64,000 bases of DNA, from positions 1-64,000 of the forward strand of contig JAECRA010000013.1 in the NCBI GenBank assembly GCA_015999985.1, read 5' to 3'. Below the pieces are notes generated by a model. The model was not told the DNA's origin and did not search any database. It worked only from the letters and a program-made list of their open reading frames with translations. The position numbers and the translations under genes were made by a program. The stretch's first letter is position 1. The number at the start of each line of letters is the position of its first letter. Positions 1 to 64,000 of this stretch are shown here, one piece after another. This DNA comes from Comamonadaceae bacterium. GTDB taxonomy: Bacteria > Pseudomonadota > Gammaproteobacteria > Burkholderiales > Burkholderiaceae_C.

Positions 1-501
1 CTTGCACAGACCATGCTTTTAGCGCCCACTGCGCATGCCCAAAGCAATTCTCAGCAAGCCGCTGAAGCCGCCCGCAAACACCGAGCGGAAAAAGGCCAGC
101 CTCAGGCCCCTAGAGCCGCCCCTGCTCGCTCCAACGCGGCGGCGGCACCTCCGCCACCTGAACCTCGGGCCTACCGCTCCAGCGCCAACCCGAACGCCAA
201 CCCCAACGCAAGCCTGAAAAGCTGCATGGACCATTCAGGTATGAACCCCCTCGCACGTGACCGGTGCATGCGCCAGCACTGTGAGGGCCGCTGGGGGCAA
301 GGCGACTGCCCAGCCAGTGGCGGAGACTTCATGGCCAACAAAGGAGCTTCCAGTACGCCTCTGGGCCAATGCCTCAAGGAAGCAGGAGGCAATCCGTTCA
401 AACGCGACGCCTGTGGCTGGCGTCACTGCAGAGGCAAGTGGGACGCCACCGCCGAATGCGCAGCCTTGCAGCCACGCAAGACGGAGCAGCCGAGCGACTG
501 A
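1..501 (+). CDS. Secreted protein with twin four-cysteine repeats (5' partial)
   Basis: I do not recognise this protein. The frame is open to base 1, and the first visible residues (LAQTMLLAPTAHAQ) read like the end of a signal peptide with an AHA-type cleavage site, so the true start probably lies before the window. A Pro/Ala/Asn-rich linker follows (about residues 25-67, counting from the ATG at 13). Two copies of a roughly 30-residue cysteine motif come next, C71-x13-C85-x4-C90-x8-C99 and C120-x13-C134-x4-C139-x9-C149. Both share NP, R-D and HCxGxW positions. Spacing this regular suggests disulfide-bonded or metal-binding modules outside the cytoplasm. It lies on the opposite strand to tyrS, converging with it across a palindromic repeat. 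Function unknown. Confidence 0.7.
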   Translation, partial: LAQTMLLAPTAHAQSNSQQAAEAARKHRAEKGQPQAPRAAPARSNAAAAPPPPEPRAYRSSANPNANPNASLKSCMDHSGMNPLARDRCMRQHCEGRWGQGDCPASGGDFMANKGASSTPLGQCLKEAGGNPFKRDACGWRHCRGKWDATAECAALQPRKTEQPSD

Positions 502-538
502 ACTCCATTCGCTCGCAGCCCTATAGATTCGTTCAGAT

Positions 539-684
539 CCGTTCGAGCTGAGGTTCTATGGTTCAGGTCAAGCGGAAAGTGACGTTTGAGCCAAAAAACA
601 CCGTTCGGGCTGAGCCTGTCGAAGCCTCGCGCAACGCTTCGACCCTTCGACAACCTCAGGACAGGCCAAGCTCAGCGCGAACGG
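539..684. repeat. Dispersed composite palindromic repeat, copy 1
   Basis: The segment contains CCGTTCGGGCTGAGCCTGTC near 600-619, then GCTTCGAC, then a degenerate right arm ending in GCGAACGG at 677-684, so it is largely self-complementary. An extra box (CCGTTCGAGCTGAGGTTCTA, 539-558) precedes it. The same two boxes in the same order occur in reverse orientation at 33856-33952, which shows this is a dispersed intergenic repeat and not a gene-specific terminator. It sits between the convergent ends of the cysteine-repeat gene and tyrS and may also act as a transcriptional barrier (inference). Confidence 0.75.
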
Positions 685-720
685 ATTGGTGATTCGAGCC
701 CGAATGCGGGCCCGTACGCC

Positions 721-1956
721 TCAGGCGGTCAATTCCACCTTGGCGAATTTTCGCTTGCCGACCTGAACGACGTAAGTGCCGGCCTGCAGTTTCAGGCCTT
801 TGTCGCTGATGACACTCGAATCTACGCGCACGCCACCGCCATCAATCAGGCGACCAGCCTCACTGGTCGACGGCGTCAGGCCTGCAGACTTCAGCACCGC
901 GCCAATTCCCAAAGGCGCACCGCTGAGGGACACCAGAGGAATGTCGTCGGGTACTCCGCCCTTGCTGCGGTTGATGAAATCCTGCTCTGCGGCGTCAGCC
1001 GCAGTGGCGGAGTGGAAGCGCGCCGTGATCTCCTTGGCGAGCATGACCTTGGCATCTTTGGGGTTTCGGCCCTGCGCGACCTCCTGACGAAGCGCATCAA
1101 TGTCTGCCATCGATTTGAACGACAGCAACGTATACCAGCGCCACATCAACTCATCAGAGATTGACAGCACCTTGGCAAACATCGTGTTGGGGTCTTCCGT
1201 GATGCCGATGTAATTGTTCTTCGATTTCGACATCTTCTCAACGCCGTCTAGCCCCTCCAGCAGCGGCATGGTGAGAATGCACTGAGGTTCCTGCCCATAC
1301 TCAACCTGCAGGTGGCGACCCATCAGCAGGTTGAATTTCTGGTCGGTGCCGCCCAGTTCAATATCACTGCGAAGTGCGACCGAGTCATAGCCCTGCATGA
1401 GGGGATAAAGGAACTCGTGAACGCTGATCGGTGTTCCAGCTTTGAAGCGGTCATGGAAGTCATTGCGTTCCATCATCCTGGCCACGGTGTATTTGGCAGC
1501 CAACTGGATCATGCCGCGCGCACCGAGTTGATCACTCCATTCGCTGTTGTAGCGCAGCTCAGTCCGCGCGGGATCAAGCACCTTGTACGCCTGCGTCTTG
1601 TAAGTTTCGGCGTTTTGCTGGATCTGTTCGGCAGAAAGCGGTGGCCTGGTGGAGTTGCGCCCGGAGGGATCGCCGATCAGGGTCGTGAAATCGCCAATCA
1701 GAAAGATGACCGTGTGCCCCAGATCCTGAAGCTGGCGCATCTTGTTCAGCACCACGGTGTGACCGATGTGAATGTCGGGCGCGGTAGGGTCCAATCCCAG
1801 TTTGATGCGAAGTGGCTGGCCGGTTGCCTCGGCGCGGGACAGCTTTTTGAGCCAATCTTCTTGAGGAAGTAACTCCTCGACGCCCCGCAAACTAACGGCC
1901 ATGGCCTCGCGGACACGGTCGGTCACGGGGTAATTTGTAACAAGAGCTGAGTTCAT
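721..1956 (-). CDS. tyrS: Tyrosine--tRNA ligase
   Basis: This cytoplasmic class I aminoacyl-tRNA synthetase charges tRNA-Tyr with tyrosine using ATP. The Rossmann catalytic domain carries the HIGH signature at residues 63-66 (DIHIGHTVVL) and KMSKS at 241-245. The tyrosine-pocket region (GYDSVALRSDIELGGTDQKFN) is intact. The last 65 or so residues form an S4-type RNA-binding domain (SEAGRLIDGGGVRVD...). At 411 aa it has the normal length. The ATG at 1956 gives a short N-terminal extension without an obvious Shine-Dalgarno; an internal ATG at 1902 is a possible alternative. It is transcribed divergently from the M23 peptidase gene, a pairing commonly seen in Burkholderiales. Confidence 0.97.
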   Translation of the reverse strand: MNSALVTNYPVTDRVREAMAVSLRGVEELLPQEDWLKKLSRAEATGQPLRIKLGLDPTAPDIHIGHTVVLNKMRQLQDLGHTVIFLIGDFTTLIGDPSGRNSTRPPLSAEQIQQNAETYKTQAYKVLDPARTELRYNSEWSDQLGARGMIQLAAKYTVARMMERNDFHDRFKAGTPISVHEFLYPLMQGYDSVALRSDIELGGTDQKFNLLMGRHLQVEYGQEPQCILTMPLLEGLDGVEKMSKSKNNYIGITEDPNTMFAKVLSISDELMWRWYTLLSFKSMADIDALRQEVAQGRNPKDAKVMLAKEITARFHSATAADAAEQDFINRSKGGVPDDIPLVSLSGAPLGIGAVLKSAGLTPSTSEAGRLIDGGGVRVDSSVISDKGLKLQAGTYVVQVGKRKFAKVELTA

Positions 1957-2107
1957 AAGGTAGTTTTTCTTGTAGGCATATGCCTACGTCGGTATACTGC
2001 CCCGACTTAAGACCCGTGATTTTAGGGTCCCGTCTCTCCAAAGAGCGACTGAAAGCGGTAATTTTCCTTGTTGCCGTGTCCAAAACCCCCCAGATTTCAG
2101 GACACTA

Positions 2108-3451
2108 GTGAAGCAAAAGCTGATTTCAACGGGCCTCGCGCTCGCCGATTTGATTCATCGCCACCCGAAACGCATCACTGTTGTGATTGCTGCGTTCCTG
2201 CTTGGCGGCGGTGGTGGTGCATTCGCCGTGGCCTCCTTGGCACCTACGGCGCCTACCGAACCTGTGCGTCTCGTTTCTGAAGACGTACTGCCCTCTTCCC
2301 TGGCAGCGCAAATTGATGCGTTGGACCAATTCGCGTTCAAGCTCTACCGGACCGAAGTCACCCGCTCCCCCGAGACGCCAGAAAGCCTTCTCAGGCGCCT
2401 GGGTGTCGCTGATCCTGCAGCAGCTGCGTTTCTGCGCAGCGATGAAGCCTCACGCCAGGCTCTGTTTGGCCGAGGTGGCCGCACGGTCACCGTAGAGGCC
2501 ACTGCAGAACAGGCGTTGCTCACGCTGCGAACACAGTGGCTGGAGAAAAGCTCAGACGATCAGTTCAAGCGCCTGGTCGTAGAAAAAGGGCCTAAGGGGT
2601 TTGTCTCTCGCGTGGAGACGGCTCCTCTGGTGGCTTCGCAGCGCTTGGCCAGCGGCATCGTTGAATCTACCTTGTTTGCTGCTACAGATGAGGCTCGTCT
2701 TCCTGACAGCATCACCAAGCAACTCACCGAAATGTTCGACAGCGACGTCGACTTTCACCGTGGTCTGCACAAAGGCGATCGCTTTTCTATCGTCTACGAA
2801 ACCCTGCAAGCCGATGGTGAGCCCATGAGCTCTGGCCGAATTTTGAGCGCCGAGTTCACCAATCGCGGCAAGACGCTTCAGGCCATGTGGTTTCAAGAGC
2901 CTGGCTCCAGGGGCGGTTACTACGCGTTCGATGGGCAGAGCCTTCGCAAAGCCTATCTTCGTGCGCCGCTTGAGTTCACACGCATGAGCAGCGGCTTCGG
3001 TCTGCGCACCCATCCGGTGCTCGGCTACCAGCGAGAGCACAAGGGAGTGGATTACGCGGCTCCTACAGGCACACCCGTTCGCACCATCGGCGACGGCGTC
3101 GTGGAATTTGCGGGCGTTCAGAACGGTTACGGTAACGTGATCTACGTGAAGCACCGTAATAAGAGCACCACCGTCTATGCCCACTTGTCGCGTATTGCCG
3201 TCAAAACGGGCGACAACGTCATGCAAGGGGAAAACATCGGCGCAGTTGGCATGACCGGCATTGCCACGGGCCCCCATCTGCATTTCGAATACCGCATCAA
3301 CAACGAGCCGCAAGACCCGGCCGTTTTGGCTGAACAGCGCGAGAATGTGCCAGTCTCTCCCGGCAGCAAAGCAGCTTTTGCCCAACTGGCCGCTGGCATG
3401 AAGATGCAATTGGCTGCTGCAGGGCAAATTTACGGCGCCAGTGCGCAGTAA
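2108..3451 (+). CDS. M23-family (LytM-type) metallopeptidase, membrane anchored
   Basis: This is a probable peptidoglycan DD-endopeptidase acting in the periplasm. It has an N-terminal transmembrane anchor (about residues 18-40, Gly/Ala rich), then an OapA/LysM-like middle region, and a C-terminal peptidase_M23 domain from about residue 297. The zinc ligands are visible: HKGVD (H311, D315) and HLHFE (first His 390, second His 392). The domain also shows the typical GFGLRTHPV and GYGNVIYVKH blocks. The start is GTG at 2108; no better start exists in frame. Length (447 aa) fits the envelope M23 proteins of this order. A bidirectional-looking terminator lies 74 bp downstream. Confidence 0.93.
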   Translation: MKQKLISTGLALADLIHRHPKRITVVIAAFLLGGGGGAFAVASLAPTAPTEPVRLVSEDVLPSSLAAQIDALDQFAFKLYRTEVTRSPETPESLLRRLGVADPAAAAFLRSDEASRQALFGRGGRTVTVEATAEQALLTLRTQWLEKSSDDQFKRLVVEKGPKGFVSRVETAPLVASQRLASGIVESTLFAATDEARLPDSITKQLTEMFDSDVDFHRGLHKGDRFSIVYETLQADGEPMSSGRILSAEFTNRGKTLQAMWFQEPGSRGGYYAFDGQSLRKAYLRAPLEFTRMSSGFGLRTHPVLGYQREHKGVDYAAPTGTPVRTIGDGVVEFAGVQNGYGNVIYVKHRNKSTTVYAHLSRIAVKTGDNVMQGENIGAVGMTGIATGPHLHFEYRINNEPQDPAVLAEQRENVPVSPGSKAAFAQLAAGMKMQLAAAGQIYGASAQ

Positions 3452-3524
3452 GAACGGGCAAGGTTAACGATTCAGGAGTTCGGTTGCAGTTTGCAGCCGA
3501 ACGAAGTTGAACCAAGCTCCCAAA

Positions 3525-3552
3525 CAAAAAGCCCGCTGTTTAGCGGGCTTTT
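3525..3552. terminator. Bidirectional intrinsic terminator
   Basis: Inverted repeat AAAAAGCCCGC-TGTTTA-GCGGGCTTTTT. There is an 11-bp arm with A-tract and T-tract ends on both strands, placed exactly between the convergent M23 peptidase (+) and erpA (-) genes, so it can serve both. Confidence 0.9.
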
Positions 3553-3574
3553 TGCTGGGGAACAGATTCTCTTA

Positions 3575-3955
3575 TCAGCTATCAGCAGTAGTGAAAGAAG
3601 AGCCACAGCCACAGGTGGTGGTTGCATTGGGGTTCTTGATGACGAACTGCGCACCTTGGAGATCTTCTTTGTAATCGATCTCAGCGCCCACCAGATACTG
3701 GTAGCTCATGGCGTCAATCAACAAAGACACGCCGTTCTTGGTCATGGTGGTGTCGTCGTCGTTTGCGATTTCGTCAAACGTGAAACCGTACTGAAAACCT
3801 GAGCATCCGCCGCCTTGCACAAAGACGCGCAATTTGAGCTCGGGGTTGCCTTCTTCCGCAATCAGATCAGCCACCTTGGCAGCTGCGCTGTCGGTGAAGA
3901 CGATGGGTTCGGGCATTTGCGTGGGGGTCTGGATATCCTGGGCTAGAGCGCTCAT
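3575..3955 (-). CDS. erpA: Iron-sulfur cluster insertion protein ErpA
   Basis: A-type carrier that receives Fe-S clusters from the ISC scaffold and delivers them to apo-enzymes. The HesB/IscA fold is complete, with the three conserved ligand cysteines in place: C51 in GGGCSGFQY, and C115 and C117 in [10 protein letters not shown] near the C-terminus. At 126 aa it is slightly longer than the E. coli protein because of an N-terminal extension ([15 protein letters not shown]), as is usual for beta-proteobacterial ErpA. It is encoded alone on the minus strand, downstream of the bactofilin gene with a 124-bp gap, and ends at the shared terminator. Confidence 0.95.
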
Positions 3956-4079
3956 GTCGCTACTCCTATGATTTTGCTTGAAAAATAGTATATCAAATCA
4001 GTCGGATTTCTGCTGAGACAGGGCTATTCACCCTCGGGCGCCGGCGACTGGACCGGCACCTTGACCATCACATATGCTT

Positions 4080-4511
4080 TTACTGCTTATCGAAATCCAG
4101 CGTGGGCTCCGTGGGTTCTTGCAGAGGCTCCTGGCGCTCCACAGCCACGGGAATGGGCTTGGTCACCTGGGGCTGCAACTGACCGGCGATGACAGCGCCC
4201 TGCTGCATCTCCAGCGTCTTGTATCTCACATCTCCTTCCACGCGCGCCTTGGACTGCAGTTCCAGCAGTTCTCGGGCATGTACAGGGCCTGTCACGCTGC
4301 CTGAGATCACCACGTGGTCTGCTAGCACTGCGCCTTGCACACGGCCTGTTTCGCTAATGACAAGGGTGTTCGAAGGCCCAGGGTCAGCAGTCACGTTGCC
4401 AATCACCTCACCATCGATTTGCAGCCCATCTTGAAACGTGCAGTCGCCCACGACCCGCATGCCGGGGCCGATGGTGCTACGAGTGGATGCCTGCTTTTTG
4501 ATGCCCAACAT
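4080..4511 (-). CDS. Bactofilin family cytoskeletal protein
   Basis: Bactofilins polymerise into a right-handed beta-helix filament used to localise cell-wall or polar functions. The protein has the typical short basic/disordered N-terminus (MLGIKKQASTRSTIG), then the repeated beta-helix turns: GMRVVGDCTFQDGLQIDGEVIGNV, then GRVQGAVLADHVVISGSVTG, then ARVEGDVRYKTLEMQQGAVIAG. A Pro/Glu-rich tail follows. I place the start at the ATG at 4511 (143 aa), because the longer open frame back to 4649 adds non-conserved sequence that overlaps the rpsI terminator. The gene lies between rpsI and erpA on the same strand, as in many Burkholderiales. Confidence 0.9.
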   Translation of the reverse strand: MLGIKKQASTRSTIGPGMRVVGDCTFQDGLQIDGEVIGNVTADPGPSNTLVISETGRVQGAVLADHVVISGSVTGPVHARELLELQSKARVEGDVRYKTLEMQQGAVIAGQLQPQVTKPIPVAVERQEPLQEPTEPTLDFDKQ

Positions 4512-4563
4512 GAACCGAACTCCTGAACGACTGAACGCCCAACGTTTTACCACGTCACAAAGC

Positions 4564-4598
4564 AAAAACCGCGCATCTCGTGAAGAGAGGCGCGGTTT
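4564..4598 (-). terminator. Intrinsic terminator of rplM-rpsI
   Basis: On the minus strand AAACCGCGC and GCGCGGTTTTT form a GC-rich stem, with an additional inner CTCT/AGAG pairing, ending in five U residues. It lies about 55 bp downstream of the rpsI stop codon. Confidence 0.85.
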
Positions 4599-4652
4599 GA
4601 AGCAAGTTCCTGAATGAGCCCAAGCTTGCTTGAGCCCATCGGAGCACACGAA

Positions 4653-5045
4653 TTAACGCTTGCTGAACTGCTTGCGGCGGCGAGCGGAGTGCAAACCGAC
4701 CTTTTTACGTTCGACTTCACGTGCATCACGTGTCACGAAGCCCGCCTGGCTCAGCGCCGGCTTGAGGGTTTCGTCATAGTCGATCAAGGCGCGTGTGATG
4801 CCGTGACGGACGGCGCCGGCTTGGCCGGATTCACCACCGCCGTGGACATTGACCTGCACGTCGAAAGTTTCGACGTTGTCAGTCAGCACCAGGGGTTGCT
4901 TGCAGATCATGATGGACGTTTGGCGGCCGAAGAACGCGCCAATATCCTTGCCATTGACAGTGATCTTGCCGCTGCCTTTTTTCATGAACACGCGGGCAAC
5001 GCTGGATTTGCGTCGGCCGGTGCCGTTGTTCCAATCACCGATCAT
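4653..5045 (-). CDS. rpsI: 30S ribosomal protein S9
   Basis: Small-subunit ribosomal protein whose C-terminal tail reaches the P-site tRNA. The sequence shows the S9 hallmarks: [13 protein letters not shown] near the N-terminus, the middle block [23 protein letters not shown], and the basic tail ending in KR (RRRKQFSKR). Length is 130 aa, as expected. Its ATG overlaps the rplM stop codon (ATGA at 5042-5045), indicating translational coupling in the universal L13-S9 operon. Confidence 0.98.
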
Positions 5046-5497
5046 TTAGCCACCCCGTTGGAAAGTGCTGCGATTTCAAGCACTTTAGGTTGCTGAGCGG
5101 TGTGCGGATGTTCCGCGCCACCGTAGACCTTCAGTTTCTTGATCATGGCGTAGCCCAGAGGACCTTTGGGCAGCATGCCCTTGACGGCCTTTTCCAGTGC
5201 ACGGCCAGGGTGCTTGGCTTGCATGTCGCGGAAATTAGTTTCGCGAATGCCACCTGGGTAACCAGTGTGGCGGTAGTATATTTTGTCGAGCTCTTTGGCT
5301 CCGGTCACCCGGATCTTGGAAGCGTTGACGATGACAATGAAGTCACCTGTATCGACGTGAGGCGTATAGATGGCTTTGTGCTTGCCGCGTAGACGGAGGG
5401 CCACTTCGCTGGCAACCCGACCGAGCACCTTATCGGTGGCGTCAATCACAAACCACTCGTGCGTCACGTCAGCTGCTTTAGCGCTGAACGTTTTCAT
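5042..5497 (-). CDS. rplM: 50S ribosomal protein L13
   Basis: Early-assembly large-subunit protein. Conserved blocks are [35 protein letters not shown], the [10 protein letters not shown] motif, and [11 protein letters not shown] near the end. At 151 aa it carries a short C-terminal extension relative to the usual 142 aa. First gene of the rplM-rpsI operon. The leader upstream (to 5827) is long and gene-free. Confidence 0.98.
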
Positions 5498-5827
5498 GAG
5501 TTTTTTCCTGTGAAGGATTTAATTCGGCTCTTTTCCACGGTCGGCACTCTTCTTTAGAGAGTCTCTTAGGTGGGGTTCGCCCTGAAAAGCATAAATAGAG
5601 AGTACTTTTGAATGCTTTGAATAAATCTTGCATCCGAAAATCCCGCCTATCCACTGCGCTTGTCAAAGCGTCTGTCGCGGAGCCTAAAGGCGCTGCAGAA
5701 CCCGGCATTATATGTGGATATGGCCTTACCCCACAAGTGCCCCCTTACCGCGCCGAACATGGACTGAAAGCGTGGGTCCACACGCCTGAAACAGGCCCGT
5801 CAACCATTTAGCCCTTACCATCAGCCC
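5498..5827. other. Gene-free divergent region between rplM and rlmJ
   Basis: No open frame in these 330 bp looks like a gene. It must hold the rplM-rpsI promoter on the minus strand and the rlmJ promoter on the plus strand. A consensus -35 (TTGACA on the minus strand, 5661-5666) is visible, but the matching -10 (5638-5643) is poor. A short AGAG/CTCT hairpin lies in the rplM leader near 5548-5568. I cannot assign an L13 autoregulatory structure. Confidence 0.4.
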
Positions 5828-6766
5828 ATGTTCAGTTATCGCCACGCATTTCACGCCGGCAGTCATGCCGACGTCCTCAAACACCTCACGTTGATCGCGA
5901 CGCTGCGTCATCTGATGCAGAAACCCACGCCATTGACCATGGTGGACACCCATGCCGGTGCGGGCCTTTACCGTCTGGATGGCGACTATGCAGAAACCTC
6001 CGGTGAAGCTGCCAATGGCATTTTGCGCCTGGCCAAGTTCCCTGCTCCAAAAGGCGCACAAGCCGAAGACGATGCGCTGGCCGATTACCTTGAGGTCATT
6101 AAAGCGTTCAATACAGACGACGTTTGGCGGGTCTACCCTGGCTCGCCTTTCGTCATGCACCATTTGATGAGCGAGGCCGATCGTGCCAGCGTGCGCGACC
6201 GGCTCAAACTTTTTGAGATCCACCCCACGGATGCCAAAACCCTGCAAGGCAATATTGGCCAACTGGAAGCTGGGCGTCAGATAACCGTCTCGGCCCAAGA
6301 TGGCTTCGAGGGGTTGAAAGCTCTCCTGCCTCCGCCCCCTGCGCCCGGTGGCTCACGCCGCGCCGTGGTGTTGATGGACCCGAGCTACGAGATCAAAACC
6401 GACTACGCCAAGGTCCATACCGCCATGCAAGACGCCATGCGGCGCTTTCCTACCGGTGTTTACCTCGTCTGGTATCCCATCATCGGTCGGCCAGAAGCGC
6501 ATGACTTGCCACGCAAGCTAAAGACCATGGCGATGCAGGCCGAGCGCCCGTGGCTGCACGCCACATTGAATGTCGGAGCGCCCGCGGCAGATACCAGTGG
6601 CGACCAAACCCGCCCAGACCGTCGCGGCCTCACCAGCAGCGGCATGTTCGTCATCAACCCGCCTCATCCATTGAAACCCACCTTGGAAGCGGCGCTGCCA
6701 AAGATTCTGAAGGCACTTGGTAACGGCTCTGGCCAGCGCTGGGAAGTTGAAGCTCAGCGCTCTTGA
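5828..6766 (+). CDS. rlmJ: 23S rRNA (adenine(2030)-N6)-methyltransferase RlmJ
   Basis: SAM-dependent methyltransferase that modifies A2030 of 23S rRNA. The N-terminus MFSYRHAFHAGSHADVLKHLTL is the RlmJ signature. It is followed by the SAM-binding stretch VDTHAGAGLYRL and the catalytic motif IV VLMDPSYE (a DPPY variant). The length, 312 aa, is slightly above the E. coli protein (280), owing to an Asp/Arg-rich insert around residues 255-265. Convergent or divergent partners give no pathway link. Confidence 0.94.
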   Translation: MFSYRHAFHAGSHADVLKHLTLIATLRHLMQKPTPLTMVDTHAGAGLYRLDGDYAETSGEAANGILRLAKFPAPKGAQAEDDALADYLEVIKAFNTDDVWRVYPGSPFVMHHLMSEADRASVRDRLKLFEIHPTDAKTLQGNIGQLEAGRQITVSAQDGFEGLKALLPPPPAPGGSRRAVVLMDPSYEIKTDYAKVHTAMQDAMRRFPTGVYLVWYPIIGRPEAHDLPRKLKTMAMQAERPWLHATLNVGAPAADTSGDQTRPDRRGLTSSGMFVINPPHPLKPTLEAALPKILKALGNGSGQRWEVEAQRS

Positions 6767-6839
6767 CATCTGCCCAGGCGTGTACACCCGCGGCTGGGAG
6801 CGTGCAGCGCAGCATCGGGTAAACCCCTAAAGATCACTC

Positions 6840-6873
6840 AATAATTAGCCGACCGCTCGGTCGGCTAATTATT
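6840..6873. promoter_or_regulatory. Perfect palindromic operator of the paa operon
   Basis: Bases 6840-6855 and 6858-6873 are perfect 16-bp inverted arms (core GACCG-CT-CGGTC) separated by CT. The sequence TATACT at 6874-6879, just after the right arm, fits a -10 element, so a protein bound here would occlude the promoter. The centre resembles TetR-type operators, and paa operons in Burkholderia are repressed by the TetR-family PaaR binding a short palindrome. PaaR is therefore the expected ligand (inference); no regulator gene is in the window. With only a 2-4 nt loop and no U-tract, a terminator role for rlmJ is less likely. Confidence 0.75.
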
Positions 6874-6950
6874 TATACTCGGACTTTCCGGAAGTCAGGG
6901 CGTGAGGACGCCCCCAATCCACTTGGGCGCTGAGCGCCAAGGAGATCCGC

Positions 6951-7979
6951 ATGTATACCCAATCGTTTTCCGTACCCGATGAGGCAGATGCCAAGACCTC
7001 AGGCCTGAGGCCAGTACCCAAGCCCCTGAGCGAGGCGGAAACCGCGCTGCAGGCCACTTTTGACGAAAAAATCAACGCAGACGGCAAAATTGAGCCCCGC
7101 GATTGGATGCCAGAGGCCTACCGCAAGACCCTGGTGCGGCAGATCAGCCAGCACGCTCACTCAGAAATCGTAGGCATGCTGCCTGAGGGCAACTGGATCA
7201 GCCGTGCGCCCAGCCTCAAACGTAAAGCCATCCTCATTGCCAAGGTGCAGGATGAAGCTGGCCATGGCCTGTATTTGTACAGCGCTGCGGAAACCCTGGG
7301 CACGGGCCGTGACGAGATGCTCGACGCCCTTCACTCAGGCAAAGCCAAGTACAGCAGCATCTTCAACTATCCCACGCTCAACTGGGCAGATGTAGGCGTT
7401 ATCGGGTGGCTGGTGGACGGCGCAGCCATCATGAACCAGATTCCCCTGTGCCGCTGCTCTTACGGCCCGTATGCACGCGCCATGGTTCGCGTCTGCAAGG
7501 AAGAGTCGTTCCATCAGCGTCAGGGCTATGAAGCCTTGCTGGTCCTGATGAAAGGCTCCCAAGCCCAGCGCGACATGGTGCAAGACGCTGTGAACCGCAC
7601 TTGGTGGAAATGCCTGGCCATGTTTGGCCCACCTGACGCCGACAGCCCCAACAGCGATCAAGGTCGGCGCTGGGGAATCAAGCGCATCAGCAACGATGAC
7701 CTGCGCCAAAAGTTCGTGGACGCCACGGTGCCACAGGCCAAGGTGCTGGGCGTGACCTTGCCCGATCCCGATCTGAAGTGGAACGAGGAGCGAGGCCACT
7801 ACGACTATGGCGCCATCGACTGGGATGAATTCTGGCAGACCGTGAACGGCCACGGTCCTTGCAACAAAGAGCGCCTGGCCACGCGGGTGAAGGCGCATGA
7901 AGACGGCGCCTGGGTGCGTGCAGCAGCTCTGGCGCATGCGGAAAAACAAGAACAGCGTTCGATGAAAGAAGCAGCATGA
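6951..7979 (+). CDS. paaA: 1,2-phenylacetyl-CoA epoxidase, subunit PaaA
   Basis: Catalytic ferritin-like subunit of the multicomponent oxygenase that epoxidises the ring of phenylacetyl-CoA, the committed aerobic step of phenylacetate degradation. Di-iron ligand motifs are visible as [13 protein letters not shown] and [15 protein letters not shown]. The C-terminal block [18 protein letters not shown] is typical of the family, as is the 342-aa length. A clear Shine-Dalgarno (AAGGAGA, about 6940) precedes the ATG. First gene of paaABCDE; its stop overlaps the paaB start (ATGA at 7976). Confidence 0.97.
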
Positions 7980-8320
7980 CAGAGCCCACAATGAACGACA
8001 AGTCCACTCCGTCCTCCAAGCCTGCAGGCACCAAAGCCCTGCGCGACTGGCCCCTGTGGGAAGTGTTTGTCCGCAGCAAGCAAGGTCTGGAGCACAAGCA
8101 CTGTGGCAGCCTGCATGCCAGCGATTCGCAGCATGCCTTGCAAATGGCGCGTGACGTCTACACGCGCCGCCAGGAAGGCGTGTCGATCTGGGTGATTCCT
8201 TCGAACCAGATCTCCGCCAGCGAGCCAGAAGACAAGTCCGAGTTCTTCGATCCGGCCAGCGACAAGATTTACCGCCACCCCACCTTCTACGAAATCCCTG
8301 AAGAAGTGGGACACATGTGA
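7976..8320 (+). CDS. paaB: 1,2-phenylacetyl-CoA epoxidase, subunit PaaB
   Basis: Small structural subunit that bridges PaaA-PaaC heterodimers in the epoxidase complex. Conserved features are [47 protein letters not shown], and the C-terminal [18 protein letters not shown]. At 114 aa it is close to family length with a slightly longer N-terminus. The start ATG overlaps the paaA stop; a second ATG at 7991 is an alternative. Confidence 0.96.
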
Positions 8321-8376
8321 GGTAAATGGGTCAGGCGCGCCGCTTATCTGCGTTCAGCGCCCCACCAGACAAAACC

Positions 8377-9198
8377 ATGAATACGCTCAACGCTCAAAGC
8401 TCCCCTGTCAACGTGGCGGCTCCTGCCGCTTATGTCCTGCATCTGGCCGACAACGCCTTGGTGCTGGGCCAGCGCAACGCTGAATGGTGCGGTCACGCAC
8501 CTATCCTGGAAGAAGATTTGTCGATGGCCAACAACAGCCTCGATCTCATCGGCCAGGCACGCATGCTTTATCAGCACGCCGCCGCACTGCAAGGAAACGG
8601 CGCCACGGAAGACAGTCTCGCGTACTTCCGGGATGTGCCCGATTTCCGCAACTACACGCTGCTGGAACTGCCCCACAGTCCGGCCCTGCTGCCGTCCGCC
8701 GCCGCAGAGCGTGACTGGGCGACCACCATCGTCAGGAATTTTCTCTACAGCAGCCTGATGGTGCTCGTGTGGGAACGTCTTGAGCAATCCACCGACACGC
8801 ACCTGGCGGCAATCGCTTCCAAGAGCATCAAAGAGGTGCGCTACCACCTGCGCCATTCCCGTGACTGGGTCATTCGCCTTGGTGACGGCACTGAGGAATC
8901 CCATCGTCGCGCGCAGTCTGCTGTAGACCATCTGCTGCCCTACACAGACGAGTTCTGGGTAGCTCACAGCGTTGAGCGAGACGTAGCCAACAGCGGCGCC
9001 GGGGTCGAAGTGGCCGGTCTGCGCTCCGAGTGGGATGAAATCGTCAACTCCGCGTTGGAAGAAGCCACGCTGCGACGCCCCGCGCCCGCCAAAGGCTACG
9101 TGACCCAAGGCAAGCAAGGCATTCATTCAGAGCACCTGGGCTATCTGCTGGCAGAAATGCAAAGCCTTGCACGCGCGCACCCCGGAGCCATCTGGTGA
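8377..9198 (+). CDS. paaC: 1,2-phenylacetyl-CoA epoxidase, subunit PaaC
   Basis: Structural ferritin-like partner of PaaA. The core begins AAYVLHLADNALVLGQRNAEWCGHAP, followed by the helices LDLIGQARMLYQHAA, FLYSSLMVLVWERL and KEVRYHLRHSRDWVIRLGDGT, all characteristic. I prefer the ATG at 8377 (273 aa) because conservation begins shortly after it. An in-frame ATG at 8326 with a weak GAGG nearby would add 17 residues (290 aa). The stop overlaps paaD (GTGA at 9195). Confidence 0.94.
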   Translation: MNTLNAQSSPVNVAAPAAYVLHLADNALVLGQRNAEWCGHAPILEEDLSMANNSLDLIGQARMLYQHAAALQGNGATEDSLAYFRDVPDFRNYTLLELPHSPALLPSAAAERDWATTIVRNFLYSSLMVLVWERLEQSTDTHLAAIASKSIKEVRYHLRHSRDWVIRLGDGTEESHRRAQSAVDHLLPYTDEFWVAHSVERDVANSGAGVEVAGLRSEWDEIVNSALEEATLRRPAPAKGYVTQGKQGIHSEHLGYLLAEMQSLARAHPGAIW

Positions 9199-9788
9199 AC
9201 CACGGGGCCGGCCAAATGACGCGCGCGGACCATCTGCCTGCAGCCACTCTCCCGCACGGGGGATTACTGCAGCCTGAGTTTGACCGTATCTGGCAAGCCC
9301 TGGATGAGCTGACCGACCCGGAAATCCCCGTGGTCACACTACGGGAAATGGGCATCTTGCGCGATGTTCGGCTGGGAGCAGATGGTGTCGTGGAAGCCGT
9401 CATCACGCCTACCTACAGCGGCTGCCCAGCGATGGAACAGATTGCTGACGACGTGGCGGCGGCGCTGGAACGCGAAGGCGTTAACGGCCGCGTCGTCACA
9501 CAGTTGGCCCCTGCCTGGACCACCGACTGGATGACCGACGCCGCCCGAGAAAAGCTGCGCGCCTACGGTATCGCGCCACCGCACTGCGCCAGCGCATCGG
9601 CCGAAGGCTCCGTGATTCAGTTTTCTGCTGCGCGGGCTTCAAGCAAAAGCCAGGCCCTCGACGTTTCATGCCCACAGTGCGGTTCTAACAACACCACAGA
9701 AATCTCGCACTTCGGCTCCACCGCTTGCAAAGCGCTTTACCGCTGCCTTGACTGCATGGAGCCGTTCGATCACTTCAAGAGAATCTAG
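9195..9788 (+). CDS. paaD: 1,2-phenylacetyl-CoA epoxidase, subunit PaaD
   Basis: DUF59/MIP18-type protein needed for maturation or activity of the PaaABC(E) oxygenase, probably through Fe-S assembly. The N-terminal DUF59 domain has LTDPEIPVVTLREMGILRDV and the conserved TYSGCPAM. A C-terminal zinc-ribbon-like module has CPQC (about residue 157) and CLDC (about residue 187). GTG at 9195 overlaps the paaC stop; an ATG seven codons in is an alternative. At 197 aa it is slightly longer than the E. coli protein because of the N-terminus. Confidence 0.95.
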   Translation: MNHGAGQMTRADHLPAATLPHGGLLQPEFDRIWQALDELTDPEIPVVTLREMGILRDVRLGADGVVEAVITPTYSGCPAMEQIADDVAAALEREGVNGRVVTQLAPAWTTDWMTDAAREKLRAYGIAPPHCASASAEGSVIQFSAARASSKSQALDVSCPQCGSNNTTEISHFGSTACKALYRCLDCMEPFDHFKRI

Positions 9789-9790
9789 AG

Positions 9791-10894
9791 ATGTCCACCC
9801 CGCGATTTCATGATCTCACTGTTGCCCGCGTCAGCCCTGAAGCAGCCGGTGCAGTTGCCATTACGTTCGCCGTGCCCGAAGAGCTGCAGGACAGCTTTCA
9901 GTTCGAGCCGGGCCAGTTTCTTACCCTGCGTAAAACGCTCAATGGTGAAGACATTCGGCGCAACTATTCCATCTGTTCTACACGCAAACATTACACATCT
10001 TCGAGGGAGCTGGAGGTCGGCATCCGTCCCATGGAAGGCGGTATTTTTTCCAACTGGGCGGCGAGCGAACTGAAAGCTGGGGACACGCTTTCGGTGATGC
10101 CACCAGATGGCCGCTTTGTCTCAAGGCAGCCCCGTGCACTGCACCGTGTAGGCTTTGCTGCGGGCTCAGGCATCACACCCATTCTCTCCATCGTCGCGAG
10201 CACGATGGAAGAGCATCCCACGGCCAAGTTCACGCTGGTCTATGGGAACCGCCGCATGGCCAGCGTGATGTTCAACGAAGCCTTGCAAGACCTCAAGGAC
10301 AAGTACAAGAATCGGCTGACGCTGATTCACATTCTCTCGCGCCAAGCGCAAGAAGTGCCCTTGCTGGAAGGCCGCATTGACGCCGCCAAAGTGCAGCAGC
10401 TGTTGAGCACACTGCTTCCGCCAGCCAGCATGGACGAAGTGTTCATTTGCGGCCCCGAGGAAATGATTGAGGTGACGGAGACCACGCTCAAGCAAGCAGG
10501 CGTGCCTGCTGACCGCATTCGCACTGAGCGCTTTACCTCTCCTCGTCTGGAAGAAATGAGCGTCGAGGCACGCCGCGCTGCCATTGCTCAGCCTGACCGG
10601 GAAGCGCCAGTGGGGCAAGTGCAGCTCACGGTGTTGATCGACGGGAAATCACACGAGCTTTCCATGCGCAGCGATCAGCACGTGCTGGATGTTGCGCTCT
10701 CGGCTGGATTGGATCTACCCTACTCTTGCAAAGCCGGTGTTTGCTGCACGTGCCGCGCCAAGGTCATGGAAGGTAACGTGGTCATGGACAAGAACTTCAC
10801 GCTTGAACAGGACGAGATGTCGCAAGGCTTTGTGCTGAGTTGCCAGGCGCGGCCTACTACTGGGAAGTTGGTGGTTAGTTATGACGAGCGGTAA
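9791..10894 (+). CDS. paaE: 1,2-phenylacetyl-CoA epoxidase, reductase subunit PaaE
   Basis: Electron-transfer subunit passing electrons from NAD(P)H via FAD and a 2Fe-2S cluster to the PaaA di-iron site. An FNR-like module holds the FAD motif RRNYSICS, the nucleotide-binding GFAAGSGITPILS, and FICGPEEMIE. It is fused to a C-terminal plant-type ferredoxin with CKAGVCCTC and a distant fourth cysteine (LSCQARP). At 367 aa it matches the family. Start is 2 bp after paaD stop. Last gene of the operon; paaG/Z/J/K genes are not in the window. Confidence 0.97.
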   Translation: MSTPRFHDLTVARVSPEAAGAVAITFAVPEELQDSFQFEPGQFLTLRKTLNGEDIRRNYSICSTRKHYTSSRELEVGIRPMEGGIFSNWAASELKAGDTLSVMPPDGRFVSRQPRALHRVGFAAGSGITPILSIVASTMEEHPTAKFTLVYGNRRMASVMFNEALQDLKDKYKNRLTLIHILSRQAQEVPLLEGRIDAAKVQQLLSTLLPPASMDEVFICGPEEMIEVTETTLKQAGVPADRIRTERFTSPRLEEMSVEARRAAIAQPDREAPVGQVQLTVLIDGKSHELSMRSDQHVLDVALSAGLDLPYSCKAGVCCTCRAKVMEGNVVMDKNFTLEQDEMSQGFVLSCQARPTTGKLVVSYDER

Positions 10895-11548
10895 GGTCGC
10901 GGGTTAATTTAGTCTTCCGTTTGGGAGAGCCTGATACACGCGCGCCTGGCGACTTGAGTCCAAGCCGGAGGCACTGATCGGTTTGACGCCCTCTCTTGCT
11001 CCCTCACCCTTTGGCAACCCGATGGAGTTTTACCCTCTCTCCCTGGGAGAGGGCGGGGGTGAGGGCAAGCGGCGGTTGATTGATTGCTGCGGTTACTAAT
11101 TGCCTTCTGTGCTTGCCTAGAGGTCGGAGGCCGGGGAGTGCGCCCGGCAGCGCAGCCACCTTCTTTCGGCCGGCGCTCCGGTGCTCCGCCAAAAGAACCT
11201 GGCGCAAGAAAAGGCGGCCCCACTGTCCGTGTCCTTGCGCTTCGCTCCAGGCAACCTGTGGTGCTCGCGCCAAAGGCGGTGCGGCAGAACTCGCGGCGTT
11301 CGCTTCGCTCACTCTGCTCAGACAGCTGCCGCAAGCTAGAGCACGAAGCAGTGGCATCTTGCAGTGCCACTGCCCGCCTTTGGCCCTGCGCTCCTCGGCA
11401 CGGCCAAAGGGGTTGGATACCCATTCGGGCCATTGCTGCGCTCGGCCCTCGAACAGTCAGAAGTTCCTTAACACTCACCGTCGACTTGTTAGGGCCATTG
11501 TCTCAATGATTGCGCCGACACCAATGGAGTTCGCTCTCCAGACACCAG
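10895..11548. repeat. Intergenic block of repeat-like sequence between paaE and rlpA
   Basis: These 654 bp have no credible gene. A stretch near 11025-11070 has the imperfect inverted repeat TACCCTCTCTCCCTGGGAGAGGG. The segment 11100-11450 is very GC-rich, and its six-frame products are low-complexity Arg/Ser/Pro strings of the kind produced by repeated intergenic DNA in Comamonadaceae genomes. I infer decayed dispersed repeats; only a genome-wide self-comparison would prove it. Confidence 0.4.
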
Positions 11549-12211
11549 TCAGTCCCCAGTCTCCGGAGCACTGGCGATCACATCGCCACCCACTGAATCC
11601 TGGACCTCTTTGAGTACCACCGTATCATGCCCTCGCGCTTTGATACCAATGGCAGAAGCAGCTGCTCCACTGAGGTCAATCACGCGACCAGGCGTAAAGG
11701 GGCCGCGGTCGTTGATGCGCACCACCACCTCTTTGCCAGTGCGTGGGTTGTGCACCAACACTCGGGTGCCGAAGGGCAACGTTTTGTGTGCCGCCGTCAT
11801 ATCGCCGGTGTCAAAGCGTTCACCATTGGCGGTCTTGCGGCCGTGAAAGCCTGGCCCGTACCAAGAGGCGACTCCACTTTGCAAAACGCGGCCAAGCCGC
11901 AAAGCAGCACCCACGGGTGCTGCCTCTTGCGCAGCAGAAGCGGTTGCCCGCGAATCGGCGCGCAGGCTCAACCGACCCTTGAAGCCAGAGTAATTAGAGC
12001 AACGCATGTCATGCACGGCCTTGGCCGAAGAGCAAGACATAGTTGAAGGGGTGGAAGCATCCGAGCGCACCGTCTGGGCCCAAAGTGGGCCAGTCACCAG
12101 CCAACAAGCGCCGATTAACAACCATCGGCCTACTGGTGAACGGTGAGCACTTCCCGAAGCCGACGCGCATTGAGGCGCGCCGGGAGAGGTGTCCCGTAGC
12201 ATTGGGCGCAT
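11549..12211 (-). CDS. rlpA: Septal ring lytic transglycosylase RlpA family protein
   Basis: Periplasmic double-psi beta-barrel protein; the family cleaves peptide-free glycan strands at the division septum. An N-terminal hydrophobic segment (WLLIGACWLVTGPLWAQ, about residues 30-46) is a signal peptide. The RlpA domain (about 115-205) has GVASWYGPGFHGRKTANGE, the TAAHKTLPFGTRV block and VVVRINDRGPFTPGRVIDLS, which contain the family's catalytic Asp/Glu region. There is no SPOR domain, so it is shorter (220 aa) than the E. coli protein. It lies 63 bp downstream of metF and could be the distal gene of the ahcY operon. Confidence 0.9.
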   Translation of the reverse strand: MRPMLRDTSPGAPQCASASGSAHRSPVGRWLLIGACWLVTGPLWAQTVRSDASTPSTMSCSSAKAVHDMRCSNYSGFKGRLSLRADSRATASAAQEAAPVGAALRLGRVLQSGVASWYGPGFHGRKTANGERFDTGDMTAAHKTLPFGTRVLVHNPRTGKEVVVRINDRGPFTPGRVIDLSGAAASAIGIKARGHDTVVLKEVQDSVGGDVIASAPETGD

Positions 12212-12274
12212 TCTAGCGGCTTTATTTGCTTGGGGAAATCCCAGGTTGTTACAGTAAGCACGCCACCCGCGGGG

Positions 12275-13099
12275 TCACCCCACGCGCTTCATCAGCTCCA
12301 AAACCCCTGCGGTTTGATTCAATGTGTAGATATGAAGTGCAGGCGCTCCACCGTCACGCAAGCGCTGGCAGAGGTGCGCAACCACGTCCGCGCCAAAGTC
12401 CTTGATGGAGGCGATGTCGTCTCCAAAGGACTGCAAACGCAGGCGAATCCAACGGGGTACTTCTGCGCCACAGGCATCGGAGAAACGCAGCAACTGAGTC
12501 GAATTGCTGATGGGCATGATGCCGGGAATGATGGGGATGTTCATGCCATGCTTGCGCAGCTCTTCCATGAAACGGAAATACGCATCGGCGTTGAAGAAGT
12601 ACTGTGTGATGCCCGAGTCCGCACCTGCGGAAACCTTCGCTTTGAAGGCGTCCAGGTCTGCCTGCGGTGATCTGGCTTGCGGGTGCACTTCAGGATAGGC
12701 CGCCACGGAAATATGGAACGTGTCGCCCGTCTCGGCGCGAATGAACTCCACCAGCTCGCTGGCGTAGCGGAATTCGCCTCCCATGCCATAGCCGCTAGGC
12801 AAATCGCCACGTAGCGCAACCAGTCGCTTCACCCCTGCAGACCGATAGCTCGTCAGACGCTCGCGAATGGAATCACGGGTCTGACCGATGCATGAAAGGT
12901 GAGGCACACCGGAAACGCCCTCTCCCAGAATCTCTCTCACGGCGTCCAGGGTGCCCTCTTGCGTGGAGCCCCCGGCACCAAAGGTCACAGAACAAAACTC
13001 AGGCTGGAGCGCGTAGAGCTGCTGCCGGGTCGCGCGCAGCTTCTCTGCGCCTTCAGGCGTCTTCGGCGGGAAAAATTCCAAACTTATTGGGAGACTCAT
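12275..13099 (-). CDS. metF: Methylenetetrahydrofolate reductase
   Basis: FAD enzyme reducing 5,10-methylene-THF to 5-methyl-THF, the methyl donor for methionine synthesis. The TIM-barrel signature is intact: ISLEFFPPKTPEG at the N-terminus, FCSVTFGAGGSTQEGT, HLSCIGQTRD, LVALRGDLPSG, and the GADSGITQYFFNADAYFRF block around the substrate site. At 274 aa it is a normal bacterial single-domain enzyme. Its start overlaps the stop of tlyA (ATGA at 13096). It belongs to the methyl cycle with ahcY upstream, and so is probably co-controlled by the SAH riboswitch. Confidence 0.97.
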   Translation of the reverse strand: MSLPISLEFFPPKTPEGAEKLRATRQQLYALQPEFCSVTFGAGGSTQEGTLDAVREILGEGVSGVPHLSCIGQTRDSIRERLTSYRSAGVKRLVALRGDLPSGYGMGGEFRYASELVEFIRAETGDTFHISVAAYPEVHPQARSPQADLDAFKAKVSAGADSGITQYFFNADAYFRFMEELRKHGMNIPIIPGIMPISNSTQLLRFSDACGAEVPRWIRLRLQSFGDDIASIKDFGADVVAHLCQRLRDGGAPALHIYTLNQTAGVLELMKRVG

Positions 13100-13869
13100 G
13101 ATGCTCTCGAAGGGAGAAGTGCCGAAGTGGCATGAATAAAGAATTCGCGGTTACCGTCACCGCCCTTGATGGGGCTATCGAACCAGCTCAACACGCGCAG
13201 AGCTGAGTCAGCACAAGCTTGGCGCAGGCGCTGCTCGACCACCGGATAAAGCGCTGCGTCGCGCACGATGCCGCCTTTAGCTACTTGGCCCGGTTGCAGT
13301 TCAAACTGCGGCTTGACCAGCATCAGCAAGGCACCATCCCTGGTCAGCAGCGGCGCCAGTGCAGGCAGAACCAGTGAAAGCGAGATGAAAGACAGATCGC
13401 CTGTGATGAGATCAAACTCAGGCTTGGCGACTCCAGCAGCTTGCAGGCCAGCCCCACTTAACTCCCGAGCGTTCATACCCTCAAGGCATTGCACACGGGC
13501 ATCATCTCGCACACGCGGATGCACTTGGCCATGGCCGACGTCTACACCCACCACATGCGCAGCGCCCTGCGCCAGCAAACAGTCTGTAAAGCCTCCGGTG
13601 GATTGCCCCACATCAAGGCAATGCCATCCAGCGACGTTCAGCCCAGCCGCCTGCAGAGCGCCTTCGAGCTTCAGGCCGCCGCGAGAGACATAGCGTGCCT
13701 CGGCGACATCAAGCAACTCAATTTCAGCATCTGCAGGCAGATCTACGCTTTTGGTGAGCTGGCGCCACCCCCCTGGTGCACGCCAGCGCCCGCCCGCTGC
13801 GATCAAGCGCTGCGCCTGACTGCGGCTGGCGGCCAGGCCGCGCTCCACGAGCAGTTGATCGGCCCGCAT
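13096..13869 (-). CDS. tlyA: TlyA-family rRNA (cytidine-2'-O)-methyltransferase
   Basis: N-terminal S4 RNA-binding domain (MRADQLLVERGLAASRSQAQRLI...) followed by an FtsJ-like SAM methyltransferase. The latter carries the SAM site CLDVGQSTGGFTDCLL, GVDVGHGQVHP, and the motif VKPQFE, with GIVRD near the end. The family 2'-O-methylates cytidines in 16S/23S rRNA; some members are described as hemolysins without good support in this context. 257 aa is close to family length. Sits between ahcY (26 bp gap) and metF (4-bp overlap); as a SAM consumer it produces the SAH that the riboswitch senses. Confidence 0.92.
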   Translation of the reverse strand: MRADQLLVERGLAASRSQAQRLIAAGGRWRAPGGWRQLTKSVDLPADAEIELLDVAEARYVSRGGLKLEGALQAAGLNVAGWHCLDVGQSTGGFTDCLLAQGAAHVVGVDVGHGQVHPRVRDDARVQCLEGMNARELSGAGLQAAGVAKPEFDLITGDLSFISLSLVLPALAPLLTRDGALLMLVKPQFELQPGQVAKGGIVRDAALYPVVEQRLRQACADSALRVLSWFDSPIKGGDGNREFFIHATSALLPSRAS

Positions 13870-13895
13870 CTGCCAGTCCTACCGTCCTGCCAGTC

Positions 13896-15332
13896 TTAGT
13901 ACCGGTAGGTGTCTGGCTTGTAAGGACCAGCCTTGGACACGCCAATGTAGCGTGCCTGTTCACCAGAAAGCTCGGTCAGTTTGGCGTTGAGCTTGGCCAG
14001 TTGCAGGCGGGCTACTTTCTCGTCAAGGTGCTTGGGCAACACGTAAACCTGGCCCACTTGATAGCGCTCTGAATGAGCGAACAGCTCGATCTGGGCAATG
14101 GTCTGGTTGGCGAAGGAAGACGACATCACATAGCTGGGGTGGCCCGTGCCGCAACCCAGGTTCACCAGGCGGCCTTTGGCCAACAGGATGATGCGCTTGC
14201 CGTCTTTGAAGATCACGTGATCAACCTGTGGCTTGATCTCTTCCCACTTGCACTTCTCTTCCAGGCCAGCGACATCGATTTCATTGTCAAAGTGACCAAT
14301 GTTGCAGACGATGGCCTGGTCTTTCATGGCCTTCATGTGCTTGTAGGTAATGACGTCCTTGTTGCCTGTGGCCGTCACGAAAATGTCAGCCAGCGGGGCT
14401 GCATCTTCCATGGTGACCACACGGTAACCTTCCATGGCCGCTTGCAGAGCGCAGATAGGATCGATCTCGGTAACCCAGACCTGGGCGGAGAGTGCGCGCA
14501 ACGCTTGAGCAGAGCCCTTGCCCACATCGCCATAGCCGCACACCACGGCCACCTTGCCGGCCACCATCACGTCAGTGGCGCGTTTGATGCCATCGACCAG
14601 CGATTCGCGGCAACCATAGAGGTTGTCGAACTTGGACTTGGTCACTGAATCGTTGACGTTGATCGCACGGAACATCAGCGTACCCTTGGCCGACATCTCA
14701 TTCAGGCGATGCACCCCGGTGGTGGTTTCTTCAGTCACGCCCATGATCTCTGCGCTCTTGCGGGAGTACCAGGTAGCGTCTTCCTTGAGCTTGGCCTTGA
14801 TCGCAGCGAAAAGAATCTTTTCCTCTTCGCTGGTGGGGTCGGAGAGAACCTTGAGATCTGTTTCGGCCTGCTTGCCCAGATGCATCAGCATCGTGGCATC
14901 GCCACCGTCATCCAAAATCATGTTCGGGCCTTCGCCTTTGGAGTCTTTGGGGCCAAAGTCGAAGATGCGGTGTGTGTAGTCCCAGTAATCTGTCAGTGTT
15001 TCGCCCTTGATGGCGAACACTGGCGTGCCGCTGGCGGCAATAGCTGCGGCTGCGTGATCTTGCGTGCTGAAAATATTGCAAGAAGCCCAGCGCACTTGGG
15101 CGCCCAGTGCTTGCAAAGTTTCGATCAACACCGCAGTCTGGATCGTCATGTGAAGGCTGCCCGTGATGCGAGCGCCCTTCAGAGGCTTGGATTTGGCAAA
15201 TTCCTCACGGATGGCCATCAGACCGGGCATCTCCGTTTCGGCGATACCGATTTCCTTGCGGCCCCAATCGGCCAGTTTGATGTCTGCGATGGCGCTGTCA
15301 GCGGCCGCGGGTGTTTTCAGGCGTGCGTTCAT
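13896..15332 (-). CDS. ahcY: Adenosylhomocysteinase (SAH hydrolase)
   Basis: NAD-dependent enzyme that hydrolyses S-adenosylhomocysteine to adenosine and homocysteine, clearing the inhibitory by-product of methylation. Recognisable blocks are the N-terminal [34 protein letters not shown], the NAD-binding [25 protein letters not shown], and the C-terminal [13 protein letters not shown] and KPDTYRY. 478 aa includes the insertion typical of proteobacterial enzymes. Leads the ahcY-tlyA-metF operon and is preceded by a perfect -10, an SAH riboswitch and a terminator. Confidence 0.98.
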
Positions 15333-15380
15333 GATGGTTCCAAAACAACTTGTGTTGAACCACTGAAGCCAAGCGGGAAT

Positions 15381-15416
15381 AAAAAAAGCTCACCGCACTT
15401 GCATCAGTGGATGAGC
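15381..15416 (-). terminator. Riboswitch-controlled terminator in the ahcY leader
   Basis: On the minus strand GCTCATCCAC pairs with GTGCGGTGAGC (one bulged C and a T-G wobble, 8-nt loop) and is followed directly by seven T residues. It lies within the leader, 49 bp before the ahcY ATG, so it must be bypassed for expression. Its 5' arm shares GCTC (15413-15416) with the 3' strand of the riboswitch pseudoknot. Confidence 0.85.
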
Positions 15417-15486
15417 GTCGTTGCAAAGAAAGGTGTCCGAGCCTCACGCCTGGCAAAGAATGCAGGCGCTGCAACGCTCCTCGGAA
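15413..15486 (-). promoter_or_regulatory. S-adenosylhomocysteine (SAH) riboswitch
   Basis: The minus-strand leader carries the SAH (ahcY-motif) aptamer. P1 is CCGAG (about 15484-15480) pairing with CTCGG in GAGGCTCGG. GGAGCGTTGCAGCGCC follows the 5' strand, and GCGCC pairs with GGCGT across a small loop. The 3' strand GACGCTC (15419-15413) forms the pseudoknot with GAGCGT. Known SAH aptamers lie upstream of ahcY and metF in beta- and gamma-proteobacteria and turn the genes on when SAH accumulates. Here the pseudoknot strand overlaps the terminator stem, giving a straightforward ON switch. Confidence 0.93.
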
Positions 15487-15494
15487 TGAGGTGG

Positions 15495-15500
15495 ATTATA
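15495..15500 (-). promoter_or_regulatory. -10 element of the ahcY promoter
   Basis: A perfect TATAAT on the minus strand, placed so that transcription would begin about 7-9 bp downstream, at the first bases of the SAH aptamer. The -35 region about 17-18 bp upstream (CGCAAC/TCGCAA) is weak. Confidence 0.75.
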
Positions 15501-15556
15501 GAAGGCTATGCGCACCTGTTGCGAGCAGGCAGCCCTCCAATTCAGATTGGGCTTAC

Positions 15557-17494
15557 TCAATTCTTCGCGAAATCGCGAATGGCCTGGTAGAACTGGTCAG
15601 AGCCATCCTTCGGGTTGTCGGGGCGAATTTCCATTCGGCTGACGCCATCTTCCTCCTTGCTCTTTAATCTATCCGGGACAAGTGAAAAGTACATGGGGCT
15701 TATGAAACGCGCGCCTGCATCGTATTGCTCGCGAAGCGCCGCCATAGCTGCTCCGGCTCGCTTCCACTGCTGGGGATGGAACTCCGGTGCACCGTAGTCC
15801 TGCAGATTGCGCTCCCTCATGAAGCTGCGTAGCCAAGTGCTATTGGTCGCCCCTCCGTACATATTGATGCCTGGCCGCCATGGCAAGTTGGACTGCAAGG
15901 TGCTCTCCACTGCAAATAGCTGCGGATTCCATGACGAATTGATGCGCGGAATAATCTGGTGGGAAAACAGATTCTCCGTCGGTAGACCTGCCTCCCGAGC
16001 GGTATTGAAAAATGCCTTCATGAAATCCAGGGACTGCTCATCACGGTAGCGATTCCACTCACGGGCCAGGGGGTTGTAATAGACATCTTGCAGTGGCCGG
16101 GGCATATCGAGCCAGGAACGTATACCCGGCAACGCAACATGTTTGGGCAGCGGGCGACTAAAACCTAACTTGCGCAACACCTTGTCTATGAATGCGCTGC
16201 CCCAGAAGGACCACCCGTCTGTTTTCAGGCCCTGCACTCCGGCGGGTATATCCCCTGAAACCTTGGCCTGGTCGCGCCCCACCACTAGAAAGAGAGCTTC
16301 GGCCAGCAGGTAGCGCTCTTTTCCGGAGACCGCGACCACTTGCGCGAGATGGCGACCCACCGGCAAGGCGCTGAAATCCAGGTCGTACCGAAACCCCACG
16401 TTAGGATTGCTGATCTCTTCCACGGCGCGGTAAACGTCCAGACGATTCAACCCCCGCGGCATGGGTGCAACCAGCTTGCCGTCCACATAGAGCAGAAGTT
16501 CATTGACCCGATTGTCGGGATCGAATAGCCAGCCCGAAACGGGCAAATAGCCGTCGGCCCAAGCGTCGTAATGCTCACTGAACCGGCTCATGGCCTCCTT
16601 GCGGATATTTTTACTGGGGGCGGGGACGGTAGCGAACGAAGTTTCGCTGAAGCCCATCGCCGCGTTCAGCTTCTCTACACTTCCAAAGCGTGTTGCCAGC
16701 ATGCGCCGGAAACCCTCTACCGAAGCGGGGCTGTAGTCAGTTACCCGGATGTCTTCGTACGCGCCCATTCCGTTCTCGAAGTCGGGAAAGAAATGATGAA
16801 TCTCGCCCGCGAGCGTGATGCCGACAATCCGATCGCGCGCCTCCGCAGGCATTGCCATAAGACGCTTAATGACAAAGCGGAGTGCCGCAAAGCGATACTC
16901 ATTGACTGGAAGCGTCGCATCGGTCGACAAAGTGAATGGCGCGATGGCGAAACTGAAATACCCCAGTTGAGGTGGCTTACCATCGGCAAAAAGCGACAAG
17001 TTCCGCGGATCTTTAGCCAACGCGAGGGGCAACGGGCCCTGGGTGTCGAAGTGGGTGGACTGCAAATAAACCACCACCGGCCGCTTCACCTCGGTCAGTA
17101 GGCGCAGCAAATCATCAACCCGCTTTTCGTCGATAACCCACCCCGTGCCGTGCGCTTTATAAAGGCTGAGCAGTTGGAGCGTAAGTAGATATCCAACCTG
17201 TACCTGTCCCTTTGGGCCATCGGGCTCCAATTCGTCCAAAAGGCGGTTAAGCGCGGCCGAATTGTTTTTCCCATTGCGCTCACAAGCTGCTTGTGCTCTC
17301 GCCAGATTCGATTGCTTTTGATTGGTACGGGCCTCATCACACAAGAGAAGCCCAGCCACGGTCGGCACAATATAGAAAGGCTTGCGTGTCGGCAGCTCGG
17401 CTCCAGCTACCGAGCCAACTTGACAACTCAGAACGACTACCGCAGCGAGCCTAAGCGACAGTGATCGAGTCAATGAACACATTAAATGCAACAT
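15557..17494 (-). CDS. Secreted glycosidase-like protein (GH42/clan GH-A type, tentative)
   Basis: The exact family is not certain. The protein starts with a signal peptide (SLRLAAVVVLSCQVGSVAGAE). A central barrel-like region contains GITLAGEIHHFFPDFENG, then YSPASVEGFRRMLATRFGSVEKLNAAMG. The latter is the phrase seen in beta-galactosidase-like GH42 proteins, where the Glu in the former would be the acid/base. Following it is an Ig-like insert (about SGWLFDPDNRVNELLLYVDG...RLDVYRAVEE...VGFRYDLD), then a C-terminal alpha/beta part. The ATG at 17494 (645 aa) is chosen because GGGAGA lies 8 bp upstream and it opens the signal peptide; the open frame continues to 17584. Transcribed with the upstream acyltransferase gene; a role in surface-glycan modification is inferred. 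Confidence 0.7.
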   Translation of the reverse strand: MLHLMCSLTRSLSLRLAAVVVLSCQVGSVAGAELPTRKPFYIVPTVAGLLLCDEARTNQKQSNLARAQAACERNGKNNSAALNRLLDELEPDGPKGQVQVGYLLTLQLLSLYKAHGTGWVIDEKRVDDLLRLLTEVKRPVVVYLQSTHFDTQGPLPLALAKDPRNLSLFADGKPPQLGYFSFAIAPFTLSTDATLPVNEYRFAALRFVIKRLMAMPAEARDRIVGITLAGEIHHFFPDFENGMGAYEDIRVTDYSPASVEGFRRMLATRFGSVEKLNAAMGFSETSFATVPAPSKNIRKEAMSRFSEHYDAWADGYLPVSGWLFDPDNRVNELLLYVDGKLVAPMPRGLNRLDVYRAVEEISNPNVGFRYDLDFSALPVGRHLAQVVAVSGKERYLLAEALFLVVGRDQAKVSGDIPAGVQGLKTDGWSFWGSAFIDKVLRKLGFSRPLPKHVALPGIRSWLDMPRPLQDVYYNPLAREWNRYRDEQSLDFMKAFFNTAREAGLPTENLFSHQIIPRINSSWNPQLFAVESTLQSNLPWRPGINMYGGATNSTWLRSFMRERNLQDYGAPEFHPQQWKRAGAAMAALREQYDAGARFISPMYFSLVPDRLKSKEEDGVSRMEIRPDNPKDGSDQFYQAIRDFAKN

Positions 17495-17584
17495 CAGTCG
17501 AGTCTCCCACAGCTCATGCATTTCACTTAAGGTGTTTACGTGACAGCGGATGATCAGCAGGAACTGCTGATCGAAAGTGATCAA

Positions 17585-18589
17585 TCAAAGACGATTTTTT
17601 AGTCTCAGGGCAGGCTGCTCCGCCCACTTCCAAGAGAGCCAGGCCAAGACCAGCGTCACGAAGGTGGTCATCACCAAACCCAACGCAAAGGGCAGGCGGT
17701 TGTCACTAAGCCAGATTACCGTTTGCTGAACCGGATAGGCATAAATATAGAGACCGTACGAAACATCTCCGTAACGCCCGGCGCGCCGTAGAATCGGCAG
17801 AGATCCGGTGCCAAACAACACCACCACGACTGGCAGACCCAAGGTATAGGCAATCTCGGGGAAGCCGCCCATCCACAGCGGCAAAATGATAGCCAACGCC
17901 GCAAGCCAGATCTTGGCGCGGTGTGGAAGCCAAAGCGAACGCAACTGATACAAAGCAGCGCCGCAGAAGAACACCACCGCCATTTGTACATGCATACGGA
18001 TCGGTTGGTCATACCCCGTCTTGAACAGGAAGAAGAACCAGAACGCGAAAGCCAAAAATGCGACGGGCAAAATGAATGTGCGACGCATAAGCCCCAGCAC
18101 TCCGACCACCAAAAGCGCCAAGTAGCACTTGATCTCGATCGGAATGGTCCACAGGGAACCATTGGCGCTCTCAGGTATGGGATTGCCAGAGAAAACTCCT
18201 GGCAGTTGAGCCTTGAAAGTCCAGAGATTCAGCTGCGTAAGGTAGTCCCAAGTCTTGGGCGAGGCGAAATATGCCGCAACGCCAAGTTCGCTCACCAACG
18301 GCCCCAGAACCAAAGCCACCAGCAGACAAACCACGACCAAGCCGGGCCAAACACGCAGCAAGCGCCGCGCGGCAAAGCGCCATGCGTTGGGGTCATGCGA
18401 CCAACTACCTGCAATGAGGTAACCGCTGATTGCGAAAAAAATCAATACACAGGTACCACCAAGGCCTACCCCGAGCATCACAAGTTCGGGACGCCCCGTG
18501 AGCGCGAACTGGTGACTCACCAATACGCCCAGAGCAGCCACTATTCGCAGGAAATCAAAATTATTGTCTTTATGGGGTTCAGGCTGCAT
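17585..18589 (-). CDS. Acyltransferase 3 family membrane protein
   Basis: Polytopic integral-membrane O-acyltransferase of the OafA/NodX type, which acetylates sugars of O-antigen or exopolysaccharide. The first segment shows NNFDFLRIVAALGVLVSHQFALTG with the conserved R and H, then FFAISGYLIAGSW; about ten hydrophobic helices follow. Length 334 aa is normal for the single-domain form (no SGNH domain). Same strand and directly upstream of the secreted glycosidase-like gene, so the pair may act on the same surface polymer. Divergent from prfC. Confidence 0.92.
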   Translation of the reverse strand: MQPEPHKDNNFDFLRIVAALGVLVSHQFALTGRPELVMLGVGLGGTCVLIFFAISGYLIAGSWSHDPNAWRFAARRLLRVWPGLVVVCLLVALVLGPLVSELGVAAYFASPKTWDYLTQLNLWTFKAQLPGVFSGNPIPESANGSLWTIPIEIKCYLALLVVGVLGLMRRTFILPVAFLAFAFWFFFLFKTGYDQPIRMHVQMAVVFFCGAALYQLRSLWLPHRAKIWLAALAIILPLWMGGFPEIAYTLGLPVVVVLFGTGSLPILRRAGRYGDVSYGLYIYAYPVQQTVIWLSDNRLPFALGLVMTTFVTLVLAWLSWKWAEQPALRLKNRL

Positions 18590-18687
18590 GGAAAAAAGTG
18601 GCGCCGATAGGAAGGATCGAATTTGTCCGAAAATAGCACCTTTCGCAGGGTCTGACGCCTTGCTTTGCTTTTCACCGGAAATTCGTT

Positions 18688-20316
18688 TTGTCTATCGTCT
18701 CCGAAACACGGCGCCGCCGCACCTTTGCCATCATCAGCCACCCCGACGCCGGTAAAACCACGCTGACGGAAAAACTGCTGCTTTTCTCTGGCGCAATCCA
18801 GATCGCTGGCAGTGTGAAAGCGCGCAAAGCCAGCCGCCATGCCACCAGCGACTGGATGGAAATCGAAAAGCAGCGCGGCATCTCGGTGGCGTCATCGGTG
18901 ATGCAAATGGTCTACCGCGACCACGTAGTCAACCTGCTCGACACGCCCGGGCACAAGGATTTCTCGGAAGATACCTACCGCGTGTTGACCGCAGTCGATT
19001 CCGCACTCATGGTTATCGATGCTGCCAACGGGGTGGAAGCGCAGACCCGCCGGCTGATCGAAGTTTGCCGTCAACGTGACACGCCCATCATCACCTTCGT
19101 GAATAAGATGGACCGTGAAGTGCGCGACCCGCTGGACATCATGGACGAAGTGGAGCGGGAGCTGGGCATGCCCTGCTGCCCCATCACGTGGCCCGTGGGC
19201 CAGGGCAAAGCCTTCGGGGGGATCATTAATCTGCGAACCCGCAGCATGACCGTATTCCAATCAGGCAGCGATAAGCGCCCGCAGGATTTCGAGGTGATCT
19301 CACTGGACGAGACCGACAGACTGCGCGCACGCTTTGGCCAATCGTTTGACGATGCCATGGAGAGCATGGAACTCGCCGTAGGGGCATCGGCTGAATGGGA
19401 CCATGAGGCCTTCCTCGCCGGAAAGCTCACTCCCGTCTTCTTCGGGTCAGGGGTCAACAATTTCGGTGTGATGGAGGTTTTGGACGCCGTCGTAGATATG
19501 TCGCCCTCACCCGGCCCACGCAAAAGCTCCTTGCTGGTCAACAAACAATCCGTCGAAAAAGTCATTCAACCCGAAGATGAAGGGTTCTCCGGCGTGGTGT
19601 TCAAAGTGCAGGCGAATATGGACGCCAACCACCGCGACCGGATTGCCTTCGTCCGCGTCGCGTCAGGCAAGTACACGCCCGGCATGAAGATGAAGGTGCA
19701 GCGCACCGCCAAGGAGTTGCGCCCCACCAGTGTGGTCACCTTCATGAGCCAGCGCCGCGAGGCTGTGGAAGAAGCCTATGCGGGCGACATCATCGGCTTT
19801 ACGACGCATGGCGGCGTGCAGCTCGGGGACACCATCACCGACGGCGCCAACCTTCAGTTCACCGGGCTGCCTTTCTTCGCACCCGAGATGTTCATGACCG
19901 TGGTGCTCAGGAACCCGCTGCGCACCAAACAGTTGCAGCAGGGCCTGATGCAGTTAGGCGAAGAAGGCGCGATTCAAGTCTTCAGACCTGAGGCTGGCGG
20001 CAATATGCTGTTGGGCGCAGTCGGTCAATTGCAGTTTGAAGTGGTGCAACACCGCCTGAACAACGAGTACGACTGCGACGTGCGCTTGGAAGGATGCCAA
20101 TATACGGGGGCACGCTGGATTACAGCCGATACCCCAGCCGAATTGCGCGCGTTTGAAAACGCCTATCCGCTGCGTATGGCGCAAGATGCTGCGAATACCT
20201 TGGCTTACCTCTGCACCAGCCCCTACGACGTTCGGCTAGCACAGGAGCGGTTTCCTAAGATCCACTTCCATCCGTTGCGGGAGCATGCTGGATTGGCCCT
20301 TCAATCGGGGAATTGA
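18688..20316 (+). CDS. prfC: Peptide chain release factor 3
   Basis: Ribosomal GTPase that recycles RF1/RF2 after termination. G1 is SHPDAGKTTLTEK, switch II is DTPGHKDFSEDT, and G4 is FVNKMDRE. Domain II/III blocks (FKVQANMDANHRDRIAFVRVASG, GTRLRLGDT-like VQLGDTITDG) and the C-terminal QFEVVQHRL are intact. Start is TTG at 18688; no ATG/GTG is available nearer the conserved RRRRTFAII. 542 aa is slightly longer than the E. coli protein. Unlinked to its neighbours by function. Confidence 0.97.
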   Translation: MSIVSETRRRRTFAIISHPDAGKTTLTEKLLLFSGAIQIAGSVKARKASRHATSDWMEIEKQRGISVASSVMQMVYRDHVVNLLDTPGHKDFSEDTYRVLTAVDSALMVIDAANGVEAQTRRLIEVCRQRDTPIITFVNKMDREVRDPLDIMDEVERELGMPCCPITWPVGQGKAFGGIINLRTRSMTVFQSGSDKRPQDFEVISLDETDRLRARFGQSFDDAMESMELAVGASAEWDHEAFLAGKLTPVFFGSGVNNFGVMEVLDAVVDMSPSPGPRKSSLLVNKQSVEKVIQPEDEGFSGVVFKVQANMDANHRDRIAFVRVASGKYTPGMKMKVQRTAKELRPTSVVTFMSQRREAVEEAYAGDIIGFTTHGGVQLGDTITDGANLQFTGLPFFAPEMFMTVVLRNPLRTKQLQQGLMQLGEEGAIQVFRPEAGGNMLLGAVGQLQFEVVQHRLNNEYDCDVRLEGCQYTGARWITADTPAELRAFENAYPLRMAQDAANTLAYLCTSPYDVRLAQERFPKIHFHPLREHAGLALQSGN

Positions 20317-20372
20317 TCTGTCTTAAGACTCCCGCTCCCAAGTGCGAAGACCATTCCACAAGATTAGCTTAG

Positions 20373-20459
20373 TCAATCTGCGTCCAATTTGGACTGACGC
20401 ACGTAGACGACGGCCTTGCGATGCAGTGCGGTGTCGAGCAACAGATCAGTGTTGGCCAT
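20373..20459 (-). pseudogene. N-terminal fragment of a serine recombinase
   Basis: The minus strand from the ATG at 20459 encodes MANTDLLLDTALHRKAVVYV followed by RQS. This is the start of the resolvase-type catalytic domain of recombinase-family proteins from mobile elements; the motif V-Y-V-R-Q-S carries the catalytic serine. Homology stops after this serine; a stop codon follows five residues later. It is a 28-codon remnant, too short to function, left by a lost mobile element. Confidence 0.7.
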
Positions 20460-20611
20460 CAACTCTCACCTGTTGAGCACCAACTAAGCCCGTTGAGACT
20501 GTCACGGTGGTGGGCGGGCCGCTCATGATTCCTCATCGACATGCCAAAGGATCGCTTTATTGGGCCCATCGATCACCGCGCCCTCAAGGGCGTGACAAAC
20601 AACACTAAAAA

Positions 20612-20639
20612 TTGTCAGCAACTGGCTCATGCCTAGAAT
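20612..20639 (+). promoter_or_regulatory. Predicted sigma-70 promoter of the first lipoprotein gene
   Basis: TTGTCA (20612-20617), 16-bp spacer, TAGAAT (20634-20639). The -10 lies inside a small palindrome (GCCTA-GAA-TAGGC). The predicted start is about 35 bp before the ATG. Confidence 0.6.
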
Positions 20640-20680
20640 AGGCTTCAGCATTGAATCCTGAACATTTGAGGAGTTATATG

Positions 20681-21442
20681 ATGAACTTTAGATACCTTAC
20701 TCCAATTGCACTCGCATGCGCACTGACCGCAGGTTGTGGCGGTGATGACTCGCCAACACCTGTGTCTGCAAAAGAACTTTGTTTTTCTCCCGACAATTCA
20801 CTGATTGGATGGAAGGCAGATCTTCAATACAACGAAGGCAAATCCAACGGCCAACGCCGTATTTCTATGCTCCAAGCACCTGTCGCGGGAGATATAGGCA
20901 CTCTATTCCCAGGCGTTACTGGTGCTTCTGATACCGACCCATCACTAAGAATTCGCGTCACTAGATCCTATTCCACCTCTGTTCTTCTAACGGGGATCAC
21001 CTACATATCCACCTTGGAGCGCGTCGAGGAAGGCCGGGTTATTACGTTTGCAGAGCATTTAAGCTACAGAACTTATAGTCGGAATACTACCTATGAGCCT
21101 GGAAAGAGAGATTTACGATTGGAGTTAGTGGATGGCGCTACTGGAAGCACTGCAACCCAGCAATACCGAGTGAGCACTGATACAGGTCCCAGTCTCACCA
21201 CGCCAAACGTTGAGCAAAGCACGACATTTCTTGGAGTTCAGTCTATCGAAACGCCGGCAGGAGTTTTAGAAGCCTGCGCTTTTGAGAGTACTACGACCCC
21301 TCTGCATGTAGATGAGCCGACAGCACCAGAAAAAATTGTCGAATGGATTTATCGTGGGGTAGTCGTGAAAACTGATCTGGGTGCTGGCCGACTCAACGAT
21401 GTACTTACATCCGGTGAGGTAAACGACTTGCCGATTAAATAA
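20681..21442 (+). CDS. Hypothetical lipoprotein, tandem copy 1
   Basis: I do not recognise a family. The protein starts with a lipoprotein signal (MNFRYLTPIALACALTAGCGG; lipobox LTAGC), so the mature form begins at cysteine 19 followed by Gly-Gly-Asp. The rest looks like a soluble beta-rich domain with a conserved end (VEWIYRGVVVKTDLG...GEVNDLPIK). The ATG at 20681 is preferred: GAGGAG lies 7 bp upstream, exactly as in copy 2. The ATG at 20678 and a further start at 20651 are less likely. 253 aa. The gene is the first of a tandem duplication. Confidence 0.8.
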   Translation: MNFRYLTPIALACALTAGCGGDDSPTPVSAKELCFSPDNSLIGWKADLQYNEGKSNGQRRISMLQAPVAGDIGTLFPGVTGASDTDPSLRIRVTRSYSTSVLLTGITYISTLERVEEGRVITFAEHLSYRTYSRNTTYEPGKRDLRLELVDGATGSTATQQYRVSTDTGPSLTTPNVEQSTTFLGVQSIETPAGVLEACAFESTTTPLHVDEPTAPEKIVEWIYRGVVVKTDLGAGRLNDVLTSGEVNDLPIK

Positions 21443-21593
21443 AGCTTGCTGATTAAGATCGGCGGCCATAGTCCCACTGAGTCTTCTTCCCGGCATTACC
21501 GATGGTGTCCAGCCAATCAATTTTTGAGCATCATCGGCGCAACTTAGAGGAGAAGGCGATTCAACCGGGGCCTAAAATTCGAGGAGCTATATC

Positions 21594-22340
21594 GTGAGAT
21601 TTAGATATTTAACTGCAATTGCACTCGCATGCGCGCTGACTGCAGGTTGTGGCGGTGATGAGTCCACAACACCTGTGTCTGCGAAAGAACTTTGTTTTTC
21701 TCCCGACAGCTCAGTCATTGGATGGAAGACAGATCTCCGATACGTTACAGAAAACGGCCTAACACCCTCCAGGCTACGTCAAGAGGTCCGAGCACCTGGC
21801 GCGGGAGAATTACGCTTTCTATTCCCTGGGGTTCCTGGTGTTTCAGATATTGACCCATCGCTAAGAATGCGCGTCGAACGTTACCTCTTCCCAAACTCAT
21901 ATAGAAGCACATTGGAACGCGTCGAGGAAGACCGGGTCATTACGTTGGCAGAGCATCTCTCTTACAAAACTTATACCGAGGAAAATACGTATGAGCCCGG
22001 AAAGAGAGATTTTCGTTTGGAATTATCAGACGGAGTCATTGGAAACGCCGCAACTCAACAGTACCGAGTTAGTAGTGCTGCCGGTTGGAGTGTCTTCACG
22101 ATAGACCTTGAAGAGACCACCAAATTTCTTGGAATTCAGTCTATTGAAACCCCGGCAGGAGTTTTTTCAGCCTGCGGTTTTGAGAGCACTACGACTAATT
22201 TGAATCTTGATGGACCGACTGTGCCAGAAACAACTGTTGAATGGATTTATCGTGGCGTGGTGGTAAAGACCCAATGGAACTCTGGGCGAAGCAGCGAATT
22301 GCTGACATCCGGTCAGGTGAACGACTTACCGATTAAATAA
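21594..22340 (+). CDS. Hypothetical lipoprotein, tandem copy 2
   Basis: Paralogue of the preceding gene with strong similarity over its whole length: nearly the same signal (RFRYLTAIALACALTAGCGG), the shared block PVSAKELCFSPD, EHLSYKTYTEENTYEPGKRD, and the same C-terminus (VEWIYRGVVVKT...VNDLPIK). Start is GTG at 21594, with GAGGAG 7 bp upstream. The middle part has diverged more (loss of a few residues around the SYSTSVLLTGI stretch of copy 1). 248 aa. Both copies keep two conserved mature cysteines (KELCFSP and the one before FESTTT), suggesting a disulfide. Confidence 0.82.
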   Translation: MRFRYLTAIALACALTAGCGGDESTTPVSAKELCFSPDSSVIGWKTDLRYVTENGLTPSRLRQEVRAPGAGELRFLFPGVPGVSDIDPSLRMRVERYLFPNSYRSTLERVEEDRVITLAEHLSYKTYTEENTYEPGKRDFRLELSDGVIGNAATQQYRVSSAAGWSVFTIDLEETTKFLGIQSIETPAGVFSACGFESTTTNLNLDGPTVPETTVEWIYRGVVVKTQWNSGRSSELLTSGQVNDLPIK

Positions 22341-22707
22341 AGCTTGCTAATTTAGATCGACGGCCGTACCGCCACCGGGTCTTTCTCTCGGCTTTCATGG
22401 TGTCCAGTCAATCAATTTGTGAGCCTCATCGTCGCAGCTTAGAGGAGGCAATTCATCAGGGGCCCAGTGCGTGGTTGGGTGGGGCCTGTGTCATGACAGC
22501 GCAACATTTTTGCTTAGCAGACGCAAAGTCGCCCTGTGCTATTGCCGCAAAAACCAATCACGGGTGCTAGACGCTAGCGGTCGTAAGCGGTCAGCCACAC
22601 CACCTGACACTCGCAATGGGTTGGCTCTGCAGATCAAGTTGCCGAGCCTCAGCGATAGGGAAGCAACTCGTCGGTGCGGCTGTCAGGACGCGAGAGCAAT
22701 CGCTCCA
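22341..22707. other. Intergenic region before the insertion sequence
   Basis: About 370 bp. The first 110 bp belong to the duplicated lipoprotein flank. The remainder has an open frame that merely runs into the transposase region and has no recognisable product. I see no gene here. Confidence 0.5.
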
Positions 22708-22715
22708 GTACGTCC
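22708..22715. repeat. Target-site duplication, left copy
   Basis: GTACGTCC, repeated exactly at 24102-24109 on the other side of the insertion sequence. Confidence 0.9.
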
Positions 22716-24101
22716 GGACCTATCCGGAATTTTGTGGGCGAGGCATACCATGAGTGAAAGAGAGAATGGATATGCCGATGGAGAAACCGAAGAAGCGAAC
22801 ACTGGCCTCGCAGGCAGCGGCCCGAGGGCCGCTGCCTGAGCTACCTGAAGGGCTTGTTGATGAGTTGGTCAAAGCTCCAATGACGCCTGGCGAGGTCCAG
22901 GAGCTGTTTTTATCGTTCCAGAAGGCGGTCATTGAGCGCGCAATGAGCGCGGAGATGAACTTGCACCTGGGATACCGGCCTGGCCAGGCCATGCCCGAGG
23001 GGCAACTCAACGAGCGCAACGGGGCCAGTGGTAAGACGGTGATCACTGATCACGGCCCGCTGCGCGTTGATCTTCCCCGAGACCGCGATGGCAGCTTTGA
23101 GCCCATCTTGATCCCCAAGCACGAGCGCCGTTTCACCGGCTTCGACGACAAGATCATCGCGATGTACGCCCGTGGCATGAGCGTGCGCGAGATCCAGGGC
23201 TTCATTGCCGAGAGCTATGGCACGCAGGTCTCGCCCGACTTCATCAGTTCTGTGACCGACGAAGTCATGGCCGAGACAATTGCCTGGCAGAGTCGGCCGC
23301 TCGAGCCGATGTACCCGGTCGTATTCTTCGACGCCCTTCGGGTCAAGATTCGCGGCGACGGGGTCGTGAGCAACAAGGCGGTCTATCTTGCCCTGGCCAT
23401 TCAGCCCGACGGCCAGCGCGATGTGCTGGGCCTTTGGATCGAGCAAACCGAAGGCGCCAAGTTCTGGCTCAAGGTCTTCAATGATTTGAAGACGCGCGGG
23501 GTACACGATATTCTGATCGCCGTCGTGGATGGCCTGAAAGGGCTAGCCGAGGCCATCACCACAGCCTACCCCAGCACTTCGGTGCAGACTTGCATCGTGC
23601 ATTTGATCCGCAACAGCCTGGACTACGTTAGTTGGAAGGATCGAAAGCTCGTCGCGCAGGCGCTGCGGCCAATCTACACAGCGGTCAGCGAGGAGACAGC
23701 CCTGGCGGCGCTGGAGGCCTTTGCCGCAGGTCAATGGGGTACCAAGTACCCCTCGATCGTGCAATCGTGGCAACGCGCCTGGGAACACGTCACGCCGTTC
23801 TTTGCGTTCCCACCCCACATCCGACGCGTGATCTACACCACCAACGCCATCGAGAGCCTGAACATGCAGATGCGCAAGATCATCAAGACCAGAGGACACT
23901 TCCCGAATGACGAAGCTGCAATCAAGCTGTTGTGGCTGGCACTGCGAAACGTCCTGGCGAAGTCCGTCCGATCCGCTTTCGACTGGAGCAGTGCCATGAA
24001 CCAGTTTGCTATCCTGTTCGGTGAGCGCTTTACCAGCGCTCGCGGATGACGGGACTAATTAATTGTTCAATCGCCTCGCCCACGAAAATGCGGATAGGTT
24101 C
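22716..24101 (+). mobile_element. Complete IS256-family insertion sequence
   Basis: 1386 bp bounded by 29-bp imperfect terminal inverted repeats: left 22716-22744 beginning GGACCTATCCGG, right 24073-24101 beginning (inverted) GAACCTATCCGC, both ending GTGGGCGAGGC; about four mismatches. The 8-bp sequence GTACGTCC is duplicated directly outside both ends (22708-22715 and 24102-24109), the size expected for IS256. One intact transposase fills it. Perfect target duplication indicates a fairly recent, undisturbed insertion. Confidence 0.95.
22754..24049 (+). CDS. IS256-family transposase
   Basis: DDE transposase of the mutator-like IS256 family. The catalytic triad is visible: D193 in VVFFDALRVKIR, D259 in IAVVDGLKGL, and E367 in YTTNAIESLNMQMRK. 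The family's C-x2-H motif (TCIVHLIRNSLDYVSWKDRK) follows the second Asp. Length is 431 aa from GTG at 22754. ATG codons at 22766 and 22772 are closer to a purine-rich AGAGAGA and could be the true start. The reading frame is intact, so the element may be active. Confidence 0.96.
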   Translation: MKERMDMPMEKPKKRTLASQAAARGPLPELPEGLVDELVKAPMTPGEVQELFLSFQKAVIERAMSAEMNLHLGYRPGQAMPEGQLNERNGASGKTVITDHGPLRVDLPRDRDGSFEPILIPKHERRFTGFDDKIIAMYARGMSVREIQGFIAESYGTQVSPDFISSVTDEVMAETIAWQSRPLEPMYPVVFFDALRVKIRGDGVVSNKAVYLALAIQPDGQRDVLGLWIEQTEGAKFWLKVFNDLKTRGVHDILIAVVDGLKGLAEAITTAYPSTSVQTCIVHLIRNSLDYVSWKDRKLVAQALRPIYTAVSEETALAALEAFAAGQWGTKYPSIVQSWQRAWEHVTPFFAFPPHIRRVIYTTNAIESLNMQMRKIIKTRGHFPNDEAAIKLLWLALRNVLAKSVRSAFDWSSAMNQFAILFGERFTSARG

Positions 24102-24109
24102 GTACGTCC
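24102..24109. repeat. Target-site duplication, right copy
   Basis: GTACGTCC, matching 22708-22715. The 167 bp between here and the next stop codon hold nothing recognisable. Confidence 0.9.
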
Positions 24110-24276
24110 TTGAGAAAGGCACAGTGATCTTGCCCGCGCAGCCCAACGCAGTATGTAGGCTAGTCGATGGCACGGTATTGTTAGCCACTCCTATTATGTA
24201 GTCCAAGCTTCGACGTAGGCGTCCCTTCCGCAGGCGGCTCAGAAAGGAGCACCGTGATGGAATGAGATCGTATAGC

Positions 24277-26742
24277 TCATTTGACAGAGAACCAAACGTA
24301 TTCGCGATACTCTCCAATCTTCTCAAGGTGCGGATTTTCCGCCATTAGAGAAGACAATGTTTTGTGTGATACGACTCGTTCTGCTCCTGTCATTGAGAAG
24401 TCAAACGCTTTAGGATCGAAATGCACGGTTACCGCATCCATCACTGGCGTCGTCGCGCGATAGTGCAACCAACCAACCGGCTTTCTAGCAGGTACAAATG
24501 TCAAATGTTGATAGCGATTAACAACTGACCAGCTATCGTCAGGAAGTTGCATGCTACGCCACATAGACTGATGAGGGTAGTACAGGGCTCCATTAATTAC
24601 GGGAACTCCGAGTGCTGCCAAAGTCGTAGCGGGTAAAGAAGCTTCATCAACGACAAGTGTGCGCGCAAGCTCAGACTTATCTACTTTTGTAACGAATGCT
24701 TTAACTGCCGGAGCGAGGGATATAGACAACGGTGCCTGGGACATAGGCGTGTAACTGAAGCCCGCTCCTAAAGTCATTACTAACAGCGCTAGCGTCAAGC
24801 CAACGGTCTGTCTATTACACATCCACCACGCTATCACAGCACACATAAGAGTAATAGCTAGCCGGTAAGGCAAAGAATTATGTGGAACCAGCATGGGACT
24901 AACATTCGATAGCACCCACCATGCCAACGCACCACTGGCTAAAGCCAAAGAGCCTCCAATCAGACTATAGACCAAACGAGTTTTTTGCTGCACGACTCCT
25001 GGAGCGGCCATAGATGAGTGCGGCCACAGCATCGATGCCAGTACCATTACGGTCAGGCCAAGACCTACGTCCATTCGATTAGTGGTCAAGACGCCCCATT
25101 TGGTGGTCTGAGCGAGCCACAAAGGAAAGCCGACGAACGAGTAATAAAAATAGATCGCGGTAAAGGCAGTTAATGTCAACCAAGTAGCCCTTAAACGAGG
25201 CGATCTAAAGACACCTAGGAGAAGCACGGCCACCATGGCTATGGGCACAAAAAAGTAAGAACTCAACTCGGGTCGGTTCGCTCCTGACCCTAAGCCGTCC
25301 GCATTGGCAAACGACTCCATTCCCAAATAGCCTCGCAAGAACCAGATCAACGAGGCACTTCCACCCAACTCTGCCTGCCGCCCCCCTGGATAAACGGTTG
25401 CCTGCATCTGCGCTACGGCATCACGAGTGTCTATCCACCAGCTTCCCAACAGCCCCCCCGCCGTTGCAATTACACAAAGCAAAGCCAACCACTGACCTGG
25501 ACCCCAGGTGATCTCACTTCTATGATCAACCATCCACCCTAGGGCCAAGAATGCACACAAACTACCCATGATCACCAGCCATGGGGGATACAGCACTAAT
25601 ACCCAGCTCGATAGCACCCACCCGAGAGCAACTCCCAAGAATATAGCTTTTGCAACTGCTTTCGTGCGGAGCAACACAGTTAGCAAACATACCCCAAGCA
25701 CAGGAAATAAGCTGGCATACAAAGACCAATTGGACCAACCCGCAGCATACGGTGCTGAGCAGAACGCGAGAGCTAATGCCAGATTTCGCCCTGCATGGGC
25801 GCCACCGATAATATTCAGCAACCACCAAACCGCCAGCAAGCATCCCCAAAACTGAATCTGCCATTGCCACGCCATAGCTTGCCGAAAAGGCAGGACGAAA
25901 TACCCCCAAGTAGCAGGTCGAGCCACCGCCGCGAACTGCGCGATGGGGACTCCGAACATCCCAACGACCCCCATGTTTTGACCTTCAGGACCGATATTAG
26001 TATTTACAACTGGAAATTTTGGTTCATGATGCAACTGAGCCAATACTGCGGGAGTAATAACGGCCCACTCGTCCCATCGATCAATCTGGTGAGGACGAGA
26101 CGTCCAATCACTACCCGTTACTTCAAAAAAAGAACTACCGGCAGCGCTCTTGGCCCAAAGTTTCCAGGAACTCCCTGTAATCCCAGATACGACCAATACT
26201 AATCCGACAAAAAGCATGCCTGCAACGATTTTCCTTTGGCTTCGTTCAACCCACTCGCCCAGCATGCCGCAGAATTTTTGAAAACGCGGTGTAAAACCAA
26301 GGCCGATAACGAGCAAAACTACCGCCAACACCATCCAATGCCTAGGTTTGGTTAGAGAAATATGCGCCGCAAACTCACCACCTGATTTTAGAGTCAGCGC
26401 GTGATATTGCCCTTCGTATTTAACCTTAAGAGGTATTATAAAATACCCCCCACGCTTAAACATTGGAGACTTCAATATGAACTCAAATTCAGATTCTCCG
26501 CTCGACTGAACTTTCTCGGAGAAATTCTCAATAGCAATATCGGCTCGCTCAGATTCCAATTTAAAAAAACCTGCAAAATCAGCGGACGCCTTCCCCCTTA
26601 CCTTTAACTCAGTGCCATCTTGACCGTAAACAACCTGCACCTGCTGGATCCAAGCAAGCGGCATAGGCGATACAGCGGCCACACCACTCCCCCATGAAAC
26701 CATAAACACAATTGCCATCAATAGTTTACGCATGCAATTCAT
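24277..26742 (-). CDS. Large polytopic membrane protein with periplasmic N-terminal domain, paralogue A
   Basis: I cannot name the family with certainty. A signal peptide (LLMAIVFMVSWGSGVAA) is followed by a roughly 100-residue beta-rich domain, then about a dozen transmembrane segments. A strongly conserved loop lies after the second helix: VLAQLHHEPKFPVVNTNIGP, then EGQNMGVVGMFGVP. The tail ends in a soluble domain (VVNRYQHLTFVPARKP...FDFSMTGAERVVS). The architecture and loop position recall GT-C glycosyltransferases or YfhO-like glycan enzymes (inference). It is paralogous over its full length to the gene at 29852-32350. AT-richer than the core genes. Beside glycosyltransferase and flippase-like genes, so surface-glycan assembly is a reasonable guess. 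Confidence 0.75.
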   Translation of the reverse strand: MNCMRKLLMAIVFMVSWGSGVAAVSPMPLAWIQQVQVVYGQDGTELKVRGKASADFAGFFKLESERADIAIENFSEKVQSSGESEFEFILKSPMFKRGGYFIIPLKVKYEGQYHALTLKSGGEFAAHISLTKPRHWMVLAVVLLVIGLGFTPRFQKFCGMLGEWVERSQRKIVAGMLFVGLVLVVSGITGSSWKLWAKSAAGSSFFEVTGSDWTSRPHQIDRWDEWAVITPAVLAQLHHEPKFPVVNTNIGPEGQNMGVVGMFGVPIAQFAAVARPATWGYFVLPFRQAMAWQWQIQFWGCLLAVWWLLNIIGGAHAGRNLALALAFCSAPYAAGWSNWSLYASLFPVLGVCLLTVLLRTKAVAKAIFLGVALGWVLSSWVLVLYPPWLVIMGSLCAFLALGWMVDHRSEITWGPGQWLALLCVIATAGGLLGSWWIDTRDAVAQMQATVYPGGRQAELGGSASLIWFLRGYLGMESFANADGLGSGANRPELSSYFFVPIAMVAVLLLGVFRSPRLRATWLTLTAFTAIYFYYSFVGFPLWLAQTTKWGVLTTNRMDVGLGLTVMVLASMLWPHSSMAAPGVVQQKTRLVYSLIGGSLALASGALAWWVLSNVSPMLVPHNSLPYRLAITLMCAVIAWWMCNRQTVGLTLALLVMTLGAGFSYTPMSQAPLSISLAPAVKAFVTKVDKSELARTLVVDEASLPATTLAALGVPVINGALYYPHQSMWRSMQLPDDSWSVVNRYQHLTFVPARKPVGWLHYRATTPVMDAVTVHFDPKAFDFSMTGAERVVSHKTLSSLMAENPHLEKIGEYREYVWFSVK

Positions 26743-27386
26743 TGTATAAATCCCCGGTTTCCACCTTGATATATTTTAAGGATCCGGATTATCAAACTAT
26801 AATTAATTAAAAATCGAACATCCTAAGGCTCTTGCACTAAGGATCCACTCCAAATCTTGAATTCTGATTCAAGAAAAAATACAACAGATTCCGCTGTACT
26901 AGACAACCAGCCATCCTAGCCCACCCGAAAGCAGCAGATCCCCCGTCGCAAACAGCGCTCAGCCGACCAGTCGCCGGGATTTAGCAAGTGTTTACGTCGA
27001 AGTAGACTACACTTTCGAAGGTCCCACCAACCTTGCAACCCAGGGGTCAAGCAAGCCTGATCCGCATGCCGCACAAAAGTTACGCAGTCCACCACGCCCC
27101 TACGCTCAAGACTATGCCATCAGTTCGCTTTGTGCATGCCAGCAGTTTATACTGGAGCGAGACGGCGAGCGAGCGTTGGTGAAAATAAATGATCAGACCG
27201 CCTCTAATCATAATTTCCTCCAACCGCCGGTACTGATGCACTCAAGAATTAACGGTCTATTTTTTGATCGACTGACCTTCAATTGATAAAAAATAGAGAA
27301 AGAACAACTCTTATAAAATAGCGGCAGCAAAAAATCTTGGTTTCACATGCCCACGCTAACAAACGGAAATTTAAGTCAACTCCACC
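26743..27386. other. AT-rich divergent intergenic region
   Basis: 644 bp with no credible gene, noticeably AT-richer than the surrounding coding DNA. It lies between the start of membrane protein A (minus) and the flippase-like gene (plus), so promoters for both must be here. A perfect 7-bp hairpin, CTTGAAT-TCTG-ATTCAAG, lies near 26856-26873. No transposase or integrase remnant was recognised. Confidence 0.45.
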
Positions 27387-27734
27387 ATGAATATTGCTCT
27401 AAGCCTTTATACCATTGCATGCGTGGTGGGCATTTCTATCGGGCAGCTTCTATTCAAGAAAGCCGCAGCAGCATTACCCCCCACCCTTTCACTTCTCGCA
27501 CTCCTACAGAATGGTTGGCTCATCGCTGCCCTCGCACTCTATGGAGTAACCACGTTAGGCTGGGTTTGGGTTCTTCGCCACGCACCACTGCATCTTGCCT
27601 ATCCCTTCATGGGTCTCGCTTTCCTGATCGTTCCTACACTCGCTTGGGCGTTTCTAGGTGAACCATTGCACTGGCGTACGCTGGCAGGCGGCGCATTGAT
27701 CATGGCTGGCGTTGCGCTGGCCTCCACGAGTTGA
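27387..27734 (+). CDS. Small EamA/SMR-like transporter (flippase-type)
   Basis: Four hydrophobic helices in 115 aa, with the SMR/EamA layout: ISIGQLLFKKAAAALPP, GWLIAALALYGVTTLGWVWVL, LAYPFMGLAFLIVPTLAWAFLGE, and WRTLAGGALIMAGVALAS. Proteins of this size next to a GT2 polyprenyl-phosphate glycosyltransferase often act as undecaprenyl-phosphate-sugar flippases (ArnE/ArnF type), which fits the next gene 13 bp downstream. A small multidrug exporter is the alternative. Shine-Dalgarno not evident. Confidence 0.8.
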   Translation: MNIALSLYTIACVVGISIGQLLFKKAAAALPPTLSLLALLQNGWLIAALALYGVTTLGWVWVLRHAPLHLAYPFMGLAFLIVPTLAWAFLGEPLHWRTLAGGALIMAGVALASTS

Positions 27735-27747
27735 GGAGCATTAGCTG

Positions 27748-28707
27748 ATGCGCATCGCAGTTGCCATCCCCTGCTACAAAGTCACGCAGCATGTGCTGGG
27801 CGTGATCACAGCCATTGGCCCAGAAGTAGAAGCTATCTACGCCGTCGACGATGCCTGCCCCGAAGGAAGCGGTCGCTTTATTGAAGAACACAACATCGAT
27901 CCCCGAGTGCGTGTTCTCTACAACGCAGAGAACCGCGGTGTGGGGGGCGCAATCGTGACTGCCTATGAAGCCGCCATTGAGGACGACATGGACATCGTAG
28001 TCAAGATCGATGGCGATGGTCAGATGAACCCGGGACTGCTGCCACACTTCGTGCGCCCCCTGGTGCGCGGGCAGGCCGACTACACAAAGGGCAACCGCTT
28101 CTACCGCCCGGAGTCTCTGCGCGGTATGCCACCTATGCGGCTGTTTGGCAACGCCGTGCTGTCTCTGATGACCAAGTTCAGCTGCGGCTATTGGTCTTCG
28201 ATGGACCCGACCAATGGCTATACCGCCATCCACACTGCCGTACTGCGCAAGCTTCCTCTGGAAAAGCTGGAGCGACGCTATTTCTTCGAAACCGACATGC
28301 TCTACCACCTCAACACCATTCGAGCGGTGGTGCATGACGTGCCTATGGACGCGGTTTATGCCGATGAAGAATCTAACCTGAAGATTTCCAAGGTGTTGCC
28401 GGAGTTTCTGCGCAAACACGCGTCGCGGCTGGTCAAACGCTACGCTTATCTATATCTGCTGCGCGACTTCAACATTGGCAGCCTCTACAGCATTCTGGGC
28501 GTTCTGCTGTGTTTGATGGGTCTGGTCTTTGGGGGCATGCATTGGCTGTACAGCATGTCCACTGGAGAGCTCGCTTCGAGTGGCACGGTGATGTTCGCCG
28601 CACTGCCGCTCATCATTGGCATACAGTTTCTGATTGCATTTCTGCACTACGACGTGAGCAACGTCCCTCGTGAAGCGCTGAGCCCAGAACTGACTGACGA
28701 ACACTGA
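27748..28707 (+). CDS. Glycosyltransferase family 2, polyprenyl-phosphate sugar transferase type
   Basis: The GT-A catalytic domain begins IAVAIPCYKV, with VDDACPEGSG and the DxD-containing KIDGDGQMNP. A Gly-rich NRGVGGAIVTAY and FFETDMLYHL are also as in DPM1-like enzymes. Two transmembrane helices at the C-terminus (LYSILGVLLCLMGLVFGG and MFAALPLIIGIQFLIAFL) anchor it. It probably transfers a sugar to undecaprenyl phosphate for later use by a membrane GT-C enzyme. 319 aa. In line with the flippase-like gene upstream and the broken acyltransferase downstream. Confidence 0.9.
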   Translation: MRIAVAIPCYKVTQHVLGVITAIGPEVEAIYAVDDACPEGSGRFIEEHNIDPRVRVLYNAENRGVGGAIVTAYEAAIEDDMDIVVKIDGDGQMNPGLLPHFVRPLVRGQADYTKGNRFYRPESLRGMPPMRLFGNAVLSLMTKFSCGYWSSMDPTNGYTAIHTAVLRKLPLEKLERRYFFETDMLYHLNTIRAVVHDVPMDAVYADEESNLKISKVLPEFLRKHASRLVKRYAYLYLLRDFNIGSLYSILGVLLCLMGLVFGGMHWLYSMSTGELASSGTVMFAALPLIIGIQFLIAFLHYDVSNVPREALSPELTDEH

Positions 28708-29753
28708 GACGCCGCTCAAAACCGATCTGCAATGGATACAGGCCCTGCGCGGCGTTGCCGCGTTGATGATCTTGTTTTTTCATATGCTTCCTCATTGGGA
28801 CCTGGTCCCAATTCTCGCGCTGACCAACACCGTCACAAGGTGGGGTTTCTCGGGCGTGGACATTTTCTTCGCGTTGAGCGGCTTCGTCGTTTATCGTTCC
28901 GCCCGTCGCTCCATCCCAGCGCGAAGAGTCAGGCAGTTCGTGAAGAAGCGACTGCTGCGCATTTATCTGGGCTATTGGCCAGTGCTCCTGCTCATCGCGT
29001 TAACGACGGTGTTCGTCTACCACAGCAGCCTACCCGATCTCAAAAAGATGGTGTTCAGCACCCTGCTGCTCTATCCCAACATCTGGGATAACTGGCTACC
29101 ACCCGCCTGGTCGCTGACGATGGAGATTTATTCTATCTTTGGATCGCCCTGATTGCACTCGTGCCCCAGCGACTCCAGATCAAAGCCATTCTCGGCGTGA
29201 TAGCGGTGCTGATCGCTTGGAACGCTGTCTGGCTTATCTTGGATCGGCCCACGGTAGTCAACGGCAGCAACCTCTCCGATATGGCCTGACCGGGTTGGGG
29301 TTGGAATTCCTGGCTGGTGCCTTGCTGGCTCACGCGTATGAGTGCAGGGCACGTATCTTCCAGACTACCACTCCGACGGTAGCGCTCTGTCTTGTGCTTA
29401 TGGTCTGTGGCCTGGTGCTGGGTATGACTTCGCCTTATTTCGACCGTGTGGAAATCATGCGTGCAGCAAGCTTCGGTGTCATGGGACTCTCTGCGTTAGT
29501 ACTTGCGTTAACTCTTGAGCACACTCGCTTCGTACCACCGGCCTGGCTGGTAGCCGTGGGCAATGCGTCCTACAGCCTGTATCTGTTGCACACGTTCCTG
29601 TTGGATACGAGCGGTAGAGTTCGGTACTGGCTGGACATTACTTCGCCTATTGCGCTATTGCTTTTTCTGCTTGCACTGCCGGTTGCCATCGTGTTCGCGA
29701 GCCTTCTTCGGTTTCGCTACGTGGAAAAACCTATCATGAAGGCCGCCTTGTAA
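28694..29753 (+). pseudogene. Acyltransferase 3 family gene broken by two frameshifts
   Basis: Three reading frames together rebuild one OafA-like membrane acyltransferase. The first (to 29152) has WIQALRGVAALMILFFHMLP and FSGVDIFFALSGFVVYRS. The second (about 29134-29289) reads YLWIALIALVPQRLQIKAIL up to a stop. The third (to 29753) carries GLTGLGLEFLAGALLAHAYE to the end RYVEKPIMKAAL. Each switch equals loss of one base: first in a T run near 29130-29132 (restoring MEIYFYLW), second near 29270-29278. No ATG/GTG precedes the conserved N-terminus; the frame opens with CTG at 28694, overlapping the GT2 gene. It is inactive unless these are sequencing errors. Confidence 0.85.
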
Positions 29754-29851
29754 GTTTGCCGTATCCTCGACTTCAATATCAAACGACTCGATTACGCGCC
29801 AAATCGCAACAGAGTCCGAACTCTAGCAATCTAGAGGTCTGCGATCTGATC

Positions 29852-32350
29852 TCAAGAACCTCGTTTCGGGCTTCCCGCAGCGGGCACTTCAAACCAATGA
29901 ATACCTTGAAATTGGCCCAACCAGCGTAAGGAATCGTTTGTCTGCAATAGCAATGCGTCGGATGCCAATGTCGCCACTCGCTCTGCGCCGGTAAGCGAAA
30001 AGTCGAAACGCTGGGGATGAACGTGCACATTCACGTGATCCAACACAGGGGAAGTTACCCGATATCCTCGACTTGTATCTTCCTTGACATCTAATACAAA
30101 CGTCAAATGTTGATACCGATTGACGACCTCCCAATCAGCTTCCGTTAGCCTCATCCGCCGCCAGAACTCCGCATGCGGGTAGTACAACACGCCATTCACA
30201 ACAGGTACACCCACAGCTGCAAATGCTAAAGCACTCGTGCCGACATCGTCTATCACAAGTGTCTTCCGGAAACCATTTTCCCCGTCAGCTCCTGCAACAA
30301 AAGTCCGATGGCCTTCTGCCAACCGGACTGAGCCCGGCGCACGAACAATGGGATTGAAGTGCAAGGTGGCAATCAAATGCGCTGCAAATAACATGGCAAC
30401 AGCTGAGCCCACCCGCCCACGCAACATCCACCAGCACACAATCGCCCCCACAACAGCCATGGTAGTAGCAAACAACCAATCGCTCGCCGGAAGTAGTGCT
30501 TCAGGCGTGTTATTTATGACCATGAGAATTAGACTCGCGTTGGCTAGGGCCACCAACGCAGGCCATGCGATCGCTCCCATCCAGCTATCCTGCTTTTTCG
30601 AATTGCTCAGCAGTGCAAAAAAAATGGTCGAAGCTAACCCCATGCCAAGTTCCATTCGTCCAGTCGGCATGTGGCCCCACAGCGTGTATCTAGCCATCTC
30701 TGCAGAAACGCCGACAAGCGAAAAAAACCAATAGCATGCGACGAACAAGACGCAGCCTAGCAACGCAAATTTTCTGCCAGCCGCTTGGCGCCAGTTCATC
30801 ACTCCCATGGCTAACCAGAGAAGTGGCAAGTAGAAATACGAGCTCACTTCTGACTGGTTCGTGCTCCAACCTGGAAGCGCAGCCACTGTTTCTGCGTTGT
30901 GATAGCCGCGCAGATGCCACCACCAGCTCATATCACCCCCAGTCAGTGTTCCTCTGGAACCTGGATACTCGGTGGACTGAATTAGCGCGACTGCATCTTT
31001 AGTGTCTACCCACCAACTGCCCATCAGGGACAACATGACCACGCCTGCCAGCACCAGACCTCCGACTTGCGGCCAGCCAAATCGCAGGTGAACACGCTGA
31101 TCAACAAACCAGCCTACACTTAGAAAGCCCAGAATAGTCCCAAGAATAATCAACCAAGGAGGGTATAGCACCAGCACCCAACAGGTCGCTAACCAACCCA
31201 AAATCAAGCCCAGTAAGGTTCCTTTGAATACGCCCACAGTTCTCAGCAATGTGTTTAGAGTCAGAAACGCCAATACCGGGAACATAGTGGCATACAGCGG
31301 CCAGTTCGACCAAGCGGCAGCATAGGGAGCGATACAAAAAGCGCCAGACAAGGCTAAATTTAGTCCTCGTCGATCGGGGCGTAGCAGGTTCAGCAAGCAC
31401 CAGAGTGCGAGCAAGCAGCCCCAAATGGGCATTTGCCATTGCCATGCCATTGCTTGCCGCAATGGCAAAAAGAAATAGCCCCATGTTGCAGGTCGAGCGA
31501 GCGCAGCCCATTGCGCCACAGGCACACCGGTCATACCGATCACCCCCATGTTCTGCCCTTCTGGACCGATATTACGGTTGACCACCGGAAAGCGCGGCTC
31601 GTGATGAAGTTGAGCTAACACGTTGGGCATGAGCACGCGGCCCTCATCCCCTCGAATGCCACGCAGCTTGAATATGCGCCCCGAGCCGGCCTCTACACTC
31701 CAAAGTTCACGACTAAAAGGATCCGTCAGCATCACCCCAAAAGAGCTGCCGGTTATACCCGCCAACACCAACGCTACGAAGCCGCTAATGATCACAATGT
31801 GAACATTTCTTCCTGACAACCAAGCGGGCGAAGGCCTGTCGTGAAACCGAGTCGCGAGAGCACCAATCAATACCATTACCACGAACACAATCGCAGCAAG
31901 CCAAATATGGCGAGTCAGGACCCCCTCTACCTTCAACCTAGAGCCTTGCCCCGACAAACCGGGCAAATCGAACTCAGTTCCGTCAGAAAACTCCGCACTG
32001 ACGCGCATGGCATGAGAGCCTATCGCCAATTCGCGTTCTAGCATCACGTTGAACGAGAACCCGCGCCCAATCCATTCGGCTGTAGTCGGACTTGCGAGAG
32101 ATACATCACCTCGCTCGATCCAACTAATCGTCTGCACCTGCATTGCCCTGTCCCGCAGATACATCTTAAGCGCGGGTAAATCTCCGCTCGCACTCATCAG
32201 CACCCAGCCTCGAACGCTTACTTCTTTGTTCGCAGGATCGTAGGAGGCACTTTCGATTACTCCTCGTAGTGGCAAATGCTCCTGTGGCCATACGTTTGAG
32301 GTGGCTAACACGAGAGTGAAAAAGAGAAGAAGCAATCGCTTGATGTGCAT
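29852..32350 (-). CDS. Large polytopic membrane protein with periplasmic N-terminal domain, paralogue B
   Basis: Full-length paralogue of the gene at 24277-26742. A signal peptide (MHIKRLLLLFFTLVLATSNV) is followed by a beta-rich domain (about 27-140: ESASYDPANKEVSVRGWVLM...GDVSL...GRGFSFNVMLERELAIGSHAMRVSAEF), about a dozen helices, and the shared loop VLAQLHHEPRFPVVNRNIGP then EGQNMGVIGMTGVP. The same soluble end follows (VVNRYQHLTFV...FDFSLTGAERVA). The N-terminal domain has the same W-D/R-x-DV/GF pattern as the insert in the secreted glycosidase-like protein at 15557-17494. Family name not certain; membrane glycosyltransferase-like function inferred. 832 aa. Confidence 0.75.
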   Translation of the reverse strand: MHIKRLLLLFFTLVLATSNVWPQEHLPLRGVIESASYDPANKEVSVRGWVLMSASGDLPALKMYLRDRAMQVQTISWIERGDVSLASPTTAEWIGRGFSFNVMLERELAIGSHAMRVSAEFSDGTEFDLPGLSGQGSRLKVEGVLTRHIWLAAIVFVVMVLIGALATRFHDRPSPAWLSGRNVHIVIISGFVALVLAGITGSSFGVMLTDPFSRELWSVEAGSGRIFKLRGIRGDEGRVLMPNVLAQLHHEPRFPVVNRNIGPEGQNMGVIGMTGVPVAQWAALARPATWGYFFLPLRQAMAWQWQMPIWGCLLALWCLLNLLRPDRRGLNLALSGAFCIAPYAAAWSNWPLYATMFPVLAFLTLNTLLRTVGVFKGTLLGLILGWLATCWVLVLYPPWLIILGTILGFLSVGWFVDQRVHLRFGWPQVGGLVLAGVVMLSLMGSWWVDTKDAVALIQSTEYPGSRGTLTGGDMSWWWHLRGYHNAETVAALPGWSTNQSEVSSYFYLPLLWLAMGVMNWRQAAGRKFALLGCVLFVACYWFFSLVGVSAEMARYTLWGHMPTGRMELGMGLASTIFFALLSNSKKQDSWMGAIAWPALVALANASLILMVINNTPEALLPASDWLFATTMAVVGAIVCWWMLRGRVGSAVAMLFAAHLIATLHFNPIVRAPGSVRLAEGHRTFVAGADGENGFRKTLVIDDVGTSALAFAAVGVPVVNGVLYYPHAEFWRRMRLTEADWEVVNRYQHLTFVLDVKEDTSRGYRVTSPVLDHVNVHVHPQRFDFSLTGAERVATLASDALLLQTNDSLRWLGQFQGIHWFEVPAAGSPKRGS

Positions 32351-32530
32351 GTGCGTGCGAATCGTCTAGGTCAAGAAGTTACAGTCGCTACAGTACCAAA
32401 ATCACTCATCAGCGCCATCGCTCCTAATCGTGAAGCAGTTCGATTATGCTTGTTACTAACTTCATGACTGAAGTCGGACCGACCGACGTGTTCGTGTGCA
32501 ACGCTTCCCTCTTTTTTCGGTTGACTCCAG

Positions 32531-33328
32531 ATGAACCCTGAGACTATGCTGGTACCCCTAAACCACAAAGCCGAACACTCGTGGAATGGTGTGCGGGGAG
32601 TCTTCACCGACATCGACGACACGCTGACGACCGATGGCGCGATCACCGCAGATGCACTCGAAGCGATATCCGCTTTGAAATCGGCAGGGCTGCACGTGAT
32701 TGCGATCACCGGCCGCCCAGTGGACTGGAGCATGCCGTTCGCGCAGGAGTGGCCGGTGGATGCCATCGTCGCAGAAAACGGCGCGGTTGCGTTGGTGAAG
32801 CACCGCAAGCTTTACCAGGAAGACACCGCCACGCGTGCGACCAGGTTTGCCCGACTTCAAGAAGTGGCGACTTGCGTTCAACGTGAAGTACCCGGTGCGG
32901 TGTTGGCTAGCGACTCTGCGGGCAGAGAAACGGATATCGCCGTCGACCATAGCGAATTCAACCACTTGAATGAATCACAGATTGCCCAGGTGGTGAAAGT
33001 CATGCAGCGCGAGGGATTGAATGCGAGCGTGAGCAGCATTCATGTGAACGGATGGCTTGGCGATCACAATAAATGGCAGGGCGCTTGCTGGATTACGCGC
33101 ACGCTGTTCGGCCGCGAACTGCAGGGCGAAACTGACCGTTGGGTGTACGTGGGTGATTCGACCAATGACCAGCTCATGTTCGAACGTTTGCCGCACAGTG
33201 TGGGCGTGGCCAACATCCGTAGATTCGAAGCCGAGCTTCAGCACAAGCCCCGCTACATCACGCAAGGCGAGCGGGGGGCCGGGTTCGCTGAAGTGGCTCG
33301 GACGTTGTTGAAAGACAAGGGGCTTTGA
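32531..33328 (+). CDS. HAD-superfamily phosphatase, Cof/MPGP-like (subclass IIB)
   Basis: A sugar- or glycerate-phosphate phosphatase by family. Motif I is FTDIDDTLT (D27, D29), motif II AITGRP, and motif IV YVGDSTNDQLMF. The cap insertion between II and III (residues about 85-205) is the C2B type found in mannosyl-3-phosphoglycerate and sucrose-phosphate phosphatases. 265 aa. The N-terminal 20 residues before motif I are longer than usual, and an internal ATG at 32546 is possible. Followed 31 bp later by a GtrA gene on the same strand. Substrate unknown. Confidence 0.88.
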   Translation: MNPETMLVPLNHKAEHSWNGVRGVFTDIDDTLTTDGAITADALEAISALKSAGLHVIAITGRPVDWSMPFAQEWPVDAIVAENGAVALVKHRKLYQEDTATRATRFARLQEVATCVQREVPGAVLASDSAGRETDIAVDHSEFNHLNESQIAQVVKVMQREGLNASVSSIHVNGWLGDHNKWQGACWITRTLFGRELQGETDRWVYVGDSTNDQLMFERLPHSVGVANIRRFEAELQHKPRYITQGERGAGFAEVARTLLKDKGL

Positions 33329-33359
33329 TGATGTTGAGCAGCACGCCCTGTCACATATC

Positions 33360-33770
33360 ATGAAGCTGAACCGTAGCTTATTGTGGTTCGCAGCGGCCGG
33401 GGTTTTAGGGCTGGTGGTAGACATTGCCGTGCTGACTGCATTGCGTGACACCCTGGGGGTTTACGCGGCTCGCGCGATTTCTTTTCTGGCCGCTGCCACG
33501 GCAACCTGGTTGGTCAATCGCCACTTATCGTTCGCGGGGCGAACAGCGGGCATGAGCATCTGGCAGGAGTATCTGCGCTACCTGGGCCTCATGCTGGGGG
33601 GTGGTGCGGTCAATCTGGCTGTTTATTCATTCCTGGCCTGGCGCTACTCACAAGCGCCATTTTGGTTGGCCATGTATGTGGGCGCAGGTAGCCTGGCGGG
33701 TATGACCGTGAATTACCTGGGGGCCAGCCAGTGGCTGTATCGCCATAAGTCGCCTGACAAGCGGCCTTAG
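33360..33770 (+). CDS. GtrA-family membrane protein
   Basis: Four transmembrane helices in 136 aa: LLWFAAAGVLGLVVDIAVLTAL, YAARAISFLAAATATWLVNRHLSF, YLGLMLGGGAVNLAVYSFLA, and GAGSLAGMTVNYLGASQWLY. The NRHLSF motif after helix 2 is the family hallmark. GtrA proteins are thought to flip lipid-linked sugars or to help GT2 enzymes in O-antigen or wall-glycan modification; the nearby GT2 gene supports that use here. Confidence 0.93.
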   Translation: MKLNRSLLWFAAAGVLGLVVDIAVLTALRDTLGVYAARAISFLAAATATWLVNRHLSFAGRTAGMSIWQEYLRYLGLMLGGGAVNLAVYSFLAWRYSQAPFWLAMYVGAGSLAGMTVNYLGASQWLYRHKSPDKRP

Positions 33771-33855
33771 CAAGGGCTACTAACGTCAGGGAACGTTGGT
33801 TCGGACGCAGGTTGCGTCGTGGCTCTACGCCAATTTGCTTTTCAAAAGTATAAAA

Positions 33856-33952
33856 CCGTTCAAGCCTGTCGAAGCGTTACGCAAGCCTTCGACAGGCTCA
33901 GGCCGAACGGTGTTTGGAATTTGACTGAGCCATAGAACCTCAGCCCGAACGG
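33856..33952. repeat. Dispersed composite palindromic repeat, copy 2
   Basis: Starts CCGTTCAAGCCTGTCGAAGC and has the complementary arm GCCTTCGACAGGCTCAGGCC ending CGAACGG at 33910. The second box, CATAGAACCTCAGCCCGAAC-GG, ends at 33952. It is the reverse complement of the arrangement at 539-684. Located downstream of the GtrA gene and the convergent efflux gene, in a 266-bp gap. Confidence 0.78.
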
Positions 33953-34036
33953 CTCTTAGCGATCTACCGCAACCCGGTATTAAATCTGCCGAGCAGGAGC
34001 TCGGCGGTCCCAGGCGAGACTCAGCGCAACAGCTTC

Positions 34037-35485
34037 TCAGGACTGAGCGACCGCTTCACGCCCACCCAGAGCCTTCCAGAGCGTCACTCGATTGATCTGC
34101 TCGGCCAGGCGAAGAGTCAGTAGCGTTTGCTGGGCTGCATACAAGCTGCGCTGGGCGTCCAGCACGGTCAGGTAGTTGTCTGCTCCGGATGTGAACCTGG
34201 CCTCTGACAGGTCAAAGGTTCTCTGGGTGGCTTGGACCATGGCTTCTTGCGCTCGCAGGCGTTCGCTCCACTGGGCGCGGTCGGCCAACACGTCAGACAC
34301 TTCCCTGAACGCAGTCTGAACAGCTTTGTCATACTGAGCCACGGCAATTCGCTGATTCGATTCAGCCACCTGAACGCCGGCCTGCAAGCGGCCCCCATCA
34401 AAAATGGGGATTCTGATCAAAGGAACAAAACTCCAGGTGGAGTTTCCGCCGCCAAACAGACCATTGAGCTCATTGCTGCCCGTGCCCAGGCTGCTTGTGA
34501 GCGATATGGTGGGGAACATGGCTGCCCGGGCGGCGCCGATGTTCGCATTCATGATGCGCAGGTTATGTTCCGCCGCCTGAAGATCAGGGCGCTGCAGCAG
34601 CAGTGTGGAGGGCAGACCTTGAGGCGAAGGCAAGAGGGCCGTCGCCCCGCTGCTTGATGAGCTCAGGAGGTTTTCCGTAGGCAGCAAGCTTGCGGGAACC
34701 GTCCCACCGACCAGCAGTTGCAAGGCGTTGCGACTCCGGTCCACCTGAGAGGTGAATGCTGCGACATCGCCCCGAGCCGTTTCCACAGTGGAAAGGTTCT
34801 GCGCAAGTACCAAGCCTGAGGTCGAGCCAATGTCAAATATCTTCTTGGTCAGCTCGTAGGATTTTTCGCGTGCGTCCAAAGTGACCTTGGCCAACTGCAA
34901 GCGCGCCTTGTCTGCAGCCAGATTCAGCCAGGCATTGGTGACATCCGCCACAAGCGCAATCTGCACGTTTTGCTGGTTGTCCTCTGACTGCAGAAAACTT
35001 TGAAGTGCAGCCTCATTGAGGTTGCGCACGCGCCCCCAGAAATCAATTTCGTAGCTGGCGAACCCGAGCTGGGCAGTGAACTGGTTATTGACGCTAGAAC
35101 GGCCTGTACTGCTCAGGTCCTCGGCGATACGAGTTCGGGACGCCTGGGATTGCGCGTTCACGGAAGGCAACAAGTCAGCCCGTGAGATGCCGTATTGAGC
35201 GCGCGCTCTTTCAATGTTCTCGATGGCCACTCGCAAGTCACGGTTGTGGCTAAGCGCCAGCGCCACAACCTCACGGAGCTGCGCATCCTGTATCCAGGTT
35301 TGCGCTTGCGCGAAGGCCAAGCTGGCCTCACTGGCGACCACGGGCGTGCCAGTGCCGGGCGACAGTGTTTCGGGCACTGCCAGCGGAGGTTGCTCATACT
35401 TGGGTGCAACGTTGCACGCGGAGAGCAAAATGGCTGCCAGTAGTGAAGCCGTGGCTGGCTGCATGATGGTGATGCTTTTCTTCAT
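34037..35485 (-). CDS. Efflux RND outer-membrane factor (NodT/OprM type lipoprotein)
   Basis: TolC-like outer-membrane channel of a tripartite efflux pump. A lipoprotein signal (SLLAAILLSACN) is followed by the two OEP repeats (IENIERARAQYGISRADLLPSVNAQ; LRIMNANIGAARAAMFPTISLTSSLG). Length is 482 aa. The start ATG overlaps the stop of the RND gene (ATGA at 35482), so it is the last gene of a three-gene operon. Confidence 0.95.
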   Translation of the reverse strand: MKKSITIMQPATASLLAAILLSACNVAPKYEQPPLAVPETLSPGTGTPVVASEASLAFAQAQTWIQDAQLREVVALALSHNRDLRVAIENIERARAQYGISRADLLPSVNAQSQASRTRIAEDLSSTGRSSVNNQFTAQLGFASYEIDFWGRVRNLNEAALQSFLQSEDNQQNVQIALVADVTNAWLNLAADKARLQLAKVTLDAREKSYELTKKIFDIGSTSGLVLAQNLSTVETARGDVAAFTSQVDRSRNALQLLVGGTVPASLLPTENLLSSSSSGATALLPSPQGLPSTLLLQRPDLQAAEHNLRIMNANIGAARAAMFPTISLTSSLGTGSNELNGLFGGGNSTWSFVPLIRIPIFDGGRLQAGVQVAESNQRIAVAQYDKAVQTAFREVSDVLADRAQWSERLRAQEAMVQATQRTFDLSEARFTSGADNYLTVLDAQRSLYAAQQTLLTLRLAEQINRVTLWKALGGREAVAQS

Positions 35486-38400
35486 GCGGCAGATGTCTGA
35501 GAGTGGGGGTCAGTCCCGTGGGGCGCTGCTGTTGGCGATGGCTCCGCATCGTCAACACGAGACCGGCTCTTGAACCAGCTGCGAACCAGCAGGAAGAACA
35601 CCGGAACCAGGAACAGCCCCAGAACGGTGGAAGCCACCATGCCGCCCAGCACCGCCGTGCCGATGGCATTGCGCCCCCCTGCACCCGCGCCAGTTCCTAT
35701 GGCCAATGGCAGCACGCCAAAGCCAAAAGCCAATGACGTCATGAGGATGGGGCGCAGTCGAATGCGAACGGCTTCCACGGTCGCATCAAACACATCTTTT
35801 CCTCGCTCTTGCAGCTGCACCGCAAATTCCACGATCAAGATGGCGTTCTTTGCCGCCAGCCCTACCGTTGTCAACAAGCCCACCTGGAAATAAACGTCGT
35901 TGGTCAGGCCCCGTGTGTAAGTCGCCAGCAAGGCCCCCACCACACCCAGTGGTACGGCCAAAATGACGGAGAAAGGTACCGTCCAGCTTTCATACAGCGC
36001 GGCCAGACACAGGAAGACGAAAAGAATGGAGATGGCGTAAAGAAGCGGTGCCTGAGCGCCTGACTGACGCTCCTGCAACGAGGCTCCGATCCACTCATAG
36101 TCAATGCCGCTTGGCATTTCCTTGAGAATGTCCTGAACGATCTGCATGACCAATCCGGAGCTGACGCCCGGTGCGGCGTTACCGGCTAACTCGTACGACG
36201 GTGCACCGTTGTGGCGCACCAACTGGGGAGAACCGTACGCCCAGTACGAAGTAGAAAAAGCGCTGAAAGGCACCATTTCGCCATTTCTGTTCCGCACGGT
36301 CCACTTCGCAATGTCTTGCGGCAGCATCCGGTGCTCGGCGTCGCCTTGGATATACACCCGCTTGACGCGGCTGTTGTTCAAGAAGTCGTTCACATAGGTG
36401 CCGCCCATTGCACTGGAAAGCACGCTGTTGATGTCCGCATAGGACAGATTCAGCGCCGCAGCTTTTCGGTCGTCGATGGACAGCCGTAGCTCCGCAGCGT
36501 CATCCAGGTTGGTGGTGCGCACATTGGTCAGCTCTGGACGTTTGCGCGCCTCTGAAATGAATTTGTCCTTCGCTGCCAGAAGGGCCGAGTGCCCCAGGTC
36601 GTTCATGTCCTTAAGCTGGAAGCTAAACCCTGCACTCGATCCCAGTCCGCGTACCGCAGGGGGCATGTTCACGAAAATGCGAGCATCTCGGATAGAAGCC
36701 ATATCACGCGTTGCCTTACCGGCAATGGCTGAAGCCGACTGCTCTGTCAGAGGTCGCTCAGCCCAAGGTTTGAGACGCACAAACCCGCGTGCCGAACTCT
36801 GGTCGCCGCTCAGCCCCGAAACCTGGTTGAAGCTGATGACATCGGGCTGCTTGGCAAAGTACTCTCGCACCTGATCCAGAACATCCTGCAAGCGCGCATC
36901 CGCTGCACCAGAGGGCAGATTGATGTTGACCGTGATATAGCCTTGATCCTCTACCGGCAAGAAGGACGTCGGCAAACGGGCGAAAAGCAGCCATGCTACG
37001 CCCATGATAGCCAGGAAGACCAAAAGTGCCCGTTTGGAGCGACGCAGTATGCCTGCCACCCCCTTTTGATAGCGGTCCGCCGTCGCGTCAAAGTGATGGT
37101 TGAACCAGCGAAAAAAACGATCGCTCAAGCCAAAGAGGCCTCGGCGCGGGGTCGCATGGGCGTCCATGTGGGCTGGAGGCTTCAAGATGGTGGCGCACAA
37201 GGCGGGAGTCAGCGTCAAAGCAACAAAGACCGAGAGCGCCATGGCCGCCACGATGGTGATCGAGAACTGTCGATAGATCACCCCGGTAGAGCCACCAAAA
37301 AATGCCATGGGTACAAACACTGCGGACAATGTCACTCCAATACCTACCAAGGCTGGCGTGATTTCTCTCATCGAATGCCGAGTTGCCTCTTTCGCGGGCA
37401 TGCCAGTCTCATGCATGACACGCTCAACGTTCTCCACAACCACAATGGCGTCATCCACCAAGAGTCCAATGGCCAGCACCATGGCAAACATGGTCAAGGT
37501 GTTGATGGAATAGCCAGCGGCAGAAAGGATGCCCAAGGTTCCCAGCAGCACCACAGGCACGGCAATCGCAGGGATCAGAGTGGCGCGGAAATTCTGCAGG
37601 AACAGGAACATCACCAGCACGACCAGGATCATCGCCTCACCCAGCGCCATTACCACTTCTTTGATGGACGCGCGAACAAACGGCGTGGAATCCGAGCTGA
37701 CGAAATAATCAATCTCGTTGGGGAAGAATGGCTTGAGCTCAACCAGCTTGGCAGCTACGCGGTCAGACACCTCCATCGCGTTGGCGCCATCTGCCAGCAC
37801 GATGCCCATGCCGGCGCCTGCCAGGCCATTGATCTTGGACTGGACAGTGAGGTTGTCCGCGCCCAATTCAACCCGCGCCACATCTTTGATCGTGACCACA
37901 GAGCCGTCTGTGGACGTTTTCAGTACGACATCCTCGAATTGTTCGACGGTTTGCAGTTTGGTGCGGGCAGTGATGGTCGCATTGAGCTGCTGGTTCTCGA
38001 CCGCCGGCAGGGCGCCCAATTGACCTGCCGAGACCTGCGCGTTCTGCGCATTGAGCGCGCTGATCAGGTCTGAGGGCATCAACGCGTACTTCTGAAGCGA
38101 TGCGGGATCCATCCAGATCCTCATGGCATAAGGAGAGCCGAAGACGCTGACGTCGCCCACACCATCGATGCGGGCGATCACATCTACCAGGTTGGCATTC
38201 AGGTAATCGCCTATGTCCACTCTGCCCATAGAAGGATCGGTGGAATAGAAACTGTAGGTGACCAGGAAATCCTGACCGCCTTTATTGACGAACACGCCGC
38301 GGCTTTTGACAGATTCCGGAAGCCTGTTGGTGGCCGCCTGCAGCTTGTTTTGCACCTGCACCTGCGCCACGTCAATATTGGTGCCAGGGGCAAACGTCAA

Positions 38401-38673
38401 TGTGGTTCTGGCTCGCCCCGAACTGTCAGCAGTGGAGGTCATATAGAGCATGTTGTCTATGCCCTTGAGCTGCTGTTCAATGATCTGGGTGACCGAGTTC
38501 TGCACTGTTTCCGCAGAAGCGCCGGTGTACTGAGCGCCAATGGTCACTTGTGGCGGGGCAATCTCGGGGTATTGCTCAAGCGGAAGCTTGAAGATAGACA
38601 ACGCCCCCGCAAGCATGATGATGATGGCAAGGACCCATGCAAAGATGGGCCGGCTGATAAAAAACTGGGCCAT
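35482..38673 (-). CDS. Efflux RND transporter permease (AcrB/MexB, HAE1 class)
   Basis: Proton-driven inner-membrane multidrug exporter, 1063 aa with twelve helices and two large periplasmic loops. Visible motifs: MAQFFISRPIFAWVLAIIIML at the N-terminus, the proton-relay pair in AIGLLVDDAIVVVENV, SVFVPMAFFGGSTGVIYRQF, and in the second half GLAAKNAILIVEFA. The loop phrase FVRLKPWAER is typical of hydrophobic/amphiphilic exporters. The fusion protein gene lies 18 bp upstream and the outer-membrane gene overlaps downstream. No regulator gene is adjacent. Confidence 0.97.
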   Translation of the reverse strand: MAQFFISRPIFAWVLAIIIMLAGALSIFKLPLEQYPEIAPPQVTIGAQYTGASAETVQNSVTQIIEQQLKGIDNMLYMTSTADSSGRARTTLTFAPGTNIDVAQVQVQNKLQAATNRLPESVKSRGVFVNKGGQDFLVTYSFYSTDPSMGRVDIGDYLNANLVDVIARIDGVGDVSVFGSPYAMRIWMDPASLQKYALMPSDLISALNAQNAQVSAGQLGALPAVENQQLNATITARTKLQTVEQFEDVVLKTSTDGSVVTIKDVARVELGADNLTVQSKINGLAGAGMGIVLADGANAMEVSDRVAAKLVELKPFFPNEIDYFVSSDSTPFVRASIKEVVMALGEAMILVVLVMFLFLQNFRATLIPAIAVPVVLLGTLGILSAAGYSINTLTMFAMVLAIGLLVDDAIVVVENVERVMHETGMPAKEATRHSMREITPALVGIGVTLSAVFVPMAFFGGSTGVIYRQFSITIVAAMALSVFVALTLTPALCATILKPPAHMDAHATPRRGLFGLSDRFFRWFNHHFDATADRYQKGVAGILRRSKRALLVFLAIMGVAWLLFARLPTSFLPVEDQGYITVNINLPSGAADARLQDVLDQVREYFAKQPDVISFNQVSGLSGDQSSARGFVRLKPWAERPLTEQSASAIAGKATRDMASIRDARIFVNMPPAVRGLGSSAGFSFQLKDMNDLGHSALLAAKDKFISEARKRPELTNVRTTNLDDAAELRLSIDDRKAAALNLSYADINSVLSSAMGGTYVNDFLNNSRVKRVYIQGDAEHRMLPQDIAKWTVRNRNGEMVPFSAFSTSYWAYGSPQLVRHNGAPSYELAGNAAPGVSSGLVMQIVQDILKEMPSGIDYEWIGASLQERQSGAQAPLLYAISILFVFLCLAALYESWTVPFSVILAVPLGVVGALLATYTRGLTNDVYFQVGLLTTVGLAAKNAILIVEFAVQLQERGKDVFDATVEAVRIRLRPILMTSLAFGFGVLPLAIGTGAGAGGRNAIGTAVLGGMVASTVLGLFLVPVFFLLVRSWFKSRSRVDDAEPSPTAAPHGTDPHSQTSAA

Positions 38674-38691
38674 GTGCGGGGTACTTCTAGG

Positions 38692-39933
38692 TTACTTCTG
38701 TTGATTCGCAGCGCGCAGCGCGGCAGCGGCGGCCTGCGGGTCCACCTTTTTGTCGGCGCTCTGCGGGCGATCACCGCCCTCCACAGCCTTCACCTTGTCA
38801 CCTGGCTTCACGCGCTGAAAGCCGTCAATGACCACGCGGTCACCGTCCTGCAAGCCAGTCTGCACCAACCAATCGCTACCGATGGCTCGGCCCAGCTCCA
38901 AAAATCGCTTTTCTACCGTGCTGTCTTCTTTCACGAGCAGAACGCTGGCGCGACCCTTCAAGTCCAGGGAAACAGCCCGCTGAGGCAGAAGGATGGCATC
39001 AGGCGCCAATCCGGTAGGAAGTTTGGCCTGAACATACATGCCGGGCATTAGCACGCCATCAGGGTTGGGAAACACCGCACGCAACGTCACGGTTCCCATG
39101 GTGGGGTTGACGATCAGGCCAGAAAAACGAAGCTTGCCTTCATGCTTGTATTCGCTTCCATCTTCCAGAGCAATGCGAACAGACATCTGCTCGCCTTCCA
39201 GCTTCTGGTAGAGCCCGGCCGCCAGATCGTTCTTGAGCTTGAGCAGTTCGGACGTGGACTGCGTGAAGTTCACGTACATCGGGTCCATCTGCACGATTTC
39301 AGTGAGCGGCGTGGTCTGATTGGCCGTCACCAGCGCACCGGGGGTCACGCTGGATAGGCTAATGCGCCCGGAAATAGGCGCCTCAATACGGCTGTAGCGC
39401 AAGTTGATACGCCCATTTTCCAAAGTGGCCTTGGCCACCGCGACGTCCGCAGCAGATTGTTTGACTGCGGCCTGGCTTTCCTCAAACGCCTGTTGGCTGA
39501 TGGCGGTGATCTTGACCAGTTCCGCATTGCGCCGGGCTGTGGCCTCCAGGGTTCGCTGGCTGGCCTCCGCTTTCGCGAGTACCGCCATGGCACTGGCCTC
39601 CGCAGCACGAAGGCTGGCAGCGTCCAACTGATAGAGCTGTTGGCCCTGCTTGACCAGCGCGCCCTCCGTAAACAGGCGTTTTTGCACAATACCTGTGACC
39701 TGTGGACGCACCTCAGCGCTCAGGAAAGCTGAGGTGCGGCCTGGCAAGGTGGCGTCCAGCCGCTGGCTTTGCTTTTTAAGCACGGTGACACCCACTTCAG
39801 GCACACGAGGCTGCGCCTGGGGGGCAGGCGCACTTTTGCCACAGCCGCTGAGCACCGCAATTCCCAGCGCAAATGCCGCCCAAACAGCTGTGCGTGGCTG
39901 CTGCGCCCGAACCTGCGCATGACCAAGCGGCAT
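38692..39933 (-). CDS. Efflux RND periplasmic adaptor subunit (AcrA/MexA type)
   Basis: Membrane-fusion lipoprotein linking permease and outer-membrane channel. From the ATG at 39933 it has a lipoprotein signal (TAVWAAFALGIAVLSGCG). Next come the lipoyl half-motif (LPGRTSAFLSAEVRPQVTGIV), an alpha-hairpin coiled coil (AEASAMAVLAKAEASQRTLEATARRN...), and the second half (RYSRIEAPISGRISLS), then the beta-barrel. The open frame continues to 40041 with ATGs at 40041 and 40020, but those starts would put about 30 extra residues ahead of the signal. 413 aa from the chosen start. First gene of the operon. Confidence 0.93.
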   Translation of the reverse strand: MPLGHAQVRAQQPRTAVWAAFALGIAVLSGCGKSAPAPQAQPRVPEVGVTVLKKQSQRLDATLPGRTSAFLSAEVRPQVTGIVQKRLFTEGALVKQGQQLYQLDAASLRAAEASAMAVLAKAEASQRTLEATARRNAELVKITAISQQAFEESQAAVKQSAADVAVAKATLENGRINLRYSRIEAPISGRISLSSVTPGALVTANQTTPLTEIVQMDPMYVNFTQSTSELLKLKNDLAAGLYQKLEGEQMSVRIALEDGSEYKHEGKLRFSGLIVNPTMGTVTLRAVFPNPDGVLMPGMYVQAKLPTGLAPDAILLPQRAVSLDLKGRASVLLVKEDSTVEKRFLELGRAIGSDWLVQTGLQDGDRVVIDGFQRVKPGDKVKAVEGGDRPQSADKKVDPQAAAAALRAANQQK

Positions 39934-40234
39934 TCCCAGCCGGCGTCGGGGTAATGGCTGGATCGGTTGCAAATCCGCTGCGTTTCTCTTGAAAAAACGC
40001 CTGGTTGACGTGGCAAGCATTATTGGAAATCCGGATATCAATGAGCCGTATTCTTAGGGCGCAATGTTGATTTGTGTAAAGCGGCGGGCTAAATGTAAAC
40101 GCAAGTTGCGATGGATGCACGCATAGTTACAGAACGGGCGTGGAGTTATGCGCAGTTGGTGCTGACGCGAGCAGCCAATGCCTGCAAACCAGCATTAAGA
40201 CTGACTGAACACGCTTTTGTTCCGGACTTTGCAA

Positions 40235-43200
40235 TTAGCGCTCGAGCACTCTTTTAAGCGCCTCTCCAGTATGGGTGCCAATCTTCACTACAGCTTCGGG
40301 CGTCCCCACTGCCACAACGCGACCACCGCCATCGCCTCCCTCTGGTCCGAGGTCAATGACCCAGTCGGCTTCAGCAATAAGGTCCAGATCATGCTCAATG
40401 ACCAATACGCTGTGACCGCCATCAACCAGACGATGCAACACATGAATAAGCTTTTCCACATCCTGCATATGCAAGCCGACCGTTGGCTCATCCAGAACGT
40501 AAAGCGTGTGCGGCGCCTTCTGGCCTCTTCTTCCCACATCGTCACGCACCCGCGCCAGCTCCGTCACGAGCTTGATGCGCTGCGCTTCACCCCCTGAAAG
40601 CGTCGGTGAGGGCTGGCCCAGAGTAAGGTAGCCCAGCCCCACGTCTTTAAGCAGCTGCAACGGGTGCGCGATATTGGGCATGGTGCTGAAAAAGCCCACC
40701 GCTTCATCCACCTCCATGCGCAGCACATCGCCGATGCTTTTACCGCGCCAGGTTACGGCCAGGGTTTCAGGATTGAAGCGCGCGCCATGGCACACCTCGC
40801 ATGGCACTTTCACGTCTGGCAGGAAGCTCATTCCGATGGTGCGCATGCCCTGGCCTTCGCAACCCGGGCAGCGCCCCTCGCCCGTATTGAAGCTGAATCT
40901 TGCCGGGCTGTATCCGCGCGCTCGCGCCTCCAGAGTTTCGGCGAACAACTTGCGCACCGTGTCCCAGAAACCAATGTAGGTGGCGGGGCAAGACCTTGGT
41001 GTCTTGCCGATGGGAGTTTGATCGACCTCGAGTACGCGGTCGACTGTTTCGAAGCCGCGCAGGCCCTTGCATCCCACCAGCGGCGGCGCCTTGCCGGCGT
41101 CCATGGCGTCGCGTCCGGCCTTGGTGGAACGTTGACCCACCCAGGCAGCCACGTTGGCCAGCAACACGTCACGTGCCAAAGTCGATTTTCCTGAACCACT
41201 GACTCCGGTAACTGCGACCAGGCGCTTGAGAGGCACGGCCACGTCGACGTTTTTCAGGTTGTGCAGATTAGCTCCCAGGACCGACAGCGTGGTCTCTGGG
41301 GAAAATTCCACCGGACGGCGCGGCTGAGCGGGGTGACGCATCGCATCGCGCAGGTAACGGCCCGTGGCGGAATCCGACGCGGCTTCAAGGTCAGCGGAGG
41401 TCCCCTGCGCAACCAAATGCCCGCCGCGCACTCCAGCGCCGGGTCCGATGTCAATCAAATGTTCGGCTTGGCGGATAGTGTCTTCATCGTGCTCCACCAC
41501 CACCAGCGTGTTGCCTTTGTCGCTCAGCGTTTGCAGTGCGTTCAGCAAGATGCGGTTGTCGCGTGCGTGAAGACCGATGGTGGGCTCATCCAGCACGTAG
41601 CAAACGCCTTGCAGGTTGCTACCCAGCTGTGCGGCCAGACGGATACGCTGAGCCTCACCGCCGCTCAGTGTTGGTGCGCCACGGTCCAGGGTCAGGTAGT
41701 CCAGCCCCACCTGCTTGAGAAAATCAAGGCGGCTCTTGATCTCCGGGACCAGGTCGCGGGCAATGTCCGCGTCACGTCCTGTGAGGTGAAGGCCCTCAAA
41801 CCAGTTGCGCAAGTCTTGCACGCTGAGGTGCGCGAGATGGGCAATGCCTATGCCCTGGTCAGGCGCCGTCTCCGCCGCGGAGCCCGGCGCTTCCAGCAGC
41901 ACCGAGCGCGCCGTAGCGTTCAAACGAGTGCCGTGGCAGGTGGGGCAGGCTACATCCGCGACATCTTCTACATCCGGCTCTGCAAATGTCTGCTCCCGAC
42001 CCTTCTGGTCGTCGGCCAAGACGGAGTCGTCGAGTACCTTGCGTTGCTCCTTGGTCAGCTTGACCCCCGTTCCCACGCAGTCCGGGCACCAGCCGTGCTT
42101 GCTGTTGTAGCTGAACAAGCGTGGATCAAGTTCGGCGTAGCTCGTCGAGCAGATGGGGCATGCCCGCGTTGTGGAAAAAGCATCTGCACGGCCAATGTCT
42201 TTTGTTGACCTGCCCTCTTGCATGGCAGGGCCCAAGCCATCCAGATCGCTCAGCACGTGGACCACGCCTTTGCCGTGCTCCAGCGCCCGGGCAATGGCTT
42301 GACGCAGTTGCGTCTCGTGGGCAGGCGACACGACCAGGCTCAATACCGGGAGTTCGATATTGTGTTCCTTGAAGCGGTCAATTCGAGGGAAGCCAGTGGT
42401 GGGCAGAAACTCGCCATCCACACGCAGGTGGGTGTAACCGCGTGGCCGCGCCCAGTCAGCCAACTCGGTATAGACACCTTTGCGGCCGACGACCAAAGGA
42501 GCCAACAGGCCAATGGTCTGATCGCGATAGCGCGTCATGATCTGGGCAGCAATGCGCTCAGGGGTTTGCGGCTGTACCGCAGCGCCGTCGTGAATGCAGT
42601 GCTGCACACCCAACTTCACATACAACAGGCGCAGGAAGTGCCACACCTCGGTCGTCGTGCCCACCGTGCTCTTGCGACCACCACGGGACAAGCGCTGTTC
42701 AATCGCCACCGTAGGCGGTATGCCATAGACGGCATCCACATCAGGCCGACCCGCAGGTTGCACGATGCTGCGCGCGTATGCGTTGAGCGACTCCAGATAG
42801 CGCCGCTGACCCTCGTTGAACAAAATGTCAAAAGCCAGCGTGGATTTGCCCGAACCCGACACCCCGGTGATGACGTTGAACTTGCCGCGCGGGATTTCCA
42901 CGCTGATGTTCTTCAGGTTGTGCTCGCGCGCATGAATGATTTCGATATTGTTCGAGCGCTGAACCTGAGGCGGCGCGGGCAAATACCCAGCAGGGGCTTC
43001 TTTAACACTGAGCGCAGACCGATTAGCCATCAGGCTTTCATACTCGCGCAACGCTGCGCCGGTATGAGATTGAGGGTGACGAGCGACTTCGTCCGGAGTG
43101 CCTTGCGCTACCAGTTCACCACCTGCCTCGCCGCCTTCGGGCCCAAGATCAATCAGCCAGTCGCTGGCGCGCATGACATCGAGGTTGTGCTCGATCACGA

Positions 43201-46003
43201 TCAAGGAATGGCCGGCATCCAGCAGCTTGCGGAATGCACGCATGAGCTTGGCGATGTCGTCGAAATGCAAGCCTGTGGTGGGCTCGTCGAACAGAAAAAG
43301 CGTGCCCTTGGTGGCCTTGGGTTGCCTGCTCGCTGTGCTGCTCTTGGCCGCTTCAGCCAGAAAGCCCGCCAGCTTCAAGCGCTGAGCTTCGCCCCCGCTC
43401 AAAGTGGGCACGGGCTGGCCCAGTTTGACATAGTCAAGGCCCACGTCTACCAGCGGCTGCAGCACCCGGACGACCTCACGGTCACGCGCAAAAAGGCCCA
43501 CGGCTTCGGCCACCGTCAGATCCAGCACGTCGGCCACGTTCAGGAACACGCTCCCGCGCTCTGCGGTGTGCCGCTCAATGGTGACTTCAAGGATCTCAGG
43601 CCTGTAGCGCTTGCCATCGCAATCCGGGCATCGAAGGTACACATCAGAGAGAAACTGCATCTCCACGTGCTCAAAGCCAGAACCTCCGCAGGTAGGGCAG
43701 CGCCCATCGCCTGAGTTGAAGCTGAACTTGGCCGCTGTATAGCTGCGCTGGCGGGCCAGCGGTGCGTCGGAGAACAGGGTGCGAAGGGCATCCCAGGCTC
43801 CCACATAACTGGCGGGGTTGGACCTTGCCGTCTTGCCAATAGGCGATTGATCGACGAAGACCACTTCGCTGAGATGGTCAGCTCCGAGCAGTCGCTCGTG
43901 CGCCCCCGGGGACTCCGTGGCCTTGCCAAAATGCCGGAGCAAGGCAGGCGCGAGGATGTCCTGGATCAAGGTAGATTTTCCGGAACCGGAAACACCCGTC
44001 ACAGTGACCAGGCGCTGCAAGGGGAAATCGATGGAGACGTTCTTGAGGTTGTGCTCTGTTGCACCTTCCAGAATCAGCCTGGGGGTGTTTTCCGCCACGG
44101 GACGGGCCAAGCCGCTATCGATGGTTTTTCGGCCACCTAGATAGGCACCGGTGAGGGTGTCGGCTCCGCGCAATTGCTCGGGTGTTCCGTCGAACACGAT
44201 ACGTCCGCCCAGCGTGCCTGGGCCGGGGCCAAAATCAAGCACACGATCTGCGGCCATCATCACCGCAGGATCATGCTCGACCACCACAAGCGTATTGCCC
44301 GCGTTCTTGAGCCGCTGCATGGCCTGCGTGATGCGGTCCATGTCGCGCGGGTGCAAGCCGATGCTGGGCTCGTCCAATACAAAAAGCGTATTGACGAGCG
44401 AAGTGCCCAAGGCGGTGGTCAAGTTGATACGCTGAACCTCACCACCGCTCAGCGTCCGGCTCTGGCGATCGAGTGTGAGGTACCCAATGCCCACGTCGCA
44501 AAGGTATTTCAGTCTTGCCTGGATTTCCTCAAGAATCAGTTTGAGGGCCTGAGCGCTCGCATTGGCGGTTTTGGCCTCTACCGCATGCTCTTCTGCATTG
44601 CCCAAGCGCGCGAAAAACCGCTGCAAGCGCTCCAGGGGCAGTAGCATCAGATCGTGTAGGCAAAGCCCGGGCAAGGCTTCCAGCTGCTCGCGAGACCACG
44701 CGACGCCCACTGGCATGAAGCGCTGGTTGGGAGGCAACTCTGCATCCGCATCGGAGCGCGTACCTACGCGCCATAGCATGCTCTCCAACTTCAACCGCGC
44801 CCCACCGCAATCAGGACATGTGGTGTAGCTGCGGTACTTGGACAGCAGCACCCGGATGTGCATCTTGTAGGCCTTGCTCTCCAGATATTTGAAGAACCGG
44901 CGAATGCCATACCACTGCTTGTTCCAGTTGCCTTCCTTGAAATTGGGGGTTCCTTCGATCACCCAGCGTTGCTGGTCAGCCGTCAGCTTGCTCCATGGCG
45001 TGTCGCGCGGAATGCCCGCGGTCTCTGCATGGCGCATGAGGTCGTCCTGGCACTCGCTCCAGGCCGGCGTCTGGATGGGCTTGATCGCGCCCGCACGCAA
45101 AGTAAGGCGTTGGTCAGGGATCACCAAACCCCAATCTACGCCGATCACACGTCCAAACCCGCGGCACGATTCACACGCACCGACGGCCGAGTTGAACGAG
45201 AACATCGAAGGAATGGGCTCGCGATAGCGCAAATCGCTGTCTGGGCAATGAAGGCCCGTGGAGAAGCGCCACAGATCAGGCTCGCGCTCTTCGCGCAGGG
45301 CATACACATTCAAACGCCCCGCTCCGCGCTGCAATGCCACTTCGATCGCCTCGATGACCCGCGCGCTCTCGGCATTGCTCATGCGGAAACGATCGGCCAC
45401 CACGTCCAGGACTTTGTTGGTGCGCCCATCAGTTGCCACAACTTCCCGCTCGGCCTGCACCTTGGTGAAGCCGCTAGCAGATAGCCATTGCTCGACTTCC
45501 TGCGCAGAAGTCCCCCCAGGCAACTCTACCGGGAAAGTCACCACCAACCTGGGATCGCTCAACTGCGCCGCCCGCTCGGCCAGCGTGGTTGCGATGGTCT
45601 CAGGGGTGTCATGCCGTACTGGCTGCGCAGTCTGGGTGTCGAACAACTGGCCCGCACGCGCAAAAAGCAGCTTGAGGTGATCATTCAGCTCCGTCATTGT
45701 GCCGACCGTGGACCGCGAACTGCGCACCGGGTTGGTCTGATCAATGGCGATGGCTGGGGGCACCCCTTCCACTTTGTCCACCGCAGGCTTGTCCATGCGG
45801 TCGAGAAACTGGCGTGCATAGGCACTAAAGGTTTCAACGTAACGGCGTTGCCCCTCCGCATAAAGGGTATCAAACACCAAGCTCGATTTTCCTGAGCCAC
45901 TAGGGCCAGTGACCACCGTCAACTCACCGGTGCGGATATCGAGATCGAGATTCTTCAGATTGTGCTGGCGAGCACCGCGTATGCGGATCAGCGGAGAAGA
46001 CAT
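40235..46003 (-). CDS. uvrA: Double-length UvrA excinuclease subunit (tandem UvrA-UvrA)
   Basis: 1922 aa, about twice the size of normal UvrA (about 940), made of two complete UvrA modules (about 1-985 and 1015-1922). Four Walker A motifs (GPSGSGKSS then three GVSGSGKST), four ABC signatures (TLSGGE-QR) and four Walker B ([36 protein letters not shown]) are present. Zinc-finger cysteines are intact in module 2 (CPICSTSY...CPDC) and in both ABC-II zinc fingers, but in module 1 finger 1 reads C253-x2-S256...C277-x2-C280, so one ligand is missing. UvrA recognises bulky DNA lesions and loads UvrB. Whether this form replaces or supplements a normal UvrA elsewhere cannot be seen here. Confidence 0.96.
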
Positions 46004-46246
46004 GAGGTGGGTCCAACGGGTAGAGGCCGGAAATTCTATGCCTCATACGTTAACCTTGCCTGCGCCAGTTCAAGTTCCAGGCATATCCGGAAGATACTCC
46101 GCACTGACTTGCGGAAGCTGGCTTCATAAAAGAGCCGTAGGAGTCGCCCAACACCTAGGGAAATGCAAGTTCATCGGGTTCGCGATCAGATGTAACTCAT
46201 TGCTCGCGTCCGTCGGGCTTAATCGCACAAGAGACGATCATTGAAC

Positions 46247-46281
46247 AGACTCTGCAGCGTACTGCGTACTCCGCAGAGTCT
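46247..46281 (-). terminator. Hairpin downstream of the HU-like gene
   Basis: A perfect 9-bp inverted repeat AGACTCTGC...GCAGAGTCT with a 17-nt loop region, 9-43 bp past the HU-like stop codon. There is no real U-tract, so termination is only probable. The rest of the 286-bp gap to uvrA shows no gene. Confidence 0.45.
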
Positions 46282-46289
46282 ATTGATGC

Positions 46290-46886
46290 TTAGGCTGCTG
46301 CGTCCTTGAGCTTTTTCAGAGCACGCGCTTTGATGCGCACGCTAGCTGGCTTGGCTGGAAACCAACGCTCTTGACCCGAGAAAGGGTCTTTGCCAAAGCG
46401 CTTCTTCTTGGCTTCAATTTTCTGCACACCAATCTTGAGCAGGCCTGGCAATGTGAATTCGCCTTGACCTTTCTTGTGAACGGCGCCGAGCACGGTGGCT
46501 TCGAGCGCAGCCAACACGGCCTTGACGCCTTTGGATTCCACGCCTGACTGTGTAGCCAGATGCTCAACCAATGCAGCCTTGGTGAAAGCTTCCTTCACAG
46601 GCTTGATGACTGCGGAAGTTTTTGCCACAGGTGCTGCTGCCTTCTTCGCTGGAACAGCTTTCTTTGCAGGAACGGCTTTAGTCACAGGCTTGGCCGCAAC
46701 GGTTGGCTTCTTTGCAGCCTTAGGTGCAGCGGCGGGCTTTTGAACTGCTTTTGCCACGGGTGCTGGCTTCTTGACAGCCTTGGTCACTGGAGCGGCTTTC
46801 TGAACAGCCTTGGTCACAGGGGCAGGCTTCTTGACGGCCTTTGTCACAGGGGTTGGTTTCTTGATGTTCTTCGTCGCAGTCGCCAT
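46290..46886 (-). CDS. HU-family DNA-binding protein with histone-H1-like N-terminal tail
   Basis: Two parts. Residues 1-95 form a Lys/Pro/Ala/Val-rich tail built from repeats of the type KKPAPVTKAV/QKPAAAPKA/PAKKA, resembling eukaryotic H1 tails. Residues about 98-198 are an HU/IHF-like domain (FTKAALVEHLATQSGVESKGVKAVLAALE..., GEFTLPGLLKIGV, RWFPAKPASVRIKARALKKLKDA). Such fused proteins condense DNA in several beta-proteobacteria. 198 aa. Encoded alone. Confidence 0.92.
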   Translation of the reverse strand: MATATKNIKKPTPVTKAVKKPAPVTKAVQKAAPVTKAVKKPAPVAKAVQKPAAAPKAAKKPTVAAKPVTKAVPAKKAVPAKKAAAPVAKTSAVIKPVKEAFTKAALVEHLATQSGVESKGVKAVLAALEATVLGAVHKKGQGEFTLPGLLKIGVQKIEAKKKRFGKDPFSGQERWFPAKPASVRIKARALKKLKDAAA

Positions 46887-47043
46887 TTAGTTTCCAGAAA
46901 GTTGGTTTTCAAAATCCTGCCTTTTTTGTGCAGGTGCCCGCATTCTAAGAAACTCTCCTTTTGCAAAGCTGAAAAACACATCAATCAACTCTTGAGAGGG
47001 CCTGAAAAAAGGGCATTTTTTCTCGAATAAGGCACTGCCAGAG

Positions 47044-47073
47044 AAAAAAAAGCCGCCCAAATGGTGGGCGGCT
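47044..47073 (-). terminator. Intrinsic terminator of the MHS transporter gene
   Basis: On the minus strand AGCCGCCCACCATTTGGGCGGCT forms an 8-bp GC-rich stem and is followed by eight U residues. It lies 89 bp beyond the stop codon at 47162. Confidence 0.9.
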
Positions 47074-47161
47074 TTCAATGCGCAACCAATCAGGGAGTCA
47101 AAAAGTCATTGCTTCGATGAATTGATGACTCAATGATTCAGCTGCGCAATCAATCTCACAA

Positions 47162-48823
47162 TCAATCGGATGCGTAGATGTCCACGTCCTTGGTTTCACG
47201 AACGAACAACAGACCAATCACGAAGGTAATGGCAGCAATCACGATTGGATACCAAAGCCCGTAATACATGTTGCCGTTCGAGGCGACCATCGCGAACGAG
47301 ATGGTTGGCAGCATGCCCCCGAACCATCCATTACCGATGTGATAGGGCAAGCTCATCGAGGTATAGCGGATGCGTGTGGGGAACATTTCCACAAGTGCTG
47401 CCGCAATAGGCCCGTAGACCATCGTCACATAGATCACAAGGATCGCCAGAATGCCGACCACCAGCGGTTTGTTGATCTGCGCAGGATCCGCCTTGCTAGG
47501 ATAGCCATCGGCTTTCAGTGTGTCAGCCACTTCCTTCTTGAACGCGGCAATGGCCGCCGCACTCGTTTCGTCGAACTTGCTGTTCACCACCACCCCGGTG
47601 GGAGCGACAATTTCCTTGCTCCCGATCTTGACCATTGCTGGCCCGGTACCAGCCACGTTTTCGTAGCTAACGGCATTGGCGGCGAGGAAACGCTTGGCAA
47701 TGTCGCATGAACTACGGAAGTCGATCTCTCGAGCCACAGGGTTGCCACCGAAGGAGCACTCTGCAGGGTTGGCAGTGACCACCACCTGGTTAGCCGCTTG
47801 TGCAGCTGCCAGCGCTGGGTTGGCCGCTTGAGTCAGCGCCTTGAAGAGCGGGAAGTACGTGAACACCGCCAGCAGCAGGCCAGCCAGAATGATCGGTTTC
47901 CGGCCAACTTTATCTGACAAGGTACCGAAGATAACGAAGAATGGAGTGCCAATCAAAAGCGCGACGGCGATGAGGATGTTGGCTGTGGAAGCATCGACCT
48001 TCAACACGCTTTGCAGGAAGAACAGAGCGTAGAACTGCCCGGTGTACCAGACCACCGCTTGGCCGGCCACGAGACCGAACAGCGCCAGCAGCACAATTTT
48101 CAGGTTCTTCCATTCACCAAATGATTCTCTCAGAGGTGCTTTGGAGGTTTTGCCTTCCGACTTCATCTTCTGGAAAGCCGGCGATTCGTTCATCGAGAGA
48201 CGAATCCAGACTGAGACGGCCAACAGCGCAATCGACACCAGGAAAGGAACGCGCCAGCCCCAGGCAGCAAATGCTTCTTCGCCCACCACGTTGCGCACAA
48301 CCAGGATGACGATCAGCGAGAGGAAAAGACCGAGCGTTGCAGTGGTCTGAATCCAGGACGTGTATGCACCCCGCTTACCATGAGGTGCATGCTCAGCCAC
48401 ATAGGTAGCCGCACCGCCATACTCGCCTCCGAGTGCCAGACCTTGCAGCATTCGCAGCACGATCAAAATCACAGGCGCGATCACGCCAATGGAGGCGTAG
48501 TTGGGCAGCAAACCAACGATGAAGGTTGACAAGCCCATGAGCAAAATGGTGACCAGGAAGGTGTACTTCCGGCCAATCATGTCGCCCAGGCGGCCGAAGA
48601 ACAGCGCACCAAAGGGCCGCACGATAAAGCCTGCAGCGAAGGCGAACAGCGCAAAAATGAAGGCAGATGTAGGGTCCAGACCCGCGAAGAACTGCTTGGC
48701 AATAATGGCTGCCAGCGATCCGTAGAGATAGAAGTCATACCACTCGAATACTGTGCCCAGCGAGGAGGCGAAGATGACTTTCCTCTCCTCCGCGGTCATG
48801 GGCCGTGCGGCCGTTGTTGCCAT
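47162..48823 (-). CDS. MFS transporter of the metabolite:H+ symporter (MHS) family
   Basis: Twelve-helix importer of the ProP/KgtP/ShiA type, probably for an organic acid. The start at 48823 is set by AGGAGA 7 bp upstream and the conserved EERKVIFASSLGTVFEWYDFYLYG; the longer open frame to 49168 adds unrelated sequence. The MHS motif GRLGDMIGRKYTF is present, as is GLALGGEYGGAATYVAEHAP. A large extracellular insert of about 110 residues lies between helices 9 and 10 (ANPALAAAQAANQ...CSFGG...SSCD...INKP) with two cysteines, a variant common in Burkholderiales. 553 aa. Substrate unknown. Confidence 0.93.
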   Translation of the reverse strand: MATTAARPMTAEERKVIFASSLGTVFEWYDFYLYGSLAAIIAKQFFAGLDPTSAFIFALFAFAAGFIVRPFGALFFGRLGDMIGRKYTFLVTILLMGLSTFIVGLLPNYASIGVIAPVILIVLRMLQGLALGGEYGGAATYVAEHAPHGKRGAYTSWIQTTATLGLFLSLIVILVVRNVVGEEAFAAWGWRVPFLVSIALLAVSVWIRLSMNESPAFQKMKSEGKTSKAPLRESFGEWKNLKIVLLALFGLVAGQAVVWYTGQFYALFFLQSVLKVDASTANILIAVALLIGTPFFVIFGTLSDKVGRKPIILAGLLLAVFTYFPLFKALTQAANPALAAAQAANQVVVTANPAECSFGGNPVAREIDFRSSCDIAKRFLAANAVSYENVAGTGPAMVKIGSKEIVAPTGVVVNSKFDETSAAAIAAFKKEVADTLKADGYPSKADPAQINKPLVVGILAILVIYVTMVYGPIAAALVEMFPTRIRYTSMSLPYHIGNGWFGGMLPTISFAMVASNGNMYYGLWYPIVIAAITFVIGLLFVRETKDVDIYASD

Positions 48824-49249
48824 GCGTGTCTCCTGTTGAAAATTCGTGAAAGCAACAATTTGAGTGTTCAAACTCTCGTGGTTGCATTCCGAATGTGAGA
48901 TCAGTAGCTGACCCTTTTCTGACAACTTTTCTGACCATTGCATCGAGACTTGCGCAAGCGAGCTCAAACGAGGGATAACCCCAACGGATTTTTTTCTTAT
49001 GTGAAATTTTTGGCAAATAAACGCATGTCGTGTTCGGGTAAGTCCGTAGAAAAAAACTCCTACAACAGGAGCTCTTCCGAGCGCTAAACCCGAACGGCAC
49101 TTAAGCACCTGCGCAAGACTTCGAGGTGTTTGGTATTTGCCTGGCAACGCCAAGATCCAGCTTGGCAAGCTTCTGACCTACATAACCGCCCCAATGCCAA
49201 GCTGGAGCTTGACGCTCCCAGGATAAAACCCTTCTCGCCAGGAACAATG
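48824..49249. other. Intergenic region between the isomerase and MHS transporter genes
   Basis: 426 bp, no gene. It contains the isomerase terminator (49050-49071) and an 11-bp perfect inverted repeat, CCAGCTTGGCA (49157-49167) with TGCCAAGCTGG (49195-49205). The flank GCTGGAGCTTGACGCTCCCAGG is repeat-like. Promoter elements for the transporter must lie nearer 48840-49000. Confidence 0.5.
49050..49071 (-). terminator. Intrinsic terminator downstream of the isomerase gene
   Basis: On the minus strand CTCCT-GTTGT-AGGAG followed by seven T residues; about 180 bp past the isomerase stop codon. Confidence 0.75.
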
Positions 49250-49894
49250 CTATGACCTACGTACGCCCTGCCCTATGAGTTCAGGAGCGCGCCAGGCCTG
49301 ATCCAGCCTTTCGTCCTTCTCCAGGTAAGCCCGCAACATGGGCAATGCATCGAAACCCCAGAACACCCGGCCGTCAACCACCATGCTCGGCACACCGAAT
49401 ATTCCAGCTGAGATGGCAGCTTCCGTCGCCTGCTTCAGCTCTTGCTTGACATCGCTCGCCACAGGATCTCGCTGCGGGGCCAGGCGATCAGTCAATGCCT
49501 TCAACCGCGCGGCATCGTCGGCAATACCCCCTTCAGCCCAGGCATGGCGAAAAATCGTCTCGCATTGAAAGCGGTTGGGCGTCCCCTGGCTTGAACATGC
49601 CAACGCCAGCCGCAGCAGCGCCAGAGAATTGAAAGGGTGGACATCCGGTGCACGCAATTCAATTGAATGCGTGCGTGCCAGCCAATCCACCTGCCTATAG
49701 GTCCACTCACGCTTGCCAGGGATCTCGGCAGGGCCAAGTTGCCCGTGGTGCTTGAGCAGTCCCGCAAACAGGATGGGCCGATACACCACCTCGTAGCTCA
49801 ACCCCTTCAGCGCCCGAGGCATCTGCTCGAACGCCAGGTAGGCGTAAGGGGATATGAAATCCAGGTAGAAGTCGAGGCGTTTAGGGCGTGTCAT
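49250..49894 (-). CDS. 2-hydroxychromene-2-carboxylate isomerase family protein (DsbA-like)
   Basis: Kappa-class GST/DsbA-fold enzyme of the type that isomerises 2-hydroxychromene-2-carboxylate in naphthalene-like degradation and also glutathione adducts. Conserved parts: LDFYLDFISPYAYLA (catalytic Ser in SPYAYLA), KREWTYRQVDWLA, and GVPSMVVDGRVFWGFDALPML. The present start ATG (49894) and codons 2-4 (Thr-Arg-Pro) come from a transposon-like terminal repeat; the native start was probably the ATG at 50152-50154. 214 aa. Downstream of the DUF1289, YbaK and HMG-CoA lyase genes on the same strand. Substrate in this organism unknown. Confidence 0.9.
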   Translation of the reverse strand: MTRPKRLDFYLDFISPYAYLAFEQMPRALKGLSYEVVYRPILFAGLLKHHGQLGPAEIPGKREWTYRQVDWLARTHSIELRAPDVHPFNSLALLRLALACSSQGTPNRFQCETIFRHAWAEGGIADDAARLKALTDRLAPQRDPVASDVKQELKQATEAAISAGIFGVPSMVVDGRVFWGFDALPMLRAYLEKDERLDQAWRAPELIGQGVRRS

Positions 49895-50149
49895 CAATTA
49901 ACCCCCCCACGCGCTGACTCGCCCTGAGGATGGATACGCGAAGGCAGGCGCAGGCCGTAGTGATCTACGGTCAAGACTGCCGACAAAGTAGACGCCGCGG
50001 GGCGAGCCAGCCCGAGGGGTTGCCAAGCCAAGGGGCGGCATGCGTTGTTGTGGCTCGCTTGTGTACAGTAGTACACGGCGCTCGCCACGCCTAGCCTCGC
50101 GCCCCTTGGCTTGGCAACGCGTGGGGGGTTTAATCGATGACACGCCCTA
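49882..50149. mobile_element. TA-flanked MITE-like element inside the isomerase start
   Basis: Body 49884-50147 (264 bp) with TA on both sides (49882-49883, 50148-50149). Its 30-bp terminal inverted repeats begin GGGCGTGTCATC and end CCCCCCACGCG, with two mismatches. Inside are a second inverted repeat (GTTGCCAAGCCAAGGGGCG with its complement, about 50018-50037 and 50099-50118) and two small perfect hairpins (CCGTAG-TGAT-CTACGG at 49955; GTGTAC-AGTA-GTACAC at 50061). No open frame encodes a transposase. Removing the body and one TA rejoins coding sequence as ATGACTAAACGC, so this is an insertion into the isomerase gene. Confidence 0.9.
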
Positions 50150-50150
50150 G

Positions 50151-50384
50151 TCATTTTCCTTTTTCTCTCCGCATTTGGACTCTCTGCCATATGGCCCACT
50201 TCTTAGGGTCTTCCATGGAGCCCCAGCCGACAATCTCGTCCAGACGCCGGAAGCAGCCTTCGCACAAGCCAGTACGTTCTTCAACGCGGCAAGTCCGCAC
50301 GCACGGTGACGGCAGCGGTGTGCAGTTGTCGTAGGCAATCTGTGCTTCGCGCGCCAGGGCGTCGAGATCGCGCACGCCGACCAT
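50151..50384 (-). CDS. DUF1289 family protein
   Basis: Small protein with the family's four cysteines, PCVRTCRVEERTGLCEGCFRR, and a following EIVGWGSM-type tryptophan motif; probably binds a metal or Fe-S cluster. Function unknown. 77 aa. Its TGA stop ends exactly one base before the TA-flanked element; before insertion the stop would have overlapped the isomerase ATG. Upstream is the YbaK gene (44 bp gap). Confidence 0.9.
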   Translation of the reverse strand: MVGVRDLDALAREAQIAYDNCTPLPSPCVRTCRVEERTGLCEGCFRRLDEIVGWGSMEDPKKWAIWQRVQMRREKGK

Positions 50385-50428
50385 TTAGCTACGCACCTGA
50401 GCAACGCAAGCGGACATAAGCGTCACGC

Positions 50429-50923
50429 TCAATTCGCCTCAACCACATCTGCCACGGGTGCGTCAGTCAAACGCTCAAGATCAGCTGGCGCCAACTTGAA
50501 TACGCCGTGGGGATGGCCAGCCGCGGCCCAGATCTCATCAAAGCGATAGAGCTCGCGGTCAATCAACGTGATGGAACGGTCAGCATGCGCCACCGGAGAT
50601 ACGCCGCCGATGGAAAATCCGGTTTTGGCTTTGACGAACTCCGCATCGGCGCGGCCAATCTTGCCGACCAGCGCAGCCACTTTCTTTTCATCCACCCTGC
50701 GGTCACCCGATGTGATCACCAGCACTGCAGCCTCATCTGACTTACGCCTGAAAATGATGCTCTTTGCAATCTGCCCGACCTCGATACCCAGCGCTTGGGC
50801 TGCCTGCGCGGCGGTGCGAGCCGCATCATCAAGCATGACGGGAGCATGGGGATGTCCTGCGGCCGCCAGTGCCTCCGTCACACGCCGAACACCCTCCGGC
50901 AAGTTCTCCAAAACGGTTTCCAT
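50429..50923 (-). CDS. YbaK/EbsC family aminoacyl-tRNA deacylase-like protein
   Basis: 164 aa; the family hydrolyses mischarged tRNAs (e.g. Cys-tRNA-Pro). Characteristic stretches: RTAAQAAQALGIEVGQIAKSIIFR, LVITSGDRRVDEKKVA, the GFSIGGVSPVAHA loop, and YRFDEIWAAAGHPHGVFKL. The lysine of AKSII is the likely catalytic residue. ATG at 50923, 4 bp after the HMG-CoA lyase stop, implies co-transcription. The precise substrate cannot be told from sequence. Confidence 0.92.
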   Translation of the reverse strand: METVLENLPEGVRRVTEALAAAGHPHAPVMLDDAARTAAQAAQALGIEVGQIAKSIIFRRKSDEAAVLVITSGDRRVDEKKVAALVGKIGRADAEFVKAKTGFSIGGVSPVAHADRSITLIDRELYRFDEIWAAAGHPHGVFKLAPADLERLTDAPVADVVEAN

Positions 50924-50927
50924 GACT

Positions 50928-51836
50928 TCACCCGGCTCGTTTGTTCAACATGGCGCTCGCTGCGCGTGAATTGGGCTTGCGCTGCAGGAAATCACTGATG
51001 TAGGCACCAGCGTCCACGAGTTTGTCGAAATCTATGCCCGTGTCAATGTCCATGCCGTGAAGCATGTAAACCACATCCTCGGTGGCTACATTGCCGGTGG
51101 CGCCCTTGGCATAGGGGCATCCGCCAAGGCCAGCGATCGAGGTGTCGTACTGCCACACCCCGATCTCCAGAGAGGCCAGGGTGTTGGCCAATGCCTGCCC
51201 ATAGGTGTCGTGGAAATGGCCGGATATGTCGTCCAGCTCGTAATGCTTCAATGTTTGTTCCACCACACGCTGGACTTTGCGAGGAGTGCCCACGCCAATG
51301 GTATCGGCCACGCCGACGTGCTGCACGCCAATGCCTTTCATCAGCCCTGCCAGGTACCCTACTCGCTCAGGGGCTACATCGCCTTCGTAAGGGCAGCCCA
51401 CAACACAGCTCATTGCACCGCGCACATAAATGCCGTTGGCCCGCGCAGCTTCGACCACCGGAGCGAAGCGTTCGATACTTTCGGCAATCGAGCAATTGAT
51501 ATTTTTTTGGCTGAAGGCTTCACTGGCTGCAGCAAAAACCACTATCTCATCGACACCGGCAGCCAGTGCGCCCTCAAAGCCCTTCATGTTGGGCGTGAGA
51601 ACGCTGTAACGCACCCCTGGCCGACGTTCCATGCCGGCCAGCACTTCTGCCGCGTCGGCCATCTGAGGTACCCACTTCGGACTGACGAAACTGGTGACTT
51701 CGACTTCCTTGAGACCCGCGTCCTGCAGCCGATTCACCAGCCCAATCTTGATGGCGGCGGGCACGGGCTGCTTCTCGTTCTGAAGGCCGTCACGCGGCCC
51801 AACTTCGACAATCTTCACACGCGAGGGAATGGACAT
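50928..51836 (-). CDS. mvaB: Hydroxymethylglutaryl-CoA lyase
   Basis: Final step of leucine breakdown: HMG-CoA to acetoacetate and acetyl-CoA. HMGL/DRE-TIM signatures: VEVGPRDGLQNEKQPVP at the N-terminus, the GHFHDTYGQALAN metal-binding HxH, and the catalytic-loop GLGGCPYAKGATGN with its cysteine. Length 302 aa is standard. First gene of a minus-strand operon with ybaK and DUF1289 genes. The rest of the leucine pathway lies at 55-61 kb. Divergent from the phosphoesterase gene. Confidence 0.97.
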   Translation of the reverse strand: MSIPSRVKIVEVGPRDGLQNEKQPVPAAIKIGLVNRLQDAGLKEVEVTSFVSPKWVPQMADAAEVLAGMERRPGVRYSVLTPNMKGFEGALAAGVDEIVVFAAASEAFSQKNINCSIAESIERFAPVVEAARANGIYVRGAMSCVVGCPYEGDVAPERVGYLAGLMKGIGVQHVGVADTIGVGTPRKVQRVVEQTLKHYELDDISGHFHDTYGQALANTLASLEIGVWQYDTSIAGLGGCPYAKGATGNVATEDVVYMLHGMDIDTGIDFDKLVDAGAYISDFLQRKPNSRAASAMLNKRAG

Positions 51837-52025
51837 GGCAAATCAATGAATGGATTCAACCAGTCAGTGTAGCGGCGTGCGGACAAATTGGAAGTCGCCA
51901 AGTATTCAAGGAACATGCTCATAATCTGCTTGGGTCAGCCCAGATTGATGGGGCATGCCCCCCGTTGATGCTTCTGTGCCGGATCAATAGGTCGTGAATA
52001 CTTTGTCATGACGGTTATCGCTCCA

Positions 52026-52116
52026 TAGGAGGCTGTCGAACTTGGAAATCGCCGGCTCCAAATGGGCCGCAACGGTCCATTTTCGCTATAGGCGCTCCAA
52101 GTCCGACAGCCTCCTA
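52026..52116. mobile_element. Second TA-flanked palindromic mini-element
   Basis: Body 52028-52114 (87 bp) between two TA dinucleotides. 19-bp terminal inverted repeats begin GGAGGCTGTCG and end ACTTGGA, with one mismatch. An inner hairpin pairs AAATGG-CCG with CGG-CCATTT around a CAA loop, so the whole element can fold. It lies 10 bp before the phosphoesterase ATG. Unrelated in sequence to the element at 49882. Non-autonomous element inferred; alternatively an RNA leader structure. Confidence 0.65.
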
Positions 52117-52126
52117 GAAAGCTCCT

Positions 52127-52894
52127 ATGAAGTACGCTCTGCTCGCCGACATTCACGCCAATCGTCACGCGTTGGAAGCTTGTCTAGCCCACGCTGAAAA
52201 ATGCGGCATTGATCGCTATGCGTTCTTAGGCGATCTGGTGGGCTATGGCGCAGAGCCAGGCGCCGTGGTGCAACAAGTGATTGCCTTGCAGGCTCAAGGT
52301 GCGCTCGCTATCAAGGGAAATCACGATCTCTACAGCTCGATCCCCTTGGTGGAAGGCAAGACAGACCTGGGTCATGCCAGTGTGGCCTGGACCCAGGCGC
52401 AACTCTCTCTGGACGAGCGCGTCTTCCTGGCAGCCCTGCCCATGACACATACCGAAAGCACCCTTGTACTGGTGCACGCGAGTGCCGACTGCCCTGAGCG
52501 TTGGCGTTACGTCGAAACGCCCCAAGTGGCCGCGGCCAGCCTGGACGGCGCGGTGCAACCGCCTGTGGGTAACGATAAAGTTCGCCATGTCTTCGGCGGA
52601 CATGTACACGCCCAGACGCTTTTTTTTCGGGGTGGAGCAGGCAAGCTGATGCCCTTTTCACCGACACCGGGCGTTCCCATTCCAGTGCCAGGCCACCGAT
52701 TCTGGCTGGCTACCGTGGGATCCGTCGGGCAACCGCGTGACGGCCGAGCAGATGCGATGTACGCGATCTTCGATGACTCTGCCCAGTTGCTCACGTTTCA
52801 TCGCGTGCCCTATGACGTGCAAGGGGCCATGGCCGCCATCCGATCCACCTCGCTCCCCGCGTTCTTCGCAGACCGACTGGAGTTCGGCAGGTGA
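52127..52894 (+). CDS. Metallophosphoesterase family protein
   Basis: Calcineurin-like phosphoesterase with a complete binuclear metal centre: LLADIHAN (D8, H10), FLGDLVGYG, IKGNHDLY, VHASADCP, and HVFGGHVHAQT. 255 aa. Family members include PrpA-type Ser/Thr protein phosphatases and YfcE-like nucleotidases. The stop overlaps the GTG start of the protein kinase gene (GTGA at 52891), so the two are translated together and this is probably the opposing phosphatase (inference). No clear Shine-Dalgarno because of the upstream palindromic element. Confidence 0.9.
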   Translation: MKYALLADIHANRHALEACLAHAEKCGIDRYAFLGDLVGYGAEPGAVVQQVIALQAQGALAIKGNHDLYSSIPLVEGKTDLGHASVAWTQAQLSLDERVFLAALPMTHTESTLVLVHASADCPERWRYVETPQVAAASLDGAVQPPVGNDKVRHVFGGHVHAQTLFFRGGAGKLMPFSPTPGVPIPVPGHRFWLATVGSVGQPRDGRADAMYAIFDDSAQLLTFHRVPYDVQGAMAAIRSTSLPAFFADRLEFGR

Positions 52895-54369
52895 ATGCCT
52901 TGCCTCACGGCACGCTTGTGGATGGCTTCTCCATCCGTGAATTGGTGCACAGAGGCGGCATGGCGCTGATCTACCGCGTTGTTTATGCGGACGGTCGGAT
53001 TGCTCCATTCGACATGGTGATGAAAGTGCCTCGAATGAGCGCCCAAGACGGGGCAGAAAACCTCGTGGGTTTTGAAGTTGAGCAGCAGATCATGCAGGCC
53101 TTGAGTGGCCCTCACCTGCCACGTTTCGTCGCCTCAGGCGATTTCTCGACAATGCCCTATCTGGTGATGGAATACGTGCAGGGCCGCACGCTGGATTCCT
53201 GGATAGCGAAATCTCAAGGAGGAGATGCTTGTTCGCCCGGGCTCATAGCAAGCCTAGGAGCAGCAGTGGCCACGGCAGCACATGCGCTGCATCAGCAAAA
53301 CGCAGTGCATATGGATCTGAAACCCACCAACGTCATCATCAAGTTCGACGACGATGGTGACACTTCAGGCGCCAATGAGGCCCGCAGTTCCCTGAGCTTT
53401 CAGGCTGTGCTGCTCGACTTTGGCTTGAGCTACTACGCCCACTACCCCGATCTGTTGGCAGAAGAGATGCGCAAAGCAGTTGGCTCTCCGGCCTACATGG
53501 CACCGGAGCAGGTGGTTGGCGTGCGCGGCGACCCGCGCAGCGATGTGTTTTCCATAGGGGTCATGCTGTATGAACTCGCTACAGGTGAATTGCCTTTCGG
53601 CGCGCCCAACACCACGGGAGGCTTGCGCCAGCGGCTTTGGGCGGACCCGAACCCTCCGCGCACACATCGCCCGGACCTTCCAGAGTGGTTGCAAGAGATC
53701 ATCTTGCGCTGCCTGGAACCCAGGGCCGCTGAGCGCTACCCCTCCGCAGCGCACCTTGCTTTCGATCTGACTCACCCTGAGCAGGTTCAGGTAGGTGCGC
53801 GAGGACAGCGCCTCCAAGGCACTGGATTCTTCACGCATCTCAGAAGATGGATACGTGCGGCGGGTGCCCAGTATCAAGCCAGCCCCCTGCCGGCGCGGCA
53901 AATAGAGCAGGTTCCTATCTTGCTGGTGGCCGTACCGCACCGCGATGCCACTGAAACCACATTGCATGCGCTCCGCATGGCAGTTGGCCGATCATTGGGC
54001 ATTCGACCAGGCGCGCGTCTAGCCTGCGTCACGGTGGTGGCCCCCGGCAGCAGTACTGACGAGGACAAAAGTGAGACGGCCATTCATCGAGCCATGTTGG
54101 CGATGCTCAAGGACTGGGCTCGCGGTTTGGACCTGACTGCCCATCAAACGTCCTACCATGTACTGGAGTCAACCGATGTCGCCCAGGCCCTGGTGCGCTA
54201 TGCCAGCGCCAACCATGTCAGCGTGATCGTCATGGGAGCGGCCACCCATGGCTTGCAGACGCAACGCTTCATAGCAACGGTGCCCACGCGGGTGGCCATG
54301 TATGCCCCCTGCACAGTGATTTTGGTGAAGGCAAGCTCGCCAGATCACTCTTCGAATACAAATAAATAA
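52891..54369 (+). CDS. Serine/threonine protein kinase fused to a universal stress protein domain
   Basis: Hanks-type kinase (about residues 10-300) with a C-terminal USP domain (about 340-480). Visible: Gly-rich loop HRGGMALIYRV, catalytic Lys45 in VMKVP, HMDLKPTN (D142, N147), DFG 176-178, and APE 204-206. The HRD Arg is replaced by Met, so it is a non-RD kinase that may not need activation-loop phosphorylation. The USP end has VIVMGAATHG...TVPTRVAMYAPCTVILVK, close to the UspA-type ATP loop. No transmembrane segment, so cytoplasmic. GTG start at 52891 overlapping the phosphatase gene. Ends 54369, just before a hairpin. Confidence 0.92.
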   Translation: MNALPHGTLVDGFSIRELVHRGGMALIYRVVYADGRIAPFDMVMKVPRMSAQDGAENLVGFEVEQQIMQALSGPHLPRFVASGDFSTMPYLVMEYVQGRTLDSWIAKSQGGDACSPGLIASLGAAVATAAHALHQQNAVHMDLKPTNVIIKFDDDGDTSGANEARSSLSFQAVLLDFGLSYYAHYPDLLAEEMRKAVGSPAYMAPEQVVGVRGDPRSDVFSIGVMLYELATGELPFGAPNTTGGLRQRLWADPNPPRTHRPDLPEWLQEIILRCLEPRAAERYPSAAHLAFDLTHPEQVQVGARGQRLQGTGFFTHLRRWIRAAGAQYQASPLPARQIEQVPILLVAVPHRDATETTLHALRMAVGRSLGIRPGARLACVTVVAPGSSTDEDKSETAIHRAMLAMLKDWARGLDLTAHQTSYHVLESTDVAQALVRYASANHVSVIVMGAATHGLQTQRFIATVPTRVAMYAPCTVILVKASSPDHSSNTNK

Positions 54370-54399
54370 ACCCTCGCGGCGCATCAGAATGCGCGGCGA
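54368..54399. terminator. Hairpin between convergent kinase and DUF2799 genes
   Basis: CCCTCGC...GCGAGGG outer stem with an inner GCGCAT/ATGCGC stem, GC-rich, no clear U-tract. It overlaps the kinase stop codon by two bases and stands between two convergent genes. Confidence 0.5.
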
Positions 54400-54451
54400 G
54401 GGTGCTGGGGCCGGTCACTGTTTGGTGAACGGCCCGAGGCGCCGAGTCAAT

Positions 54452-55036
54452 CTACCTCACAACCCGCATAATTGTTTCGGTGCGCATACGGTCACGCAGA
54501 TTGCGGATCTCGTGCTCCAGTGAAGATCTGCGCGCAGACAATTCTGCTCGCCTTTGCGACGTCTGATTCTCGGACCTGCCTGAATCCCGGATGACCTCCT
54601 CCAGCCTGCGGGAGCGCTCGTCAATCTGTTGTTGCAAATCTCTGATGCGCTTTTCGAAGCGGTAACGTTCACGCGCCGGCGTGTAGATGGACAGGAACAG
54701 CGGCTCCATATCCGGCGGACAGAAACCAGGCTTGTACTCGCTATCACGACGAGCCCATGAATCCGCATTGCCGGGCACGCAGACCTCACGCCGGCCTTGC
54801 TCCCATCCGCGTTGCCATTCACTGAGATTTCCCCGAACACCTTTTTCTGCACAGCTTTGCACTCGCTGCGCGCCGAAGTCCGGCATGTCCCCGTCGCGCG
54901 CATCTGAATGGCCCAGAGCTGCCCAGTTCGCACCCCGGCATTGTTCCTCCGACATGGACGCGCAGCCCGAAAGCAGCAAAGCCCCCAATACCAAACCCAC
55001 TGCGCCCATTCCGGCACGCACCCTCGAATGCATCAT
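54452..55036 (-). CDS. DUF2799-like lipoprotein
   Basis: Lipoprotein of unknown function. Signal and lipobox GALLLSGCA with cysteine 25, followed by the DUF2799 pattern WAALGHSDARDG...CAEKGV...WQRGWEQG...CVPG. The C-terminal 65 residues are a charged coiled coil (RFEKRIRDLQQQIDERSRRLEEVI...). 194 aa. Start 55036, 15 bp after the biotin carboxylase stop; transcribed in the same direction, so possibly its operon tail. Confidence 0.82.
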   Translation of the reverse strand: MMHSRVRAGMGAVGLVLGALLLSGCASMSEEQCRGANWAALGHSDARDGDMPDFGAQRVQSCAEKGVRGNLSEWQRGWEQGRREVCVPGNADSWARRDSEYKPGFCPPDMEPLFLSIYTPARERYRFEKRIRDLQQQIDERSRRLEEVIRDSGRSENQTSQRRAELSARRSSLEHEIRNLRDRMRTETIMRVVR

Positions 55037-55051
55037 GAAATTTCTCCTCGA

Positions 55052-57088
55052 TTACGAAGCCAATCGGAGCAACTCTGCCCCTTCGGTTACTTGTTCGCCC
55101 GGCGCAAAAAGCAGCTCGGCCACCACGCCATCTTGTGGCGCGGCGATAGTGTGCTCCATCTTCATGGCTTCCATCACCACCAGCAGTTGGCCTTTGCTCA
55201 CTTTGTCCCCAGCCTTGACGGCTATCGACACCACTTTGCCAGGCATGGGCGCGGTCAGGCGCCCCGCTTCGCCACCGCCTTCGCCCGCATGCGACAGTAC
55301 ATCGAGCTCGGTGATGGTGGCCGCGCCTTGAGTACCAAAAACGTGCGCCACTTCGCCGATCTTGTAGATCTGCACCACCTGGCGGTCATCACCAAAACGG
55401 ACATCCAGGCGTCCCTGCGCATCAGCTGAAAACGCCAGCGGCTGTGGACCATGTTCGCCTACCGCCAGTTGCAGGCCGTCGCTCAAGTAGCGAAGTTTGG
55501 CAACGACGGGTTGGCCTCTGTATTCGAAATCAATCCGCCTGGAAGCCGTGCCATGGGATCGGAAACCATCGCGGCGGCTGAAGGGGTCGTTTGTCTCGGC
55601 CTCGCGCTCAGCCAATACCGTCTGCGCCACAGCGGCAGCGACGACCATCTGAATACCCAGTTTGTCCTGCTTGAAAAGCTGGTCGGACTCACGCTGGATC
55701 AAGGCAGTGTCGAGTTTGGCCTGACTAAAAGACTCGGAAGCCAGGACGTGACGCAAAAACTGCACATTGGTCTGCAAGCCCGCAATATGGGTCGCGGCCA
55801 GTGCTGCATCCAGCTTGGCCAGTGCTTCCTGCCGCGTTTCGCCCCAGACAATGAGCTTGGCGATCATGGAGTCATAGAACGGGCTGATGACATCGCCCTC
55901 GCGCACACCATCGTCCACGCGCACACTATCAATCTCAAAGCTCGCATGCAGCGGCTTGCGATAGATCTTCAAGGTGCCCGTGGCGGGCAGGAAGTTCTTG
56001 TCCGGGTTCTCTGCGCAGATTCGAGCTTCGATGGCGTGGCCTTCGATGAGCAGGTCATCCTGCTCCAGAGGCAGGGGTTCGCCGTTGGCCACCCGCAGTT
56101 GCCATTCGACCAGGTCAAGGCCGGTGATGGCCTCAGTGACCGGGTGCTCCACCTGCAGTCGTGTGTTCATCTCCATGAAGTAAAACTTCATCTGGTCCGG
56201 CCGCTCATAGCCACCCGGTTGTTCCACGATGAATTCCACCGTACCTGCGCCCACATAGTTCACCGCGCGCGCAGCATTGACAGCCGCTTCACCCATGGCG
56301 GCACGAATGCTCTCTGGCATTCCAGGGGCAGGCGCTTCTTCCAGCACTTTTTGATGCCGGCGCTGCACGGAGCAATCGCGCTCGAAAAGATAGACGTAGT
56401 TGCCGTGGGCATCACCGAATACCTGGATCTCGATGTGGCGCGGGCGCTGAACGTACTTTTCGATCAGGACCGCATCATCGCCAAAACTGTTGATGGCCTC
56501 GCGCTTGCACGACTCCAGGGCCGCAGCAAACTCCTCTGTCTTCTGGACCGCCCTCATGCCCTTGCCACCACCACCCGCGCTGGCTTTGATCAAAACCGGA
56601 TAGCCAATGCGATCAGCCTCCTTGTGCAGCATGTCCGGGTCTTGGCCTGCGCCGTGATAGCCAGGCACCAAAGGCACGCTGGCTGACTCCATAAGACGCT
56701 TGGATTCGGCCTTCAGCCCCATGGCCTTGATCGCCGAAGCAGGTGGGCCGATGAAGACCAGGCCATTGGCTGCACAAGCCTGGGCGAACTCCTCGTTTTC
56801 ACTCAGAAACCCATAGCCAGGGTGAACAGCTTGCGCGCCGGTCGCCTTGGCCGCATCCAGGATGCGCTGCCACTGCAGATAGCTCTCCTTGGGAGAGCTG
56901 GCGCCAATATGCACCGCTTCATCACAAGCTGCGACGTGCTTCGCGTGAGCATCGGCGTCTGAATAAACAGCAACGGTCTTGACGCCCATGCGGCGCGCTG
57001 TGGCCGCTACGCGGCATGCGATTTCGCCACGGTTGGCGATCAGGATCTTGTCAAACAAAGTTTTGTCTCCCCAGGTTGTCAGCGCCAC
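55052..57088 (-). CDS. liuD: Methylcrotonoyl-CoA carboxylase, biotin-carboxylase (alpha) subunit
   Basis: Acts with the carboxyltransferase at 59211 to convert 3-methylcrotonyl-CoA to 3-methylglutaconyl-CoA. Order: biotin carboxylase (IANRGEIACRVAATARRMG; ATP-grasp KASAGGGGKGMRAV; MNTRLQVEHPVTE), a BT linker, and a C-terminal biotinyl domain with VMEAMKMEH (biotinyl lysine). 678 aa. Assignment to methylcrotonyl- over propionyl-CoA carboxylase rests on the neighbours (hydratase, HMG-CoA lyase). Start: GTG at 57088 (adjacent to the DUF4126 stop) or TTG at 57058 preceded by GGGGAG; the TTG gives the usual N-terminus. Confidence 0.93.
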   Translation of the reverse strand: MALTTWGDKTLFDKILIANRGEIACRVAATARRMGVKTVAVYSDADAHAKHVAACDEAVHIGASSPKESYLQWQRILDAAKATGAQAVHPGYGFLSENEEFAQACAANGLVFIGPPASAIKAMGLKAESKRLMESASVPLVPGYHGAGQDPDMLHKEADRIGYPVLIKASAGGGGKGMRAVQKTEEFAAALESCKREAINSFGDDAVLIEKYVQRPRHIEIQVFGDAHGNYVYLFERDCSVQRRHQKVLEEAPAPGMPESIRAAMGEAAVNAARAVNYVGAGTVEFIVEQPGGYERPDQMKFYFMEMNTRLQVEHPVTEAITGLDLVEWQLRVANGEPLPLEQDDLLIEGHAIEARICAENPDKNFLPATGTLKIYRKPLHASFEIDSVRVDDGVREGDVISPFYDSMIAKLIVWGETRQEALAKLDAALAATHIAGLQTNVQFLRHVLASESFSQAKLDTALIQRESDQLFKQDKLGIQMVVAAAVAQTVLAEREAETNDPFSRRDGFRSHGTASRRIDFEYRGQPVVAKLRYLSDGLQLAVGEHGPQPLAFSADAQGRLDVRFGDDRQVVQIYKIGEVAHVFGTQGAATITELDVLSHAGEGGGEAGRLTAPMPGKVVSIAVKAGDKVSKGQLLVVMEAMKMEHTIAAPQDGVVAELLFAPGEQVTEGAELLRLAS

Positions 57089-57850
57089 TCAGGCGCTTTT
57101 TGATTCGAACGGCGTTCCGCCAAAAACGCGGCGCAGCTTTACCACGACCGCCATTAGAAATTTGTAAAGCACTACCAGCAGCAGTGCGGAAATCAGCAAC
57201 ATCACTACCAGTGCGACACCAAAGGCCACCGGATGTGTAGTGGCCAGCCACATGACCAGCACCACCAGCCCATCCTCAAAGAAAGATGCCAGCCAGTTGG
57301 AAAAGGGTTCGGGTGAAGTATTGATGGCTGCGCGTGTAGTGGCCTTGGTAGCAAATGAGGTAGCAGCCAGGCCTCCTCCAAGCAAGCCAGCCACCAAGCC
57401 CATGGTGGCCGAATCAGCGCCAAAAACACCCGCAGCCAGAAGTGCGCCGCCGGGGATCCGAACCACGCTGTTGATCGAATCCCAAACGCTGTCCACCCAC
57501 GGAATCTTGTCAGCAAAAAACTCAACCATAACCATGAAGCCACTGGCTGCCATGACGGCTGGGTGCGCGAGCATATTCAAGCCCGCAGGAAGCGGAATCC
57601 AGCCTGCATAGCCCATGGCCCCCGTCAGGAACACCACCGCATAAAGCCTGAACCCGCTGGCCCATCCGAGCGCAGCAGCCAAGGCCATGAGCGAGGCCAT
57701 GTCCATCTTGGCCACCACAGGCGCCACCGCACCGCCCACAGCGGTGCCGGCCTGCCCCACGGCATCACCAATGGCTTGGGCGGTCTCCTGGTTCGGATGA
57801 ATGCCCATGCTGTGCAACCATTGCACAATCTGCTGGAAGAGTTCTTGCAT
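57089..57850 (-). CDS. DUF4126 family membrane protein
   Basis: Integral membrane protein of unknown function, 253 aa. About five helices; typical of the family is ALGWASGFRLYAVVFLTGAMGYAGW, PWVDSVWDSIN, and the Gly-rich GLVAGLLGGGLAATSFATKATTRAAINTSPEPFSNW. The first 50 residues are an amphipathic/Gln-rich extension. Located within the leucine operon between the hydratase and the biotin carboxylase, with its stop abutting the latter's start. The role there is not apparent. Confidence 0.9.
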   Translation of the reverse strand: MQELFQQIVQWLHSMGIHPNQETAQAIGDAVGQAGTAVGGAVAPVVAKMDMASLMALAAALGWASGFRLYAVVFLTGAMGYAGWIPLPAGLNMLAHPAVMAASGFMVMVEFFADKIPWVDSVWDSINSVVRIPGGALLAAGVFGADSATMGLVAGLLGGGLAATSFATKATTRAAINTSPEPFSNWLASFFEDGLVVLVMWLATTHPVAFGVALVVMLLISALLLVVLYKFLMAVVVKLRRVFGGTPFESKSA

Positions 57851-57907
57851 ATGACGACGCGCCTTTGCCTCTACCTTTGTCTATAGCGGTTTCCTGCCGA
57901 TGTCTTC

Positions 57908-58696
57908 TCAGGACACCAGCCAGCCGGGCTTGGTCTTGCTCAAAAAGCTCTGCACGCCTTCCTTGCCTTCGTCCGAGGAGCGAATCTCCGCGATGGCCTT
58001 TACCGTGTGATCAATGAGCAGGCGGGTAATATCCCGGTCGGCCACGTATTGCACCAGTTTCTTGCATTCCTTGAGCGCATTCGGGCTTCCGGCCAGAAAT
58101 GCGTTCACCCATGTGCTCACGACGTCGTTGAGCTGATCTGCAGGCACCACTTCATGCACAAAGCCCAGGCGCAGTGCCTGCTGCGCATCGAAGCGTTCGG
58201 CCGTCAGAAAATAGCGGTGTGCGGCTCTGGGCCCCATGGCCCGTATGACATAGGGACTGATGGTGGCTGGCGTCAGGCCAAGCTTGACCTCGCTCAGACA
58301 GTAGTGGGCTGTATCAACGCTTACCGCGACATCGCAGGCGGCCACCAAACCCATGCCGCCCGCATAGACATCGCCTTGCACCCGCGCAATGGTCGGCTTA
58401 GGGCATTCATAAATAGTGCGCATCATGAAAGCCAGCTTCTCGGCGTCGCGTTCGTTTTCTTCCTGCGAATAGTCGGCCATGCGGCGCATCCAGTTGAGGT
58501 CTGCACCCGCGCAAAATGCAGGCCCCTCCGCCATCAGCACGATGGCTCGCACCTGTGGGTCTTCCCCCAGGCTCGAGAACGCATGAGTCAGGTCGGCAAT
58601 CACTTCATCGTTGAATGCATTTCGAAGCTCAGGTCGGCTGAGGACCACCGTAGCGATCTGGTTCTGAACGGATGTACGAATTGCAGAATTGGTCAT
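57908..58696 (-). CDS. liuC: Enoyl-CoA hydratase, methylglutaconyl-CoA hydratase type
   Basis: Crotonase-fold enzyme expected to hydrate 3-methylglutaconyl-CoA to HMG-CoA. The oxyanion-hole phrase GPAFCAGADLNWMRRMADYSQEEN is characteristic of the LiuC/AUH group, and VQGDVYAGGMGLVAACDVAVS and EVKLGLTPATISPYVIRAMG complete the core. 262 aa. Position between both carboxylase subunits supports the leucine assignment. Its ATG overlaps the stop of the DinB gene (58693-58696). Confidence 0.94.
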   Translation of the reverse strand: MTNSAIRTSVQNQIATVVLSRPELRNAFNDEVIADLTHAFSSLGEDPQVRAIVLMAEGPAFCAGADLNWMRRMADYSQEENERDAEKLAFMMRTIYECPKPTIARVQGDVYAGGMGLVAACDVAVSVDTAHYCLSEVKLGLTPATISPYVIRAMGPRAAHRYFLTAERFDAQQALRLGFVHEVVPADQLNDVVSTWVNAFLAGSPNALKECKKLVQYVADRDITRLLIDHTVKAIAEIRSSDEGKEGVQSFLSKTKPGWLVS

Positions 58697-59208
58697 GACC
58701 TTTTTGATTCCTCTTGCAGCATGTAAACGAGGTCGAGCTCAGGAATGGTTCGGCCCAGTGCGGTAAGCGCCGCCGTGACCTGGCCACGGTGATGCGTTCC
58801 ATGATTGAAAACGTGCGCCAAAGTGGCGCAAAACGGTAGATTCGCGGGTTGGCCACGCATGGTGGTATAGCTCAGTTCACCGTCGAATCGCTCCAGGGGC
58901 CAACTCTGAATCAAAGCCGGCCAGCGCTGCGCACCTTCCACCAGACGCTGCTCCAGCTTCTGGCGGTCAAACTCCAGTTCAGCATCCAGGGACAAGCGAG
59001 GTGACGTGCCTTCCGAGAACCGTACAAACCAGAGGTGGTGTTCTCCCACCAGCAAATGATTGAGCGTGCCGTGGATGCTTTTGAAGAACAAGCCCACGTC
59101 ACGCCGATAAGCTTCTTCAGGTAAATCGCCTACTGCGGCCAGCAAGCGCCGGGTGGCCCACACGTTGTAGCGAGCCAGGGTGGAGAAGTGCTGCGGCCAG
59201 GACGGCAT
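58693..59208 (-). CDS. DinB family protein
   Basis: Four-helix-bundle metalloprotein of the DinB/YfiT type; members include bacillithiol- or mycothiol-dependent transferases, but most are uncharacterised. Conserved: FSTLARYNVWATRRLL, SIHGTLNHLLVGEHHLW (metal-binding His), and FNHGTHHRGQVTAAL with two further histidines near the C-terminus. The ATG at 59208 (171 aa) begins right after the carboxyltransferase stop; the open frame to 59325 overlaps that gene. Lodged inside the leucine operon. Role unknown. Confidence 0.9.
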   Translation of the reverse strand: MPSWPQHFSTLARYNVWATRRLLAAVGDLPEEAYRRDVGLFFKSIHGTLNHLLVGEHHLWFVRFSEGTSPRLSLDAELEFDRQKLEQRLVEGAQRWPALIQSWPLERFDGELSYTTMRGQPANLPFCATLAHVFNHGTHHRGQVTAALTALGRTIPELDLVYMLQEESKRS

Positions 59209-59210
59209 GG

Positions 59211-60818
<1,608 letters not shown>

Positions 60819-61258
60819 GGTCTTGTCTGCTTCGCTTTGTCTCTGTTGTTTCTAAACATCCTGAGGGAGCGGTTGGGCCTATCGCCCTTTGGCATCCCGC
60901 GTTGCCCACGGAGGGTATGCGTATTGTCACCGCTGGGCCACAGGCCTGTGCCGCGATCCCAAAAAAGAAATAGGGAACATTGTCCCTCTGCTCAATGACG
61001 GGTGGGGCCACATGTTCGAGAGCGGCGTTCATTCGATCGGGCGCGCTCTGCTTGCCACCTTCACCATCAGATTAATACCTAAATATTAAACGCTCTGCGG
61101 GCCTTGGGCGATGCCCGATGGGAACGGCCGTCCACATCAACTGAGAGAACGCCACTGCTGTCGGTTCCCAGGCTTCGTACGTGTCTATGAATTCTTACTG
61201 AAGGGTGATTTCTTCAAAAATCTTGACAGGCGTCGACTTTTGCAACATCATAAGTTAC
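60819..61258. other. Divergent intergenic region upstream of the leucine operon
   Basis: 440 bp with no credible gene. It must contain the promoter of the carboxyltransferase operon (minus) and that of the Rrf2 regulator (plus). A consensus TTGACA is seen at 61223-61228. I see no obvious palindromic operator. Confidence 0.5.
61223..61251 (+). promoter_or_regulatory. Predicted promoter of the Rrf2 gene
   Basis: TTGACA (61223-61228), 17-bp spacer, CATCAT (61246-61251). The predicted start site falls at about 61258, the base before the ATG chosen for the regulator, so the transcript may be leaderless. The -10 is only 4/6 consensus. Confidence 0.5.
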
Positions 61259-61708
61259 ATGAAACGCAACAGCCGCCTTTCGTCTGTTCTGCATGCTTTG
61301 CTACACATGGCCGAGCAGGACGGACCCGTAACTTCTGACTTCCTGGCTCAGTGTCTGAGCACAAATCCGGTCGTCGTCCGCCGCACCATGGCCTCTCTGC
61401 GAGATGCGGGCATCGTCACCTCGGACAGGGGCCACGCTGGTGGATGGCGTATCAAGGCCGACCTTTCAACGCTTACCTTGCGCCAGCTGCACGAAACACT
61501 CGGCGAGCCCGCGATGTTTGCGATTGGCTCCCACAACGATGCGCCACAGTGCCTGGTCGAACAAGCAGTGAATGCAGCGCTTGAAGGCACTTTGGCAGAA
61601 GCTGAGGCCCTGCTGCTCAAGCGTTTCTCCGAGATCACCCTGGCCGATCTGGCCGAAGACTTTTCGCGTCGGCATACGGCCGCGCGATCCAACAGGAGCC
61701 CAGCATGA
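61259..61708 (+). CDS. Rrf2 family transcriptional regulator (cluster-less type)
   Basis: Winged-helix DNA-binding protein: SRLSSVLHALLHMAEQDGPVTSDFLAQCLSTNPVVVRRTMASLRDAGIVTSDRGHAGGWRI. The three cysteines that bind the Fe-S cluster in IscR/NsrR are absent (only isolated Cys), as in YwnA/CymR-like members, so it probably senses something else. The start at 61259 (149 aa) matches the family N-terminus; the frame is open to 61205 (GTG). Stop overlaps the next gene's ATG (61705), so it probably regulates its own three-gene operon. Confidence 0.9.
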   Translation: MKRNSRLSSVLHALLHMAEQDGPVTSDFLAQCLSTNPVVVRRTMASLRDAGIVTSDRGHAGGWRIKADLSTLTLRQLHETLGEPAMFAIGSHNDAPQCLVEQAVNAALEGTLAEAEALLLKRFSEITLADLAEDFSRRHTAARSNRSPA

Positions 61709-62607
61709 AACACGACGTCATCGTCATAGGCGGCAGCTACGCCGGAATGGCCGCAACCCTTCAATTGCTCCGAGCGCGAAAATCCGTGCTGGTCATCGAT
61801 GGTGGCCAGAGGCGAAATCGCTTCGCCAGCCATTCGCACGGATTTCTCGGCCAAGACGGAGTCAATCCCGGCGAAATTGCGAAGGCTGCGCGCAGTCAAC
61901 TCGAACGCTACCCAACGCTGGTATGGATTGACGAACACGTTTCCGCCATCTCCGGTCAGCTAGATAGTTTCTCTGTCACCACTGCCAACGGGGCGTCTCA
62001 CCACGCACGCCGCATCTTGCTCGCCACAGGCGTGGGGGACCAACTACCGGCAGTCAAGGGGCTCGCGGAGCGCTGGGGTCAATCGATTTTTCATTGCCCG
62101 TACTGTCACGGATACGAACTCGATCAAGGACGAGTCGGCATCATCGGCTCCAGCCCCATGTCGGTCCACCAGGCGGAGCTTCTCACTGAGTGGGGGCAAG
62201 TCACCCTGTTTGCGAACGGCGCGTTGACCGTTGACGACCCAACTCGAATCAAGCTGGAGCAGCGCGGAGTTGAGATCGAAGAGACCCTCATCGACAGAAT
62301 CGAAGGGAAGGCGGACGTAGTGCTGATCGATGGACGGACGCAACATTTCGCAGGCCTGTTCACCGCAACGCGCACATCACCTGCCAGCCCCCTGGCCGAA
62401 GCGCTGGGTTGTGCCGTGGAAGAAACGCCTATAGGAATTCAGGTGCGCACAGATGCCGAGTGCAAGACCTCCATTGCCGGTGTGTTCGCCTGCGGAGATG
62501 TGGCTCGGGTACCCCACTCGGTGTCGCTTGCAGTTGGCAACGGCGCAATGGCTGGCGCGCAAGTACATAGATCATTGGTTTGGCCCGACTCGCTCCAGCC
62601 GGTTTAG
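61705..62607 (+). CDS. Thioredoxin-reductase-like NAD(P)/FAD-dependent oxidoreductase
   Basis: Flavoprotein with two Rossmann domains: FAD motif VIVIGGSYAGMAATLQLLR at the N-terminus, NAD(P)-side motif VGIIGSSPMSVHQAELL, redox-active CPYC (C131, C134) in FHCPYCHGYELDQG, and the C-terminal FAD loop VFACGDVARVP. The Cys pair sits as in thioredoxin reductase, but the protein is smaller in its NAD domain; 300 aa. Expected to reduce a thioredoxin-like or other disulfide substrate; no thioredoxin gene is adjacent. Overlaps the Rrf2 gene by 4 bp. Confidence 0.92.
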   Translation: MKHDVIVIGGSYAGMAATLQLLRARKSVLVIDGGQRRNRFASHSHGFLGQDGVNPGEIAKAARSQLERYPTLVWIDEHVSAISGQLDSFSVTTANGASHHARRILLATGVGDQLPAVKGLAERWGQSIFHCPYCHGYELDQGRVGIIGSSPMSVHQAELLTEWGQVTLFANGALTVDDPTRIKLEQRGVEIEETLIDRIEGKADVVLIDGRTQHFAGLFTATRTSPASPLAEALGCAVEETPIGIQVRTDAECKTSIAGVFACGDVARVPHSVSLAVGNGAMAGAQVHRSLVWPDSLQPV

Positions 62608-62624
62608 ACAAGCCTCAAATCTGC

Positions 62625-63299
62625 ATGAACACCCACCTCGATCACACCGTCGCTTCCGGTTACGCAGAGAGGGTAGCACGGCTGGTTCCGGGGCTCAGGG
62701 ACTTGCACAAGATGGCTTGCGTGTTGCTGGCCGAGCGTGCCCCTGCCCAAGCGCGTGTTCTGGTGCTCGGCGCAGGAGGAGGTGTCGAGTTAAAGGCCTT
62801 CGCAGAGATGCAGCCAGAGTGGCGATTTGATGGCGTGGACCCTTCTGCTGAGATGCTTCAACTGGCCCGCACCACGATGGGACCGCTAGGTTCCCGAGTT
62901 CAGTGGCACGAAGGCTATATCGACAGCGCACCGTCTGGGCCTTTCGATGCAGCCACCTGCCTGCTGACCTTGCACTTTCTGCCAGCGGCCGAACGCCGCC
63001 GAACTCTAGAAGCCATCCGCACTCGGCTCAAGCCTGGCGCACCCTTGGTGGTCGCGCATCACAGCTTTCCCAACCACGGCAAGGAACAGGAAAAGTGGCT
63101 CGTGCGCAATGCCGCACTCGCCATCGCCTCTGGGGTGCCGGTCGCCCAAGCCGAAGGCAGCATAGCGGCCTTCAAGGAACGCCTACCTGTCCTTTCGCCG
63201 GAGCAGGATATCGAACTGCTCCGTGAAGCAGGATTCACGGACATCGATATGTTCTACAGCGCATTTACCTTCAAGGGGTGGGTTGCGCTCGCGCCCTAG
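62625..63299 (+). CDS. Class I SAM-dependent methyltransferase
   Basis: Rossmann methyltransferase with SAM motif I VLVLGAGGGVELKAF, acidic loop FDGVDPSAEMLQLAR, and motif post-I SGPFDAATCLLTLHFLP. 224 aa from the ATG at 62625, 17 bp after the preceding stop; an open frame from 62580 overlaps the upstream gene and is less likely. Small-molecule substrate cannot be told. Third gene of the Rrf2 operon. Confidence 0.9.
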   Translation: MNTHLDHTVASGYAERVARLVPGLRDLHKMACVLLAERAPAQARVLVLGAGGGVELKAFAEMQPEWRFDGVDPSAEMLQLARTTMGPLGSRVQWHEGYIDSAPSGPFDAATCLLTLHFLPAAERRRTLEAIRTRLKPGAPLVVAHHSFPNHGKEQEKWLVRNAALAIASGVPVAQAEGSIAAFKERLPVLSPEQDIELLREAGFTDIDMFYSAFTFKGWVALAP

Positions 63300-63492
63300 C
63301 ACCCTAGTTCAGCGCTCTACCGCACGACGCAGAGCGTAAAGAAGAGTCTCCACCATAGCCAGCTCCAATGGGAAGGAACACGCCTTCAAAGGCTCTTTCT
63401 TCCTTGATGGCGGCTTCGAGGTCGTAGCTCTCGCTTTCGCTGGTCAAGCCAACGAATGCCCTCAGGTGGCACGTCCCCTCCGTGCATGAGCA
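63300..63492. other. Gap between methyltransferase and acyl-CoA dehydrogenase genes
   Basis: 193 bp at the convergent ends of the methyltransferase and acyl-CoA dehydrogenase genes. The minus strand contains an open stretch (AFVGLTSESESYDLEAAIKE and following) that I could not assign; it has no start in the window. Possibly a gene remnant. Confidence 0.35.
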
Positions 63493-64000
63493 TCAAGCCG
63501 GCACCACCCCCCGCCCCGCGCTCGCTCTTGCAATGATGGTCTTCATGATCTGTGCGGTCCCATCGCCTATCTGGAAGCCCAGCACGTCGCGCAACCTTTG
63601 CTCCATGGGCCCACGGTCGTAACCCGCGTGGCCGAAGCTCAGCAGGCACTGGTGAATGCAGTCGTACGCAAGCTTAGGCGCCCACCATTTGCACATCGCC
63701 GCCTCGGCACTGTGGGGCGCTCCCTGGTCCTTGAGCCAAAGCGCTTGCAGGCACAAAAGGCGAGCGGCACTTACCTGCGTTTCGAAGTCCGCCAATGGAT
63801 GCGATACCCCCTGAAAGGCCGACAGCGGTTTTCCGAAAGCATGCCGCTGTGCTGTATAGGCCCAGGCTTCCTCGAGCGCCACGCGCGCCACGGCAAGCAC
63901 CTGAAGGCCGATGAGCGCGCGCGAAAAATCAAAGCCTTGCATCACCTGCACGAAGCCGCGGTTCTCGTCGCCCAGTCGGTGGTCCACCGGCACGCGCACA
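63493..64000 (-). CDS. Acyl-CoA dehydrogenase (C-terminal part; continues past window end)
   Basis: The C-terminal 169 or so residues of a flavoprotein dehydrogenase; the 5' end is beyond the window. Visible: VPVDHRLGDENRGFVQVMQGFDFSRALIGL, the helical bundle block RHAFGKPLSAFQGVSHPLADFE, and the FAD/ETF-side end GFQIGDGTAQIMKTIIARASAGRG. This matches short/medium-chain and cyclohexanecarboxyl-CoA-type dehydrogenases; whether it is isovaleryl-CoA dehydrogenase cannot be decided. Downstream of it on the same strand is the unassigned gap. Confidence 0.9.
   Translation of the reverse strand, partial: VRVPVDHRLGDENRGFVQVMQGFDFSRALIGLQVLAVARVALEEAWAYTAQRHAFGKPLSAFQGVSHPLADFETQVSAARLLCLQALWLKDQGAPHSAEAAMCKWWAPKLAYDCIHQCLLSFGHAGYDRGPMEQRLRDVLGFQIGDGTAQIMKTIIARASAGRGVVPA

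What the first reader, a model, noticed from the sequence alone, without database searches (positions are those of the whole stretch)
49882..50154. TA-flanked element split an ATGA gene overlap and donated a new in-frame start codon
The 264-bp body between two TA dinucleotides has 30-bp terminal repeats with two mismatches. Deleting the body and one TA rejoins GGAAAATGAC with TAAACGCCTC on the minus strand. This recreates DUF1289's TGA overlapping the isomerase ATG (ATGA) and the N-terminus Met-Thr-Lys-Arg-Leu-Asp-Phe. The present gene instead begins inside the element's terminal repeat as Met-Thr-Arg-Pro-Lys-Arg-Leu. The reconstruction works base by base, so it is strong evidence for insertion and for domestication of a terminal repeat as translation start. 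It also places 264 bp of foldable RNA inside an operon.
Basis: seen in the sequence. Interest (0 to 1): 0.78.

Follow-up and report, generated by a model that had tools for sequence, protein, structure and literature searches.

The report
Mobile hairpin supplies a gene's start
A small non-autonomous transposon landed on the 4-base overlap of two bacterial genes, so that the downstream gene now has to start inside the transposon's end; elements with a similar folded core but different ends occur in many related bacterial families.

Summary
A 264-bp body between two TAs, with 30-bp inverted ends (2 mismatches), separates DUF1289 from a DsbA-like isomerase. It is a MITE with IS5/IS427-type ends, found at six places in its own genome. 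Eight of 15 syntenic congeners have the ATGA overlap and none has this element; none shows the exact junction ATGACTAAACGC either. The isomerase must start in the terminal repeat: an in-frame TAA lies just upstream and the next Met is residue 25, past the conserved N-terminus. A second obligate case is a DUF1513 gene in a congener. The new start has a strong Shine-Dalgarno-like G-run but is buried in the hairpin. The old ATG opens an 86-codon frame through the whole element that ends in a TGATG overlap with the new ATG, so upstream translation could open the hairpin and re-couple the genes (inferred, untested). Unexpectedly, a similar Y-shaped core occurs in 11 families of the order with other terminal repeats and with 2-bp, 3-bp and (once) 4-bp target duplications, so the core looks like a module served by more than one IS5-type transposase. 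New variant of a known kind; no expression data.

The parts
49884..50147 (.). MITE body, 264 bp; flanking TA at 49882-49883 and 50148-50149
49884..49913 (.). terminal inverted repeat on the isomerase side
50118..50147 (.). terminal inverted repeat on the DUF1289 side, 2 of 30 mismatches to the other
49913..50117 (.). Y-shaped core: arm A about 49913-50010, small hinge hairpin about 50011-50018, arm B about 50019-50117
   Evidence: borders approximate
49892..49894 (-). new ATG of the isomerase inside the terminal repeat (TTG at 49895-49897 is the only other candidate; in-frame TAA at 49898-49900)
49902..49908 (-). run of seven G, Shine-Dalgarno-like, 7 nt upstream of the new ATG
49894..50154 (-). 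86-codon frame from the old ATG through the element; its TGA (49894-49896) overlaps the new ATG as TGATG
   Evidence: no Pfam match
49250..49894 (-). DsbA-like isomerase gene (PF01323), now MTRPKRLDF...
50151..50384 (-). DUF1289 gene (PF06945), stop kept; the ATG that overlapped it is at 50152-50154

Best explanation
A non-autonomous element (MITE) with IS427-type IS5-family ends inserted at a TA just inside the isomerase gene, whose ATG overlapped DUF1289's stop, and duplicated the TA (supported by anatomy and comparison). DUF1289 kept its stop. The isomerase was cut from its own start and now begins at the outward ATG (or the TTG before it) of the terminal repeat, which carries a G-run at Shine-Dalgarno distance (that the start lies there follows from the sequence; its use is inferred). 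The repeat buries this start in a long hairpin. I propose that ribosomes finishing DUF1289 enter the frame of the old ATG, read 86 codons through the element, melt the hairpin and stop at TGATG on the new ATG, which opens the isomerase start or hands the ribosome over (inferred). Sub-confidences: insertion 0.95; start in the terminal repeat 0.9; coupling through the leader frame 0.45; core shared with elements of other ends 0.85.
For: Dispersed copies and TA flanks; sister empty site; ATGA in 8 of 15 congeners; only start codons in the terminal repeat upstream of residue 25; second obligate case in G027, DUF1513, against a native start in G019; anti-Shine-Dalgarno pairing of -10.2 kcal/mol, reached by 0.6% of 2079 ATGs of the window; new ATG unpaired 0.001 in the intact RNA, about 0.70 when only RNA from 15-60 nt upstream onward is folded, joined junction 0.80; such coupling is described in PMC6728339 (abstract in listing and passages).
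Against: None of 15 congeners shows the exact junction. Other full-length copies do not consistently keep an open frame to the end ATG, so the leader frame may be luck. No expression, ribosome or proteome data. Only one genome carries this insertion.
Confidence: 0.75

Rival explanations
1. The insertion mostly damaged expression: the isomerase is silenced or weakly made and the in-frame ATG is an unselected coincidence (one phase in three).
For: The new start is almost fully paired in the predicted RNA; every MITE end of this type opens one outward frame, so coincidence is likely; of 53 ends most lead into short frames.
Against: The gene is intact over 214 codons with a Pfam score far above cut-off; a second gene in a congener depends on the same kind of end.
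Confidence: 0.3
2. Transcription starts inside the element, giving a short RNA without the DUF1289-side arm, so the new start is free without any coupling.
For: RNA from 15-60 nt upstream of the new ATG leaves the ATG about 0.70 unpaired.
Against: No sigma-70-like promoter in 49200-52200 (0 found; mean 0.9 in shuffles); other promoter types were not scanned.
Confidence: 0.2
3. The element is only an internally deleted remnant of a single IS427-type insertion sequence, and its core has no history of its own.
For: Ends match IS427-type elements; MITEs are commonly thought to be IS that lost the transposase (PMC5896051 abstract, seen in the listing).
Against: The core without these ends matches 22 further genomes of the order and aligns in elements of 11 families with other ends; duplications of 2, 3 and once 4 bp; another end type bounds a different complete IS5-family element.
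Confidence: 0.12

Closest known systems
IS427 group of the IS5 family (ISPssp5, PMC6514802 passages)
   Same: Same terminal repeat GGGCGTGTCATCAATTA and TA target duplication
   Different: Those elements are 800-900 bp and code for a two-frame transposase; this one is 264 bp and codes for none
Bacterial MITEs noted to carry start codons or frames at their ends (MITEAba12, PMC6382973 passages; enterobacterial RU elements, PMC2759123 passages; QMITEs, PMC5896051 passages; Rickettsia palindromic elements in the review PMC10969869 passages)
   Same: Small non-autonomous foldback elements that can fuse with or alter neighbouring coding frames
   Different: Here the terminal repeat supplies the only usable start of a conserved gene after splitting a gene overlap, with a G-run and a TGATG stop-start; MITEAba12 has a different parent, 9-bp duplications and only weak predicted structure
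Translational coupling by reinitiation or by melting of a structure over the next start (PMC6728339, abstract and passages)
   Same: ATGA or TGATG overlaps; a start hidden by long-range pairing with upstream RNA
   Different: Here both the leader frame and the hiding hairpin come from a mobile element; function not tested

Membership tests
MITE | Short, terminal inverted repeats, target duplication, multiple copies, no transposase | tested here: met
   264 bp, 30-bp ends, TA on both sides, six places; no Pfam match in the 86-codon frame
MITE | Autonomous partner with the same ends | tested here: met
   Complete IS with these ends in G165 of the same family and in Acinetobacter; none found in the own genome, about 79% complete
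MITE | Mobility shown | not testable with these tools
   Only inferred from copies and one sister empty site
IS427 group of IS5 family (as source of the ends) | End sequence and TA duplication | tested here: met
   Same end as ISPssp5 with DR TA; DUF4096 and DDE_Tnp_1 domains in the G165 element; that these domains mark the group is recall
IS427 group of IS5 family (membership of the window element itself) | Carries a transposase gene | tested here: not met
   264 bp with no transposase-like frame
Termination-reinitiation or structure-melting coupling | Stop of the upstream frame overlaps or touches the next start | tested here: met
   TGATG at 49896-49892
Termination-reinitiation or structure-melting coupling | Downstream translation depends on upstream translation | not testable with these tools
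   Needs a reporter; only predicted accessibility computed
Known structured RNA family | Match at or near the Rfam gathering score | tested here: not met
   Only sub-threshold microRNA hits in window 49300-50700 and in nine core-bearing loci

The most novel reading that the evidence does not exclude
The Y-shaped core is a separately maintained module that travels with exchangeable ends. Elements with one conserved core of about 200 nt in at least 11 families of one bacterial order are bounded by terminal repeats of several IS5-type systems (TA, TTA or TAA, and in one case TTAG duplications), so the core has passed between transposases. Its pairing is kept mainly by two-sided changes (70 cells against 17 one-sided in the close set), as selection on, or templated repair of, the palindrome at DNA level would give. 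Genes at its insertion points repeatedly take their start or stop codon from its ends.
Probability: 0.5. Interest if true: 0.8.

Novelty: new variant of a known kind. Interest (0 to 1): 0.62.

Why it matters
With two obligate cases in one genus it shows how a transposon end can become the working start codon of a gene, and how an insertion into a gene overlap can leave both coding frames intact and perhaps re-couple them. A shared core with different ends suggests that some bacterial MITEs are not just remnants of one insertion sequence but lineages that change transposase, which can be tested by mapping core and end types across genomes.

Tried and rejected
Rejected: a remnant of a single IS as the whole story (the core recurs with other ends). 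Rejected: a general excess of donated starts. Of 53 collected ends, 17 open a frame of at least 80 codons from the end's start codon (one is GTG, L065). The window gene was tested. Of the other 16, 10 were tested with Pfam: 6 matched, 4 did not; 6 (L060, L065, L067, L212, L225, L246) were not tested. Of the 6 matches, L070 (DUF1513) is obligate; L003 and L231 (response regulators), L006 (hydrolase) and L204 (penicillin-binding protein) keep an internal Met that could be the native start; L205 matches only near its far end (residues 383-501) and may not be an element end. L060's 181-aa frame lies opposite another frame that looks like an Lrp-type regulator by eye, and was dropped. A short frame beside copy C61 lies opposite the end of an SppA-like gene (by eye) and was dropped. 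The other-frame comparison was useless as a control, because the end itself closes those frames.

For the core alignment I used 24 elements. One search examined 32 loci: 3 had no spanning repeat (L316, L321, L327); L302, L312, L314 and L324 gave implausible borders and were dropped; borders were set for 25. Of these 25, five of unusual or intermediate length or duplicate type (L306, L309, L323, L325, L332) were left out, and four of the window's own family were added (window, L061, L064, L065). For L331 I used the orientation rather than the weak score. Interiors were selected by similarity, so part of their conservation is ascertainment.

Led nowhere: promoter and terminator scan (0 found); plasmids and phages with the L061 element (no match); viral contigs with a core pattern (0); paper searches for the end and core strings (1 and 0 papers); plasmids with the GAGCC-type end (weak hits only).

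Full report
What is there. On the minus strand the window reads GGAAAATGAC, TA, a 264-bp body, TA, AACGCCTC. The body's 30-bp ends are inverted with two mismatches. DUF1289 (PF06945) and the downstream DsbA-like protein (PF01323) pass their Pfam cut-offs.

The start must lie in the element. The isomerase frame has TAA at 49900-49898, then TTG and ATG, both inside the terminal repeat; the ORF list gives that TTG as the first start after a stop. No ATG, GTG or TTG follows until residue 25, past the stretch YLDFISPYAYLAFE that most of the aligned orthologs keep in similar form. So, unless an unusual codon is used, the gene starts in the terminal repeat.

Relatives. Of 29 genomes of the genus, the own one included, 23 match the protein. 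Eighteen others have an ortholog of at least about 53% identity; 15 of these have DUF1289 just upstream. Eight of the 15 have the ATGA overlap and none has this element. A DNA search of the 29 genomes found the full element only in the own genome; three others had matches of 31-41 nt. None of the 15 has ATGACTAAACGC: those with ATGA continue ATG-AAR, so the reconstructed ancestor would carry one extra codon. The nearest relative, G028, is 78% identical and has a 12-nt gap.

What the element is. It matches six places of the own genome: the window copy, three of about 172-175 bp (C103, C101, C61), a half copy (C28) and one cut by a contig end (C43). Of 399 genomes of the family, 12 including the own match. 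Full-length copies of about 267 bp at 69-73% identity occur in five other genera. Of 53 distinct outward ends collected, 43 are followed by TA, 5 by TG, 2 by TC, 2 by CA and 1 by AA. For one copy in G168, joined flanks were aligned to nine fetched loci of its genus; five keep a single TA at the junction. The ends equal those of IS427-type elements: an 815-bp one in Acinetobacter, one of about 870 bp in the same bacterial family with DUF4096 and DDE_Tnp_1 domains, a similar one on an Acidovorax plasmid, and ISPssp5 in print with DR TA (PMC6514802, passages). The own genome, about 79% complete, gave no match to the Acinetobacter transposase.

How it may work. The element's RNA folds at -169.6 kcal/mol against a shuffled mean of -106.4. 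In a longer RNA the new ATG region is unpaired with probability 0.001. If only RNA from 15-60 nt upstream onward is folded, this is about 0.70; at the joined junction the old ATG has 0.80. The G-run 7 nt upstream pairs with an anti-Shine-Dalgarno sequence at -10.2 kcal/mol, a value reached by 0.6% of 2079 ATGs of the window. The old ATG keeps its own AAGGA and opens a frame that crosses the element for 86 codons and ends at TGA overlapping the new ATG. Coupling by reinitiation at ATGA or TGATG, and coupling in which upstream translation melts a structure over the next start, are described in PMC6728339 (abstract and passages). That this happens here is my inference. Against it: an open frame through a GC-rich element is not rare, and other full-length copies do not keep it consistently.

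Recurrence. In congener G027 a remnant of the same end supplies the start of a DUF1513 protein (PF07433, E 9.3e-77), MTRPKSRPRRHLLCAGLLAALPASARA; in congener G019 the gene starts MAHTSRRHILASALL. That is a second obligate case. In four more places the end's ATG is in frame with a Pfam-supported gene that keeps an internal Met: C101 and G174 (response regulators), C43 (alpha/beta hydrolase) and G129 (penicillin-binding protein). In C103 the stop TAG of a frame that looks like an acyl-CoA dehydrogenase (by eye) is made of the target TA and the first base of the end. How many of the 53 ends were tested, and the misses, are given under Tried and rejected.

The core. A search of 399 genomes of the order with a full-length copy (L061) matched 24, the own included. 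In 22 of the 24 no listed match reaches either end of the query. Reading the flanks showed foldbacks with other terminal repeats; 21 of 25 with set borders are 266-302 bp. Twenty-four elements from 11 families align. Of 77 predicted pairs, 67 show two-sided changes that keep pairing; none of 500 shuffles reached any of the five measures, and sliding the partner destroys the signal. In nine close relatives of six genera, 39 of 109 pairs do so, with 70 two-sided and 17 one-sided cells (the 17 is my sum from its table). Target duplications differ by end type: TA for the window type; identical TTA or TAA in five (L308, L310, L318, L328, L329); TTAG in one (L311); several copies have none that is exact. 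The f39 end type bounds a complete annotated IS5-family element in Cupriavidus. A near match of the GGAACC type lies beside an IS5-family transposase gene in Methylomonas, where I found one end only. That IS5 subgroups differ in target length is recall. Rfam gives no family.

Novelty. Start codons near MITE ends as a possible source of fusions were noted for MITEAba12 (PMC6382973, outline and passages). In-frame fusions by MITEs and Rickettsia elements are reviewed in PMC10969869 (passages). My searches listed no paper that, from what I saw, describes this element, a MITE rebuilding a gene overlap, or this core; the library is open-access only and I read passages of few papers. I place it as a new variant of a known kind.

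Caveats. All statements on expression are inference.

Noticed in passing
L037 about 1246-1512 (G013): The same DUF1289-isomerase junction of a congener carries a different insert of about 250 bp between two copies of ATGAAGCAC; the insert matches 77 places in that genome.
   Followed up: partly
L033, 194-nt gap between DUF1289 and isomerase (G012): A third congener has a gap at this junction that holds inverted CGCGAAGG-type repeats, possibly yet another foldback.
   Followed up: no
L002 1672-1674 (own genome, C103): The stop codon TAG of a neighbouring frame is formed by the target TA plus the first base of the element's end.
   Followed up: partly
L062, L065, L263: Some copies have matching changes in both terminal repeats (for example GTCCTC with GAGGAC), as if one arm had been copied from the other.
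   Followed up: partly
L071 about 1340-1500 (G168): One copy lies beside another long foldback repeat with arms beginning GTGTAGTGTTTCGCTC.
   Followed up: no
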